A model generated the notes under the pieces. That model was not told the origin of the DNA, searched no databases, and saw only the letters and a list, made by a program, of their open reading frames with translations. A program made the position numbers and the translations under genes. Positions 1-64,000 of a stretch of 64,000 nt of DNA are shown one piece after another; within the stretch, counting starts at the first letter, position 1, and the number at the start of each line of letters is the position of its first letter. The DNA is from Sideroxydans sp. (GTDB lineage Bacteria > Pseudomonadota > Gammaproteobacteria > Burkholderiales > Gallionellaceae): assembly GCA_027310665.1 (NCBI GenBank), contig DAIDAJ010000021.1, positions 36,900-100,899 of the forward strand, read 5' to 3'.

Positions 1-856
1 TGGTGTCCGCAGGGGCAGCGACCACAACCGAGCGCGCCATTCCGTCCTTGCCCAGAATGTCGGTGATGAACTCCTTTACTTCGCGCCCGCGTTCGCCGAT
101 CAGTCCGACCACGATCACATCGGCGCTGGTGTAGCGCGCCATCATGCCAAGCAGCACACTCTTGCCGACACCCGAACCGGCGAACAATCCCATACGTTGC
201 CCGCGTCCGACCGTCAGCAGGCTGTTGATGGCGCGCACCCCGACATCCAGCGCATCCTTGATGGCGGCCCGTTCCAGCGGGTTGGTGGGGCGGCTCTGCA
301 GCGGGGCGCTCTTGCTTTCCAATAATGGCCCGAATTGGTCGAGCGGGCGTCCTGCGCCATCGAGTACGCGTCCCAGCAAGTGCTCGCCGACCGGAAGGTG
401 GCGTGCAAGATCGGCGCTGCGGCGGCGCGGTGGTTGCCGTTGGCCGATGGTAACGGGTACGCGCACGGGTTCGGAGGGGATCACGCGGGCGCCCGGGACC
501 AGGCCCTGCACATCGTTTTCCGGCATCAGGAACAGTTTGTCGCCGGCAAAGCCGACGACTTCCGCTTCGATGCGGTTGTTCGGCAGTTCTATCCAGCAGG
601 TACTTCCTACCGCCATGCGCAAACCGACCGCTTCCATCACCAATCCGGTGACTTTGGTCAGGCGTCCGCTCACCAGCAGGGGCGCACTTTGTGCGACCAG
701 GTCGCGGTTGACATGCAGCAGGTCTTGCCAGCGCTGTTGATGGACGTTGCGACCACTGACCGCAGAGCTGCCGCCTGCGGCAACGGGCGGCTCACCCTGT
801 GCCGGAAGGCTTTGCTGAGCGATTTCCGGGCTGCTGTTCATTCCGGTATCAACCAT
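1..856 (-). CDS. fliI: Flagellum-specific ATPase FliI, N-terminal part (runs off the window start)
   Basis: Open minus frame from ATG at 856, overlapping the end of fliH: MVDTGMNSSPEIAQQS...QRWQDLLHVNRDLVAQSAPLLVSGRLTKVTGLVMEAVGLRMAVGSTCWIEL...; F1-ATPase-like N-terminus. Not in the ORF track because it is truncated by the window edge. Confidence 0.9.
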   Translation of the reverse strand, partial: MVDTGMNSSPEIAQQSLPAQGEPPVAAGGSSAVSGRNVHQQRWQDLLHVNRDLVAQSAPLLVSGRLTKVTGLVMEAVGLRMAVGSTCWIELPNNRIEAEVVGFAGDKLFLMPENDVQGLVPGARVIPSEPVRVPVTIGQRQPPRRRSADLARHLPVGEHLLGRVLDGAGRPLDQFGPLLESKSAPLQSRPTNPLERAAIKDALDVGVRAINSLLTVGRGQRMGLFAGSGVGKSVLLGMMARYTSADVIVVGLIGERGREVKEFITDILGKDGMARSVVVAAPADT

Positions 857-1500
857 GACGTGTCCCGCCCCAGCGCAGCCATGATGCGGTTCCAGCGGGT
901 CTCCAGCGAAGCGTCGATCTGGCTGTTTGCCGTTTCAAGACGCGCACCACCACGCTCGATTCTGGCGTCCTCGAATATTTTCCAGCCCGAGTGGGACAGC
1001 TGTTCGCCCATGCGCTCGCGCACCAGGAGCGCATCGTCCGGGTGCAATACCAGGTGGGCACCCTGGTTGTAGTGCGGCAGCGTGGCGATGGCTTCGCGGA
1101 TTGCGCCGAGTATCAGTTCGGGATTCACTTTGAGTGCCTGATGCAGCATCTGGCGCGCGATGTCGAGGGAAAGATCGAGCAGTTCGCGAGCGACTTGTTC
1201 ATCCACCTGCGTTTCCAGCGCCCCGATCAACCCGGACAAACGCTGATTTTCCTGCAGGGCCTTTTGCAGGCCTTCGGCCCGGCCGGTCCGAAAACCTTCC
1301 TCGCGCGCCTGCCGCTGGATATCCTCGATCTGCGCAGCGGTAGGCAGGGCAACCACTTCCGTGCGCAATTCGCGCGCCTGCAGGTTCGGTGCTTCCCAGC
1401 GTTGCCAGGCGGTGAGCTTTTCGGGGGCGGCGGAAGGGTCGCCGTGAAACGGCTGGGTATCCACCGGCGTACCCCTTGCGGGTACCGAGAATTCAGACAT
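838..1500 (-). CDS. fliH: Flagellar assembly protein FliH
   Basis: 220 aa, FliH-like coiled coil and C-terminal domain, position between fliG and fliI, overlaps both neighbours. Confidence 0.88.
   Translation of the reverse strand: MSEFSVPARGTPVDTQPFHGDPSAAPEKLTAWQRWEAPNLQARELRTEVVALPTAAQIEDIQRQAREEGFRTGRAEGLQKALQENQRLSGLIGALETQVDEQVARELLDLSLDIARQMLHQALKVNPELILGAIREAIATLPHYNQGAHLVLHPDDALLVRERMGEQLSHSGWKIFEDARIERGGARLETANSQIDASLETRWNRIMAALGRDTSWLIPE
1434..1485. repeat. Hairpin repeat copy inside the fliH N-terminal coding region
   Basis: AAGGGTCGCCGTGAAACGGCTGGGTATCCACCGGCGTACCCCTTGCGGGTAC; ungapped by-eye alignment to 20182-20233 with about 40/52 matches. Confidence 0.6.
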
Positions 1501-2482
1501 AGGCTTCCTCCCCCTTGCCGCCGATCACCACCTGGCCTTCGTCGGCAAGGCGGCGCACGACCTTGAGGATCTCCTTCTGTTCCGATTCGACTTCGCTGAG
1601 CTTGACCGGCCCCTTGGCTTCCAGATCCTCGCGCAGCATTTCCGCGGCGCGCTGTGACATGTTCTTGAAGACCTTCTCGCGCAACTCCTCGCTGGCTCCC
1701 TTGAGCGCGACGATGAGCGATTCGGACTGCACTTCGCGCAACACCAGCTGGATGCCGCGATCGTCCACGTCCAGCAGGTCTTCGAACACGAACATCTCGT
1801 CCATCATCTTCTGCGCCAGTTCGCTGTCGTGGCTGCGCACCGATTCCAGCACGGCATCCTGGTTGCCCATGTAATTGAGGATCTCGGCTGCGGTCTTGAT
1901 GCCGCCCTTGATGCTCTTCTTGCCCACCACGTTGCCTGTAAGCAGCTTGGTCAGGACGTCGTTCAGTTCATGCAGTGCGGTAGGCTGGACGCTGTCCAGC
2001 GTGGCGATGCGCAGCATGACGTCGTTGCGGGTGCGCTCGGTCATCAACGCCATCACGCTGGCAGCCTGGTCCGGCTCCAGATGCACCATGATGGTGGCGA
2101 TGATCTGGGGGTGTTCGTTGGCGATCAGGTCGGCGACAGAGGAGGGATCCATCCATTTCAGGCTCTCGATGCCGCTGGTGTCGCTGTTATGCAGGATGCG
2201 GTCGAGCAGGCCGGCGGCCTTGTCGTCGCCCAGCGCCTTGGTCAGCATGTCGCGGATGTATTCGTCGGAGTCCATGCCGAAAGTGGTCTTTTCGGCGGCG
2301 ATGACGTGGAACTCCTCGAACACGTTGGTGATCTGCTCGCGCGAGAGGTTCTTCAGCGCGACCATGGCGGAACTGATCTTCTGCACCTCTTTCGGTTCCA
2401 GGTATTTCATCACCTCGGCAGCTTCGCTGGCGCCGAGTGTCATGAGCAGGATGGCGCTCTTGTTGATACCCGTGTCACTCAT
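1493..2482 (-). CDS. fliG: Flagellar motor switch protein FliG
   Basis: 329 aa; KSAILLMTLGASEAAEVMKYL..., EHPQIIATIMVHLEPDQAASVMALM, ...FVFEDLLDVDDRGIQLVLREV. Confidence 0.97.
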   Translation of the reverse strand: MSDTGINKSAILLMTLGASEAAEVMKYLEPKEVQKISSAMVALKNLSREQITNVFEEFHVIAAEKTTFGMDSDEYIRDMLTKALGDDKAAGLLDRILHNSDTSGIESLKWMDPSSVADLIANEHPQIIATIMVHLEPDQAASVMALMTERTRNDVMLRIATLDSVQPTALHELNDVLTKLLTGNVVGKKSIKGGIKTAAEILNYMGNQDAVLESVRSHDSELAQKMMDEMFVFEDLLDVDDRGIQLVLREVQSESLIVALKGASEELREKVFKNMSQRAAEMLREDLEAKGPVKLSEVESEQKEILKVVRRLADEGQVVIGGKGEEAYV

Positions 2483-4109
2483 CTTTGTTCACCCATTCCT
2501 TGACCACCGTGGCGACGATCTTGGGGTCGTCCTTCGCCAGTTGCTTGGCGAGCTGCAGGTTGTCTTCGTAAGAGTTGGCCGACTGCTGGGCCGCATATTG
2601 TGCGGTTGCGCCACCCGCATTATGCGCGACTTGCCCGTAGGATTGGGCCTGTGCCGCTTCCTGGGCGGCACTTTGTTGGGTGATGGTCTTGAATGCAGGC
2701 TTGATGATACCGAACAACAGGAAGCCGATTCCGCCGGCGATCAGCAGATACTTGAAGAGGTCCTTTGCCATTGCGATGTTGTCGGGCTGCTTCCACATGG
2801 GAGTTTCCGGGATCACTTCTTGCTGTTCGTTGAAAGCGCTGTTGAGCAAGTTCAGGCTGTCGCCGCGTTTTGGGTCGAAGCCGACCGTATCCTTGACCAA
2901 GGCGGCGATCTGGGCTTTTTCGGCCTCGGTGTAGGGACGGGATGTGGTTTTGCCGTCCTTGTCGGTCGTGCTGGGGTTATTCACCACCACCGCGATGGAC
3001 AGGCGCTTGATGCTGCCCACCGGCATCTTGGTGTGCTGGATGGTGCGGTCGACTTCATAATTGGTGGTAAGTTCCTTGTGCGTGTTGGTCGCGGCGGCTG
3101 CGGCGGCTGCAACCGCGCTGGCAGGGGCGGCGATGGGGGCGGTGGCGGGAACAGGCGGCTGGTTGGACAGCGCACCGGGGACGCCACCCGTGCTGGGTGT
3201 GCCGTTCATTGTCTCCAGCGTCTGCAGGCTGCGCACTGCCGCCTGGTTGGGCGGCTGATTGGGTTTAAAGGTCTCCGCAGTCTGCTCCGACTGCGAGAAA
3301 TCCAGATTGGCAGTGACCTGGGCGCGCACATTCTGGGGGCCGGTGATCGGAATCAGGATGTCCTCGATGCGTTTGACATAATCCTGCTCGATCTGGCGCA
3401 CGTATTTGAGCTGGGTCGCATCCATCAGTTGCTCGGCACTGCTGTCGCGCGCGGAACTCAGCAGCGTACCGCTCTGGTCCACGACGGTGACGCCCTGTGA
3501 CGGCATGTTGGGTACGCTGCTCGAGATCAGGTGAACGATCGCACTGACCTGTCCCGCATCCAGGGAACCGCCGGCGTGCAGGGCGAGCACTACCGAGGCG
3601 CTTGGCTTTTGCTGTTCCTTCACGAAAACGGACTGTTTGGGGATGGCCAGATGGACACGTGCGCTCGCAACCGAAGCCAGTGTTTCCACCGAGCGGGCCA
3701 GTTCGCCCTCCAGGGCGCGCTGGTAGTTGACCTGTTCGAGGAACTGGCTGGTGCCGAATTTCTGGTTCTCCATCAGCTCGAAGCCGACCGTGCCTCCCTT
3801 GGGCAGGCCTTTTGCGGCCATCTGCAGGCGCACTTCATGAACCTTGTCGGCCGGGACCATCAGCGTGCCGCCCTCCGAGAACTTGTACGGGATGTTCTGC
3901 TGTTGCAGGGCTTCGATGACAGCGCCGCCGTCCCGTTCCGACATGTTTGCATAGAGCACGCGGTAATCCGGCGTCTGGCCCCACAGGAACAACCCTGCCA
4001 GCAGCGCAACGGTGGCGGCGACCGCCACGATCAGCCCCAGTTTCTGTTGACTGGGCATGCCGAGCAGTAGCCGGGTCAAAGAGGGGTTCGCGGTATCTGT
4101 ATCAGCCAT
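2475..4109 (-). CDS. fliF: Flagellar MS-ring protein FliF
   Basis: 544 aa; YRVLYANMSERDGGAVIEALQQQNIPYKF, two TM segments, Ala/Pro-rich linker. Confidence 0.97.
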   Translation of the reverse strand: MADTDTANPSLTRLLLGMPSQQKLGLIVAVAATVALLAGLFLWGQTPDYRVLYANMSERDGGAVIEALQQQNIPYKFSEGGTLMVPADKVHEVRLQMAAKGLPKGGTVGFELMENQKFGTSQFLEQVNYQRALEGELARSVETLASVASARVHLAIPKQSVFVKEQQKPSASVVLALHAGGSLDAGQVSAIVHLISSSVPNMPSQGVTVVDQSGTLLSSARDSSAEQLMDATQLKYVRQIEQDYVKRIEDILIPITGPQNVRAQVTANLDFSQSEQTAETFKPNQPPNQAAVRSLQTLETMNGTPSTGGVPGALSNQPPVPATAPIAAPASAVAAAAAAATNTHKELTTNYEVDRTIQHTKMPVGSIKRLSIAVVVNNPSTTDKDGKTTSRPYTEAEKAQIAALVKDTVGFDPKRGDSLNLLNSAFNEQQEVIPETPMWKQPDNIAMAKDLFKYLLIAGGIGFLLFGIIKPAFKTITQQSAAQEAAQAQSYGQVAHNAGGATAQYAAQQSANSYEDNLQLAKQLAKDDPKIVATVVKEWVNKDE

Positions 4110-4331
4110 AAATTTAGAGTTCCGAGTTTCAAGTGCTGAGTTGTGAGTGGCCGGTCACGAGTCCGCAGCACTCGGAACTTGCAACCCAGTACTTCATTTG
4201 TTCACGCTGCGCATTATCTGCCCGGGAGACAAGATCAGTATGCCGAAAAGCAGGGGAAATCGGGCGCTTTTCCGTTGTTGGCCATGCGCACGGGGGGGAT
4301 ACAGTGCGATCATCGAAAAAGGAGGTGAATC

Positions 4332-4658
4332 ATGACCATGGACGTTACCGGAGTGGATAATCTGTTGAGCCAGATGCGGGCGGCGATGGCTGCCGCGCAA
4401 GGGCAGCCTGCCCAGGCGCCGGCCGCGACCGGCGGCCTGGATTTCGCCAATGTGCTGAAATCGTCCCTGGACAGCGTCAATCAGGCCCAGCTTCAGGCGG
4501 CAGACCTGCAAAAGTCGTTTGCCATGGGCGATGACAAGGTGAGCTTGAGCGATACCATGATTGCCATGCAGAAAGCCAACATCTCGCTTCAGACGGCGAT
4601 ACAGGTGCGCACCAAGGTCGTGACGGCTTATAACGACATCATGAATATGCAGGTATAG
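4332..4658 (+). CDS. fliE: Flagellar hook-basal body protein FliE
   Basis: 108 aa; FANVLKSSLDSVNQAQLQAADLQKSFAMGDDKVSLSDTMIAMQKANISLQTAIQVRTKVVTAYNDIMNMQV; divergent from fliF. Confidence 0.96.
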   Translation: MTMDVTGVDNLLSQMRAAMAAAQGQPAQAPAATGGLDFANVLKSSLDSVNQAQLQAADLQKSFAMGDDKVSLSDTMIAMQKANISLQTAIQVRTKVVTAYNDIMNMQV

Positions 4659-4664
4659 GCAGGT

Positions 4665-5429
4665 TCATTCCTTTGTGTTTCGGGCCAGTTGCTGCTGCAT
4701 CTGTGCCACATAGCGCTGCAGCAGCATGGTGGTTCTGCCGTCCGGCTTGACGAAAACACAACCCGCACGGCGCTTGACTTTACCGGTGCGGTCGGTGATC
4801 TCAAAGGTATTCTTCACTTCGATGGATGCTTCCAGCGTGCCGACCTCCGGCAGGTCGATTCTGCAGTGCTCGTAAACCATACCCGGTTGCAGTTCGATCC
4901 CGCTTGCCTCGCAGACCAGTGCCACGCCGCCAATGCTGATGTCCATCACCGTGACCTCGTGCTGGATATGGGTCTGGCCGGGAACGGGGCGGATGATGCA
5001 TTTGAGCGCGTTGATCTCGGGGGTGACCAGCCGGTAATAGTCGCGTCGTTGCAGGCGCAGCAGCTTTCTCGGCAAAGCCATGCTGAATGCGGGTGCACCT
5101 TCATACATTCCAAGCACGACATCGCCGGCGATGAACTGTACCTTGGCCTGATTGTGCGTCGTGACGAAGATGACGCGCTTGCTGCGTTCGATGTGCCTGT
5201 TGTCGAGCGGGTTGGACGCGGCGTCTATCCAGACGCCGTGCTCGTCAACCGCAAGGATCATGGTCAGCACCATGCTATTGCCTTCGTTGTAATACAGGGC
5301 GACCCGCGACTTGCGCTGGGCGATGGTTTGCAGGATGGAGACGATCTCCTTGGTATTGCTGACGAGGTAGTCGTTCTCCTCGTCGTTCGAGAACAGTTCT
5401 ATTTTCAGCGGTATCTCTCTGGTACGCAT
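4665..5429 (-). CDS. YcgR-like flagellar brake protein (PilZ domain)
   Basis: 254 aa; YcgR-like N-domain followed by RRDYYRLVTPEINALKC...VMDISIGGVALVC, a PilZ c-di-GMP-binding signature. Confidence 0.85.
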   Translation of the reverse strand: MRTREIPLKIELFSNDEENDYLVSNTKEIVSILQTIAQRKSRVALYYNEGNSMVLTMILAVDEHGVWIDAASNPLDNRHIERSKRVIFVTTHNQAKVQFIAGDVVLGMYEGAPAFSMALPRKLLRLQRRDYYRLVTPEINALKCIIRPVPGQTHIQHEVTVMDISIGGVALVCEASGIELQPGMVYEHCRIDLPEVGTLEASIEVKNTFEITDRTGKVKRRAGCVFVKPDGRTTMLLQRYVAQMQQQLARNTKE

Positions 5430-5439
5430 GGGGGCATCG

Positions 5440-5781
5440 TCAACGTGGTTTCACCTTTGACGATTGTAGCGGGTTTGCAAGCGGCGCAGTACCGGGAATT
5501 GGGGCGGTTTCCCCCCGCTCCAGACGGTATAGCCAGGCCAGAAGCTCGGCTACGGCCAGGTAGAGTTGCGGCGGGATGTGCTGATCAAGTTCCACTTGCA
5601 TCAACATGCTGACCAGTTCCTCGGATTCATGCACAAAGACGCCGTTCTCCCTGGCGCGCTCAATGATGGCCTGCGCAATCAGGCCGCGCCCGCTGGCCAC
5701 CACTTTGGGCGCAGCGTCGCCGTTGCGGTAGGCGAGGGCAACCGCCATCTGCCTGGACGGAGGTTTATCCGGCGTGCTCAT
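5440..5781 (-). CDS. FlhB C-terminal-domain (EscU/YscU-type) paralog
   Basis: 113 aa; MAVALAYRNGDAAPKVVASGRGLIAQAIIERARENGVFVHESEELVSMLMQVELDQHIPPQLYLAVAELLAWLYRLE. Confidence 0.85.
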   Translation of the reverse strand: MSTPDKPPSRQMAVALAYRNGDAAPKVVASGRGLIAQAIIERARENGVFVHESEELVSMLMQVELDQHIPPQLYLAVAELLAWLYRLERGETAPIPGTAPLANPLQSSKVKPR

Positions 5782-5813
5782 ATAACGGGAATCTTGCGTA
5801 GCATCCGTCTGTA

Positions 5814-5836
5814 CCCCTCGCCCTGTGGGAGAGGGG
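5814..5836. repeat. Intergenic palindrome CCCCTCGCCC-TGT-GGGAGAGGGG
   Basis: 10-bp stem with one mismatch, 3-nt loop, in the gap between two minus-strand flagellar genes. Confidence 0.7.
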
Positions 5837-5881
5837 GGACGGGGGAGATGGAAAACGATCTTGGCGCATGCGATTCATTTT

Positions 5882-6916
5882 TCAGTTGTCCTGCGCGATG
5901 ATCGTTTGGCTGATCTGCGTATGAACGACGGGAATGCCGCGTTCGGACAATGCTGCAACCAGTTGTGAACTGGCATTGCCCATCATGTCGCGCGTTTGTG
6001 CGTCCGCTGCGCCCAGCGACAGGTTCAGTGCATTGCCGTTGAAGCTCAGACGTGCGGAAACGCCGCCGAGATTGGGCAGAGCCAGATCAATCCGGGTGAC
6101 CCATTGCCCCTCCTCGACACCCTGTGCGTTGCGGTGAGGCGATTCCTCGCTCACTTCCCAGCGCATCTCCTGGCCCTGCCATACCTGTCCTTGCCACAGC
6201 ACCTGGTGCGTTTCCAGCGCACTCATTTGTTGCTGTACCAGCGTCTGCAGATGTTCCGGTACGCTGGTTGCTGCAGCGTGCTGTTCGCTTCCCGTTTGGG
6301 CGGCAGCCAGCGCACTGTTGGCGGACTCCATGTTCTTTGAACTTGTGCCCTGCGACAACTGGTTCTGCGGCTCCAGCAACAGCTGTGCGGTGGGGCGGGC
6401 ACCGGCGATCCATTGCGCCTGATGCGACTCGTAGAACAGGCCGCTCTGGCTAAGCGCTTCGTGCAGCTTTCCGGCAAGCTGGGTCGTGTCGGGTTGTACT
6501 TTCTCGCCGGTCCATAGCGGAGAACTCTGGATGGGGCGCACATAACTTCTTTCCAGAGGCTGTTGCGAGAGCGAGGAAAGCAGGCGCGCAGCGGCGCTGA
6601 GCGACTCGGGCGTGGAGACGGGATTGGAGGAAGCCGCCAGCGTGAACGTCAGGCGTGGTTGCAGTGAAACGACCTGCAGGGTGATGGTGTCGCCGGAACG
6701 GATGAAGGCGGGGAGCTGCATTTGCAGCAGCTGGGTGGCAACGCGGACATTGAACACGTTGGGGGCAACCTGCGCCTGAACCGTCCCCTGAACTTTCTGC
6801 CCCGGCTCGAATTGGGCGCCTGCGTTGGCAGCGCCTTTGTCCGGCGTCGCCGTGATCAGCGGCTTATCAGTGACTGAAAGCGCCTTGAGCGTCGAGATGA
6901 GGTTGGCGGGAAGCAT
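5882..6916 (-). CDS. FliK-like flagellar hook-length control protein
   Basis: 344 aa; low-complexity middle, C-terminal domain ...IDLALPNLGGVSARLSFNGNALNLSLGAADAQTRDMMGNASSQLVAALSERGI. Confidence 0.72.
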   Translation of the reverse strand: MLPANLISTLKALSVTDKPLITATPDKGAANAGAQFEPGQKVQGTVQAQVAPNVFNVRVATQLLQMQLPAFIRSGDTITLQVVSLQPRLTFTLAASSNPVSTPESLSAAARLLSSLSQQPLERSYVRPIQSSPLWTGEKVQPDTTQLAGKLHEALSQSGLFYESHQAQWIAGARPTAQLLLEPQNQLSQGTSSKNMESANSALAAAQTGSEQHAAATSVPEHLQTLVQQQMSALETHQVLWQGQVWQGQEMRWEVSEESPHRNAQGVEEGQWVTRIDLALPNLGGVSARLSFNGNALNLSLGAADAQTRDMMGNASSQLVAALSERGIPVVHTQISQTIIAQDN

Positions 6917-6931
6917 GCATCGCAGAAACGG

Positions 6932-7252
6932 CTAGTAATTGGCCAGATAAGTCTGCTGCAGGCGCTGTTCGCTGCGGTTGCTTTGCATGATGCGTTGTAT
7001 CTGTTCCATCCAGCCCTCGGTCCGGTTGCGTATGGCGGCATCGTCGGCGAGGATCTTCTTGAGCAGCGCCAGCTTCTGGGCGCGCTCCTCAGCACTGGAA
7101 GGGACGACGTCGCGCGGCTTGATCTCTTCGAATTTTCGTTTGCATTCCTGTTCCAGCGAGATCAGGCGATCCCACTCCCCGCCGACGGCGGCATCGCGCA
7201 TCTGGCCGGTGATGCCGGAGAGACGCTGGTAATCTTCCAGAACCAGGGACAT
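6932..7252 (-). CDS. fliT: FliT-like flagellar chaperone
   Basis: 106 aa helical protein directly downstream of fliS. Confidence 0.7.
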   Translation of the reverse strand: MSLVLEDYQRLSGITGQMRDAAVGGEWDRLISLEQECKRKFEEIKPRDVVPSSAEERAQKLALLKKILADDAAIRNRTEGWMEQIQRIMQSNRSEQRLQQTYLANY

Positions 7253-7255
7253 CGT

Positions 7256-7720
7256 TCAACCCCTTCCGTAAACGAGTGCAGGCTGCCTGTTCATGGCTGC
7301 AGGCTGCTGCGGTGCGACAGGCAACGGCGACGTTTTCGACGGCTGGATACTGTCCCAGGCGACCTTTATTTCGTTCAACAGGCTCGCCACTTCGTCCAGC
7401 ATCGCGATATCGTTCTTCATGTTGGCTTCCACCAGGCGCAGACTCATGTAGTCATACAGGGCATCCAGATCCTGTGCCAGTTTGCCACCCACTTTCTTGT
7501 CCAGGCTGGCTTGCAATCCTTCGCCTATGATCCGGATGGCATGGGAAACGGCCTTGCCTTTGGCAGGGATGTCCTTGCGCAACATGCCATTCCTGGCATT
7601 GGCTATCGCCAGCAATGCGCCCTGGTACAACATCGAGATCAGTTTGTGCGAATCGGCTGTGTCGACGCCTGTTTCGATTCCGACGTGGGTATAGGCCTTG
7701 AGTGCATTTTTGACAGTCAT
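7256..7720 (-). CDS. fliS: Flagellar export chaperone FliS
   Basis: 154 aa; ADSHKLISMLYQGALLAIANARNGMLRKDIPAKGKAVSHAIRIIGEGLQASLD. Confidence 0.95.
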   Translation of the reverse strand: MTVKNALKAYTHVGIETGVDTADSHKLISMLYQGALLAIANARNGMLRKDIPAKGKAVSHAIRIIGEGLQASLDKKVGGKLAQDLDALYDYMSLRLVEANMKNDIAMLDEVASLLNEIKVAWDSIQPSKTSPLPVAPQQPAAMNRQPALVYGRG

Positions 7721-7730
7721 CGTATTACTC

Positions 7731-9746
7731 CTAGAGGCGGGCTAATTGCTGGGTCAGGTAGCTGCTGAGCGAGTTCATCGATCCAAGCATCGCGTCCAGC
7801 TGTGCGTACTGGTTGGTCAGGTTGGTTTGATCGAGCGCGATTTTGGCATTCAGGGCATTGATCTGATTTTGAGCATCGCTGATGTTGCTATTGAACTGTG
7901 TGGTTTCGCTGGCGATCGGGCCATGAATCCCCAGCATGGCGGTTATCTGGCTGCTGAACAGGCTGGACAATCCCTGCGAGTAGCTGATCGTGCCTCTGCT
8001 GCCGGTAGCGCCGCCCTGAATCGCGACGGAAAGTCCCTGGCTGTCCCCGAGCGAGGAGGTCAATATCTGGCCGCTGCCAGTGGCTGAAAGACCATTGATG
8101 GTACCCGCCACATCCAGTCCGGTGGTTTGGGTCGGCGTGCCGAACAAGTTGCTGGCGGCATTTCCACCGACCAGAACGTTGGAGGATGAGCCATAGCTGC
8201 TGGAGGTGAACGTGAGCACTCCGGCCGTTTGGGAGACCGTGACCGATTTGCCGGCACCGGAGATTGGGGCGGAACCATTGATCAGTGTCTGCAATTGCGT
8301 CGCCAAAGCGGAGGCAGTGTAAGTGCCGGCAGGTATGGTGACCGAGGTGCTGGTTCCGTCAAGGGTCAGGCTCAGGGTGTCATTGGTGCCGGTGGTAATC
8401 GTCAAACCGGCCGCAGTGCTGCCCACTGCAGTCCCCTGCGTGGACAGCTGGGTGATATTGAGTCCATAGGTCCCGGCTTTGGTCGTACTGCCGGCCGAGG
8501 TGTAGCTCACCAGGCTGTCGGTTGCATTGCCGGCGGCAATGAATAAATTGGCCACTCCCTGATAGTTGGTGTTCAACGCGGCATTCAATTTGGTGGAATC
8601 CACGGCAAGCGTCCCGTCTTTTTGGAACCCTATGCCGATTTGAGTCAAATTGGTCAGCCCGTTCGGATTGCTGCCGATGTTGGTAGTCAGCATCGCCGCC
8701 ATCTGGGACTGGATGATGCTCAGGGAAATATCTCCCTGCAAGGTACCTGCAGTCTTGGTGGTCGGATCGTAGCTGGTCTGACTCTGGATGGCTTTGACCG
8801 CATCATTGTATGCAGTAACGAAGCCATTGATGGCTGTACCGACAGATGAGGTGTTGGGCGCGATGCCCAAGTTGATCGGGGAGGCGCTGGTGGCGGCCAG
8901 ATTCAAGGTGACGCCGGGTACGACATCGCCTACGGTGTTTGATGCCTTGCTGATGGCGATGCCATTGACAGTGAAATTGGCGTTCAGCGCGGCGCTGGTC
9001 TGGGACAGATTCTGGGTACCGGCCGGATCTTCCGACAACAGGCTTCCCAGTGTCGCGTCCCCTGAAACGGAAATTTTCATGCTGTTGGCGACACCGGTGG
9101 CGCTCGACGTCAATACCAGGCGGTAGGGGGACGCGCTGCCGTCGTTGATGATGCTGGCCGTGACGCCGATGTTGGCGGCGTTGATCGCATCGCGTATGCC
9201 GCTTAAAGTATTGTTGCTGGAATCAATGGTGACGCTCTTGGTAGCGCTGCCATTGGAAGCGAAACTGGCGCCGGTGTAGGTTCCATTGGAGGTTGATAGT
9301 GTGCCTCCGGAGATCGTGCCGAAGTCGAAGGTCAGCGTGGTGGAAGCTCCGCTGCCGATGGCAGTCGTGGCACTGGCCTGGCCTGCAACGACCAGATTCT
9401 GTGCCTGCGCCAATTGGCTGACGGTCAGGGAATAATTCCCCGGCTTGGCGATGCTGGATGCGGTTGCCGAAAGTGCTGCCGTATTCGACGAAGTGGCCGA
9501 AAAGGAATTGAACGTCAGATTGTTGAGACCCTGTGTCGCGGTCTGGAACGATGCCAGCGCCGACTGGACAGTGCCAAGTGCGGATATCTTCGCGTTGTAA
9601 CTGCTGATCTGGTTGTTCAGCGTTGTGATCGGTTGCTGCTCGACCTGCATCAGAGAGCTCACGATGCCTGCAACATCGATGGAGGGCGTTGTGATCCCCG
9701 CGGAGGATGTCGCGGCATTATTGCCAGATACGGAGGAGGTCGTCAT
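7731..9746 (-). CDS. fliD: Flagellar filament capping protein FliD
   Basis: 671 aa; ...GIVSSLMQVEQQPITTLNNQISSYNAKISALGTVQSALASFQTATQGL... and a C-terminal coiled coil. Confidence 0.95.
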   Translation of the reverse strand: MTTSSVSGNNAATSSAGITTPSIDVAGIVSSLMQVEQQPITTLNNQISSYNAKISALGTVQSALASFQTATQGLNNLTFNSFSATSSNTAALSATASSIAKPGNYSLTVSQLAQAQNLVVAGQASATTAIGSGASTTLTFDFGTISGGTLSTSNGTYTGASFASNGSATKSVTIDSSNNTLSGIRDAINAANIGVTASIINDGSASPYRLVLTSSATGVANSMKISVSGDATLGSLLSEDPAGTQNLSQTSAALNANFTVNGIAISKASNTVGDVVPGVTLNLAATSASPINLGIAPNTSSVGTAINGFVTAYNDAVKAIQSQTSYDPTTKTAGTLQGDISLSIIQSQMAAMLTTNIGSNPNGLTNLTQIGIGFQKDGTLAVDSTKLNAALNTNYQGVANLFIAAGNATDSLVSYTSAGSTTKAGTYGLNITQLSTQGTAVGSTAAGLTITTGTNDTLSLTLDGTSTSVTIPAGTYTASALATQLQTLINGSAPISGAGKSVTVSQTAGVLTFTSSSYGSSSNVLVGGNAASNLFGTPTQTTGLDVAGTINGLSATGSGQILTSSLGDSQGLSVAIQGGATGSRGTISYSQGLSSLFSSQITAMLGIHGPIASETTQFNSNISDAQNQINALNAKIALDQTNLTNQYAQLDAMLGSMNSLSSYLTQQLARL

Positions 9747-9756
9747 GTCAGTCTCG

Positions 9757-10215
9757 TTATGCCTTCTGCCTTAGCAGCAAACCCTTCTGGAACTGGTCGA
9801 TCGACTGGCTGATGGCGATCATCTCTTTGGACGGAAATTGCTTGATCGTTTCTCCTGTCTTGGTATCGACCACTTTGACCAGGGTTCTGTTGGAGCTTTG
9901 GTCTATGCTGAATTCCACACCAGTGTTGGCCTGCAACATGGCTTGATTTACTTTATCCACCGCACTTTGTATCTGCGCATTGGTCGGCTGTGCAGCTTGT
10001 GCAGATGCCGCTTGAGTGTTTGCAGCTTGCGCGTTTGCCGCTTGAGTGCCCACGGGCGGAACTGCCGTCTGTGGTAGTACGACGGGCGCGCTGCCAGCTG
10101 CGGGCGTATTAACGGCGATTGCCGGCGAGCCCGTGTTGCCATAACTGGCAGCAGGCGCCGGAACCGAATTGCTTGTTACATTCTGGATAAGCATGTTGCC
10201 TCTCCTTGTGTTCAA
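9757..10215 (-). CDS. flaG: FlaG family protein
   Basis: 152 aa; ...FSIDQSSNRTLVKVVDTKTGETIKQFPSKEMIAISQSI, a FlaG C-terminal signature. Confidence 0.9.
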   Translation of the reverse strand: MNTRRGNMLIQNVTSNSVPAPAASYGNTGSPAIAVNTPAAGSAPVVLPQTAVPPVGTQAANAQAANTQAASAQAAQPTNAQIQSAVDKVNQAMLQANTGVEFSIDQSSNRTLVKVVDTKTGETIKQFPSKEMIAISQSIDQFQKGLLLRQKA

Positions 10216-10218
10216 AAT

Positions 10219-10242
10219 CCTGGCCGGAGTGACCCGGCCAGG
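10219..10242 (-). terminator. Putative intrinsic terminator after flagellin
   Basis: Minus strand: CCTGGCCGGGTCACTCCGGCCAGG followed by ATTTTG; hairpin just downstream of the fliC stop. Confidence 0.6.
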
Positions 10243-10262
10243 CTTGCTGTCATACTAATCCC

Positions 10263-11753
10263 TTATTTCAACAGTGTCAGTACGCTGTTGGGCAGGGCGT
10301 TCGCTTGTGCCAACATCGCAGTACCGGCTTGCTGCAGAATCTGATTGTGCGTCAGGTTCGCAGTTTCCGCGGCGAAGTCGGTGTCCTGAATCCGGCTGCG
10401 GGCTTGTTGCATGTTGGTGCTGGTGGTGGTCAACGAGCTTTGTGCGTTGGTGAAGCGGTTCTGCAACGCACCCAAGGTGGCACGCAGTCCGTTGATGTAG
10501 TTAATGGCGGCGTCAACGATCGACAACGCGCTGTTGGCTCCCGTCGGAATGCCTCCGGATGTGGTCGTAACGTCAATTGATGCAACCGATTGGAGCGAAG
10601 GAGCTGCAGCGGCAAGATTCGTAGTTGTGTTCGCAACAGAGAACGCTTGTGGGGCATTGAAAGTCAGCACTCCGCCCGACTCTACCGCGTCACCAGCAGT
10701 ACCCGTAGCAGCCACGGTCAGTGTGGTAGCGGTATTCGCTCCCGCGTACGAGAACGTGGTCGCGGCCGTATTGACTACGGTGATGTCCTGCCCGCTGGCT
10801 TGGGTCAGCGTAACGCCGGTGCCGGCCTGATTCACGGATGCGGTTATACCGGTCTTGGCAGTTTGTGCGTTGATCTGGGTGACCAAGCCCGACAGGTCGG
10901 ATGCGCTGGCGAGCGTGGCGGAAACGGTCGCAGTCTGCGTACCGCCAGTGGTGCTCTTCGATCCCAGCGTAAAGGAATAATTTCCAGCAGCAAAACCGGA
11001 CAACGTCGCGGTGTTGGTTGCTTTTGCAGTGACGTTGGTATTGCCGGCGGCAGCATTGATCGCCGCAGCAATTGCATCAGTGGTTTCCCCTGCGCTGATG
11101 GTAATCGCGCCGCTGGAAGCTCCGTTGCCCAAGACTGTAATCGAGCCTGCAGTGATGCCGTTTCCGGTGGCTGGCAAAACACCGGTAGCAGCGCCCGCCA
11201 AAGCGGTCGAAGTAACAGTTGTGGCGACCGAAGAGGCATAGTTGCCAATCGCTGAGGCTGATGCAGTACCAACCGATGCGAGAATCGTCTGACCAGCATT
11301 GGAACCAACCTGGAACTGGACGTTGTTCAATGTGCCATCCAGCAGATTCAACCCGTTGTATTGGGTGTTCGCTGCAATTTGGCTGATATCCTGTTGCAAC
11401 TGTGTAATGCTTGCCTGTATGGAAGCGCGGTCACCGGCAGAATTGGTGCCGTTGGCAGCTTGCACCGACAGGTTGCGCATGGTCTGCAGGTCATTGGTCA
11501 CTTGGGCCAATGCGCCTTCCGCAGTTTGTGCCAGTGAAATCCCGTCATTGGCATTTTGCGCAGCTTGAGTCATGCCGCCAATCTGCGAAGTCATGCGCGC
11601 GGCGATCGCCATGCCTGCCGCATCGTCCTTGGCGCTATTGATGCGCAGGCCGGAAGACAGGCGCTGAATCGACGTGGCCAAGGCATTTTGCGAGTTGGCG
11701 ACGTTGTTCTGCGCGTAGAGCGAGGCGATATTGGTATTGATGAATAGGGACAT
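10263..11753 (-). CDS. fliC: Flagellin
   Basis: 496 aa; conserved D0/D1 termini ([47 protein letters not shown]... [49 protein letters not shown]). Confidence 0.98.
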
Positions 11754-11839
11754 TTTAATTCTCCTTGTACTGGCATTGTGATCCGGCTTGTTGCCGTTTA
11801 CCTTGGTTGGCGATGCACATCAACCGCGGTATGAACCAG

Positions 11840-11866
11840 TTATCGGAGAGTTACGGGAAAACTTTA
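11840..11866 (-). promoter_or_regulatory. Candidate sigma-28 (FliA) promoter of flagellin
   Basis: Minus strand: TAAA-N15-TCCGATAA, close to the TAAA-N15-GCCGATAA consensus, upstream of fliC. Confidence 0.75.
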
Positions 11867-11899
11867 GGGCTGTGCCGGATTGCCTGATGGATAAGCACT

Positions 11900-13558
11900 T
11901 CATTCAGCGGCCACCACGCGATTCTTGCCGGTCTGTTTGGCCTTGTACATGGCCTTGTCGGCACGGCCGATGAGGTCTTCGCTGTCTTCGTTCTCGCGCC
12001 GCAGGGCAACGCCGGCGCTGAACGTGACCAGAATCCGCTCGTTATTGTGCAGGAAGAACTTCTTGGTCAGGTCGCGCTGCAGACGCTGCATGGCCTCGAT
12101 TCCTGCCGCCAGATCGGTGTCGGGCAGGACGATGAGAAATTCCTCGCCACCGTACCGTCCTACACTATCGGCAGGGCGCAGCGTTTCTTTAATGACCTGG
12201 GTCAAATGTTTCAAGGCGCGGTCGCCGGCCTGGTGTCCGAGCGCGTCGTTCAGTTGTTTGAAGTTGTCGATGTCGAGCAGGGCGACGCTGACGGCCGACT
12301 GGCCGCGTTCGGCGCGCTTGATTTCGCGTTCTATCGTTTCGTCCAGGCCGCGACGGTTGAGTGCGCCGGTAAGTTGGTCTTCGCGCACCAGTTCGCTGAC
12401 TTGTTCCAGTTCGTGCTCCAGTTCCTTGATGCGGGCTTCGGCCTCGTCGGCCTGCTTCTTGTGGGCGAGCAGTTCTTCGTGCGAGCGCATGGTGCTGGTC
12501 TGGATGATGCGCGTGTCATGCATCACGTCTTTCAGGATGTGGCTGAGTTCGGTCAGGTTATCGGCCTGGCCGATCTTCTGGCTGTAGCCTTCTATCTTGT
12601 TGTGATATTCACCCGTGCTCGCTGTCAGGTCACCCAAGCGGTCGATGAAGGTGGTCATCAGGCTCTTCAAGGTGGCCTTGGCATCGGTCAGGCTTTGCTT
12701 GAGGGTGCTTTGCTTGATGATGACATCGCGCAAATTGCGCTCGGCATCGGCGATGGAACGCTTGTCCATCGGCTCGTTGATGATCAGCTGTAGTGCAGTG
12801 ATCTGCCCGCGCAGCCATTTGTCGTCTTCCACCATTTCGCTGACATTTTCCACGAGCAGGCGCAGCAGGCGCAGCAGGCCTTCCTGTATCTTGACCTTGT
12901 CGCCTCCGCGCAACTCCAGTTTGAGCCAGAACTGGCGCAGTTGTTTGGCCAGGTCGTTCAGGCGGCTCTTGTTGTCGGTGGCGCGGATTTGCGTCACGAG
13001 TGCCTGAATTTCGCTACCCAGCTCGGGTTGGGTGGCGAGCGTGTTTTCCATGGTTTGCGCCAGCAGCTCGCGCAATTGGTTGAGCAGTTCGTTGTTATCG
13101 CCCTGCATGGGGGCGGCGGAAGTTGCGGCTGACTGGGGCGTGGCGACGACGGGGGCTGCGTCCTGCATGACGGAAGGAACCAGTTCGCTGGCGCTGGGGC
13201 CGGTCGGAGCGGTAGACCAGGAGCGCAGCAGGCTCTGCAGCTTGCCGAACAATACTTCCGGATCCCTGGAGAATTTTGTCAGTACGGTGTCCACGCCGTC
13301 CTTCTTGCGGGAGATGGTGATGCCCTTGTGCGGTGTTTCCAGCTGGCGCAGCAAGTCGCGGATCAGCTCCGACCAGGCGGGGACGAGCCTGCCCTTGCTG
13401 GTGGTCGCACCAATGTCGGTAGAGGGCGCTTGCGCGGCTTCGCCGCTGATCTCCCGGTACATTTGCGAGTAATTTTCAGGCGTCGGCGCAAGTTTGCGCG
13501 AGGCTAGCGCGGTCAGCGTCTCGCGGGCGATCTCCGAAGGATTCTTAGGCTTGCTCAT
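11900..13558 (-). CDS. GGDEF-domain diguanylate cyclase (coiled-coil N-terminus)
   Basis: 552 aa; ...RDQLTGALNRRGLDETIEREIKRAERGQSAVSVALLDIDNFKQLNDALGHQAGDRAL...YGGEEFLIVLPDT. Confidence 0.94.
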   Translation of the reverse strand: MSKPKNPSEIARETLTALASRKLAPTPENYSQMYREISGEAAQAPSTDIGATTSKGRLVPAWSELIRDLLRQLETPHKGITISRKKDGVDTVLTKFSRDPEVLFGKLQSLLRSWSTAPTGPSASELVPSVMQDAAPVVATPQSAATSAAPMQGDNNELLNQLRELLAQTMENTLATQPELGSEIQALVTQIRATDNKSRLNDLAKQLRQFWLKLELRGGDKVKIQEGLLRLLRLLVENVSEMVEDDKWLRGQITALQLIINEPMDKRSIADAERNLRDVIIKQSTLKQSLTDAKATLKSLMTTFIDRLGDLTASTGEYHNKIEGYSQKIGQADNLTELSHILKDVMHDTRIIQTSTMRSHEELLAHKKQADEAEARIKELEHELEQVSELVREDQLTGALNRRGLDETIEREIKRAERGQSAVSVALLDIDNFKQLNDALGHQAGDRALKHLTQVIKETLRPADSVGRYGGEEFLIVLPDTDLAAGIEAMQRLQRDLTKKFFLHNNERILVTFSAGVALRRENEDSEDLIGRADKAMYKAKQTGKNRVVAAE

Positions 13559-13657
13559 GGGCAGATATACGGTGTGAGTTCATGCTGGGCATTATCCGGT
13601 TGCGTGGCGGCCGCGAAGCGGCGAATAGCGGTTGTTTATCGCTCCAATTTGGGCGGG

Positions 13658-14290
13658 TCATTCGATCAGGTGGTTGCTGATCGCGTAATGGATCGCCTCG
13701 GCGTTGTTCTTGAGCTTCATCTTTTCCAGAAGGCGCGAGCGGTATACGCTGACCGTCTTGGGGCTGAGCGACATGATGTCTGCCATCTCGCTCAGCTTCT
13801 TGCCCGAGGCCATCAGGCATAGCGTCTGGTATTCCCGGTTGGACAGGGTCTGGTGCAGCAATTCCTGGTAGCCTTGCGACAATCCGTTCGCTAGTTGCTC
13901 GGCCAGTTCCGTGCTGATGTACTTCTTGCCGCTGGCGACCTGGCGGATGGCGGTGACCAGTTGCATCGGGGCGCTTTGCTTGTTCAGGTAGCCGGCCGCT
14001 CCCGCCTTCATCGAGCGCAGCGCGTATTGCTCTTCCGGATGCATGCTGAGCATCAGCACCGGCAGTTGGGGTTTGCTGGCCTTGAGTTGCTTGAGGACCT
14101 CCACGCCATGCTTGTCCGGCATGCTGATGTCGAGCAAGACCACGTCGTAAGCCGTTTCTTCCGCCATGCGGATGGCCTGCATGCCGTTCTCGGCCTCGCC
14201 GATCACGCGCATGTCGTCGGTGTCGTCCAGCAGCTGCTTGAGACCTTTGCGGATGAGTGCATGATCATCTGCTATCAGCACTTTTATCAT
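13658..14290 (-). CDS. LuxR/NarL-family response regulator
   Basis: 210 aa; receiver (IKVLIADDHALIRKGLKQLL...VVLLDISMPDKHG) and LuxR HTH (LSNREYQTLCLMASGKKLSEMADIMSLSPKTVSVYRSRLLEKM). Confidence 0.95.
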   Translation of the reverse strand: MIKVLIADDHALIRKGLKQLLDDTDDMRVIGEAENGMQAIRMAEETAYDVVLLDISMPDKHGVEVLKQLKASKPQLPVLMLSMHPEEQYALRSMKAGAAGYLNKQSAPMQLVTAIRQVASGKKYISTELAEQLANGLSQGYQELLHQTLSNREYQTLCLMASGKKLSEMADIMSLSPKTVSVYRSRLLEKMKLKNNAEAIHYAISNHLIE

Positions 14291-15816
14291 ACGGTATCGT
14301 TTTTCATATGGATGTTCTGCGGAGAAAACGTGTCTTTCGGCGCTGCATGCCCTGCTTCGCGCGGGATGTACACGCCGATCTGCGTTCCCTGGCCTGGCGC
14401 GCTTTCGATGCTCACCCGGCCGCCCAAATATTCTACTCTTTCGCGGATGCCGCGTAAGCCGAATGAGCGGGGCTTGGCCCGCTCGGCCTCGGTGAAGCCG
14501 CGCCCGTTATCCAGCACCTTCAGCTCGATAATGCCGTCGCGATCGTGCATGAGAACCACGACCTGGCTGGCTTGGGCATGCTTGGTGATATTGGCCAGTG
14601 CCTCCTGAAAGATGCGGAACAGGGCGATCGAAATGTCGGGTGAAAGGTCTTCGATCGCAGGGGGGTGCTCGAAGAGGCAGGAGATGCCTGTGCGCTGCTC
14701 GAATTCGCCCGCTTCCATCTCGATCGCGGCGACGATGCCGAAGGTGTCCAGTATGCCGGGTCGCAAGCTGCGCGAGATATTGCCTGCCGCCGCGATGCAT
14801 CTGTCCACGAGGACTTCAATGTTCTTTGCCTTTTCGGCAAGCGCAGGTTTGTCGGCCAGGCGGCCGCCCAGCCAGGCGATATCCAGCTTGATAGCGGTGA
14901 GCGTGCTGCCCATGTCGTCGTGCACCTCGCGGGCGATGGCGATGCGCTCTTGTTCGCGCACATCCTGGATGTGCGAAGACAATTCGCGCAGCTGGGACTT
15001 GGAGCGCAGGATTTCCAGTTCGGCCAGTTTGCTGTGGGTGATGTTGAAGATGATGCCTTCCCAAAGCGTGCCGTTTTCCGTCCTGCGCGGACTGCCGCGC
15101 AGGTTGATCCATTTTACCTCGTTGTCCGGCACGGTGAGGATGCGGCCTTCCCAGTTCCAGAACGACAGGTTTTCTGCCGAGGCGTGCATGCTTTGGTAGT
15201 AGGACTTGAAATCGTCGGGATGCAGCAAAGCCTCGAACAGCGAAGAGGCCTGTGTCAAATATTGCGGGCTGAGCCCCAGCAACGCTTGGCATCCTTCGCT
15301 GACGTACGGAAAGCTGATACTGCCGTCTTCATGCAGCAGCATCTGGTACGCCATGCCCGGCAGGTCGGCAATGAAGGCGTGCAGGCGCGTCTGGTTCTCC
15401 TGCAATGCCAGCTGCGCATCGCGGTGTTCCTGGCGGACGCGCGCCGCACGCAGGTTGTGTTCTATGGAAGAAGCAAGGCGATTCAGGCTGCCCTTGAAGA
15501 TGTAATCGTCTGCCCCGCGGCGCATGGTGTAAATGATGGTCTCTTCGCGCAAGTCATGGGAGAGGAACAGGAAGGGCAGGTCGACGCCGCTGTTCTGCAA
15601 CAATTCGAGCGCGGGCAGCCCGCCGAAACCGGGAGGGTCATAGCTGCATAGCACCACATCGAACTGCTCGCCGGACAAGGCCGCTTTCATGTCGTCCGCG
15701 CTGTCCACGCGCTGGCAGTCGAGCAGATAGCCGGCACATGACAATTTGTTCATGGTGTGCTCCGCATCGGCGTGCGAAGATTCGACCAGCAATATGCGGA
15801 GTTTCTTGGATGTCAT
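14287..15816 (-). CDS. Sensor histidine kinase (receiver-like + PAS + HisKA_3 + HATPase)
   Basis: 509 aa; N-terminal receiver-like domain, PAS, EQERIAIAREVHDDMGSTLTAIKLDIAWLGG, C-terminal HATPase (LDNGRGFTEAERAKPRSFGLRGIRERVEYLGG). Confidence 0.93.
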   Translation of the reverse strand: MTSKKLRILLVESSHADAEHTMNKLSCAGYLLDCQRVDSADDMKAALSGEQFDVVLCSYDPPGFGGLPALELLQNSGVDLPFLFLSHDLREETIIYTMRRGADDYIFKGSLNRLASSIEHNLRAARVRQEHRDAQLALQENQTRLHAFIADLPGMAYQMLLHEDGSISFPYVSEGCQALLGLSPQYLTQASSLFEALLHPDDFKSYYQSMHASAENLSFWNWEGRILTVPDNEVKWINLRGSPRRTENGTLWEGIIFNITHSKLAELEILRSKSQLRELSSHIQDVREQERIAIAREVHDDMGSTLTAIKLDIAWLGGRLADKPALAEKAKNIEVLVDRCIAAAGNISRSLRPGILDTFGIVAAIEMEAGEFEQRTGISCLFEHPPAIEDLSPDISIALFRIFQEALANITKHAQASQVVVLMHDRDGIIELKVLDNGRGFTEAERAKPRSFGLRGIRERVEYLGGRVSIESAPGQGTQIGVYIPREAGHAAPKDTFSPQNIHMKNDTV

Positions 15817-15918
15817 TCTGTTATCCCGTGCAGGTGCTCCGATTATAAGCGGCGTCCACGCTGCACACTAGGCTGGATATTACGATAGAATGCCGCTGGT
15901 TAACGAACTCGCCCCATC

Positions 15919-17010
15919 ATGTCTTCCGTCCGATCCGTTGTTACTCCAGAGAAGCTGCTGCGCCCGGAAGTGCTGGCGTTGCATGCCTATCACGTTCCTC
16001 CCGCCAGCGGCATGATCAAGCTCGACGCGATGGAAAATCCCTATTTGTTGCCCCAGACGCTGCGTGAAGATATCGCGCGGCTGGTGGCGGATGCCGAGAT
16101 CAACCGATATCCGGATGCCGCTGCGCGCGAGCTGAAGACTGCGATCGGCAAAGTGACGAACCTGCCGCCGGGCATGGATATCCTGCTTGGCAACGGTTCC
16201 GACGAGATCATTCAATTGCTGGCGCTGGCCGTCACCAGGCCCGGTGCGGTACTGTTGAGCGTCGAGCCGTCTTTTGTCATGTACAGGATGATCGCCACCT
16301 TCACCGGAATGAGGTACGTCGGCGTGCCGCTGACTGACGATTTTTCGCTGGACCTGGATGCAACGCTGGACACCATCAAGCGGGAACAGCCGGCCCTGGT
16401 GTTCCTGGCCTATCCCAACAATCCTACCGGCAACCTGTTCGACGCGGATACAGTCCTGAAGATCATTCAGGCCGCACCCGGTCTGGTGGTGGTGGACGAG
16501 GCTTATTACGCTTTTGCCAGCGACAGCTTTATTCCGCACCTTGCACATTACGACAATCTGCTGGTCATGCGCACCTTTTCCAAGCTTGGCATGGCGGGTC
16601 TGCGTTTGGGCTTTTTGGCGGGCCGTGCAACCTGGTTGAGCCAGTTGGAAAAGCTGCGCTTACCGTATAATGTCGGTGTTCTGCCGCAACTGGTTGCGAC
16701 AAGGCTGCTCGCACATCACGATGTGTTGCTGACGCAGGCGGAGGACATCAAGCTGGAACGAACCAGGTTGCTGGCCACCCTGGATGCCATCAGCGGGGTG
16801 CGGGCTTATCCCAGCGCAGCCAATTTCATCCTGTTCCGTGTGGAAAAAGCCACGCAGATATTTGAAGGGCTGAAGCAACGCGGCGTGCTGATCAAGAACC
16901 TGAATGGCGGACATCCGGCCTTGATCGATTGTTTGAGAGTGACGATCGGAACGCCGGCCGAAAACGAACGGTTTGTTTCGGCATTAAAGGATTGCCTGCA
17001 CTCGATATGA
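15919..17010 (+). CDS. hisC: Histidinol-phosphate aminotransferase
   Basis: 363 aa; [35 protein letters not shown]..., [30 protein letters not shown]. Confidence 0.97.
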
Positions 17011-17130
17011 GTGAGTTTCGGTGGAGGCTTCCGTACCCGAAGGGGGAACCTTCAGGTTATGCCGGAAGCAAGGCCGGAAATTTATTGCAGTATTGCTGGA
17101 TGTCATTAACCAACTCGCACAAGGCGAATC

Positions 17131-17718
17131 ATGCGTAGCGCAAAAGTCAGTCGCAACACCCTGGAGACCAAGATCAGCGTCGAACTGAATCTTGACGGTA
17201 GCGGCAAGGTGAAGCTGGATACCGGATTGCCTTTCCTCGAACACATGCTGGACCAGATCGCCCGTCACGGTCTCATCGACCTGGAAATCAACGCGAAGGG
17301 CGATCTCCACATAGACGCGCACCACACCGTGGAAGACATCGGCATCACGCTGGGCCAGGCATTCAATCAGGCGGTGGGCGACAAGAAAGGCCTGCGCCGT
17401 TATGCACATGCCTATGTGCCGCTCGACGAGGCATTGTCGCGTGTGGTGCTGGATATTTCCGGCCGCCCCGGGCTTGTTTTCAATGTCGAATTCGTGCGTT
17501 CAACTGTTGGCGAATTCGACGTCGATCTGATCCGTGAATTTTTCCAGGGTTTCGTCAATCACGCCTTGGTCACGCTGCATATCGACAATCTTGCGGGCGG
17601 GAACGCCCACCATCAAGCCGAGACTGTCTTCAAGGCATTCGGACGCGCGCTGCGCATCGCGGCGGAGCTGGATCCGCGCATGGCCGGCGTCATGCCTTCC
17701 ACCAAGGGAACCCTGTAA
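17131..17718 (+). CDS. hisB: Imidazoleglycerol-phosphate dehydratase
   Basis: 195 aa; [48 protein letters not shown]. Confidence 0.98.
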
Positions 17719-17725
17719 GCACACC

Positions 17726-18445
17726 ATGGTTGATATCGCAGTCGTCGATTACGGTATGGGCAACCTGCGCTCGGTGCAGCAGGCTGTGCGCAAAGTTGCG
17801 CCAAATGCTGACATCGCCGTGACCGGCGAGGCCGCTGTGATTGCCTCTGCCGGACGGGTCATCTTCCCGGGGCAGGGCGCCGCACCGGACTGTATGCGCG
17901 AAATTCGTTCTCGTGGCCTCGATCGCGTGATTTCGGATGTGATCAGGGAAGGAAAGCCGTTTCTCGGCATTTGCATGGGCCTCCAGGTGCTTTTCGAGCA
18001 CAGCGAAGAGGGTGATACACCTTGTCTCGGGGTGTTCTCCGGGCAGGTCAGGCGATTTGCCTCGGGTCTGTCCGATGCGCAAGGCAACAAGCTGAAAGTG
18101 CCACACATGGGCTGGAACCAGGTGCATCGAGGGGTTAATCCTCAACTCCCGCAGGGAGTTGAGACGGTAGCCCTTCCCCCCACCGGGGGGAAGTTGGAAG
18201 GAGGGACCACTCCCGAACACCCCCTCTGGTCTGGAATCGAACAAGATGCACGGTTCTATTTCGTGCACAGTTACTATGTGGAGCCGCGTGATCCGGGCCT
18301 GGTGCAAGCCACCAGCGACTATCCGCGCCCATTTGTTTGCGCCGTGGCTAAAGAAAATTTGTTTGCGGTGCAATTTCACCCGGAAAAGAGTGCTGCTGCA
18401 GGATTGAAACTGCTGCAGAATTTTATCAACTGGAATCCTGCTTAA
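17726..18445 (+). CDS. hisH: Imidazole glycerol phosphate synthase subunit HisH (with internal in-frame insert)
   Basis: Start ATG 17726 ([20 protein letters not shown]); [24 protein letters not shown]. The ORF track's earlier start overlaps hisB. Confidence 0.96.
18131..18217. repeat. In-frame double-hairpin insert within hisH
   Basis: CTCAACTCCC-GCA-GGGAGTTGAG (18141-18163, perfect 10-bp stem) and CTTCCCCCC-ACC-GGGGGGAAG (18173-18193, perfect 9-bp stem), encoding [29 protein letters not shown] between conserved HisH blocks. Confidence 0.8.
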
Positions 18446-18456
18446 ACCTGCTAATC

Positions 18457-19215
18457 ATGGATACTAAAACGCTGATCATCCCTGCTATCGACCTGAAAGA
18501 CGGTCATTGTGTGCGCCTCAAACAGGGCGTGATGGAAGACGCAACAGTGTTTTCCGAAGATCCCGCTGCCACCGCCAGACATTGGCTGGCTCAAGGTGCG
18601 CGACGCCTGCACCTGGTGGATTTGAACGGCGCGTTTGCCGGAAAACCCAAAAATGAAGCAGCGGTGCGCAGCATCATCGACGCGGTAGGCGGCGACATTC
18701 CGGTACAACTGGGCGGCGGCATCCGCGATCTGGAAACCATAGAGCGCTATCTGGACATCGGTGTGACCTACGTCATCATCGGCACCGCTGCCGTCAAGGT
18801 GCCGGGCTTCCTGCATGAAGCGTGCGACGCGTTCCCCGGACACATCATGGTCGGCCTCGATGCCAAGGGAGGCAAGGTTGCGGTGGACGGCTGGTCGAAA
18901 CTGACCGGGCACGATGTGGCCGATCTGGCGAAGCGCTTTGAAGACTATGGCGTGGAAGCCATCATCTACACCGACATCGGTCGCGACGGCATGATGACCG
19001 GCGTGAACATCGAGGCGACGGTGGAACTGGCGCGGCCTCTGCATGTGCCGGTCATCGCCAGCGGCGGCATCACCAATCTGGACGATGTGCGCGCCTTGTG
19101 TGCCGTGCGTTCGGAGGGGATCACGGGCGCGATCACGGGCCGCGCCATCTATGAAGGTACGCTGGATTTCAAGGCGGCCCAGGCCTTGGCCGATGAACTG
19201 TCGCCGAAGCTCTGA
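18457..19215 (+). CDS. hisA: ProFAR isomerase HisA
   Basis: 252 aa; [30 protein letters not shown]... [17 protein letters not shown]. Confidence 0.97.
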
Positions 19216-19973
19216 TGCTCGCCAAACGCATCATTCCCTGCCTGGATGTGACCGCCGGCCGCGTGGTCAAGGGCGTCAGTTTCGTCGAGTTGCGCGATGC
19301 GGGAGATCCGGTAGAGATCGCGCGGCGCTACGATGAGCAGGGTGCGGACGAACTGACTTTCCTCGATATCACAGCGAGTTCGGACGACCGGGGCATCATC
19401 TTCCGCATCATCGAGCAGGTGGCAGAACAGGTTTTCATTCCGCTGACGGTCGGCGGCGGCGTGCGCGAAGTGCAGGATGTGCGCAATCTGCTCAATGCGG
19501 GTGCAGACAAAGTCAGTATCAATACTTCTGCCGTGGTCAATCCGCAGCTGGTGGCGGACGCTTCGGCGCGTTACGGTTCGCAATGCATCGTGGTCGCCAT
19601 CGACGCCAAGCAAACTGCGCCAAACAAGTGGGAAGTATTTACCCATGGCGGCCGCAAGGCTACCGGCCTGGATGCGGTGGAATGGGCGAAGAAGATGCAA
19701 AATATGGGAGCGGGGGAGATACTGCTGACCAGCATGGACAAGGACGGGCAGAAGAGCGGCTTCGATCTGGCGCTGACCCGTGCCGTGACCGATGCGCTGG
19801 AGATCCCGGTGATCGCCAGCGGCGGCGTGGGCAATCTGCAACATCTCGCGGATGGCGTTAAGCTGGGCGGCGCGGATGCGGTGCTGGCAGCCAGTATCTT
19901 CCACTTTGGCGAATACACCGTGCAACAGGCAAAGCAGTTCATGGCACAACAAGGTATAGAGGTGCGGTTATGA
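19215..19973 (+). CDS. hisF: Imidazole glycerol phosphate synthase subunit HisF
   Basis: 252 aa; [55 protein letters not shown]. Confidence 0.98.
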
Positions 19974-20071
19974 CACGGTGCGCGAAAGCGTCGGGTGCGG
20001 GAGTAACCGCATCGCGTCTCCTCCCGCAAACGGCTGGCTACGCCAGTAACGTGTCGGAGGCGCGGTTATGA
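19970..20071 (+). CDS. Putative mini-ORF a (33 aa), ATGA-coupled to hisF and ORF b
   Basis: [33 protein letters not shown]; start overlaps the hisF stop, stop overlaps the ORF b start; GAGG upstream of ATG. Confidence 0.4.
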
Positions 20072-20337
20072 CACGGTGCGCGAAAGCGACGGGTGCGGGA
20101 CAACGCAGTTGCGGTGCAGGCTCATGCGCGCAGCGCGTGATGCCGGAGCCAATAATCGCATCGCACCTCCTCCCGCAGCGTAAGGGTGGCAGCGAAGCTG
20201 CCGGGCGCCCACCGGCGTACTCCTCGCGGGTGCAAACGGCTGGCTGCGCCATAATCAGCGACTTGGTGAGCGTTGTTTGCTCACCTAGTCGAATGGCTAG
20301 TAGTTACATCAGTAACGAGTCGGAGGTGCGGTTATGA
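20068..20337 (+). CDS. Putative mini-ORF b (89 aa), expanded copy of the same unit
   Basis: [18 protein letters not shown]...ISNESEVRL; same N- and C-terminal peptides as ORFs a and c; ATGA overlaps at both ends. Confidence 0.4.
   Translation: MTRCAKATGAGQRSCGAGSCAQRVMPEPIIASHLLPQRKGGSEAAGRPPAYSSRVQTAGCAIISDLVSVVCSPSRMASSYISNESEVRL
20182..20233. repeat. Hairpin repeat copy (family also at 1434-1485 and 44772-44822)
   Basis: AAGGGTGGCAGCGAAGCTGCCGGGCGCCCACCGGCGTACTCCTCGCGGGTGC inside unit 2. Confidence 0.75.
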
Positions 20338-20435
20338 CACGGTGCGCGAAAGCGATGGGTGCGGGAATAACCGCATCGCACCTCCTCCCGCAAACGGCTG
20401 GCTACGCCAGTAACGAGTCGGAGGTGCGGTTATGA
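20334..20435 (+). CDS. Putative mini-ORF c (33 aa), ATGA-coupled to hisI
   Basis: [33 protein letters not shown]; stop overlaps the hisI ATG at 20432. Confidence 0.4.
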
Positions 20436-20821
20436 CCGAGTCCTGGCTGAACAAGGTGAATTGGTCGGAAGACGGTTTGGTTCCGGCCATCGCGCAGGAT
20501 GCGGCCACCGGGCGTGTGCTGATGGTGGCGTGGATGGACCGGGACGCGCTCAAGCGCACGGCAGAGACCGGCGAAGCGATATACTGGTCGCGTTCGCGCA
20601 AGAAGCTGTGGCACAAGGGCGAGGAATCCGGCCACATCCAGACGGTCAAAGAGATACGCCTGGATTGCGATAGCGACGTGATTCTGTTGAAAGTGGAACA
20701 AAAGGGCGGCATCGCCTGCCATACCGGGCGCGAGAGTTGCTTCTACAGCAAACTGGAACAAGGCCGCTGGGTAGAGACGGATGCGGTTCTCAAGTCACCC
20801 GACGAGATCTATAAAAAATGA
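20432..20821 (+). CDS. hisI: Phosphoribosyl-AMP cyclohydrolase
   Basis: 129 aa; [41 protein letters not shown]. Confidence 0.97.
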
Positions 20822-21135
20822 GCAACGATATCCTGCAACGACTGACCGGGACGATAGAGGCGCGCAAACAGGCTGCAGCCGATTCCTCTTATGTCGCCAA
20901 GCTGTTCAGCAAAGGCGAAGATGCCATACTGAAGAAAGTGATCGAGGAGGCGGGCGAGGTCTTGCTGGCAAGCAAAGAGTCAGACAGGCAACATTTAGTA
21001 TATGAAGTTGCCGATCTATGGTTCCACTGCATGGTGTTGCTGGCACAAAAAGGGCTGAGCGCGGATGATGTGCTGAAAGAGCTGGCGCGGCGCGAAGGCG
21101 TATCTGGAATCGAAGAAAAAGCGAGCCGGACATGA
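20818..21135 (+). CDS. hisE: Phosphoribosyl-ATP pyrophosphatase
   Basis: 105 aa; [30 protein letters not shown]. Confidence 0.96.
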
Positions 21136-21482
21136 GCGACAACTGCATCTTCTGCAAGATCGTGAGCGGCCAGATACCGAGCCGCAAAGTGTATGAGGAT
21201 GACGAGGTATTCGCCTTCCACGACATCAATCCGGTCGCACCGGTACACTTCATGCTGGTTCCCAAGCTGCATCTCGTATCGCTGCTGGACGCCGAAGAAG
21301 TCCATGCAGCCCTGCTTGGAAGGATGTTGTTACTGGCGCCGAAACTGGCGCTGGAACAGGGTTTGACAAACGGTTTCCGCACCGTCATCAATAGCGGCAA
21401 GGGCGGTGGGCAGGAGGTGTTTCACCTGCACATCCATGTCATCGGCGGCGGCAATATTCCGCCCATGGTTAAACGAGATTAA
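21132..21482 (+). CDS. HIT-family (HinT-like) nucleotide-binding protein
   Basis: 116 aa; [41 protein letters not shown] ... [11 protein letters not shown]. Confidence 0.95.
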
Positions 21483-21496
21483 ACAAGGAGAGAGAA

Positions 21497-21715
21497 ATGG
21501 GCTCGATGAGCATCTGGCATTGGTTGATCGTATTGTTGGTTGTTGTGCTGATATTCGGCACCAAGAAGCTGCGCAATATCGGAGAAGACCTGGGTGGCGC
21601 GGTGAAAGGTTTCAAGGATGGCATGAAAGGCGAAGAAGAAGCGCACAAGCAAGTCACGCATGACGACAAGACCATCGAAGGCGAAGCGAAAGAGAAGACC
21701 CAAACCAAGGTTTGA
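21497..21715 (+). CDS. tatA: Twin-arginine translocase subunit TatA
   Basis: 72 aa; [43 protein letters not shown]. Confidence 0.96.
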
Positions 21716-21730
21716 GTCTGAAAGCCCCTT

Positions 21731-22117
21731 ATGTTCGATATCGGCTTTTCCGAACTGGTGGTGATCATGGTGGTGGCACTGATCGTCATCGGCCCAGAGC
21801 GCCTGCCTAAAGTGGCCCGCACCATGGGGTTGCTGTGGGGCAGGGCGCAACGCTATATCAACGGCGTGCGCGCCGATATCGAGCGCGATATGCAAATGGA
21901 CGAGCTGAAGCAGCTCAAACAGAAAGTCGAACAGGAAGCGGCAGCGGCGATGCAGGCTGCAAGCCAGGCCGGCCAGGCGGTGGATGATCATTTGAAATCG
22001 CTACAGCAGGAAGCGGCATCAGTCGAACAGCCTGGGCAGCGCAGCATTCCGGCAACAGTCAGCAACACCCCGAAAGAACCGCCCGCTCCCGAACAGAGGC
22101 AGTTTCCGATTGACTAA
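21731..22117 (+). CDS. tatB: Twin-arginine translocase subunit TatB
   Basis: 128 aa; MFDIGFSELVVIMVVALIVIGPERLPKVARTMGLLWGRAQRY. Confidence 0.95.
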   Translation: MFDIGFSELVVIMVVALIVIGPERLPKVARTMGLLWGRAQRYINGVRADIERDMQMDELKQLKQKVEQEAAAAMQAASQAGQAVDDHLKSLQQEAASVEQPGQRSIPATVSNTPKEPPAPEQRQFPID

Positions 22118-22132
22118 TTTCTTCCCTTCATC

Positions 22133-22852
22133 GTGAGCACCAGCGAAAGTCTAATCTCCCACCTGATCGAGTTGCGCACGCGGCTGCTCAATTCTGCCGT
22201 TGCCCTGTTACTGGTATTCATCTGCCTGTTCCCGTGGGCGGCGGATCTATACAGCTTGTTGGCGCGACCGCTGCTGTCCAAGCTGCCCAAAGGCGGCCAA
22301 ATGATCGCGACGGACGTCACGACGCCGTTCTTCGTGCCGCTCAAGGTCGCGATGATGGCGGCTTTTCTGATCGCGCTCCCCTACATTCTCTATCAGGTAT
22401 GGCGCTTTATCGCGCCCGGCCTTTACCTGAACGAGAAGCGATGGATATTGCCTTTGCTGGTTTCCAGCGTGGTGCTGTTTTTTTGCGGCATGGCCTTTGC
22501 CTATTTTGCGGTCTTCCCGGTGGTGTTCGGCTTCATTACCGCCGCCGCACCCAAAGGTGTGGCCGTCATGACCGATATCGACAAATACCTGAGCTTTGTG
22601 TTGAGCATGTTCGTGGCGTTCGGACTGGCATTTCAGGTGCCCATCGCGGTGGTGTTGCTGGTGAAGACCGGGATGGTGACTACAGCGAAATTGCGCGAGG
22701 TTCGTCCCTACGTCATCGTCGGTGCGTTTGTCGTCGGTGCGATCTTTACTCCGCCCGACGTGGTTTCCCAGTTCATGCTGGCGATGCCGCTGTGGCTGCT
22801 TTATGAAGCGGGCATCCTGGTGGCCGGCTGGACAGGGGGGAAACCGGCTTGA
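22133..22852 (+). CDS. tatC: Twin-arginine translocase subunit TatC (GTG start)
   Basis: 239 aa; LISHLIELRTRLLNSAVALLLVF, multiple TM helices. Confidence 0.96.
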   Translation: MSTSESLISHLIELRTRLLNSAVALLLVFICLFPWAADLYSLLARPLLSKLPKGGQMIATDVTTPFFVPLKVAMMAAFLIALPYILYQVWRFIAPGLYLNEKRWILPLLVSSVVLFFCGMAFAYFAVFPVVFGFITAAAPKGVAVMTDIDKYLSFVLSMFVAFGLAFQVPIAVVLLVKTGMVTTAKLREVRPYVIVGAFVVGAIFTPPDVVSQFMLAMPLWLLYEAGILVAGWTGGKPA

Positions 22853-22868
22853 TCCCCGCCCTTCCGGT

Positions 22869-24026
22869 TTATTCCTGAGCCTTGGGCTTCGGTCGTTTGC
22901 CGACCTTGACCTGAACTTCCACTTCAGCCTGGTTGCGCAGCAACTTGAGCGAGGTGACCTTTCCCGGCGGCAACGAAGAGATGGTTTCCAGCATGATGGT
23001 GGAATCCGTCAGCGGTTTGTCCGCGATGCTGAGCAGGATGTCGCCCGGTTTGACGCCGGACTTGTCCGCGGGGCTGCCGCGCACCACTTCGGCGATCAGC
23101 ACGCCCTGCACGTCGCCGAGCTTGAACGATTCCAGCAATTCGGGTGTGAGATCCTGCACCGCAACGCCGATCCATCCGCGCGTGACAGCGCCGTTCTGGA
23201 TGATCTGTTCCATGATCTTCTTGGCCGTGCTCACCGGGATGGCAAAGCCGATACCGAGCGAGCCGCCGTTGGGTGAATAGATCGCACTATTGATGCCGAC
23301 CAGATTGCCTTCCACGTCCACCAGCGCACCGCCCGAATTGCCGGGATTGATGGCCGCATCGGTCTGGATGAAGTTCTCGAAAGTGCTAAGCCCGAGGTGG
23401 TTGCGTTTCAGCGCGCTGACGATACCCATGGTCACGGTCTGTCCCACGCCAAACGGATTGCCGACGGCGAGAACGATGTCTCCGACATGCGCCTGATCGG
23501 ACTGGGCGAAAGTGATCGCGGGCAGGTTGTTGCCGATATCGACCTTGATGACCGCGAGGTCGGTGTCCGGATCGGATCCGACGATGTGGCCCTTGGCGGT
23601 GCGGCCGTCCGAGAGGGCGACTTCGATCTGGTCGGCGCTTTCGATGACATGGTGGTTGGTCAGGATGTAGCCATCGTGGCTGACGATGACGCCCGAACCC
23701 AGGCTGGAAGTCTGTTGCGGAACGTTATCCTCGAACTGGTCGCCGAAGAAGAAACGGAAACGCGGATCGTCCATGAATGGATGGGTCTGCGGCTTCACCT
23801 CGCTGCTGGTGAAGACGTTGACCACGGCCGGCATCACTTTTTGGGCCGCCTTGCTGAAGCCCACGGATGGCAGGTCGCCGCCGTCCTTGACGTTGTTCTC
23901 ATATAAGGTCACTACTCCGCTGCGGGCTGCATTGGGAAGCAGCGACGGCCTGAGCGTGTGGATCACGAACAGCATTGCTAGGCCGACGGTGGTGGCTTGG
24001 GCGAACAGGAGCCAGAATTTGCGCAT
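22869..24026 (-). CDS. Deg/HtrA-family periplasmic serine protease (S1C, PDZ)
   Basis: Likely start at 24026 (MRKFWLLFAQATTVG...); LGSGVIVSHDGYILTNHHVIESADQIEVALSDGRTAKGHIVGSDPDTDLAVIKV ... INPGNSGGALVD. Confidence 0.93.
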   Translation of the reverse strand: MRKFWLLFAQATTVGLAMLFVIHTLRPSLLPNAARSGVVTLYENNVKDGGDLPSVGFSKAAQKVMPAVVNVFTSSEVKPQTHPFMDDPRFRFFFGDQFEDNVPQQTSSLGSGVIVSHDGYILTNHHVIESADQIEVALSDGRTAKGHIVGSDPDTDLAVIKVDIGNNLPAITFAQSDQAHVGDIVLAVGNPFGVGQTVTMGIVSALKRNHLGLSTFENFIQTDAAINPGNSGGALVDVEGNLVGINSAIYSPNGGSLGIGFAIPVSTAKKIMEQIIQNGAVTRGWIGVAVQDLTPELLESFKLGDVQGVLIAEVVRGSPADKSGVKPGDILLSIADKPLTDSTIMLETISSLPPGKVTSLKLLRNQAEVEVQVKVGKRPKPKAQE

Positions 24027-24065
24027 GATATGATTTGAGCCGCTAAATTTATTGGGACGAACCCG

Positions 24066-24812
24066 ATGCGATTGAACGAATTGCGCGATTATATCGGAAG
24101 CGAGCTTGCAGTCAGCCGTTTTCGTGACTATTGCCCGAACGGTTTGCAGGTCGAGGGGCGAGCCGAAGTGAGGCGCATCGCAACCGGCGTCACTGCCTCG
24201 CAAGCGGTGCTGGAAGCGGCGACGGCGTGGGGGGCGGATGCCATTCTCGTCCATCACGGCTATTTCTGGCGCAGCGAAGACGCCGCCATCGCCGGCATCA
24301 AGAAACGCCGCATCGCGCACTTGCTGGCGCACGACGTCAGTCTGCTGGCGTACCATCTACCGCTGGACGCCCATCCTGATCTCGGCAACAACGCCCGGCT
24401 TGGCGCATTGCTCGGCTTCGTTGAACAGGGCCGCTTCGGTGAACAGGACATCGCCGCGCACGGCGTTCTGGCGCGCCCGCAGACCCTGCAGCAGCTTACC
24501 CAGCATATCCAGCATACTTTGCAGCGTGCGCCGCAAGTCATCGCTCATGCAAATCCCAATATCGCGCGCATTGCGTGGTGTAGCGGGGGAGGTCAGGGTT
24601 ACTTCGACCAAGCCGTGGCGCTGGGGGTGGATGCGTTTCTCACGGGCGAGATTTCAGAACAGAACGTGCATGTCGCACAAGAGACGGGTGTCGCCTTCAT
24701 TGCCGCCGGACACCATGCCACCGAGCGTTACGGCATACAGGCGCTGGGTGAACACCTGGCTGCGCAATTCAGCCTGGAATGCCGTTTCTTCGACCAGGAT
24801 AATCCGGTTTAG
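24066..24812 (+). CDS. NIF3-like dinuclear metal center protein
   Basis: 248 aa; YCPNGLQVEGRAEVRRIATGVTASQAVLEAA... ILVHHGYFWRSED ... YHLPLDAHPDLGNNARLG. Confidence 0.93.
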   Translation: MRLNELRDYIGSELAVSRFRDYCPNGLQVEGRAEVRRIATGVTASQAVLEAATAWGADAILVHHGYFWRSEDAAIAGIKKRRIAHLLAHDVSLLAYHLPLDAHPDLGNNARLGALLGFVEQGRFGEQDIAAHGVLARPQTLQQLTQHIQHTLQRAPQVIAHANPNIARIAWCSGGGQGYFDQAVALGVDAFLTGEISEQNVHVAQETGVAFIAAGHHATERYGIQALGEHLAAQFSLECRFFDQDNPV

Positions 24813-24867
24813 TCAATGTCTGCGGCAGACAGGCCGGTTCCTGCAAAAGTGCCGGTATGCCGTATCT

Positions 24868-25299
24868 TCACTTTTTATTCCGCATCTCGATGTTTCCGGT
24901 GGCCAGATATATTTCGCGCAGGAAACACAACAAACCGGCAATCAGCGCCAGCATCGCCGAAATGAAAAACAGCGCAACTGCGCGCGCAGGATCCATGCCT
25001 ATTTCGGAGCCTACAAAAAGAGCGGCGATCACGATACAGATGAAGAGCGCCGACAGAGTGCAGAGGCTCACAGCCCAATGCACCCAGCGCACCCTGCGCC
25101 GGAGCATCTCCATTTCTTCCAGCTGGGCGGGCATCTTTGGATTGCTTGAATTGCTCAATGTTCTGGAACGATCCACGATGCGGGCGATGCGGGTGGTGAT
25201 CACATTGAGAATCGCGCCGATGCCGGTCAACAGAAAGACGGGTGCAACCGCCTGCTGAATGGCGTGGGTGACGGTCGTGATTTCAGCTGCGCTCGGCAT
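24868..25299 (-). CDS. DUF2721-like membrane protein
   Basis: 143 aa; VFLLTGIGAILNVITTRIARIVDRSRTL, TM helices. Confidence 0.8.
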   Translation of the reverse strand: MPSAAEITTVTHAIQQAVAPVFLLTGIGAILNVITTRIARIVDRSRTLSNSSNPKMPAQLEEMEMLRRRVRWVHWAVSLCTLSALFICIVIAALFVGSEIGMDPARAVALFFISAMLALIAGLLCFLREIYLATGNIEMRNKK

Positions 25300-25331
25300 G
25301 GCAATCCCTCAGATTGAAGTCATTCTGTCGC

Positions 25332-26081
25332 TCAGTTCCTCGCATGCGAAAGCGAGAAATCTTCCACACCCTGCAAGGTGCTCAGTCCGCTGGCCAGCTC
25401 GTTCATCGCAACACCGCTGTTCTTGCTGAGGGCGATGGCGACGAAATGCCATTCAAGTTTTTCGTTGCTGCAGCGGATGGCAAATGATCCCGAAGCGACT
25501 TCGTAACCGTTGGAGTAAACGACCTCGCGCAAGGTATTTTCCTGGGGTACAAAGTTCTTCTGGAAATCAAGGGTGACCGCGATGGCGGGGCGGGAGGGCA
25601 GCCAGCTCTCCAGCTTGGATATCCACATCATGCAAAATGCGGAAAGAGCGGTGAGCATGATCGCCGAGGCATAGAAGCCGACGCCGACCATGATGCCGAT
25701 GGCGGAACAGGTCCAGATGGAGGCCGCCGTGGTGAGGCCGCTGATGTTGAGACCGTCGCGCATGATTACTCCGGCCCCGAGGAATCCGATACCGGTGAGG
25801 ATGCCCTGAATGACGCGGGTCGGGTCTCCGGCCAGATAAGAGTTCACATGCCCGCCGTACCAGAAGGAAGGATAGCCTGCAATTACCGTGACGGCAGCAG
25901 CGGCCATGCAAACCAGCCCGTAGGTGCGCATGCCTGCGGCGCGGCCATGGTAGGAGCGTTCATATCCTACGACCAAGCCCAGTATGAGCGCGCCAAACAT
26001 GTTGAAAAACACAAGCATGTTGGTCGCCACTTCCGGTGCTGACCAATAAGCCGACAGATTGGCAAACGATAACGCTTCCAT
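25332..26081 (-). CDS. MgtC/SapB-family membrane protein
   Basis: 249 aa; LGLVVGYERSYHGRAAGMRTYGLVCMAAAAVTVIAGY...VIQGILTGIGFLGAGVIMRDGLNISGLTTAASIWTCSAIGIMVG. Confidence 0.92.
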   Translation of the reverse strand: MEALSFANLSAYWSAPEVATNMLVFFNMFGALILGLVVGYERSYHGRAAGMRTYGLVCMAAAAVTVIAGYPSFWYGGHVNSYLAGDPTRVIQGILTGIGFLGAGVIMRDGLNISGLTTAASIWTCSAIGIMVGVGFYASAIMLTALSAFCMMWISKLESWLPSRPAIAVTLDFQKNFVPQENTLREVVYSNGYEVASGSFAIRCSNEKLEWHFVAIALSKNSGVAMNELASGLSTLQGVEDFSLSHARN

Positions 26082-26189
26082 GTCCGTTCTCCATTTTTAT
26101 TTTTCGGGAGTGTACAAGAATCGGCTCCGGATTACTGCCGTGCCGTTACGCGCTTTCCTTGACGCCGCCCTGATTTCCAGCGGCCTGCA

Positions 26190-26825
26190 CTAGCCGGCAG
26201 ATTTGCTACGCAACTGATCGAGCGAAATCGTTGCGCTGCGCGGCACTTCGTTCAGCGCATGGTTGGCGAGGTGCAACGGCTCACCATATCCCTCCAGCAG
26301 CGCATGCCAGGGCCGCATCGCGTCTTTCAGCAGTTGGTCTTGCTGCTTCGAGAATCGCAGCAGGAAATCCTTGCGGCGCGGATACCAGGGTGACCATTGC
26401 CACGCGAGAAAACTGTCGCTGTGCTTGAATCCGGCGGTGCCCAAATGCGCGCGCAGGGCTTCCACGGCCGGCAGATTTTTTTGCGCAGGTTCGGGAGCCG
26501 TGTTCCACATCAAGCCGTAATAGATGCGATAGCTTTCGCCCAGCAGTTGCTGTTCCATGAACGGGCGCAGGAAAGTGCGCTGGTTGAATAGCGGTTCAAG
26601 CCGCAGGCCGACAAGACAATCCTCGCTATTGCGATCCTCGGTAAGCTCGCTGCTCCACGGCAAGGCATTTTGTGCGATCAGTGCATCGAGTCGTTCGCGC
26701 AATGTTTCCCAGAAACGATTGTTGTGCCGCAAACGGATTCCATCCAGGTGTTCGGCGGCAATCAATGCGAGCGGGAGATTTTCTTCCTGTGAAAAAAAAT
26801 CGAGTACGGTGTGTTCTTCATTCAT
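26190..26825 (-). CDS. Conserved-looking hypothetical protein, 211 aa
   Basis: Full-length ORF with plausible composition; family not recognised. Confidence 0.6.
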   Translation of the reverse strand: MNEEHTVLDFFSQEENLPLALIAAEHLDGIRLRHNNRFWETLRERLDALIAQNALPWSSELTEDRNSEDCLVGLRLEPLFNQRTFLRPFMEQQLLGESYRIYYGLMWNTAPEPAQKNLPAVEALRAHLGTAGFKHSDSFLAWQWSPWYPRRKDFLLRFSKQQDQLLKDAMRPWHALLEGYGEPLHLANHALNEVPRSATISLDQLRSKSAG

Positions 26826-27261
26826 TTTCGAGAGCGTCTAAGAATTGAAATTTACCGCCGAAGTTTACAGTCAAAAGCGGATCATCGGATGGCGGAAATT
26901 TCATGCCGCGGAAATCGCGCCTTCACACGCTTTTTACTTTGAAAGCCGCGCCTTAACGCGCCTTTAACTTTGCAAATGTTGCAGCGTGAATATAAGCAAA
27001 TTCTTCAATACCTTGTCTGTGCTGGCTTGCAGAATAGACGACTAAGAAATGTTGAGCACGATGGTTGACATTATATTTTTTTTCATCGACATTATTCATC
27101 GCGTGTGGTCGCAACAGTCGGCAATCGAGGCTGCTTGAAACCAAAACTAAATCACAAAAACAGTGACCGCATGCATTTTGATTAATCCGTTTTTTTCCGT
27201 AATTTTCCGGCCGAAATATTGCCGGAGTCTGAATATTGTTTTGTTGGGGGAGCCACATACG

Positions 27262-27867
27262 ATGAAGTGTTTTTTACGTTCACTTACGCTGCTCGTCGGT
27301 CTGTTTTTTTATGCGAGCAGTCATGCAGCCGATGCGCTTCCGACGCTCACGACACCCGATGATGTAGGTCCGGTAATCGAGCAGCCTATCGAGTTTCCGC
27401 ATTTTCGCCATGCGGGCGATGCCAAGGATGGCGGTATGCAGATCAACTGCATGTACTGCCACACCTATGCGCGTCGCAGCATGGTGGCCGGCATTCCGCC
27501 GATACAGAAATGTATCGGCTGCCATCAGAGCATCGAATCGGTGCGTGACAAGCCGCGCATCCAGAAGCTGTTCGAGTACTGGGATGCCAAGAAAGCGATT
27601 CCCTGGAAGAAGGTGCACGATCTTCCCGACTTCGTGCGGTTCAACCACGAGCGTCATATCCAGCGCTTCTATTTCCAGCAGGATCGTCCCTATCAGGAGG
27701 TATGCGGTTACTGCCACGGCAATGTGAAGGCCATGACGGTGGCGCAACGCCAGAAGCCGATCACCATGGGCTGGTGTGCAAGTTGCCATCAAAAGGATCA
27801 TCTGGTCAGTGCCAATTCGAGCAAGACCGGGCATGGTCCCAACGATTGCTTCACATGCCACAAGTAA
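27262..27867 (+). CDS. actA: Alternative complex III subunit ActA (pentaheme cytochrome c)
   Basis: Start ATG 27262 with signal peptide; five CXXCH motifs (CMYCH, CIGCH, CGYCH, CASCH, CFTCH). Confidence 0.9.
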   Translation: MKCFLRSLTLLVGLFFYASSHAADALPTLTTPDDVGPVIEQPIEFPHFRHAGDAKDGGMQINCMYCHTYARRSMVAGIPPIQKCIGCHQSIESVRDKPRIQKLFEYWDAKKAIPWKKVHDLPDFVRFNHERHIQRFYFQQDRPYQEVCGYCHGNVKAMTVAQRQKPITMGWCASCHQKDHLVSANSSKTGHGPNDCFTCHK

Positions 27868-27911
27868 GCGACATGACGTTTGCTACGAGCAAGATATCAG
27901 GGGATTTAACG

Positions 27912-30155
27912 ATGACAGAAAACGATTTTAATCGGCGTGACTTTTTGAAGGTGCTGGGTTGGGGCGGTGCGGCCGTCGCCTTGAGCGGATGCGGCAATAC
28001 CTCGATCCAGGATGGACAGGAGACGGTCACTTCCTATGTGACTTTGCCCTCATTCGTCGTTCCCAGCATCTCGAACTATTTTAATTCGACCTGTGCGCAA
28101 TGCGACGCGGGTTGCAACATCATGGGTCGTGTGCGCGAAGGCCGCGTGCTCAAGGCGGAAGGCAACCCGAATTCGCCGATCAACCGCGGCAGGATGTGCG
28201 GCCTCGGACAGTCGGGCGTGCAGGCGCACTACAACCCGGACCGTGTGCGCGAGCCCTTGCTGCGCACCGGCGACAAAGGCGAGACCCTCACCTGGGACAA
28301 GGCGCTCGGACTCATCAGCGAGAAGCTGAACGGTACCAAGGGCGCGGAGATCGCGTTCGTGACCGGCGGCATGAGCGGCCATGTGCAGGCGCTGCTGGGA
28401 AATTACATGGACGCGCTGGGCAGCAAGAACCATTTCTCCTACGAGGCGATCTCTCCTGCGGTGCTGCGCGCCGCCAACAAGAAAGCCTACGGCATGTCGA
28501 TGCCGCGCTACCGCATCGACAAGGCGAAGGTCGTGGTGTCGTTCGGTGCCGACTTCCTCGGTGCGTGGATTTCTCCGGTGCACTTCTCCCAGCAGTACGC
28601 GCAGTTCCGCAAGGGCACTCGGCCGGAGGGCCGTGGCGTACTGGTGCAGATCGAGCCGAAGATGACGCTGACCGGAGCGAATGCCGATCGCTGGATCGCG
28701 GTTCGTCCGGGTACGGAGGGCGTGCTGGCGCTGGGCATCATCAATGTCCTGGGCAAGGCCGGTATTTCCATCCCGGCAGATATCGCCGCGGTCAGCAAAG
28801 AATATACGGCAGAGCGCACGAGCAAGGAGACCGATGTCTCTGCCGAGCAGATCGAGAAATTGGCGGCGCTGCTGAAGGAACGCACACCGAGCCTGGTGCT
28901 GGCGGGCAGTGCGGCAGAAGGTTACGCGCACGGTTCACAGAATGCGGCGGCTATCGCGCTGCTCAACCGGGTGCTGGGCAACGTCGGCAAAACCGTTGAG
29001 GCGTCTGCGAGCGTGCCGTTCCCCCAGATCGCGCCGACCGTGGGCAACCGCTCATCGCTGAACGCACTCAACGACGGACTGGCCGCGGGCAAGTACAAGG
29101 TGGTGTTCAGTTACGGTGTCAACCCGGTGTTCAGTGCGCCGGCTTCGATGAAGTTCAAGGACAACTTCGCCAAGGCCGACTTCAAGGTGGCGTTCGCGCA
29201 CTACATGGACGAAACCGCGCTGGCGGCCGACCTGATCCTGCCGCTGGATTCCGCGATGGAGGACTGGGCGACCGTGGTGCCGGAATACATGGCTGCACCT
29301 GAAGGGGCCGGCTCGAATGCGTATGCGCAGATGAGTTTCCGTCAGCCCATGATGGAGAAAGTGTTCCCGGATACGCGCGGCGTGGGCGACATCCTGCTGG
29401 CCTTGCTCAAGCAGCGCAAGGCAGATGAATACAAGCCTTTCGACGACTTCTACTCCTATTTGCGCAACGCCGTACTGAAAAACAAGGTCGCGCTTGGCGG
29501 CAAGGCCGGAGATGACGACGAAGTGTTCTGGAACGAAACGCTGAGCAAGGGCATCGTTCCGTTTAAAGGCATCGCCGGCTCGGTATCGGCCAAGGCGTCT
29601 GCAGCGGGCCTGAAATTGCCGGCCGCAGCCGATGCCGATCCGTCCTATCCGCTGCGCCTGATCCCGGCCGTGTCGGCCAGCATGCGCGATGGACGCAATG
29701 CCAACGAGCCGTGGCTGCAGGAGTCGCCCGATCCGCTGACCACGAGCGTGTGGGATTCCTGGGTCGAGATCAATCCCAAGACGGCAGCCAAGCTGGGGAT
29801 CGTTGAAGGCGATATCGTCGAGATCGCTTCCAGAAGCGGTTCCATCAAAACGCAGGCTTACCTGTTCCCGGGCATTCACCCCGACGCGGTTTCCGTGCCG
29901 GTGGGTTACGGCCACGATGCGATGGGGCGCTATGCCAGGGGGGTCGGCGCCAACGTGTTCGGTATGCTCGATGCGGTGTACGACAAGGAGACCGGAGAAC
30001 TGGCGCTCAACGAAACCAGCGTGAAGATCAGCAAGACCGGTCAGCGCGTCATCATCGTCAAGGAAGAGGGCCCGGCAGGCGGCAGTCAGGCGGGCAAACA
30101 GAAGATTGCAGTCCAGGTATCGGCCGACAAGGTCGATCTTTCGAAGGAGGTCTAA
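27912..30155 (+). CDS. actB1: Alternative complex III ActB1 (molybdopterin-oxidoreductase-like part)
   Basis: Start ATG 27912 (MTENDFNRRDFLKVLGWGGAAVALSGCG, Tat-like signal); CAQCDAGCNIMGRVREGRVLKAEGNPNSPINRGRMCGLGQ. Confidence 0.9.
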   Translation: MTENDFNRRDFLKVLGWGGAAVALSGCGNTSIQDGQETVTSYVTLPSFVVPSISNYFNSTCAQCDAGCNIMGRVREGRVLKAEGNPNSPINRGRMCGLGQSGVQAHYNPDRVREPLLRTGDKGETLTWDKALGLISEKLNGTKGAEIAFVTGGMSGHVQALLGNYMDALGSKNHFSYEAISPAVLRAANKKAYGMSMPRYRIDKAKVVVSFGADFLGAWISPVHFSQQYAQFRKGTRPEGRGVLVQIEPKMTLTGANADRWIAVRPGTEGVLALGIINVLGKAGISIPADIAAVSKEYTAERTSKETDVSAEQIEKLAALLKERTPSLVLAGSAAEGYAHGSQNAAAIALLNRVLGNVGKTVEASASVPFPQIAPTVGNRSSLNALNDGLAAGKYKVVFSYGVNPVFSAPASMKFKDNFAKADFKVAFAHYMDETALAADLILPLDSAMEDWATVVPEYMAAPEGAGSNAYAQMSFRQPMMEKVFPDTRGVGDILLALLKQRKADEYKPFDDFYSYLRNAVLKNKVALGGKAGDDDEVFWNETLSKGIVPFKGIAGSVSAKASAAGLKLPAAADADPSYPLRLIPAVSASMRDGRNANEPWLQESPDPLTTSVWDSWVEINPKTAAKLGIVEGDIVEIASRSGSIKTQAYLFPGIHPDAVSVPVGYGHDAMGRYARGVGANVFGMLDAVYDKETGELALNETSVKISKTGQRVIIVKEEGPAGGSQAGKQKIAVQVSADKVDLSKEV

Positions 30156-30158
30156 AGC

Positions 30159-31034
30159 ATGTCAGTTTCCAATCTGTTAGAAAACTGGTCGGAGTTCCGC
30201 CATACCCATCCGGTCGATGACAAAGGATACCCCGACTGGGAGGCCTATCCATCCGACATCAAATGGGCAATGGCTATTGATCTCGATGCCTGCACCGGTT
30301 GCAACGCCTGCAGCGTGGCCTGCTACGCCGAGAACAACCTGCCTGTCGTGGGCAAGGAGAAATATTCGCACGGCCAGGCCATGCACTGGATGCGCATTGA
30401 GCGTTATTGGGACGAGAACGACAGCGGCTTCCAGGCAGACCAGGGCGCACGCTTCCTGCCGATGATGTGCCAGCAATGCGAGGCGGCGCCGTGCGAAACG
30501 GTGTGCCCGGTCGGCGCGACCAACCACACCGAGGACGGCCTGAATTCGCAGATCTACAACCGCTGCATCGGATCGCGTTACTGTTCGGCGAACTGCCCGT
30601 ACAAGGTGCGTTATTTCAACTGGTACAACTATCCGGAACAGGAAAATGCCTGGCCAGCGCCGCTGAACCAGCAGCTCAACCCGGATCTGACCGTGCGTAC
30701 CAAGGGCGTGATGGAAAAATGCACGTTCTGCAAACAGCGCACTTATACCGCACGCAACAACGCGAAGACCGAGGGCCGTCCGGTGCAGGACAGTGACGTG
30801 CAGACCGCATGCCAGGAAGCATGCCCGACCGGCGCGATCACGTTCGGCAATCTTCACAATCCGGAATCACAGGTCGCCAAACAGTGGCAGAGCCAGCAGG
30901 TCGACTTGATCAAAGACGTGCAGGAGAAGGACGAGAAGGAAGGCAACCGTTTGCGCGGCTACCGCATTCTGGAAGAACTTCGTCCGTATCCTTCGGTGAT
31001 GTATCTGGAGCGGGTGCGCGAAAGCGCCGTATAA
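30159..31034 (+). CDS. actB2: Alternative complex III ActB2 (iron-sulfur part, separate gene)
   Basis: 291 aa; AIDLDACTGCNACSVACYAENN, CQQCEAAPCETVCPVGATNHTEDGLNSQIYNRCIGSRYCSANCPYKVRYFNW. Confidence 0.9.
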   Translation: MSVSNLLENWSEFRHTHPVDDKGYPDWEAYPSDIKWAMAIDLDACTGCNACSVACYAENNLPVVGKEKYSHGQAMHWMRIERYWDENDSGFQADQGARFLPMMCQQCEAAPCETVCPVGATNHTEDGLNSQIYNRCIGSRYCSANCPYKVRYFNWYNYPEQENAWPAPLNQQLNPDLTVRTKGVMEKCTFCKQRTYTARNNAKTEGRPVQDSDVQTACQEACPTGAITFGNLHNPESQVAKQWQSQQVDLIKDVQEKDEKEGNRLRGYRILEELRPYPSVMYLERVRESAV

Positions 31035-31056
31035 GGCACAAGGGGGAAATAAGAAA

Positions 31057-32442
31057 ATGGGAAAAGATATCCGCGAAGACATCGCCTGGGCACAGATCAA
31101 CAAGGATGTGCTCAAGAGCCTGGAGTCGCCTCGCAAGCTTTACTGGGTCATCATCGTCATCGCATTGCTCGTGTTCAGCGTGGGCATAGGCTGCGAGGTG
31201 TATCAGTACAACACGGGTATGGGTGTGGCCAACATGGACAATCCGCACGTGTGGGGTCTGTACATCGCCTCCTTCATCTTCTGGATCGGCATGAGCCACT
31301 CCGGAACGTTGTTGTCGGCGATCCTGCACCTGATGCATGCCGACTGGCGCAAACCGATCTACCGTTTCGCCGAAGCGATGACCACGTTCTCGCTGTTGAC
31401 GGCTGGTCTGTTCGTGGCGGTGCATCTGGGGCGTCTGTGGCAGGTCTACTACGCGCTGCCCTACCCGAGTGAACGCTGGGTCTGGCCCAACTTCCAGTCC
31501 CCGTTGCTGTGGGATGCGATGGCGATCTTCACGTACCTGAGCTCGTCCATCCTGTTCCTGTATATCGGCTCGATCCCGGATCTGGCGATTTGCCGGGACA
31601 ACATCCATCAGGGCTGGCGCAAGAAGCTGTACACGCTGCTCGCGCTGGGATGGGAAGGGACCGACCGCCAGTGGCGCAATTTCCGCGTGACCTACCTGAC
31701 CATCGCGTGCTTCCTGATTCCGCTCGCGGTGTCGGTGCACTCCATCGTGGCGTCCGACTTCGCCATGTCGCAGCAGCCGGGCTGGCACGTCACTTCGTTC
31801 CCGCCTTATTTCGTGGCAGGCGCCCTGTATTCCGGCTGCGCGGCGATCATCACGCTGTTCATCATCCTGCGCTACGTGTTCAGGGTCGAGGAATACATGA
31901 CGCTGCCGATCCTGAAGAAGACGGTGCGCCTGACCTTCGCGATTGCCATGGTGTGGACTTACCTGAACTGTATCGAGTTCGCGTCGGTGTGGTACAGCCA
32001 TGACCAGGTGGCGAAGGACGTGCTGATCCAGAAGGCGACCGGCCCCTATGCACCGTTCTGGTGGGCGATGATCTTCTGCGGTTCCGTGGTTCCGTTTGCC
32101 ATGATGGTCAAGAAATGGCAGACCAACATCCCGGTGATGTTCGCGGTGTCGCTGCTGCTGAACCTGGGCATGTGGCTGGAGCGCTGGATGATTGTGGCGC
32201 CGACTTTCGCGCACGGGTATTACCCGTGGACATGGGATCACGACCAGTGGCCGAGCCTGATCCAGTGGGGCATCGTGTTTGGCAGCTTCGGCTGGTTCAC
32301 CCTGCTGTTCATGGTGTTCTGCAAGATCGTGCCATCCGTCTCCATGTATGAAGTCAAGGAGATGGTCTATCACCGCAGTCTTGCGAAAAAGAAGGAAGAA
32401 CAGGCCGTGAAGGAAGAACTCGCTGTGAAGGGAGCCAACTAA
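31057..32442 (+). CDS. actC: Alternative complex III ActC (NrfD-like quinol-interacting membrane subunit)
   Basis: 461 aa polytopic protein; WGLYIASFIFWIGMSHSGTLLSAILHLMHADWRKPIYRFAEAMT. Confidence 0.92.
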   Translation: MGKDIREDIAWAQINKDVLKSLESPRKLYWVIIVIALLVFSVGIGCEVYQYNTGMGVANMDNPHVWGLYIASFIFWIGMSHSGTLLSAILHLMHADWRKPIYRFAEAMTTFSLLTAGLFVAVHLGRLWQVYYALPYPSERWVWPNFQSPLLWDAMAIFTYLSSSILFLYIGSIPDLAICRDNIHQGWRKKLYTLLALGWEGTDRQWRNFRVTYLTIACFLIPLAVSVHSIVASDFAMSQQPGWHVTSFPPYFVAGALYSGCAAIITLFIILRYVFRVEEYMTLPILKKTVRLTFAIAMVWTYLNCIEFASVWYSHDQVAKDVLIQKATGPYAPFWWAMIFCGSVVPFAMMVKKWQTNIPVMFAVSLLLNLGMWLERWMIVAPTFAHGYYPWTWDHDQWPSLIQWGIVFGSFGWFTLLFMVFCKIVPSVSMYEVKEMVYHRSLAKKKEEQAVKEELAVKGAN

Positions 32443-32973
32443 ATGAGCAAACGTTATTTGCTGGCCCTGTACAACAATTTCGACGAAGCCGAAGCGGTTG
32501 TCAGTGAACTGCGCAATTCCGAAATCAAGGGCTTCAACGCGGCCGATGATCTGATCGTCAAGTCACCGATCGAGCATCCGGAAGTCGAGGAGTTTCTCGG
32601 CGAGAAGTCGGTGAAAGTGCAGTGGTTTACTTTGGGTGGTGCCCTGACCGGGGGATTGCTGGCGTTCTCGCTGATTGCAGGATCTCAGGCCGGTTTCTAT
32701 TCCCAGATGAAGGGCGGTAAACCGATCGTGCCGATCCCCCCGGATCTGGTATTGACCTATGAGATGTTCATTCTGGGCGGTGTATATATCACGGTGCTGG
32801 GTTTCCTGATCTGCGCCGGCTTGCCGGCAAGGCGTTCGCCGCTTTACAGCGCCAAAGTGTCGGAAGACCAGATCGGTATCCTGGTGAAGGCTGACGATGG
32901 TTCTGTGGCGAAACTCAAGGATATTTTCACCAAGCACAAGGCATTGGAAATTCAGGAAGAGGCTGGCAGATGA
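32443..32973 (+). CDS. actD: Alternative complex III ActD
   Basis: 176 aa DUF3341-type protein with two TM helices; operon position. Confidence 0.88.
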   Translation: MSKRYLLALYNNFDEAEAVVSELRNSEIKGFNAADDLIVKSPIEHPEVEEFLGEKSVKVQWFTLGGALTGGLLAFSLIAGSQAGFYSQMKGGKPIVPIPPDLVLTYEMFILGGVYITVLGFLICAGLPARRSPLYSAKVSEDQIGILVKADDGSVAKLKDIFTKHKALEIQEEAGR

Positions 32974-33506
32974 AAAAGATAACTTTAACAATCGCGTTGC
33001 TGGTTGCGCCTGCGGTGGCGCAAGCGTGGCCCTGGTCCAAGGATATGTCGGAACAGATCAGCATCAAGCCGCAGGAAAGCGTCGATCCGGCTCATCCGGG
33101 CATGGCAACCTATCCGGAGCGCTCGGTACCGGTTCCCGGCACAACCAGTTTCGTGAAAGATATGGATGCCGCCGACAAGCAGAAGAACCCGGTGGTTGCC
33201 AATCAGAAATCGATCGAGTTCGGGGGCAGGTTGTTCGGTATCTATTGCACACCGTGCCACGGCTACGCCGGCAAGGGTGACGGACTGGTGGGGCAGAAGC
33301 TGGTATTGCAGCCCTACAACCTGACCGCCGATCATGCCAAGGAAGTCAGCGACGGCTACATCTGGGGAATGATGACGTTCGGAGGGGCGGTGATGCCGTC
33401 CTATGCCAACGACCTGTCCCCGACCGAGCGCTGGAATGTGGTCAACTACGTGCGCAAGGTGCTGCAACAGGGTGGAACCGTGCAGGCCAACGTTAACGGC
33501 CGGTAA
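32970..33506 (+). CDS. actE: Alternative complex III ActE (monoheme cytochrome c)
   Basis: 178 aa, signal peptide; FGIYCTPCHGYAGKGDGLVG. Confidence 0.9.
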   Translation: MKKITLTIALLVAPAVAQAWPWSKDMSEQISIKPQESVDPAHPGMATYPERSVPVPGTTSFVKDMDAADKQKNPVVANQKSIEFGGRLFGIYCTPCHGYAGKGDGLVGQKLVLQPYNLTADHAKEVSDGYIWGMMTFGGAVMPSYANDLSPTERWNVVNYVRKVLQQGGTVQANVNGR

Positions 33507-33523
33507 CCAAGGGAGAATTGAGT

Positions 33524-34540
33524 ATGCTTTCTTACAGTAATTGGTCGGTCCTGACCGCCAGCTTTATGGTGGTCACTTACCTGGCGTTGAGTGGCGTGGC
33601 CTTGTGCTCTGTGCTTTATCTGGTTGGCGCCAAGTGGCGCTTTCAGGTGCGCGACCTGGCAGTGTCCCTGTATTCCTTGTTCCCGATGGCTTTTGCGATG
33701 CTGGTGGTATTGCTGATCGGCGGAAACCAGACTTTCCCCTGGATCGGTCACGTTTCTCACGGCGAGAATGTGCACATGCCGGGGTGGTATACCCTGCCGT
33801 TGCTGGCCGCGCGCGAAGTGATCGGCATGCTGGTGATCATGTTCGTATGGCGTACCTTCATCAAACGCCAGGAAGTCGCCGAGCGTAGCGACGAGGATCG
33901 CGCGAAGTTCCATCATGTGGCCTGCTGGGTCCCGTTCTTCACCGTGCTGTACGCGACCATGATCGCGTGGGACTTCGAGATGACGCTGAAGCCTTCCTGG
34001 CACAGTGCGATCTACGGCATGCAGAACCTGGTCAGCAACTTCGGCATGTTCCTCGCCTTCCTGTTGATCTGGATCTATGTGCTGAACACGCGTAACAAGC
34101 TGGTCAAGCGAGTGGACGAATTCATTTACAACTACCTGGCGCAAATGATGCTGGCGTTCACCTTGCTGTGGATGTATACCTTCTTCGCACAATACCTGAC
34201 GATCTGGTACGGCAACCTCGGAGATGAGCGCGACCGCATAGACGAAATGCAGAATGGCGATTTCACCGTTCTGTGGTGGTCCATGATCGCGTTGAAGTTC
34301 GTGATCCCGTTCGTTTCGCTTTGCCTCCCGATCACCCGGCACAATCCGAAGCTGACGGTGGCGATCGCCGTGTGCATGATCGTAGGCACATTGTTCGAGC
34401 GTTTCGTCTGGATCGCAGGCGTAAACGGGACCGGAACGATCCCTGTTCTGTGGGGAGGGCTGGTCAGCATAGGTGTCATCATGGTAGGGTATCAACTGGT
34501 GCGCAGCACTATGGCGCGTAACCAATTGATAAAAGGATAA
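33524..34540 (+). CDS. actF: Alternative complex III ActF
   Basis: ATG 33524 (MLSYSNWSVLTASFMVV...), polytopic, operon position. Confidence 0.88.
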   Translation: MLSYSNWSVLTASFMVVTYLALSGVALCSVLYLVGAKWRFQVRDLAVSLYSLFPMAFAMLVVLLIGGNQTFPWIGHVSHGENVHMPGWYTLPLLAAREVIGMLVIMFVWRTFIKRQEVAERSDEDRAKFHHVACWVPFFTVLYATMIAWDFEMTLKPSWHSAIYGMQNLVSNFGMFLAFLLIWIYVLNTRNKLVKRVDEFIYNYLAQMMLAFTLLWMYTFFAQYLTIWYGNLGDERDRIDEMQNGDFTVLWWSMIALKFVIPFVSLCLPITRHNPKLTVAIAVCMIVGTLFERFVWIAGVNGTGTIPVLWGGLVSIGVIMVGYQLVRSTMARNQLIKG

Positions 34541-34548
34541 TTTGCTAC

Positions 34549-35148
34549 ATGATGACATTGTATTCGGGGACAACTGATCCCTACAGCCACCGCTGTCGCT
34601 TCGTTTTGTTTGAAAAAGGCATGGATTTCCAGGTCATCGACGTGGATGTCTTCAACAAGCCTGAAGACCTGGCGGTGATGAACCCGTATAACACCGTGCC
34701 GGTTCTGGTCGAGCGCGACCTGATCCTGTACGAGGCGAACATCATCAACGAATACATCGACGAACGATTCCCGCATCCGCAATTGATGCCGCCCGATCCG
34801 GTCATGCGGGCTCGGGCACGCCTGTTCCTGCATCGTTTCGAGAACGAGTTGTTCTGCCATATTCCGGGACTGGAAAGTACCAACGCCAAAGTTGCGGAAA
34901 AAGCGCGAGCCGCGGTGCGCGAGAACCTGACCCAGATATCGCCCGTCTTCACCAAGCAGAAATTCATGCTGGGCGATGAGTTCTCCATGCTTGACGTGGC
35001 GGTCGCCCCGCTGCTTTGGCGTCTTGATCACTACGGCATCCAGCTCGACAAGGAAGCCGCGCCGTTGATGAAATATGCGGAGCGCCTGTTCTCGCGCCCT
35101 GCCTACATCGAGGCGATGACTCCTGCCGAAAAGGCAATGCGCAAGTGA
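34549..35148 (+). CDS. sspA: Stringent starvation protein A (GST fold)
   Basis: 199 aa; MTLYSGTTDPYSHRCRFVLFEKGMDFQVIDVDVFNKPEDLAVMNPYNTVPVLVERDLILYEANIINEYIDERFPHPQLMP. Confidence 0.95.
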   Translation: MMTLYSGTTDPYSHRCRFVLFEKGMDFQVIDVDVFNKPEDLAVMNPYNTVPVLVERDLILYEANIINEYIDERFPHPQLMPPDPVMRARARLFLHRFENELFCHIPGLESTNAKVAEKARAAVRENLTQISPVFTKQKFMLGDEFSMLDVAVAPLLWRLDHYGIQLDKEAAPLMKYAERLFSRPAYIEAMTPAEKAMRK

Positions 35149-35161
35149 CCTCGGGTTTGGT

Positions 35162-35563
35162 ATGAGCGAACCCTCCACCAAGCCCTACCTGATCCGGGCT
35201 ATTTTTGACTGGTGTGCCGATGCCGGATACACACCGTATCTCGCGGTACAGGTAAACGAGTACACGCAAGTGCCGATGGCTTACGTCAAGGACGGCAAGA
35301 TCGTCCTGAATATCGGCATGGATGCGGTGCGAAATCTGCAGCTGGGCAACGAGGACATTACCTGCGGCGGACGTTTCGGCGGCGTGGCGCACCAGCTCAT
35401 CGTTCCGATGTCGGCGGTGATCGGAATCTTTGCCAAGGAGACCGGGCAGGGACTGGTGTTTCAGGGACAGGAGTCTTCGCCCATGGGCGCGGTGACGGGT
35501 ACGAGCGAACCGCCCGATGGGCCATCACCACAGGGCAAACCTACGCTCAGAGTCGTAAAGTAA
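35162..35563 (+). CDS. sspB: ClpXP protease specificity-enhancing factor SspB
   Basis: 133 aa; KPYLIRAIFDWCADAGYTPYLAV ... LQLGNEDITCGGRFGGVAHQLIVPMSAVIGIFAKETGQGLVF. Confidence 0.94.
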   Translation: MSEPSTKPYLIRAIFDWCADAGYTPYLAVQVNEYTQVPMAYVKDGKIVLNIGMDAVRNLQLGNEDITCGGRFGGVAHQLIVPMSAVIGIFAKETGQGLVFQGQESSPMGAVTGTSEPPDGPSPQGKPTLRVVK

Positions 35564-35595
35564 AAAAAGCCGCGAAAACCTTTCGCGGCTTTTTT
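35562..35595. terminator. Bidirectional intrinsic terminator between sspB and rpoH
   Basis: AAAAAAAGCCGCGAAAACCTTTCGCGGCTTTTTT: perfect GC stem, A-tract and T-tract on both sides. Confidence 0.93.
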
Positions 35596-35609
35596 CTCGC
35601 TACTATAGA

Positions 35610-36479
35610 TCAGGCAGTTGCAGGCAAACTGAGCTGAGACTGCATCTTCATCAGGGCCTTTTGCTCGATCTGGCGGATACGTTCGGCCGAGACATTGAAC
35701 TCGGCAGCCAGCTCATGCAGCGTTGCCGAATGCTCTTCTTCTTCGCGCAGCCAGCGCGCTTCCACGATACGACGACTACGCTCGTCCAGGCTCGCCAGAG
35801 CCTGCGCCAATCCGGAAGTATGCAAGTGCTCGCGCTCTGCCGCTTCCAGGATTTGGGATGGCTCGTGTTCCGCGTTGTCGGCAAGATAATTGATGGGCGC
35901 ATAACTCTCGTCTTCGTCACCTGCAAGCGGCTCGAGCGCGATCTCATGCCCGGCAAAGCGGGCCTCCATATCCACGACATCGTGCTCGCTCACGTTGAGT
36001 TGCTTGGCGATCTCGCTGACTTGCTGGGGCTTGAGCGGCTCCAGTCCCTGTTTCATGCTGCGCAGGTTGAAAAACAGCTTGCGTTGCGCCTTTGTGGTGG
36101 CGATCTTGACCATCCGCCAGTTGCGGATAACGTACTCGTGGATCTCGGCACGTATCCAGTGCAAGGCGAAGGACACCAGACGCACACCGCGCTCAGGGTC
36201 GTAGCGTTTTACCGCCTTCATCAAGCCAATGTTGCCTTCCTGGATCAGGTCGGCCTGAGGCAGCCCGTAACCCGCATAGCCCCGCGCCACACTGACCACG
36301 ACGCGCAGGTGGGAAACCACTAACTGGCGCGCCGCGTCCAGATCGTTCTGTGTCTTGAAGCGTGTGGCCAGGGACAGCTCCTCTTCATGCGACAGTACCG
36401 GAAAGCGGTTCACGGCCTGAACATATCCCTCCAAGCTGCCAACGGCAGAGGGTATCGGTAGACTCATGGTTGCATTCAT
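35610..36479 (-). CDS. rpoH: RNA polymerase sigma-32 factor RpoH
   Basis: 289 aa; [25 protein letters not shown]... [80 protein letters not shown]. Confidence 0.97.
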
Positions 36480-36653
36480 GGCATTTCCTCCTAATTTGAT
36501 TCATTCTAGCACTCGGGCGGTAGGAGTGCCAGATGCCAAAAAGGTTCGGCAAATGGCGGGTAAGGACGGGCGGAGCCTGTGTGTCAGGGGGTCATTCCGG
36601 CGTGGTAGAATCAGCGTCTTCCTAATTTCTAACCTTAAATACGGAAAATCGAC

Positions 36654-37898
36654 ATGTTCTCCAGCAAAAACACCATCGCAGCGACCGACCCCGAACTGTG
36701 GGCCGCGATCCAGAACGAAAACCGCCGTCAAGAGGATCACATCGAGCTGATCGCCTCGGAAAACTACACCAGCCCGGCGGTGATGGAGGCGCAGGGCAGC
36801 CAGCTGACCAACAAGTATGCCGAAGGATATCCCGGCAAGCGCTACTACGGTGGCTGCGAATATGTCGACGTGGCGGAGCAGCTGGCCATCGACCGCGCCA
36901 AGGCGCTGTTCGGCGCCGAGTACGCCAACGTGCAGCCGCATTCCGGCTCGCAGGCGAACCAGGGGGTGTACGTTTCCGTACTCAAGCCCGGCGATACCAT
37001 TCTGGGCATGAGCCTGGCGCATGGCGGCCACCTGACCCATGGCGCCTCGGTGAACATCAGCGGCAAGCTGTACAACGCCATCCAGTATGGCCTGAACGAC
37101 AAGGAAGAGATCGACTACGACCAGGTGCAGAAGCTGGCCAACGAGCATAAGCCGAAGATGATCGTGGCTGGCGCATCCGCCTATTCGCTGGTCATCGACT
37201 GGAAACGTTTTCGCGCCATTGCCGATAGCGTGGGCGCCTACCTGTTTGTGGACATGGCGCACTATGCCGGTCTCGTCGCCGCGGGGTACTACCCCAGCCC
37301 GGTCGGTATTGCCGATTTCGTTACCACCACCACCCATAAGACGCTGCGCGGCCCGCGCGGCGGCCTGATCCTGGCCAAGGCAGAACACGAGAAGGCGCTC
37401 AACTCCGCCATCTTCCCGCAACTGCAAGGCGGCCCGCTGATGCACGTCATCGCAGCCAAGGCGGTCGCGTTCAAGGAAGCGGCAAGCAAGGAGTTCAAGG
37501 AATACCAGAAGCAAGTCATCGACAACGCCCGAGTGATGGCGAAGGTGCTGACCGAACGCGGCGTGCGCATCGTGTCGGGCCGTACCGACAGCCATGTCTT
37601 CCTGGTCGACCTGCGTGCCAAGAAGCTGACCGGCAAGGATGCTGAAGCAGCGCTGGGCAAGGCGCACATCACCGTGAACAAGAACGCCATCCCGAACGAC
37701 CCGGAAAAGCCCTTTGTCACTTCCGGCATCCGCATCGGTTCGCCGGCGATGACCACCCGCGGCTTCAAGGAACTGGAAGCCGAGAAACTGGCGCACCTGA
37801 TTGCCGACGTGCTGGATGCGCCGAACGACGATGCCGTGATCGCACGCGTCGTCGGCGAGGTGAAGAAGCTGACCGCGCAGTTCCCGGTGTATGGCTAG
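36654..37898 (+). CDS. glyA: Serine hydroxymethyltransferase
   Basis: 414 aa; [47 protein letters not shown]. Confidence 0.98.
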
Positions 37899-37901
37899 GC
37901 T

Positions 37902-37975
37902 GGATACAGGAGACGGGATACAGGAATCAGGGGAAATCCGCCCGTCCTGTATCCGGTATCCTGAATCCCGTATCC
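37902..37975. repeat. Imperfect inverted-repeat spacer filling the glyA-nrdR gap
   Basis: GGATACAGGAGACGGGATACAGGAATCAGG...CCCGTCCTGTATCCGGTATCCTGAATCCCGTATCC: GGATACAGGA(GA)CGGG and its complement recur. Confidence 0.75.
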
Positions 37976-37976
37976 T

Positions 37977-38453
37977 ATGAAGTGTCCTTTCTGCAAACAT
38001 CCCTCCACCCAAGTGGTGGATACGCGCGAAAGCGAGGAAGGCGACAGCATCCGCCGCCGCCGCCGCTGTCTGTCGTGCGACAAGCGTTTCACCACGTACG
38101 AGACGGTGGAACTGCGCATGCCGCAGGTGGTCAAGCAGAACGGCATGCGCAGTGAGTTCGACGAAGAAAAGCTGCGCACCAGCTTTACCCGGGCATTGCA
38201 CAAGCGCCCGGTTCCCACTGAATTGGTCGATGCCGCGATCGACAATGTCACGCAAAAAGTATTTGCCATCGGCGAACGCGAGATCGGTTCGCGCCAGATC
38301 GGCGAGATGGTGATGAAAGAACTGTTGAAACTCGACAAGGTCGCCTACATCCGTTTCGCCTCCGTGTACAAGAGTTTTCAGGATGTCGGCGATTTTTCAG
38401 ACGCGATCGATGCGGTCAAAAACACCCGACGCCGCCAGAACGACAAGAAATGA
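37977..38453 (+). CDS. nrdR: Transcriptional repressor NrdR
   Basis: 158 aa; [42 protein letters not shown]. Confidence 0.98.
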
Positions 38454-39541
38454 ACGCTGCCGACAGTCAATGGATGGCTCAGGCGCTGCATCTTGCAGAG
38501 CGGGGGGTGTGGACGACGAGTCCGAATCCGCGCGTTGGTTGTGTGCTGGTGCGAGACGGCAAGGTGGTCGGTGAAGGCTGGCACGAGCGGGCAGGAGAGC
38601 CGCATGCCGAAGTTCATGCCTTGCGTGCGGCCGGCAGCGCGGCACGCGGTGCAACCGCTTACGTCACGCTGGAGCCCTGCAGCCACCACGGGCGTACGCC
38701 TCCCTGCGCCGACGCGCTTATCTCGGCGCGAGTGAAGCGCGTGGTGGTCGCGACACAAGACCTGAATCCTCTCGTGGCGGGGCAAGGCGTCGACCGCTTG
38801 CGTGCGGCAGGGATCGATGTCGAGTGCGGTTTGATGGAAGCCGCCGCACGAGAACTGAATATCGGTTTTTTTTCACGCATGACGCGCGGTATGCCCTGGG
38901 TGCGCAGCAAGATCGCCGCGAGCCTGGACGGCCGGACCGCGCTGGCGAACGGCACCAGCAAATGGATCACCGGCGAGGCCGCGCGGCACGACGTGCAGCA
39001 CTGGCGCGCGCGTTCCTGTGCCGTGCTGACTGGTATCGGCACGGTGCTGGCGGACGATCCCCAGCTCAACGTCAGGGAGCCGGCAACAGAACGTCAGCCC
39101 TTGCGCGTGGTGGTGGACAGCGGGCTGCGGATTTCTCCCCGCGCACGGATAGTGCAGGACGGGCCTATCCTGATCTTTACCGCCAGCACGGACTCGGAAA
39201 AACAACGGTCCCTGATCGCATGCGGCGCGGAAGTGGTGACGGCGGCAGATGCGGATGGCCGGGTGGATCTGGCCGGAGTGATGCGCGATCTCGGCAAGCG
39301 CGGTATCAATGAAGTGCTGGTGGAGGCGGGACGCACTTTGAATGGCGGACTGATCAGGGCGGGGCTCGTGGATGAGCTGGTGCTGTATCTGGCACCGCAA
39401 TTCCTGGGCGATGCGGCGCGCGGCATGGCGGATATCGGCGAGCTTGCGCAACTGAATCAGCATATCGTCCTGCAATGGAATGATGTGCGTCAGGTGGGCA
39501 GCGATTTGCGTATTGTTGCGAAAATATCAAGGGAGAATTGA
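38450..39541 (+). CDS. ribD: Bifunctional riboflavin deaminase/reductase RibD
   Basis: 363 aa; [50 protein letters not shown] ... [19 protein letters not shown]. Confidence 0.97.
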
Positions 39542-39543
39542 TC

Positions 39544-40140
39544 ATGTTCAGCGGGATCGTGGCCGATGTCGGCCTAATCAAATCGGCACAGGACAGGGAG
39601 GGCGGCTTGCGGCTGACGGTGGCGACCGAAATGCTTGGCATGGACGACGTCCAGCTGGGCGACAGCATCGCGGTGAACGGCGTCTGCCTCACCGTGGTGA
39701 AGATAGCCGGCAGCGATTTCACCGTGGATGTGTCGCGCGAGACCTTGAATTGCACTACCGGGCTGGAAGTGCAGGGCGGACATGTCAACCTGGAAAAGGC
39801 GTTGCGTTTGTCGGACCGCCTGGGCGGTCATCTGGTCAGCGGGCATGTGGACGGCGTGGGGACAGTGATCGCGTTCAACGATATCGGCGAGAGCTGGAGG
39901 CTGATCGTGCGTGCGCCACAAGCTTTGGCAAAGTACATCGCAGTGAAGGGTTCCGTCACCATCAACGGTGTCAGCCTGACGGTCAACCAGGTTTCGGGCG
40001 CAGAATTCGAGGTGAACCTCATCCCGCATACGCTGGATGTGACGACGTTGAACGAGCTGAAGGTCGGGGCGAAAGTCAATCTGGAGATCGACCTGATCGC
40101 GCGCTACGTCGAGCGCATGATGACCGCGGACGCGGTGTGA
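39544..40140 (+). CDS. ribE: Riboflavin synthase alpha chain
   Basis: MFSGIVADVGLIKSAQ ... VNGVCLTVVKI; ATG at 39544. Confidence 0.96.
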   Translation: MFSGIVADVGLIKSAQDREGGLRLTVATEMLGMDDVQLGDSIAVNGVCLTVVKIAGSDFTVDVSRETLNCTTGLEVQGGHVNLEKALRLSDRLGGHLVSGHVDGVGTVIAFNDIGESWRLIVRAPQALAKYIAVKGSVTINGVSLTVNQVSGAEFEVNLIPHTLDVTTLNELKVGAKVNLEIDLIARYVERMMTADAV

Positions 40141-40141
40141 T

Positions 40142-40696
40142 TCACACCAGAAAAGGGACGAAGCGCTTGGTCCGTTTCATGTATTCCCGGTACTGCGCGC
40201 CAAAGTAGCGGACGTTCTCGGTCTCTTCCACGAGCGAGGTGATCACGAGGAAGACGCAGGCGAAGAGCGCAATGCTGCCGCTCAGCCAGGACATGCGCTT
40301 GAAGAACAGGCCCGAGTCCAGAAATATCAGCGAGCTGTACATCGGGTGGCGGATATAGCGGTATATCCCGTGGGTGACGAGTACAGAAGTCTTCTCGAAC
40401 AGCAGCAGAGCCCCGTCATCGCGACTGTCGTCCCGTTCGCCGAGCTGGTGAAGTATCCCGTAGCCCATGATGATCACGATCAGCGAAATGGCCATCAAGA
40501 TCCCGCTGATCGTCTGGTCGAACGAAACCGGCACGTCATACCACCCGTCGATGTTCATGACGATCAGAAGCAGCATCAGCTCCCATGCGAAGAAACGATA
40601 GAAGCCGTGCGACCTCGGGGCGCGCAGCGACGCTCTCGAAACATAAGCCAAAGCCATCGTGGCGAGCGCAAAAACGATACCTTCCAGCAACGTCAA
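40142..40696 (-). CDS. Isoprenylcysteine carboxyl methyltransferase-like membrane protein (TTG start)
   Basis: 184 aa; TSVLVTHGIYRYIRHPMYSSLIFLDSGLFF ... EETENVRYFGAQYREYMKRTKRFVPFLV. Confidence 0.82.
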   Translation of the reverse strand: MTLLEGIVFALATMALAYVSRASLRAPRSHGFYRFFAWELMLLLIVMNIDGWYDVPVSFDQTISGILMAISLIVIIMGYGILHQLGERDDSRDDGALLLFEKTSVLVTHGIYRYIRHPMYSSLIFLDSGLFFKRMSWLSGSIALFACVFLVITSLVEETENVRYFGAQYREYMKRTKRFVPFLV

Positions 40697-40932
40697 TCTC
40701 CTGAAATGAGTGGCGCGCCGCTTCGCGGCATTCCGGTTCCGGACCGGTCATCCGCGGATAATGGTCCCAGGCAGCGAACTGCGGACGTCGTCCCCTTGAA
40801 GGAAAAGACAGGGTCTTCGTTCTGCGGCGATCCCGGACAGGCGAAGGTATCCGAGATGAGCAAGGTCGGCAACAGGCACAGCGCGATGCCCAGGTAGCGG
40901 ATTGCCCATTTTGAAAGGTTGCTCTGCTTCAT
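40693..40932 (-). CDS. Small putative secreted/membrane protein (79 aa), TTGA-overlapping the downstream methyltransferase
   Basis: MKQSNLSKWAIRYLGIALCLLPTLLISDTFACPGSPQNEDPVFSFKG...; hydrophobic N-terminus; TCAGGAGATTGA overlap with the next start. Confidence 0.45.
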   Translation of the reverse strand: MKQSNLSKWAIRYLGIALCLLPTLLISDTFACPGSPQNEDPVFSFKGTTSAVRCLGPLSADDRSGTGMPRSGAPLISGD

Positions 40933-41108
40933 GGAAAAAGCGGTGACGGCGACGGCCAGATTATATGGGGTATCGGGGTACGGTGTGAAACGCGAATGCC
41001 GCGGGCGGACAATGCGGGCCGCCCTGACAGAGGCGGCGAGGATTATTGCCGATGGTGTTAAAATCCGTGTCCCGCGATTTCGCGACACCCCAAACAGAGC
41101 CGCAGACC

Positions 41109-42209
41109 ATGACTGACATCGCACCGATAACCGAAATCATCGACGAGATACGCGCCGGGCGTATGGTCGTACTGGTGGACGAAGAAGACCGCGAGAACGA
41201 GGGCGACCTGCTGTTCGCCGCTGAATTCGTCACGCCCGAAGCCATCAACTTCATGATCCGCCACGCGCGCGGCCTGGTCTGCCTGACGCTGACCGAGGAA
41301 CGCTGCCGCCAGCTCGGTATTTCGCACATGGCGCGCGAGAACAAGAGTCCGCTGGGCACCAATTTCACCGTTTCCATCGAGGCGGCGGAAGGCGTGACCA
41401 CCGGCATCTCTGCATCTGACCGCGCCACGACCATCAAGGCCGCGGTGAAGAAGGATGCCAAGCCGGCCGACATCGTCCAGCCCGGCCATATTTTTCCCAT
41501 CATGGCGCGCCCGGGCGGCGTGCTGGTGCGCGCCGGACATACCGAAGCGGGCTGCGACCTGGCACAGATGGCCGGCGTGATGCCGGCAGCGGTGATCTGC
41601 GAGATCATCAAGGAAGACGGGGAGATGGCCCGCCTGCCGGACCTGATCCCGTTCGCCAAGGAACACGGCCTGAAGATAGGCACCATCGCCGACCTGATCG
41701 AATACCGCATCCACAATGAGACGCTGGTCGAGCGTGTGGCGAGTCGCACGGTGCAAACCGCCTACGGCGAATTCGAGCTGGTGACCTACACCGACAAGAC
41801 CACCCAGCGCACCCATCTGGCACTGGTGAAGGGCAACATCCAGCCGCAGATCGAGACGGTGGTGCGTGTGCATGAACCCTTGCCCGCGCTGGATTTCATG
41901 GAGCAGGTCAGCCTGCCGAACACGACCAGCGTGCATGATGCCCTGAAGAAGATCAGCGAATCCGAGGCGGGCGTGCTGGTGATGATGCATCACACCGAGA
42001 CATCGGCGAGCCTCCTGGCACGGGCCGCGGCCAAACCCGAACCCGATCACGCGCGGTGGGATCCGCGCAGCTATGGCATCGGCGCGCAGATATTGCGCGA
42101 TCTCAACGTCGGCAAGATGTGCCTGATCGCCACCCCGCGCAAATTACCCAGCATGACCGGCTTCGGCCTGGAAGTGGTGCGTTACTGTCAATGCAAGGAA
42201 AACAAATGA
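41109..42209 (+). CDS. ribB: 3,4-dihydroxy-2-butanone-4-phosphate synthase fused to a degenerate GTP cyclohydrolase II-like domain
   Basis: ATG 41109; [34 protein letters not shown]...; the C-terminal half retains RibA-like fold segments ([13 protein letters not shown]) but lacks the RibA Cys motif. Confidence 0.92.
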
Positions 42210-42658
42210 AAGAGATCGAACAGAACCTGGACGGAAAGGGTCTGCGCATCGGCATCGTGCAGAGCCGTTTCAACGAAGTCGTGTGCGAAGGGTTGCTGGC
42301 TGCCTGCCGCCAGCAACTGGTACTGAGCGGCGTCAGCGAGAACGACATCACGCTGGCCACCGTGCCGGGCGCGCTGGAGATCCCGCTGGTGCTGCAAGCC
42401 ATGGCGCAGAGCAAGAAGTTTGACGCGTTGATTGCGTTAGGGGCGGTGATACGCGGCGACACTTACCATTTCGAGGTCGTTTCCAACGAATCGGCGCGCG
42501 GTGTGGGCGAAGTGCAACTGCACAGCGGTGTGCCGGTCGCCAACGCCATCCTGACCACCGATACCGACGAACAGGCTGAAGTGCGCGTCAATGTGAAGGG
42601 TGCGGAAGCGGCACTGGTTGCCATCGAGATGGTGCACCTGCTGAAAGCGCTCGCATGA
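42206..42658 (+). CDS. ribH: 6,7-dimethyl-8-ribityllumazine synthase
   Basis: ATG 42206 overlaps the ribB stop; [23 protein letters not shown] ... [44 protein letters not shown]. Confidence 0.97.
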
Positions 42659-43107
42659 GCGACGCCAAACAGCACAATCCCGCGAAGAGCCTGCGCCATC
42701 GCGCGCGCGAACTGGCGATGCAGGGCGTCTACGAATGGCGGCTTTCCGGTAAGAGCCCGTCGCTGATCGAAAAGGGCACGCTCGCCGAAAAGAGCCTGGG
42801 ACGTTACGACACGGAATTCTTCGGGCAATTGCTGAAAGGCGCGGTTGCCGAGAGCGAGACATTATCCGCGCAGATCGCGCCGCATCTGGATCGTGCCGTG
42901 AATGAACTGAGCCCCGTCGAATTTTCCGTATTGCTGCTGGGTGCATACGAATTGACCCACCATCCCGAAATACCCTACCGCGTCGTCATCAACGAGGCGG
43001 TGGAACTGGCCAAGACTTTCGGCGGCAGCGACGGACACAAGTTCGTCAACGGCGTGCTCGACAAGCTGGCGGCGCAAGTGCGCGCGACGGAAGTAAAGGC
43101 GAAATAG
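42655..43107 (+). CDS. nusB: Transcription antitermination factor NusB
   Basis: 150 aa; [13 protein letters not shown] ... [56 protein letters not shown]. Confidence 0.96.
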
Positions 43108-43119
43108 TCTTCAACCTTT

Positions 43120-43207
43120 TTGCCACAGAGACCACGGAGTACACAGAGAGATCGCCGCAGCACCACCGATACGCACAACTCTCTCTGTGACCTCTGTGTA
43201 CTCTGCG
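43120..43207. repeat. CCACAGAG-type inverted repeat between nusB and thiL
   Basis: GCCACAGAGACCACGGAGTACACAGAGAGA ... TCTCTCTGTGACCTCTGTGTACTCTGCGGC. Confidence 0.85.
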
Positions 43208-43228
43208 GCTGATCCTTCGGGGTTCGGT

Positions 43229-44176
43229 TTGTCTGAATTCGATCTCATCCAGCGCTATTTCACCCGTCCAGCGCCGAACGCGATCCTCGGCGTGGGCGAC
43301 GATGCGGCACTGCTCCGCATCGCCGAGGGCATGGAACTGGCGGTTTCCACCGACATGCTGGTCAGCGGAACCCATTTTTTCCCGGATACCGATCCATTCC
43401 TGCTGGGCCACAAGACGCTCGCGGTGAATCTCTCCGATCTGGCGGCCATGGGCGCGTCCCCGCGCTGGGCGACGCTGGCACTTGCGCTGCCGGGTGCCGA
43501 CGAAAGCTGGCTGCGGCGGTTCAGCGAGGGGTTCTTTGTACTGGCCGATCAGTATGGCGTGGACCTCGTCGGCGGCGACACCACGCGTGGCCCCCTGAAT
43601 CTGAGCGTCACCATCATGGGCGAGGTGCCGCGAGGCCAGGCACTGCGCCGCAGCGGCGCCGAAGCCGGCGACGACATCTGGGTGTCCGGAACATTGGGCA
43701 AGGCTGCCCTGGGGCTGGCACAATTGCAGGGCCGGATCGCACTGCCCGAAGACGCACGTCTTTCCTGCCTTGCAGCCTTGCATCAACCCCGGCCGAGAGT
43801 CGCGCTGGGGTTGGCCTTGCGCGGTATTGCCAACAGCGCCATCGATATTTCCGACGGCTTGCTTGCCGATCTCGGGCATATTCTGGAATGCTCGCATGCC
43901 GGTGCGGAGATACAGTTCGCTGCGATCCCGGCGATTGCGCCGACCGGCATCGAAGACGCACTGTTCCGGCATTGCGTCCTGTCCGGCGGCGACGATTACG
44001 AGTTGTGCTTTACTGCCTCCGCCGCAAAGCGCAACCGGATCGAAGCGATATCGGCGGAACTGCAACTGCCGCTCACGCGCATCGGCAGTATCAATGCAGG
44101 ACAAGGTTGCACCCTGCGTGCGGCGGACGGCAGCGTGATGAAAATAAAGGAAGGCGGCTATGACCACTTCGCATGA
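43229..44176 (+). CDS. thiL: Thiamine-monophosphate kinase (probable TTG start)
   Basis: LSEFDLIQRYFTRPAPNAILGVGDDAALLRI ... VSTDMLVSGTHFFPDTDPFLLGHKTLAVNLSDLAAMGASPRW. The upstream part of the ORF track call lies in the palindromic repeat. Confidence 0.93.
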   Translation: MSEFDLIQRYFTRPAPNAILGVGDDAALLRIAEGMELAVSTDMLVSGTHFFPDTDPFLLGHKTLAVNLSDLAAMGASPRWATLALALPGADESWLRRFSEGFFVLADQYGVDLVGGDTTRGPLNLSVTIMGEVPRGQALRRSGAEAGDDIWVSGTLGKAALGLAQLQGRIALPEDARLSCLAALHQPRPRVALGLALRGIANSAIDISDGLLADLGHILECSHAGAEIQFAAIPAIAPTGIEDALFRHCVLSGGDDYELCFTASAAKRNRIEAISAELQLPLTRIGSINAGQGCTLRAADGSVMKIKEGGYDHFA

Positions 44177-44663
44177 CCAACTGAAATTCCAGCCGGACTG
44201 GCGCTTCCTGTTCAGCCATCCGGCGCATTTTCTTTCCTTCGGATTCGGCGCGGGTCTTTCCCCGCGCGCGCCCGGCACGGCGGGCACGCTGGTCGCCTTC
44301 CCCATGTATTGGTATCTCGCTCCGCGCCTGACTGACGCGTTGTTTATCCTGGTGCTGATCTGGGCTTTCGCCTTCGGCGTGTGGGTGTGCGACAAGACGG
44401 GCAAGGCGCTGGGCGTGTCCGACTACGGCGGCATTGTGTGGGACGAGATCGTGGCTTTCGTGCTGGTACTCTTCTTTACGCCGGAGGGCCTGGCCTGGCA
44501 GTTGCTCGCGTTCCTGTTGTTCCGGTTCTTCGATATCGTCAAACCGCAACCCATCCGTCACTTTGACCAGACCTGGCACGGCGGCCTGGGCGTGATGTTC
44601 GACGACATTCTCGCGGCGGGATACACGCTGCTGTGCCTGGCGGCGATCAAAAGCGTCATATGA
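44160..44663 (+). CDS. pgpA: Phosphatidylglycerophosphatase A
   Basis: 167 aa; FGFGAGLSPRAPGTAGTLVAFPMYW ... YGGIVWDEIVAFVLVLFF ... FRFFDIVKPQPIRHFDQTWHGGLGVMFDDILAAGYT. Confidence 0.95.
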   Translation: MTTSHDQLKFQPDWRFLFSHPAHFLSFGFGAGLSPRAPGTAGTLVAFPMYWYLAPRLTDALFILVLIWAFAFGVWVCDKTGKALGVSDYGGIVWDEIVAFVLVLFFTPEGLAWQLLAFLLFRFFDIVKPQPIRHFDQTWHGGLGVMFDDILAAGYTLLCLAAIKSVI

Positions 44664-45391
44664 GGGCGCTCGTTGCGCTGTGGTGTTGCCTTGCGCTGGG
44701 CGCACAGGCCGAGACCTTCAGCGCCAAGGTGATCGTCGTGATGGATGGCGATACTGTTATGGTCCTGCGGGAAGGTGGCGGCGACGCTGCCGGGTCCTCA
44801 CCGGCGTCCCCCTTGCGGGGGCTACGCGACGGTCAAAGGATAAAGATACGCCTGGCCGATATCGATGCGCCGGAAAAGGACCAGCCGTTCGGCAAGCAGT
44901 CGCGCGATTCGCTGCTGGAGATGGTGGGAAGGAAACAAGTGCAGATCGACAGCCGCGCCGTCGATCAGTACGGGCGGACCGTCGGTTTCATTTCGGTGGA
45001 CGGGCGCAACGTCAATCAGGAACAAGTCAGGCGCGGCATGGCGTGGGAGTATTCGCACTACCACACCGACAAGACCTACATCGGCCTGCAGAAGGAGGCC
45101 CAACATGAGCGGCGCGGGCTCTGGTCACGGAACAGCCCGCAGCCGCCGTGGCAGTGGCGCAAGCAGCACCCTTCCTCGGTCAGACCTGTCCCGCCGGCCC
45201 GTCAGGGCAGTATCTTCCCCCAGGCGACTCCCGTGATGCTGTACGACCTGGAATGCGGCAAGAAGCGGCGCTGTTCGCAAATGAGTTCATGCGACGAAGC
45301 GAACTTCTACTTCACGCGCTGCGGTGTCAAGACACTGGACGGAAATCACAACGGCATGCCTTGCGAGAGTCTGTGCGCGGAAAATAGATAG
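44660..45391 (+). CDS. Secreted thermonuclease-family protein with C-terminal excalibur-like motif
   Basis: ATG 44660, signal peptide; VIVVMDGDTVMV ... RIKIRLADIDAPEKDQPFGKQSRDSL ... RGMAWEYSHYHTDKTY; C-terminal MSSCDEANFYFTRCGVKTLDGNHNGMPCESLC. Confidence 0.9.
   Translation: MRALVALWCCLALGAQAETFSAKVIVVMDGDTVMVLREGGGDAAGSSPASPLRGLRDGQRIKIRLADIDAPEKDQPFGKQSRDSLLEMVGRKQVQIDSRAVDQYGRTVGFISVDGRNVNQEQVRRGMAWEYSHYHTDKTYIGLQKEAQHERRGLWSRNSPQPPWQWRKQHPSSVRPVPPARQGSIFPQATPVMLYDLECGKKRRCSQMSSCDEANFYFTRCGVKTLDGNHNGMPCESLCAENR
44772..44822. repeat. Hairpin repeat copy inside the thermonuclease coding region
   Basis: AAGGTGGCGGCGACGCTGCCGGGTCCTCACCGGCGTCCCCCTTGCGGGGGC; about 80% by-eye identity to 20182-20233. 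Confidence 0.75.
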
Positions 45392-45489
45392 CGCGTGTCC
45401 CGCCGTGCGCTCGAAGCAGAAGTTCGGGAGCCAACGTTCCGCTCCTGTCCGCTCCCGCGTTAGCGATCATGCGGACGATCCGTTGATCC

Positions 45490-47106
45490 TTACCGCCAAT
45501 CACCCTTCAATAATTCAGCTACCCGCTCCGCGATCATCATGGTGGGCGCCGCGGTGTTGCCCGAGGTGATATAGGGCATCGCGGAGGCATCGACGACGCG
45601 CAAGCCACCGATTCCCTTCACGCGCAGTTCCGAATCCAGCACGGACATCGTGTCATCGGCGCGTCCCATCTTGCAGGTGCCGACGGGATGGAAGATCGTG
45701 GTGCCGATATCGCCTGCCGCCTTGACCAGTTGCTGGTCGGTTTGATACTGGTTGCCGGGTTTGTATTCCTCCGGTGCATAGGGTTTGAAGGCGGGACTGG
45801 CCAGTATCTTCCTGGTCAATCGCAGCGACTCGGCAGCGACCCGGCAGTCTTCCTCGGTGGACAGGTAATTGGGCTTGATCTCCGGTGCGGCATCCACTTC
45901 CGGTGAAGTGATATGGACGCTGCCGCGCGAGGTGGGGCGCAGGTGGCAGACGCTGGCCGTGAAGGCATTGAAGCTGTGCAGCGGCTCGCCGAACCTTTCC
46001 AGCGACAAGGGTTGCACGTGATACTCCACATTGGCCCGTGCCTGGTCGGGTGAACTGAAGGCGAACGCACCCAATTGCGACGGCGCCATCGCCATCGGGC
46101 CGGAACGCTTCATCAGGTACTCCAGCCCGATCATGGCTTTCCCCCACAAGGAATTGGCCTTGGTGTTCAGGGTGGTGATGCCGTTGACACGATAGACCAT
46201 CCGCAGTTGCAAATGGTCCTGCAGGTTCTCGCCAACGCCGGGCAGATCGCTGTGTACCTGGATGCCCAACCGGTTCAGGCGTTGCGCGGAGCCGATGCCG
46301 GACCGCTCCAGTATCTGCACGCTGCCGATTGAGCCTGCAGTCAGCAGCACCTCTTTCCGGGCTTCAGCCAGATGGATGCTGCCATCCTGTATGTATTCCA
46401 CGCCGAGACAGCGCCTGGTTGCCGGATCGATCTTCAATTGCTTGACCAGGGCACCGGTCCGCAACGTCAGATTGGGCCTTTTTGCGGCTTCCTTCAGAAA
46501 AGCGCGCGACGTGTTCAGGCGCCAGCCGGAACGCTGATTCACATCGAAATAACCCACGCCGAAGTTATCGCCACGGTTGAAGTCGTCCGAGAACGGGATC
46601 CCGGCTTCCTTCGAGGCATGCCTGAAAACTTCCAGTATCTCCCATTTCAGGCGCTGTCTTTCGACGCGCCATTCTCCGCCCTGCCGATGCCATTCATTGT
46701 CGCCGCCGTGATAGTCCTCGAACTTCTTGTAACGCCTGAGCGCCTCGGGCCACGACCAGGCGGAGTCGCCGGTCTCGGCCACCCAGCGCTCGTAATCGGC
46801 ATCCTGTCCGCGCATGTAGATCATGCCGTTGATGGAAGAGGAACCACCCAGCACCTTCCCTCTCGGGTAGATCAGGGACCGTCCGTTCAGGCCGGGCTCT
46901 TCCGTCGTCCTGAAGCGCCAATCGGTCCTCGGGTTGTCGATGCAATACAGGTAGCCGACGGGAACATGGATCCAGATGTAGTTGTCCTGCTTGCCTGCCT
47001 CCAGCAACAGGACCCTGGTATCGGGATTCTCCGTCAGCCGTTTGGCCAATAGACAACCGGCACTGCCCGCGCCGATGATGATGTAATCGAATTGCCCTTG
47101 ATTCAT
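45490..47106 (-). CDS. GMC-family oxidoreductase (choline dehydrogenase-like)
   Basis: 538 aa; FDYIIIGAGSAGCLLAKRLTENPDTRVLLLEAG ... RGKVLGGSSSINGMIYMRG ... HPVGTCKMG. Confidence 0.95.
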   Translation of the reverse strand: MNQGQFDYIIIGAGSAGCLLAKRLTENPDTRVLLLEAGKQDNYIWIHVPVGYLYCIDNPRTDWRFRTTEEPGLNGRSLIYPRGKVLGGSSSINGMIYMRGQDADYERWVAETGDSAWSWPEALRRYKKFEDYHGGDNEWHRQGGEWRVERQRLKWEILEVFRHASKEAGIPFSDDFNRGDNFGVGYFDVNQRSGWRLNTSRAFLKEAAKRPNLTLRTGALVKQLKIDPATRRCLGVEYIQDGSIHLAEARKEVLLTAGSIGSVQILERSGIGSAQRLNRLGIQVHSDLPGVGENLQDHLQLRMVYRVNGITTLNTKANSLWGKAMIGLEYLMKRSGPMAMAPSQLGAFAFSSPDQARANVEYHVQPLSLERFGEPLHSFNAFTASVCHLRPTSRGSVHITSPEVDAAPEIKPNYLSTEEDCRVAAESLRLTRKILASPAFKPYAPEEYKPGNQYQTDQQLVKAAGDIGTTIFHPVGTCKMGRADDTMSVLDSELRVKGIGGLRVVDASAMPYITSGNTAAPTMMIAERVAELLKGDWR

Positions 47107-48008
47107 TCTGTTGATTTCCCTTGTAAGTTTGCCTGTTCAAACAACCATGACCTGAATGCGGCCACCTTGTTCAACATGCTCTTGTTTTTCGGCATCACCA
47201 ATTGAAAGCTGAGATCGGTGGGGATGCTGTGGTTCAGTATGTGTACCAGTTTCCCAGACCTGATGTCGTCCGCCACCAGGCTGTGCCATGCCAGCGTGAC
47301 TCCCAGTCCCATGACTGCGGCCTGAAGCGCCAGATCCGTATCGCCGAACCGGCGGATATTCAAGGGAGCGCCGACTATACCGAGGGAAGCAAGCAGTGTT
47401 TCCCATTCCGGGAAAACGCCGCGCATGACATGCCAATCATCCTCGATGAGTTTGGCGCGCGCAAGGTCGGCGGGCGTTTTGACGGATTTTGCCAGTTTGG
47501 GCGCGGCCACCGGAACGATCATTTCCGGCATCAGGCGTTCCACGGTCAGCCCGGGATGGGTGTCGCTGCCGAAGCGGATCGCCATGTCGACCTCTTCCAT
47601 CGAAAAATCCACGACGCGCTTGGTGGCCAGCAGGTGGATCTCCACGTCGGGATAACGCGCATAAAAATCTCCCAGGCGCGGTACCAGCCAGCGCGCGGCG
47701 AACACTGGCGGTGCCGACACGGTCAGCGGCCCGGCGACACTGCCGGAACGCACTCTCAGCATGGCGCGTTCGAGCTGGTCGAACGCGTCCGAAACGAGAT
47801 TCAGCGCATCGGTTGCGGCTTCGTTCAGGACCAGTGTCTTGCCGCGCTTGAACAAGGTGACGCCAAGATGGTCTTCGAGCAACTTGATCTGCTGGCTGAC
47901 TGCCGCCGGCGTGACATGCAATTCCTCCGCCGCACGGACAAATGAGCGGTGCCGCGCGGCAACCTCAAAGAATCGCAGGGCATTGAGTGGGGGAAGGTGA
48001 CGTGCCAT
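47103..48008 (-). CDS. LysR-family regulator (GcvA-like)
   Basis: 301 aa; LPPLNALRFFEVAARHRSFVRAAEELHVTPAAVSQQIKLLEDHLGVTLFKRGKTLVLNEA. Confidence 0.94.
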   Translation of the reverse strand: MARHLPPLNALRFFEVAARHRSFVRAAEELHVTPAAVSQQIKLLEDHLGVTLFKRGKTLVLNEAATDALNLVSDAFDQLERAMLRVRSGSVAGPLTVSAPPVFAARWLVPRLGDFYARYPDVEIHLLATKRVVDFSMEEVDMAIRFGSDTHPGLTVERLMPEMIVPVAAPKLAKSVKTPADLARAKLIEDDWHVMRGVFPEWETLLASLGIVGAPLNIRRFGDTDLALQAAVMGLGVTLAWHSLVADDIRSGKLVHILNHSIPTDLSFQLVMPKNKSMLNKVAAFRSWLFEQANLQGKSTE

Positions 48009-48106
48009 TAGTTTTCCTTAACGGGCCTTCAAAAAAGTCTAGCTTGTGAGCGAGAGTTCCAGCCATTAGAGTCGTGCCGTAACAATTAATCTTACTGGAA
48101 ACGACC

Positions 48107-48997
48107 ATGAGAATCTCTACTGTCTATCTGCTTGTGACTGCTTCCGCATTTTTCTGGGGAGCCAATTTTGTGCTGGCCGGGCCGATTCTGGCCGATCTGC
48201 CCCCATTGTGGGCGGCAGCCGTGCGTTTCGTGCTGGGCGCCGCGCTGATGTTCATCATCGCGGGCGTTCGCCGCGAGGACCTGCTGACGCCGCTGAAACG
48301 GCACGCTGGCATTTATTTGCTGCTGGGGGCGGTCGGGATCTGCGGCTTCAACCTGTTCTTCTTCTATGCGCTTCGTACCACCTCGGCCAACAGCGCCTCG
48401 CTCATCATGGCGACCAATCCCCTGCTCACCGCCCTGCTGGCGGTGGCGTTCCTGGGCGAGCGACTGGCGACCCGGCATCTGGTCGCGCTGCCGCTGGCGC
48501 TGATCGGCGTGGCGGTGGTCATCTCGCAGGGCGATATGCACAAGCTGGAATCGCTGAGTTTTGCGCAGGGCGACCTGTTGATGCTGGGCGCGGACTTATC
48601 CTGGGCGATGTACAACGTCCTCGTGCGCCGTTACATGCCGCAAGGCTCACCCATTGTGCACCCCAGCTGGGTCATGGCGGCGGGCGCGATCCTGCTGGCC
48701 CTTGCCGCGCTCGATAGTGGAACCCACATGAGCCCGCTCGATGGCAAAGCGATCATTGCGATGGCCGTCATGGTCGTCGGCGGCACGGTGCTGGCCTACC
48801 TGTTCTGGGGCGTCGGCATCGCACGCCTGGGCGCGGCGCGCGCTGCGATCTTTTTGAATCTCGTCCCCGTGTTCGCCATGCTGGTTGGCGGGTTCCTCGG
48901 CACGCTGCCGACCTCGACGCAACTGGTCGGCGGCCTGCTGGTGCTGAGCGGCGTGAGCATATCCATGTTCCCGTCGCGCCGCTTGGCGGCGGCATAG
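48107..48997 (+). CDS. EamA/DMT-family transporter
   Basis: 296 aa with about 10 TM segments, two EamA repeats. Confidence 0.93.
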   Translation: MRISTVYLLVTASAFFWGANFVLAGPILADLPPLWAAAVRFVLGAALMFIIAGVRREDLLTPLKRHAGIYLLLGAVGICGFNLFFFYALRTTSANSASLIMATNPLLTALLAVAFLGERLATRHLVALPLALIGVAVVISQGDMHKLESLSFAQGDLLMLGADLSWAMYNVLVRRYMPQGSPIVHPSWVMAAGAILLALAALDSGTHMSPLDGKAIIAMAVMVVGGTVLAYLFWGVGIARLGAARAAIFLNLVPVFAMLVGGFLGTLPTSTQLVGGLLVLSGVSISMFPSRRLAAA

Positions 48998-49052
48998 GGA
49001 TTTGCCCGGCGTATGGTAAAGTTTTCCGGTATTTCATCTTTCAGGAATTGAC

Positions 49053-50135
49053 ATGGCTCATTTGTTCGAACCCCTCAAGCTGCGCGATATCGTCCTCTCC
49101 AGCCGCATCGGCATCCCGCCCATGTGCCAATACTCCGCCCATGACGGCATGGCAGCCGACTGGCATTTCGTGCATTACGGCAGCCGCGCCGTGGGCGGTG
49201 CCGCGCTGATGATCGTCGAGGCGACGGCCGTGACGCCGGAAGGGCGGATCAGCCTTGGGGATATGGGCATCTGGGATGACAGGCATATCGAACCCTTGTC
49301 GCGCATCGCGCGTTTTGCACAGCAGCAGGGCTGCGTGGCCGCGATACAGTTGGCACATGCCGGTCGCAAGGCAAGCGTCGGGCTGGGTTGGCAGGCGCAG
49401 AGCACGCTGAGCGAGGCCGAAGGAGGCTGGAAGACGGTCGCCCCGTCGCCCGTGGCGTTCGGCCCCGGTTATGCCGTACCGCGTGAACTCGATGCGGCCG
49501 CCATTGCCGCGGTGGTCGAGAATTTTGCGGCGGGTGCGCGCCGTGCACGCGAAGCCGGATTCCAGACCGTGGAGATCCATGCCGCGCACGGCTATCTGCT
49601 GCACCAGTTCCTCTCCCCGCTTTCCAACCAGCGCAAGGATGCTTACGGTGGCAGTTTCGAGAACCGTACGCGCCTGGTACGCGAAGTTGTCTCTGCAGTC
49701 CGCGCAGAGTGGCCTGAGCGACTCCCCTTGTTGATCCGCCTGTCGGCGACCGACTGGGTCGACGGCGGCTGGAACGCGGACGAGACGGTCGAACTGTGTC
49801 GTGTCTTGAAAGCGCTGGGAGTCGATCTGGTGGATGTTTCATCCGCCGGTCTCGTGCCGACGGCGAAGATACCTGCCGGCCCGGGCTTTCAAACCGAATT
49901 CGCCGCGCGGGTGCGGCGCGAAGCCGGGATAGCCACAGCCGCCGTCGGCCTGATCACTTCGCCGGCACAGGCCGATCACATCATCCGTTCCGGGCAGGCC
50001 GATATCGTGCTGCTCGGTCGCGAGATCCTTCGCAACCCCTACTGGCCGCTGGCTGCAGCCCAGGCTTTGGGGCAGGAGGCTACGTGGCCGCACCAGTATC
50101 TGCGCGCGGCGCCGCCCGGTTCGAAGGGGCGCTGA
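49053..50135 (+). CDS. Old-yellow-enzyme NADH:flavin oxidoreductase (YqjM-like)
   Basis: 360 aa; LFEPLKLRDIVLSSRIGIPPMCQYSAHDGMAADWHFVHYGSRAVGGAALMIVEATAV ... EIHAAHGYLLHQFLSPLSNQRKDAYGGSFENRTRLV. Confidence 0.95.
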   Translation: MAHLFEPLKLRDIVLSSRIGIPPMCQYSAHDGMAADWHFVHYGSRAVGGAALMIVEATAVTPEGRISLGDMGIWDDRHIEPLSRIARFAQQQGCVAAIQLAHAGRKASVGLGWQAQSTLSEAEGGWKTVAPSPVAFGPGYAVPRELDAAAIAAVVENFAAGARRAREAGFQTVEIHAAHGYLLHQFLSPLSNQRKDAYGGSFENRTRLVREVVSAVRAEWPERLPLLIRLSATDWVDGGWNADETVELCRVLKALGVDLVDVSSAGLVPTAKIPAGPGFQTEFAARVRREAGIATAAVGLITSPAQADHIIRSGQADIVLLGREILRNPYWPLAAAQALGQEATWPHQYLRAAPPGSKGR

Positions 50136-50295
50136 CCGGCCTTTCCCTTTGCCTGCATGTCCCGCAGAAATTTACGCGCAAGATCGGATCGAGCGATGAA
50201 GGATCATCCGCGCAACAGCCAATCGATATAAAATCCCGATGCTGATCGCAGCATCAACTTATGTTTATTGGACTTCACACACGGACAGGGAAAGC

Positions 50296-50535
50296 ATGAA
50301 CAAGGAAGCAATCACCAGCATCATTGAGAACGCACTCAGGAGCGGCGACAAGACCCCGGGAATATTCGATCTGGCCAAGATCATGGCCATCAAGGCGGAA
50401 ATACAGTCTTGCACCACGGTCAATGCCGTGCTGGGCCTGATCGACGAACACCGCGACCTGATCTCCAAGGCTTTCGGCTTGAGCGAGGACGCGATCGAAG
50501 AGACGGTGCAGAAGATCAGGGCGATCGAAGGCTGA
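50296..50535 (+). CDS. Small hypothetical protein, 79 aa
   Basis: ATG 50296, MNKEAITSIIENALRSGDKTPGIFDLAKIMAIKAEIQSCTTVNAVLGLIDEHRDLISKAFGLSEDAIEETVQKIRAIEG; GGGAAAG upstream. Confidence 0.6.
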   Translation: MNKEAITSIIENALRSGDKTPGIFDLAKIMAIKAEIQSCTTVNAVLGLIDEHRDLISKAFGLSEDAIEETVQKIRAIEG

Positions 50536-50598
50536 TTTCATCGCGCTCCGGAAACACGGTGACGCTCAACTCACCTGAATTCCGGGGCGACACTGCTT

Positions 50599-53500
50599 TC
50601 AGGCCGGAGCGACGTTCCGGAGAGCGAGCAGTTCGGTCAATTTTTCCTCCAGTTCGTCGACAGGCTTGGGCCGGGCAAAGAGATATCCCTGATAAGCCTG
50701 GCATCCGCGCAATTCCAGGAACTCATGCTGCTCTTCGGTCTCCACTCCTTCGGCGATCACTTCCATGCCCATGCTGAGTGCCATGGAAATGATGGTTTGC
50801 ACGATCGCCGCGTCATGCTGGTCGGTCGTGATGTCGCGCACAAACGACTGGTCGATCTTGAGCTGATCGATGGGCAGGCGGCTCAGGTAGGATAACGACG
50901 AATATCCCGTGCCGAAGTCATCCATGGAGAACTTCACTCCCAGGTTCTTCAACTCCTTCATCTTGCGTATGCTGTCGTCGATATTGTCCAGCACCAGGCT
51001 TTCCGTCAGTTCCAGTTTCAGTAATTCAGGCCTGATGCCGCTCTGTCTCAATACGGCTGACACCCTGGAGACGAACTCGCCTTCGCGGAATTGAATCGGG
51101 CTGACGTTCACGGCGATGCTGAGGCGGTTGAATCGGGGGGAGGATTGCCAGCGGGCCAGCTGCGCACATGCCGTCTCGAGTACCCACAGGCCGATGGGCA
51201 GGATCAATCCCGATTCTTCTGCCACCGGGATGAATTGCGCGGGTGAGACGGTACCGAGCTGGGAGTGTGTCCAACGCAGGAGCGCTTCCACGCCGACAGG
51301 TCGCCCGGAGCTTGCGATCTGCAACTGGTAATGAAGGGAGAATTCATTGCGTTCGAGCGCACCGCGCAATGCACTTTCCATCTGGCCGCGTTTTTCCAGA
51401 ATCTCCTGCATGGATGAATCGAAGAAGCAGATGGCATTGCGTCCCTTGGCCTTGGCCTGGTACATCGCGGTGTCCACATGCGCCAGCAACTTGTCGTGGT
51501 TGTCGGTATGGCCTAGAAACAGCACGATCCCGATACTGGAACTGGAATGGTGATCGGTTTTATCAAGTTGATAGGGTTTGCTCAATTCGCTGCGGATCTT
51601 TTCGGCAACCAGTTCGGCTTGTATCGCCGCTTCATTCTGAACGCTGCTCAAGCCGTTCAGGATCACCAGGAATTCATCGCCTCCCATTCTGGCTACGGTA
51701 TCCTCTTCGCGCACGGAGGCGGTCAGGCGTTTGGCCACCTCGATCAGGAGTTTGTCGCCCATGTTGTGGCCAAAGGTGTCGTTCAGGCGTTTGAACTGGT
51801 CCATATCCAGCGATAACAGCGCGCCATGCCGTCCGCTGCGCGCGCTGGATGAGAGCGCCTGACGGAAGCGGTCTGAGAATAGCCGACGGTTCGGCAGACT
51901 GGTGAGTGCATCGAAGTTGGCCTGTTCCCAGATAAGTTCGTCTTTGCGTTTCTTTTCCGTGATATCGGAAAACTGTCCCACATATCTGAAGATGCTGCCA
52001 TCGGCATGACGGATGACGCTGATACTGAGCCACTTGGCGTAAAGCTCGCCACCTTTTTTGATGTCCCATACCTCGCCCTGCCAGTGTCCCTCGTCCAGGA
52101 TAGCCTGCCACATCTGCTGGTAGAACTGGGTGTCGTGTTTGCCGGACTGGAAAATGTTCGGGTTCTTGCCCCGGACTTCGTCCAGCGAGTAACCGGTGAT
52201 TCGGGTAAAGGCCGGATTGACGTCCAGGATCAGATTGTTCTCGTCGGTCACCAGGATGCCGTCGTTGCTGGACTGGTAAACCGAGGATGCGAGTTTTAAC
52301 GCTTCGTCTTTCTGTTTCCTTTCGGAGATGTCCTCGAAGACCACGACTGCACCTTCCAGTTTGCCCTGGAGAAAAATGGGATGGGAGGAATAGTCCACCG
52401 GGAGACTGCTGCCGTCCTTGCGCCATAACACTTCATCGATGCCCGTGCGGTGCCTGCTGTCGGCCAGGGTGGCATGCATCGGGCACCGTGCAGACGGATA
52501 GTGCGAGCCGTCCGCGTAGGAGTGATGTATGGTTTCGTGCATGGGCTTGCCGATCAGCTCTTCTGGCGCGTAGCCGAGCATATTTGCCGCCGCGAGATTG
52601 ACGAAGGTGGTGTTGCCATCCTTGTCCAGACCCCAGATGCCGTTGCTGACCGAACCCAGCAGCAATCGCAAACGATGCTCGCTCGTTTCAATCGCAGACT
52701 TGGTCTGCCTGGCAGAACGGAAATAAAAAATGAGCGTAGCCGCGGCCAGTATCGCCGCGCTTCCCAGCAGCCAGATCAGGAGGAAATTACTCCTCCGCTC
52801 GCGCTCGATCAGCAGCAAACCGGGCAGATCGACTTTTGAATAAACCCTCAATCCGAACTCTTCCAGATCGGTCGTGGCCAGCACGTAAGGCGATGTCTCG
52901 ATCCCGACTTGCTTCAACCGGCTGTCAGGCGAGCCATTCCAGCGGGTGATCCTGAGTTCGGGGAACTCGGTTCTGAGATAGAGAGCGCTCTTTTCCTGGG
53001 CGCCCATCGCGTTTACTTTGGCGCCTGGGACAGACTTCATCAGCAGCGCGGGGTCATGCGCAAGAATGATGACGCCATTGGCATCGGTCACGAAAGCGTC
53101 GGCCTGGCGGATCAGGAAGGACAGCGCGGGAATGTCTACCTTGGAGACGATGGCACCATCAAACAGGCCGTCCAGCACGATCGGCGCGGAGAAAAAGAGT
53201 CCGGGGACATGGGTGGTCCTGCCCATGGCATATTGCATGCCGTGACGTCCGTTGCGGGCATCGGCAAACCACTGCCGGTCTGCGAAGTTCGTGCCGATCG
53301 GCGTGTCAGGCATGTCCTCGATACTGGCTGCGATGCAATCTCCCGCGGCGTTGACCACATAGATCAAATCGATCCCCAGGGAATCCCGGATCAACTTGAG
53401 CTGGACGTTCAAATCTTTCAATGTCGGATCGCCAGTCCAGCGTTTGACCAGGGCTTCCTTGGGCAATCTGCTTGGCAGCCCATTCGGGCCGAATTTCCAT

Positions 53501-53820
53501 ACTGAATTCAAAACGCGAAGTCCTAGCCGGAAAGTGCCTGAAACGCCCGCGACAAAGTGCAAGTTGCGCCGGAAGCTGTCGGCCATATCCGATGAAATGG
53601 ATTGAGCGTGACTCTGTTCCTTTTCGATCAGGGACTCGTACTCGTGATTGAAATTCAGCCGGGAGATATGCCAGGCCAGCATGGCCCACAGGATCAACAT
53701 CGGGACCAGCCAATAGACGATATGGCGTTCCTTTCCGTTCTTGGTTTGCAACATCGATCTCCGGTGTTTGGGTGTACTGTGACGCTGTACTGCAATTGAC
53801 AGGTTGCAACGGGACCTCAA
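50599..53820 (-). CDS. Membrane PAS-GGDEF-EAL signalling protein with periplasmic sensor domain
   Basis: 1073 aa (probable start at 53754, MLQTKNGKERH); two TM helices, PAS x2, MGGDEFLVIL, EALLRWTHSQLG, DDFGTGYSSLSYLSRLPIDQLKIDQSFV. Confidence 0.95.
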   Translation of the reverse strand: MRSRCNLSIAVQRHSTPKHRRSMLQTKNGKERHIVYWLVPMLILWAMLAWHISRLNFNHEYESLIEKEQSHAQSISSDMADSFRRNLHFVAGVSGTFRLGLRVLNSVWKFGPNGLPSRLPKEALVKRWTGDPTLKDLNVQLKLIRDSLGIDLIYVVNAAGDCIAASIEDMPDTPIGTNFADRQWFADARNGRHGMQYAMGRTTHVPGLFFSAPIVLDGLFDGAIVSKVDIPALSFLIRQADAFVTDANGVIILAHDPALLMKSVPGAKVNAMGAQEKSALYLRTEFPELRITRWNGSPDSRLKQVGIETSPYVLATTDLEEFGLRVYSKVDLPGLLLIERERRSNFLLIWLLGSAAILAAATLIFYFRSARQTKSAIETSEHRLRLLLGSVSNGIWGLDKDGNTTFVNLAAANMLGYAPEELIGKPMHETIHHSYADGSHYPSARCPMHATLADSRHRTGIDEVLWRKDGSSLPVDYSSHPIFLQGKLEGAVVVFEDISERKQKDEALKLASSVYQSSNDGILVTDENNLILDVNPAFTRITGYSLDEVRGKNPNIFQSGKHDTQFYQQMWQAILDEGHWQGEVWDIKKGGELYAKWLSISVIRHADGSIFRYVGQFSDITEKKRKDELIWEQANFDALTSLPNRRLFSDRFRQALSSSARSGRHGALLSLDMDQFKRLNDTFGHNMGDKLLIEVAKRLTASVREEDTVARMGGDEFLVILNGLSSVQNEAAIQAELVAEKIRSELSKPYQLDKTDHHSSSSIGIVLFLGHTDNHDKLLAHVDTAMYQAKAKGRNAICFFDSSMQEILEKRGQMESALRGALERNEFSLHYQLQIASSGRPVGVEALLRWTHSQLGTVSPAQFIPVAEESGLILPIGLWVLETACAQLARWQSSPRFNRLSIAVNVSPIQFREGEFVSRVSAVLRQSGIRPELLKLELTESLVLDNIDDSIRKMKELKNLGVKFSMDDFGTGYSSLSYLSRLPIDQLKIDQSFVRDITTDQHDAAIVQTIISMALSMGMEVIAEGVETEEQHEFLELRGCQAYQGYLFARPKPVDELEEKLTELLALRNVAPA

Positions 53821-53984
53821 TACTTCACCAGCAGGACACTACCACAAATGTCCACACCAATGAGAGGGTATGGCATGTTGCGTCGTGACTCGCCAGTCAG
53901 GAGCCTGTATTAATTTGCCCCGTCGACAATCATAATTATTATCTACAGGACCGCCATGAAAGACGTCAGATATGAAGTCCAGCT

Positions 53985-54674
53985 GTGATGCTTGATAACG
54001 ACATAAAATCCCTGCTGCTGCAATATCCCATGCTGCGCGAGCTGGATGCAGCAGATCGGTCAGCGCTGCTTGCAACAGCGAGCGTGCTGCATCTCTCCGC
54101 CGGGACGATTGTATTTGACGAACGTCAGCCCTGCCAAGGTTTTCCGATGCTGCTATCCGGCAGCATCCGCATCATCAAGTCCTCGGCAAACGGACGCGAA
54201 CTGCATTTGTATCGGGTGTTTCCGGGTGACAGTTGCATCCTCAGCAGCAGTTGTCTGCTCGGGCGTTCGGATTACCATGCGCGCGGAATTACCGAGTCGA
54301 ATACCGTCATTGTTGCGATCTCCCCCGTCATGTTTGAAAGACTGCTGTCGATACACAAGCCGTTCCAGGATTACATCTTCGGCATGTTTTCCGAGCGTCT
54401 CAACGACCTGATGCACTTGCTGTCCGCTGTCGCCTTTCAGAAACTGGACCAGCGACTCGCGGCCCTTCTGGCCAACAAATCCAGTCCTCTTTACACTACC
54501 CATCAGGCACTGGCTGACGAGCTTGGCAGTGTGCGCGTGATAGTCAGTCGTTTGCTGAAGAGTTTTGCCGAACAAGGCTGGATCAGGCTGGGACGGGAGT
54601 ATATCGAGATAGTCGACGTGGGATCTTTAAGCAAATTCAGCTCTCTCTCCAGCGAGTCTGAATATCATTCGTAA
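53985..54674 (+). CDS. Crp/Fnr-family regulator
   Basis: 229 aa; cNMP-binding fold and C-terminal HTH (TTHQALADELGSVRVIVSRLLKSFAEQGWIRLGREYIEI). Confidence 0.92.
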   Translation: MMLDNDIKSLLLQYPMLRELDAADRSALLATASVLHLSAGTIVFDERQPCQGFPMLLSGSIRIIKSSANGRELHLYRVFPGDSCILSSSCLLGRSDYHARGITESNTVIVAISPVMFERLLSIHKPFQDYIFGMFSERLNDLMHLLSAVAFQKLDQRLAALLANKSSPLYTTHQALADELGSVRVIVSRLLKSFAEQGWIRLGREYIEIVDVGSLSKFSSLSSESEYHS

Positions 54675-54917
54675 AATCCGTTCCCGTTTTTTCCAGATAA
54701 TCTTTTCTGCGGTTTCGATATTTGCCAGTTGCGACTTCGTTTGCGGAACCGAATATCGGCTGGTGTCCAATTTTCGTTTATTGATACGCGATCCCTGTTT
54801 GGATGGGCGCCCGGCTGCAATTCTAAAAAATGCGTTAATAACCGACAGGGTGGGAAAAACATGACCCTACTGCAACGCGCGGGTAATCAGCATTCCTGAA
54901 ATGAAAGTCCAAGTTTG

Positions 54918-54933
54918 TGTAACTTTTGTCACA
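54918..54933. promoter_or_regulatory. Candidate Crp-like palindromic operator TGTAA-CTTTTG-TCACA
   Basis: One mismatch to TGTGA-N6-TCACA, in the 0.66 kb gap between the Crp/Fnr gene and the cytochrome gene. Confidence 0.4.
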
Positions 54934-55335
54934 GACCATCACCCCGCCTTAACCTAGCATCCCGCTCAAGTATTGCGAGCGGTTGCAAGTTCGGTTTTGA
55001 TCTCATGGCCCTTCCGGTGCGGTAAGACTTGGAAGATTAAGTGGCTGTATCTCGCCATCAATATCGAATTTCCGGAATGAGATCTGCTCTGCAGGCAAGT
55101 CGAACAAATGTCCCTTGGGCGCGATTCTGTTTCAGGTTCCGCAATCCAGCGGTTCCGGGCTTGCGTTCACGACCCGTGGGCAAAGGGCCAAGTGGCGGCG
55201 TTCAGTCGTCAGTTGTGCCCAGGTATGTGGAGGATGGTCGCCTGGACTTCCCGACAGCGGATCGGTGTGGCGAGGTTCAGGTGCTTCTCTTGAGGATCGT
55301 GTAACACCTGTGTGTTTAAAAAGAAGGGGAGAGAA

Positions 55336-57375
55336 ATGACGGGGAGATTTAAACCGATAATATTTAATACAGGCATGCTGCTGTGCGTTACCCTGATGAG
55401 TCCGGCATTTGCCGCGCCGTCAGGCGCGCAGGCGGATGAGCAAGTCAGGCGCGGGGAATACCTGGCCCATCTTGGTGATTGCATCGCCTGTCACACCGCA
55501 AAGGATGGCAAGTCCATGGCTGGCGGAATGGAATTCAAGACGCCATTCGGTATCGTTCATTCCACCAATATCACGCCCGATGTCAAAACCGGGATCGGCG
55601 GTTATTCTTTTGACCAGTTCGATCGCGCCATGCGCACGGGCGTCGCCGGAGACGGCCACAATCTTTACCCGGCGATGCCGTATCCCTCGTTTGCCAAGAT
55701 CAGCGCGGACGACATGAAGGCCCTGTATGCCTATGTGATGCACGGGGTCGAGCCGGTCAGCCAGCCGAACAAGGAAAACAGCATGCAATGGCCGTTCAGC
55801 ATGCGGTTCGGGTTGAAATTCTGGAACATGGCATTTCTCGACGATACGCCGTTCAAGCCGGATGCCGCGAAGTCGTCGCAATGGAATCGCGGCGCCTATC
55901 TGGTTCAGGGACTTGGGCATTGCGGCTCCTGCCATACGCCGCGCGGGTTTGGAATGCAGGAGAAAGCCATGAGCCAGGATGGCGAAGACGGAAAGGACTT
56001 TCTCACCGGATCCACCATTGAAGCCTGGCATGCAGTCAACCTGCACAATCAATGGGCAGCGCCCGAGATCGCCGAGTTCCTCAAGGTTGGTCACAACAGT
56101 CATGCAACGGCTTACGGGACCATGACGGAGGTCGTGCATTTCAGTACCCAGCATTTCAGCGATGGCGATCTCCTTGCAATCGGCGAATACCTGAGTTCGC
56201 TGCCGCCCAACGCGGAATCCGAAGTGATCAAGCCGAAGCCGGTCTCGCAAGCCCGGGAGAGCGACCTGTACAAGACACGCGGCGGTTTGGGGTACGTGCA
56301 ATTCTGCTCGACCTGTCACCAGGACGATGGCCGGGGAATGGACAAGCTCTTTCCTCCGCTGGCAAACAATTCGTCGGTTCAGTCCAGAAACCCAGCCTCG
56401 GTCATCCATGTGGTTTTAAGCGGGTGGAAGTCGGCTGAAACAGAGCAGGCCAAGCGCGCGTTCGATATGCCCGGCTACAACAGCCTGTCCGACCAGGAGC
56501 TCGCCGAGATCATCACGTTCGTGCGCAGCCAATGGGGCAATCAAGGGGAGGCGGTCAGCGCGGAGGACATAAAGAAAGTCCGCGACGAGATCGGGATCAA
56601 ACCGGCGGAGCCGTCCAGGTTCGCAGTGCCGCGCTATGCAGCGATGCTGTCCAGTCCGAATGCGGACCAGCTGGTGTACGGCATGCGACTGATGACGGAA
56701 ACCAAAGCGCTCTTGCCGAAGAATGTGGGAGATGTCCTGGTTTGCAACAGCTGCCACCTGAATGGCGGCACCATGGAGCATGCTGCGCCTTATGTCGGCA
56801 TTTCCGCTTTGTTCCCGTCCTATGCGCCGCGTGCCGGAAAGATCATCGATTTCAAGGACAGGGTCAACGGCTGCTTGAGACGGTCAATGAACGGCAAGCC
56901 GCTGGACAAGGACTCGAAGGAAATGCTTGCCATGATCTCCTACATGGACAACATGAAAGGGAATTTCAAAGAGGGTGAATCCATTCCGGGCCGCGGGGTG
57001 GGCAAGATGGACAAATCGATCGTCCCGAACGCGGAAAACGGCAAGAAGGTCTACAAGGACCAGTGTGCGGTATGCCACGGCGACAAGGGCGAGGGAATGA
57101 AACAGGCGGACGGCAGGTACGTGTTTCCGCCGCTCTGGGGCAGCCAGTCTTTCAACATCGGCGCAGGCATCGCCAAAACCTATACCGCCGCAGCCTTCGT
57201 CAAGAACAACATGCCGATCGCCAACACCAGGAAGTTTCCGCTGGGGCAGGGTGGCCTGACCGACCAGGAAGCGGTCGACGTCGCGCAATATTTCACGCAC
57301 ATGCCGCGCCCGGATTTCGTGGACAAGCGCAAGGATTGGCCAAAAGGCGGCAAGCCGACGGACGCCCGGTATTGA
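55336..57375 (+). CDS. Pentaheme cytochrome c: AdhB-like cytochrome module fused to TsdA-like thiosulfate dehydrogenase module
   Basis: CIACH, CGSCH, CSTCH then CNSCH (LVYGMRLMTETKALLPKNVGDVLVCNSCHLNGG), DRVNGCLRRSMNGKPL and CAVCH; signal peptide. Confidence 0.88.
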   Translation: MTGRFKPIIFNTGMLLCVTLMSPAFAAPSGAQADEQVRRGEYLAHLGDCIACHTAKDGKSMAGGMEFKTPFGIVHSTNITPDVKTGIGGYSFDQFDRAMRTGVAGDGHNLYPAMPYPSFAKISADDMKALYAYVMHGVEPVSQPNKENSMQWPFSMRFGLKFWNMAFLDDTPFKPDAAKSSQWNRGAYLVQGLGHCGSCHTPRGFGMQEKAMSQDGEDGKDFLTGSTIEAWHAVNLHNQWAAPEIAEFLKVGHNSHATAYGTMTEVVHFSTQHFSDGDLLAIGEYLSSLPPNAESEVIKPKPVSQARESDLYKTRGGLGYVQFCSTCHQDDGRGMDKLFPPLANNSSVQSRNPASVIHVVLSGWKSAETEQAKRAFDMPGYNSLSDQELAEIITFVRSQWGNQGEAVSAEDIKKVRDEIGIKPAEPSRFAVPRYAAMLSSPNADQLVYGMRLMTETKALLPKNVGDVLVCNSCHLNGGTMEHAAPYVGISALFPSYAPRAGKIIDFKDRVNGCLRRSMNGKPLDKDSKEMLAMISYMDNMKGNFKEGESIPGRGVGKMDKSIVPNAENGKKVYKDQCAVCHGDKGEGMKQADGRYVFPPLWGSQSFNIGAGIAKTYTAAAFVKNNMPIANTRKFPLGQGGLTDQEAVDVAQYFTHMPRPDFVDKRKDWPKGGKPTDARY

Positions 57376-57420
57376 TCGATTCGGCATTGCTCTTCATTCA
57401 ATGTAAAACGGAGGAAGTAC

Positions 57421-58455
57421 ATGATTTCAGTTGATGCAATTTCTAAGGCAACAGATTCATTTCGTCGCAGGGCAATCGCGTCGTCCCTGGCGGCGATTGC
57501 GGTGGGGGTGCTGGCTCAATTCGCATGCGGCGTGACGCCCGCTTATGCGGCCGACCAGGATCTCGGGGTATATCCGCCCTGGAGTCATGGCGAGAACAAT
57601 CCGGCCGAATCCAGGGGGCTGGAATTTACGGTGCCCGAAGTCGACAACCTGCCCGACTTCCACGGCAACCCGATCAATCCCCGGCTGTCGATCTTCGTTG
57701 GTGGCAATTATTTCTTTGCCATGGCTCCGCTGGTCCACGCGTTCGAGAAGAAGCATCCCGAACTCAAGGGCAAGATCTACTACGAAACCATCCCTCCCGG
57801 CCTGCTCGCCGAGCAGATCAAGCAGGGCGGCACCATTACCGTGGGGAACATGACCTGGGTCGTCCGTGCCGATGTGTATGCCGCCGGGCTGAGAAGGATC
57901 GAAAGCACGATCAAGGAAGGCCAGGCGGTGGGCCCCGCGATTCCCTATGCGACGAATACGCTCACCATCATGGTGCCCAAGGGTAATCCGGCCAGGATAG
58001 CCAGCCTCAGCGACCTGGGCAAACCCGGTGTGCGCCTGGTCATGCCGAATCCCGCATTCGAGGGTATCGGCCGCCAGATCAAGAACAGCCTCGCCAAGGC
58101 CGGTGGCGAAGAGCTGGTGCGCGCCGTGTATGAGACCAAGGTCAAGAACGGCGAGACCCTGCTGACCCATATCCACCATCGCCAGTCCCCGCTCTACCTG
58201 ATGCAGGGCAAGGCGGATGCGGGCGTCACCTGGCAGTCGGAGGCGATCTTCCAGGAGCAGGCGGGGAATCCGATCGGCCACGTTGCCATTCCGGACGACC
58301 AGAATGCGACCGGCATCTACGCCGCGGCGATGGTCAAGGGAGCACCGCATCGCGCCGAAGGCAGGAAATGGATCGAATTCCTGAAGTCGCCGGAAGCACA
58401 AGAGATCTTCCGCCGTTTCGGATTCAAGTCGTATCAGGGCGAGACACCGAAATAG
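57421..58455 (+). CDS. Periplasmic substrate-binding protein (type II PBP, ModA/sulfate-binding-like)
   Basis: 344 aa with signal; FVGGNYFFAMAPLVHAFEKKHPELKGKIYYETIPPGLLAEQIKQGG ... NPARIASLSDLGKPGVRLVMPNPAFEGIGRQI ... GKADAGVTWQSEA. Confidence 0.8.
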   Translation: MISVDAISKATDSFRRRAIASSLAAIAVGVLAQFACGVTPAYAADQDLGVYPPWSHGENNPAESRGLEFTVPEVDNLPDFHGNPINPRLSIFVGGNYFFAMAPLVHAFEKKHPELKGKIYYETIPPGLLAEQIKQGGTITVGNMTWVVRADVYAAGLRRIESTIKEGQAVGPAIPYATNTLTIMVPKGNPARIASLSDLGKPGVRLVMPNPAFEGIGRQIKNSLAKAGGEELVRAVYETKVKNGETLLTHIHHRQSPLYLMQGKADAGVTWQSEAIFQEQAGNPIGHVAIPDDQNATGIYAAAMVKGAPHRAEGRKWIEFLKSPEAQEIFRRFGFKSYQGETPK

Positions 58456-58560
58456 GTCCGGGCAACACCTGTGCGCGCGGTCCGATTCTGGTTGCCCCTC
58501 GTATCAGGCTGCAACGGGGCTGTTGATTTTATTAACGATACATATAGCGAGGAGAAATAC

Positions 58561-59103
58561 ATGCAAGTTCATAACCATCTGGCACTGACACTGATCACAT
58601 CCGCCTTGACCCTGCTGGCGGTCCCGTCCGCATTCGCTGCCGATGCCATGCCCGCCGCGTCAGCACCGGCTGCAGCAGCGGTCGTTGAAGCCAAATCAAG
58701 CGAATACGTAAAGCCGAACATCAAGCATGGCTCGTATGGCAAGTTGAATATCGTTGTGCCCCTGACCTCTGACGACAAGGGTATCCAGGGGATGAAGCTG
58801 CGCAATATTGCGAACGGCCTCAAGGCGGTCGAGTCCTGGAAGGGCAAGATGAATGTGACCGTGGTGCTCTATGCCAAGGGCGTCACCCTGCTCAAGAACC
58901 CGGATGAGCAGACTCAGAAAAAGCTCGATGAACTGAGGAAGCAAGGCGTTCAAATCAAGGTCTGCGACAACACATTGCGTGAACAGGGCATCGATTTCCA
59001 CAACCTTTACCACGTCGTTGACGCCGATATCGTTCCGTCCGGATTTGCCGAGGTGGCGTATTTGCAGGCCCAGAAGCACTTTGTCGTCGATCCGGTCAAT
59101 TGA
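58561..59103 (+). CDS. Periplasmic DsrE/DsrF-like protein
   Basis: 180 aa with signal; LNIVVPLTSDDKGIQGMKLRNIANGLKAVESWKGKMNVTVVLYAKGVTLLKNPDEQTQKKLDELRKQGVQIKVCDNTLREQGID; Cys at the typical DsrE position. Confidence 0.82.
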   Translation: MQVHNHLALTLITSALTLLAVPSAFAADAMPAASAPAAAAVVEAKSSEYVKPNIKHGSYGKLNIVVPLTSDDKGIQGMKLRNIANGLKAVESWKGKMNVTVVLYAKGVTLLKNPDEQTQKKLDELRKQGVQIKVCDNTLREQGIDFHNLYHVVDADIVPSGFAEVAYLQAQKHFVVDPVN

Positions 59104-59271
59104 GCTGAAGCGGCAACCGGCAAGCGTTATGGCTGTTGATCCGGCATGGTGAAGTATTAACACCGTGCCGGATCAATAGTAATACCCAGGAGGTGGGACA
59201 CCAGGTGCGGTGCAGGCTGTCACTTGGTCAATTGCTGCAGGGATGATGTGTTTTTACATGAGGGGGAGAAC

Positions 59272-60321
59272 ATGGAAACCTTGATGTTGGGATTCATATT
59301 TGGAGCGATTTTGCAGTATGCGCGATTGAACCGGTTCGACACGATAGCCGGTATGGCCGTGCTGCGAAACTTCACGATCGCCAAGACGATCTCGTTTACC
59401 ATCGGCTTGGGAGCGCTCTTGCTGCAAGCGGAGATCTATTTCGGGTGGGCCGACTACCATATCAAGCCCTTGCTCCTGGCCGGTGTGCTGATGGGCGGAT
59501 TGTTGTTCGGCGTGGGCATGGCCATTCTCGGCTACTGTCCCGGCACGGTCGTCATTTCGCTGGGCCAGGGAAACCTGGATGCACTGCCCGGGATCGTCGG
59601 CGGCGTCTGTGGCTCCCTGGTGTTTGCCATCGCGTATCCCTCTCTGACACCGCTACTCGGTTCGAATCTTGGCTTGCTTTCTGTCCATAGCCTGCTGCCG
59701 GACAATACCGCTTTCTGGATTGCGGCCACCGCATTGGCGATTCTGTTCATGGGGATCGCACTGCTGTTGCATCGATTGCAAAATCAAGGGTGGCGTTGGC
59801 TGCATGCCGCGATCGGCCTGGCATTGCTCAACATGCTGCTTGCGTTGCCTTCCGTTGCGGGCCATCCCATGGGAGCGTCGACTGCCTTTTCCTTTGCGGG
59901 CATGTCGCTGACCGGTCTGGGCGATGAATCCTACTGGACGAAGATCGCCGGGCCGGGCGCATGGGAAGCGTGGTTCCTGACAGGCGCCTTTCTGGCGGGA
60001 CTTGCGTTTTCCCTGTACCAGCGGACTTTCCGCATTACCAACGTGCCTGCGTTATGGGTGCGCTACTACGGCCCCAACCCGGCCAAGCGGTTTTCCTGGG
60101 CGTTCATCGGTGGCTTTCTGCTCCTCTTCGGTGCGCGCATGGCGGGTGGCTGTACGTCCGGTCATATCATTTCCGGAGGGATGCAGCTTGCCCTCAGCAG
60201 CCTGTTATTCGCCGTCGTCGTGTTCGTCGCATTCCTGGCAACGGGGCGGATTTTCTATCGCTCGCGAGGGATGGTTTCGGCCTTGTCCTCGTCGCGATCG
60301 CTTGCGATCAACGAGACGTAA
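59272..60321 (+). CDS. YeeE/YedE-family (sulfur-compound) transporter
   Basis: 350 aa polytopic; GVGMAILGYCPGTVVISLGQGNLDALPGIVGGVCGS and GARMAGGCTSGHIISGGMQLALSS. Confidence 0.93.
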   Translation: METLMLGFIFGAILQYARLNRFDTIAGMAVLRNFTIAKTISFTIGLGALLLQAEIYFGWADYHIKPLLLAGVLMGGLLFGVGMAILGYCPGTVVISLGQGNLDALPGIVGGVCGSLVFAIAYPSLTPLLGSNLGLLSVHSLLPDNTAFWIAATALAILFMGIALLLHRLQNQGWRWLHAAIGLALLNMLLALPSVAGHPMGASTAFSFAGMSLTGLGDESYWTKIAGPGAWEAWFLTGAFLAGLAFSLYQRTFRITNVPALWVRYYGPNPAKRFSWAFIGGFLLLFGARMAGGCTSGHIISGGMQLALSSLLFAVVVFVAFLATGRIFYRSRGMVSALSSSRSLAINET

Positions 60322-60424
60322 GCCCCGTAGATATTACCAATCCCGGTCTGGAGATCAGCGGTGCAGAACTGCCGATCAGGCCGGTAAGGATGAGTAATTC
60401 ATGGTTTGAACAGGAGAATGGATC

Positions 60425-64000: not shown

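Follow-up and report, generated by a model that had tools for sequence, protein, structure and literature searches.

Analysis of the reading frame at positions 55336–57375 (+) of the window, the 64,000-nucleotide stretch of a Sideroxydans contig studied here, reveals a pentaheme c-type cytochrome of 679 residues in which an AdhB-type triheme cytochrome is fused to a TsdA module. The identities of both modules and their fusion are near certain, and the protein is a real and conserved variant, apparently undescribed, of a sulfur enzyme already known; no description of the AdhB-TsdA architecture was found in open-licence papers. It is best explained as a periplasmic thiosulfate dehydrogenase with its electron partner built in, in principle bifunctional with tetrathionate reductase, a reading to which we assign a probability of roughly 60%.

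Two cytochrome modules in one reading frame

The frame starts with the ATG at 55336 (an in-frame GTG at 55312 is a possible alternative start) and runs to 57375 uninterrupted by a stop or a frameshift. The five CXXCH motifs that the earlier note had placed in a single open reading frame are indeed all found in it (residues 49, 196, 324, 470, and 577), as are all the peptides quoted there. Five motifs in one 679-residue frame, whose halves match solved structures (E-values of 5e-106 and 1e-48), are not a product of chance, and 75 intact five-heme relatives rule out both chance and an assembly artefact. Residues 1–26 (55336–55413, +) form a hydrophobic stretch that we read from the sequence as a probable Sec signal peptide. 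The N-terminus is variable in the alignment of relatives and of low confidence in the AlphaFold2 model, which was built from 56 fusion sequences, without hemes, and has a mean pLDDT of 76 and a pTM of 0.79.

The AdhB/FdhC-type triheme module extends over residues 27–419 approximately (55414–56592, +). Profile searches align residues 16–417 with 8gy2_B, the cytochrome c subunit of a quinone alcohol dehydrogenase (E 5.4e-106), and the same half with 8hdd_B of the glucose dehydrogenase β subunit (E 3.5e-96) and 7w2j_C of fructose dehydrogenase (E 1.5e-78). In the fold search, this half of the model gives TM-scores of 0.80 to 8gy2_B (by target length) and 0.82 to 8jej_C. The first three hemes had been proposed to be of the AdhB/gluconate-dehydrogenase type, and both searches bear this out, the closest proteins being the ADH/GDH/FDH triheme subunits. 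The heme sites are CIACH (55480–55494, +), which is invariant in the 56-sequence alignment, CGSCH (55921–55935, +) and CSTCH (56305–56319, +), the latter two defined in the same alignment, and their candidate distal ligands are M114 (55675–55677), M263 (56122–56124) and M378 (56467–56469), respectively. Each of these methionines stands opposite a methionine of 8gy2_B, M114 within YPAMPYP, and is invariant in the 56 fusion proteins; the alignment is consistent with their being the ligands of three His/Met hemes. Like AdhB, FdhC and the glucose dehydrogenase β subunit (8gy2_B, 7w2j_C, 8hdd_B), the fusion thus has three CXXCH hemes with matching methionine candidates, and the whole module can be aligned, whereas TsdA takes the place of the C-terminal stretch and no dehydrogenase gene was found nearby. 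The match to 8gy2_B ends at residue 435 of 478, so that its C-terminal 43 residues or so are absent from the fusion; residues 436–478, which we take to be the membrane anchor of AdhB, have no counterpart, and TsdA follows instead. TsdB was considered as an identity for this half and rejected, since the profile search aligns the TsdBA fusion 5lo9 with the TsdA half only.

The TsdA module (residues ~432–679; 56629–57372, +) matches TsdA of Allochromatium vinosum in profile searches (4wqc, E 1.1e-48; 4v2k, E 7e-48), belongs to the Pfam family SoxA-TsdA_cyt-c and gives TM-scores of 0.81–0.83 to the A. vinosum structures, 0.83 being the highest. The Marichromatium TsdBA structure 5lo9 is matched over its TsdA half (E 2e-31); compared over the whole length, the model and 5lo9 agree poorly (TM 0.39 and 0.53, rmsd 10, 22% identity). 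The earlier note had described the last two hemes as TsdA/SoxA-like. Profile searches assign the C-terminal half to TsdA and to no other cytochrome family, in agreement with the fold, and SoxA was discarded at 33.9 bits against an NCBIfam cut-off of 110.

The active-site heme of this module is bound at CNSCH (56743–56757, +), of which H474 corresponds to AvTsdA His80 in the alignment (PMC4423706). C513 (56872–56874, +), the cysteine singled out earlier from the peptide DRVNGC as a candidate heme ligand, aligns with AvTsdA Cys123 and CjTsdA Cys138, which makes it a candidate both for the axial ligand of the heme and for the carrier of the S-thiosulfonate; in AvTsdA, Cys123 ligates the heme iron and becomes conjugated with thiosulfate (PMC4423706). 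The alignment and the fold match, which bear on this only indirectly, gave no sign that the cysteine would be out of reach of a heme iron. R499, R509 and S517 align with AvTsdA Arg109, Arg119 and Ser127, and Lys614 occupies the position of the partly conserved Arg224. The second TsdA heme site is CAVCH (57064–57078, +), with H581 equivalent to His191, and its methionine ligand (Met236 in AvTsdA) is M626, preceded by N625 (57208–57213, +). An asparagine is also present at this position in the Campylobacter jejuni enzyme, in which the methionine is the heme 2 ligand in the oxidised state (PMC5146829), whereas AvTsdA has a lysine, which switches with the methionine at heme 2. H474, R499, R509, C513, S517, H581 and M626 are invariant throughout the 56-row alignment of fusion proteins. 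The fusion shares with A. vinosum and C. jejuni TsdA the diheme fold, the predicted cysteine ligation of the active heme, the Arg109/Arg119/Ser127 set and the heme 2 methionine, whereas its TsdA lies in a separate branch, together with that of AdhB-TsdA gene pairs. The fusion very probably carries out thiosulfate/tetrathionate chemistry.

Gene neighbourhood and host genome

In the window, the fusion lies in a cluster of genes on the same strand, with a Crp/Fnr-family regulator upstream of the cluster (53985–54674, +). A ModA/CysP-like periplasmic substrate-binding protein (SBP_bac_11; 57421–58455, +) begins 45 bp downstream and is followed by a DsrE-family protein (58561–59103, +), a YeeE/TsuA-like sulfur transporter (Sulf_transp; 59269–60321, +) and a small monoheme cytochrome c (60425–60781, +), a possible electron acceptor. 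In 15 fusion loci, the window counted, the fusion has the binding protein as a neighbour; thiosulfate and tetrathionate are candidate ligands of this protein, which has the N-terminal motif YPPWSHG.NNP and also occurs in an alphaproteobacterial MAG (L083). The fusion cluster is separated from the genes leftward of it by a gene for a 1073-residue protein (50599–53820, −), in which sensor, PAS, GGDEF and EAL parts were recognised by eye.

The ORF-based neighbour surveys, in which antisense ORFs blurred the picture, were complemented by tblastn. In 10 of the 66 loci tested, the fusion adjoins genes of the TtrS/TtrR type, which encode a histidine kinase with a PhnD domain and a FixJ-type regulator, and on plasmids of Thioclava, Ideonella and Rhizobium the fusion and the TtrS/TtrR-like genes all have the same orientation. 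This resembles Vibrio parahaemolyticus, where a tetrathionate-type two-component system is likewise associated with tsd genes, TsdB/TsdA being under the control of TtrRS (PMC11293645). No such system was seen in the window, where the regulator of the cluster is of the Crp/Fnr type; no ttrBCA reductase was found in the annotated plasmid stretches (loci with the TtrS/TtrR-like pair: L034, L078, L080, L174, L175, and L176); and a scan of loci for the TtrR box (GTGG-N4-CCAC) revealed none upstream of the fusion, the matches near the start being heme-motif coding sequence. In four loci, from a Rhodocyclales bacterium, Azospira, Zoogloea and a proteobacterium (L045, L046, L048, and L086), a canonical diheme TsdB-like cytochrome and then TsdA come after the fusion, which hints at different tasks for two tsd enzymes.

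The genome to which the window belongs is 92.6% complete. It contains dsrA and a cbb3 oxidase subunit (ccoO); a search for SoxB gave no match, and no TsdA other than the fusion was found. For SoxB and TsdA, the picture is no different in two single-contig complete genomes of the same genus (G123 and G154): both carry the fusion as the only TsdA found, and neither gave a match to SoxB; other carriers in the family also have SoxB (e.g., G014, G046–G050, without G045, and G146). Thiosulfate growth has been reported for Sideroxydans CL21, for which dsrAB is mentioned, and no sox or tsdA (PMC12442390), and thiosulfate use for Sideroxyarcus emersonii, according to a title cited in PMC10734462. By gene content, no gene found here in the host other than the fusion could initiate the oxidation of thiosulfate. 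Among the candidates for the thiosulfate-oxidising step in Gallionellaceae that lack both SoxB and a canonical TsdA, as the host does, the fusion ranks first.

Direction and partners of the proposed electron transfer

The fusion of the two modules suggests a built-in electron relay, and its combination with the oxidative direction is somewhat favoured. Thiosulfate would bind at the heme ligated by His474 and Cys513, a Cys-S-thiosulfonate would be formed on C513, and a second thiosulfate would resolve it to give tetrathionate. The electrons would pass to the His581/Met626 heme and then, without leaving the polypeptide, to the triheme module of AdhB type. This module would stand in place of the separate acceptor TsdB, and the electrons would leave it through a periplasmic cytochrome c for the cbb3 oxidase. 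The three-heme wire would take electrons off quickly, a benefit also suggested for the Marichromatium fusion (PMC6879331). The latter enzyme, MpTsdBA, is the precedent for a TsdA fused to its acceptor (PMC6879331, PMC5146829). Both proteins consist of a multiheme cytochrome acceptor at the N-terminus and TsdA at the C-terminus, whereas the N-terminal part of Marichromatium purpuratum TsdBA (5lo9) is a diheme TsdB and that of the present fusion a triheme AdhB-type module. The fusion thus represents a second way to give TsdA a built-in electron acceptor and a re-use of the AdhB cytochrome outside alcohol and sugar dehydrogenases. In the four loci where a canonical TsdB-TsdA pair is also present, it may have another role.

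The thiosulfate/tetrathionate couple has a potential of +198 mV (PMC9562282); at this value, cytochrome c and the cbb3 oxidase are more plausible recipients of the electrons than ubiquinone. The same value would make electron flow from ubiquinol to tetrathionate downhill, and it is one of several points in favour of a protein that is mainly a tetrathionate reductase, whose AdhB-type module is fed by quinol or a periplasmic cytochrome and passes the electrons to TsdA. TsdA enzymes run both ways, and the asparagine that replaces the AvTsdA lysine before the heme 2 methionine is found in the tetrathionate-reducing C. jejuni enzyme; both points speak against the oxidative reading. The TtrS/TtrR-like genes adjoining the fusion, co-oriented with it on three plasmids, would also fit a reductase. 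However, TtrRS of V. parahaemolyticus activates tsdBA, which oxidises thiosulfate (PMC11293645), so that the sensor does not fix the direction and its presence beside relatives is compatible with either. Moreover, the C-terminal AdhB stretch, presumably the membrane anchor, is absent, and both dsrA and a subunit of the cbb3 oxidase are encoded in the host genome. We regard a predominantly reductive function as rather unlikely.

AdhB-type subunits normally deal with ubiquinone, and this habit, which also favours a reductase fed by quinol, raises the question of whether the fusion could be a thiosulfate:ubiquinone oxidoreductase in which the AdhB module reduces ubiquinone as it does in alcohol dehydrogenase. 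Its family identity is in line with such a role; the thiosulfate/tetrathionate couple lies above ubiquinone, so that the step would be uphill, and the C-terminal 43 or so residues of 8gy2_B (478 residues) are missing, and we consider this function improbable. The module might also have kept its old trade within a five-heme hub, in which tetrathionate reduction would draw on electrons supplied by quinol or by a dehydrogenase for sugars or alcohols; this is a speculative arrangement with little probability, which, if true, would link organic oxidation and sulfur respiration in one molecule. A related arrangement, in which a dehydrogenase dependent on PQQ or flavin still binds to the AdhB half as a separate protein and alcohol or sugar oxidation is coupled to tetrathionate reduction, appears very improbable. 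AdhB-family subunits are dehydrogenase partners, and another contig of the window's genome does encode a PQQ alcohol dehydrogenase (TIGR03075 family), but no cognate dehydrogenase gene was seen in the window cluster, and none recurs in the listed clusters of fusion neighbours, as far as the rough ORF calling of that survey goes. The periplasmic thiosulfate dehydrogenase with an internal electron partner remains the reading that we prefer.

Distribution and origin of the fusion

Five-heme ORFs of the fusion type number 75 and occur in Alpha-, Beta- and Gammaproteobacteria; 73 of them were parsed as five-heme proteins and two (L045 and L083) were seen as open five-heme frames. The spacing between hemes 3 and 4 is 145–149 residues in the 73 parsed proteins, which indicates that the junction itself is conserved. 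Within the family of the host, the fusion is present over most of its length in 15 of 158 genomes, the window's own counted, with 58–100% identity. A scan of a genome collection yielded 61 further full-length loci, a few of whose records are the same contigs as in the host-family genomes, from sources including Pseudomonas, Ralstonia, Janthinobacterium, Massilia, Rhodoferax, Azospira, Xanthobacter, Rhodopseudomonas, Roseovarius and Methylobacter. In an even sample of the phylum, at least 5 of 399 genomes (again with that of the window) carry it, a lower bound because few candidates were scored per genome. Nine plasmid records contain the fusion over at least 80% of its length, and in the four inspected the annotation reads only 'c-type cytochrome' or 'cytochrome C'; with such generic names, surveys for TsdA plus TsdB or for Sox may miss it. 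On plasmid pMOL30 of Cupriavidus metallidurans CH34 (L173), which is typed as conjugative, the fusion adjoins a tyrosine recombinase gene and a merT-family gene.

Trees were calculated for each half with a sample of 29 fused copies, which form one group in both (support of 94 for the TsdA half and 100 for the AdhB half). An unfused pair occurs in two genomes, G251 (L115/L142, G251:C83) and G231 (L114/L146, G231:C102), where a tsdA gene comes immediately after an adhB-like triheme gene and encodes an N-terminal membrane or lipoprotein-type signal of its own. The TsdA proteins of these pairs have a tail resembling KDWP..PKDARY of the fusion and group with the fused TsdA modules with a support of 100. 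A quick tree of the AdhB half groups the pair AdhBs with other members of the family and sets the fused copies next to a Thiomonas AdhB; a single clade of fused and pair AdhBs is not rejected (p-AU 0.149), so that one or two recruitments are both possible. The simplest history is that a gene pair was fused once and later spread across classes.

Two loci from the genus of the host (L017 and L018) encode a stand-alone TsdA with the fusion-like tail KDWP.G.KPKDARY, and no adhB-like gene lies in the stretch covered. Tetraheme TsdB-TsdA-like fusions of the Marichromatium type were observed in the family of the host (L019, genome G102) and in another family of the phylum (L132 and L133). Finally, in L159 and L161 an AdhB-type cytochrome domain ends a much longer open frame (1011–1237 residues), which may represent another AdhB fusion.
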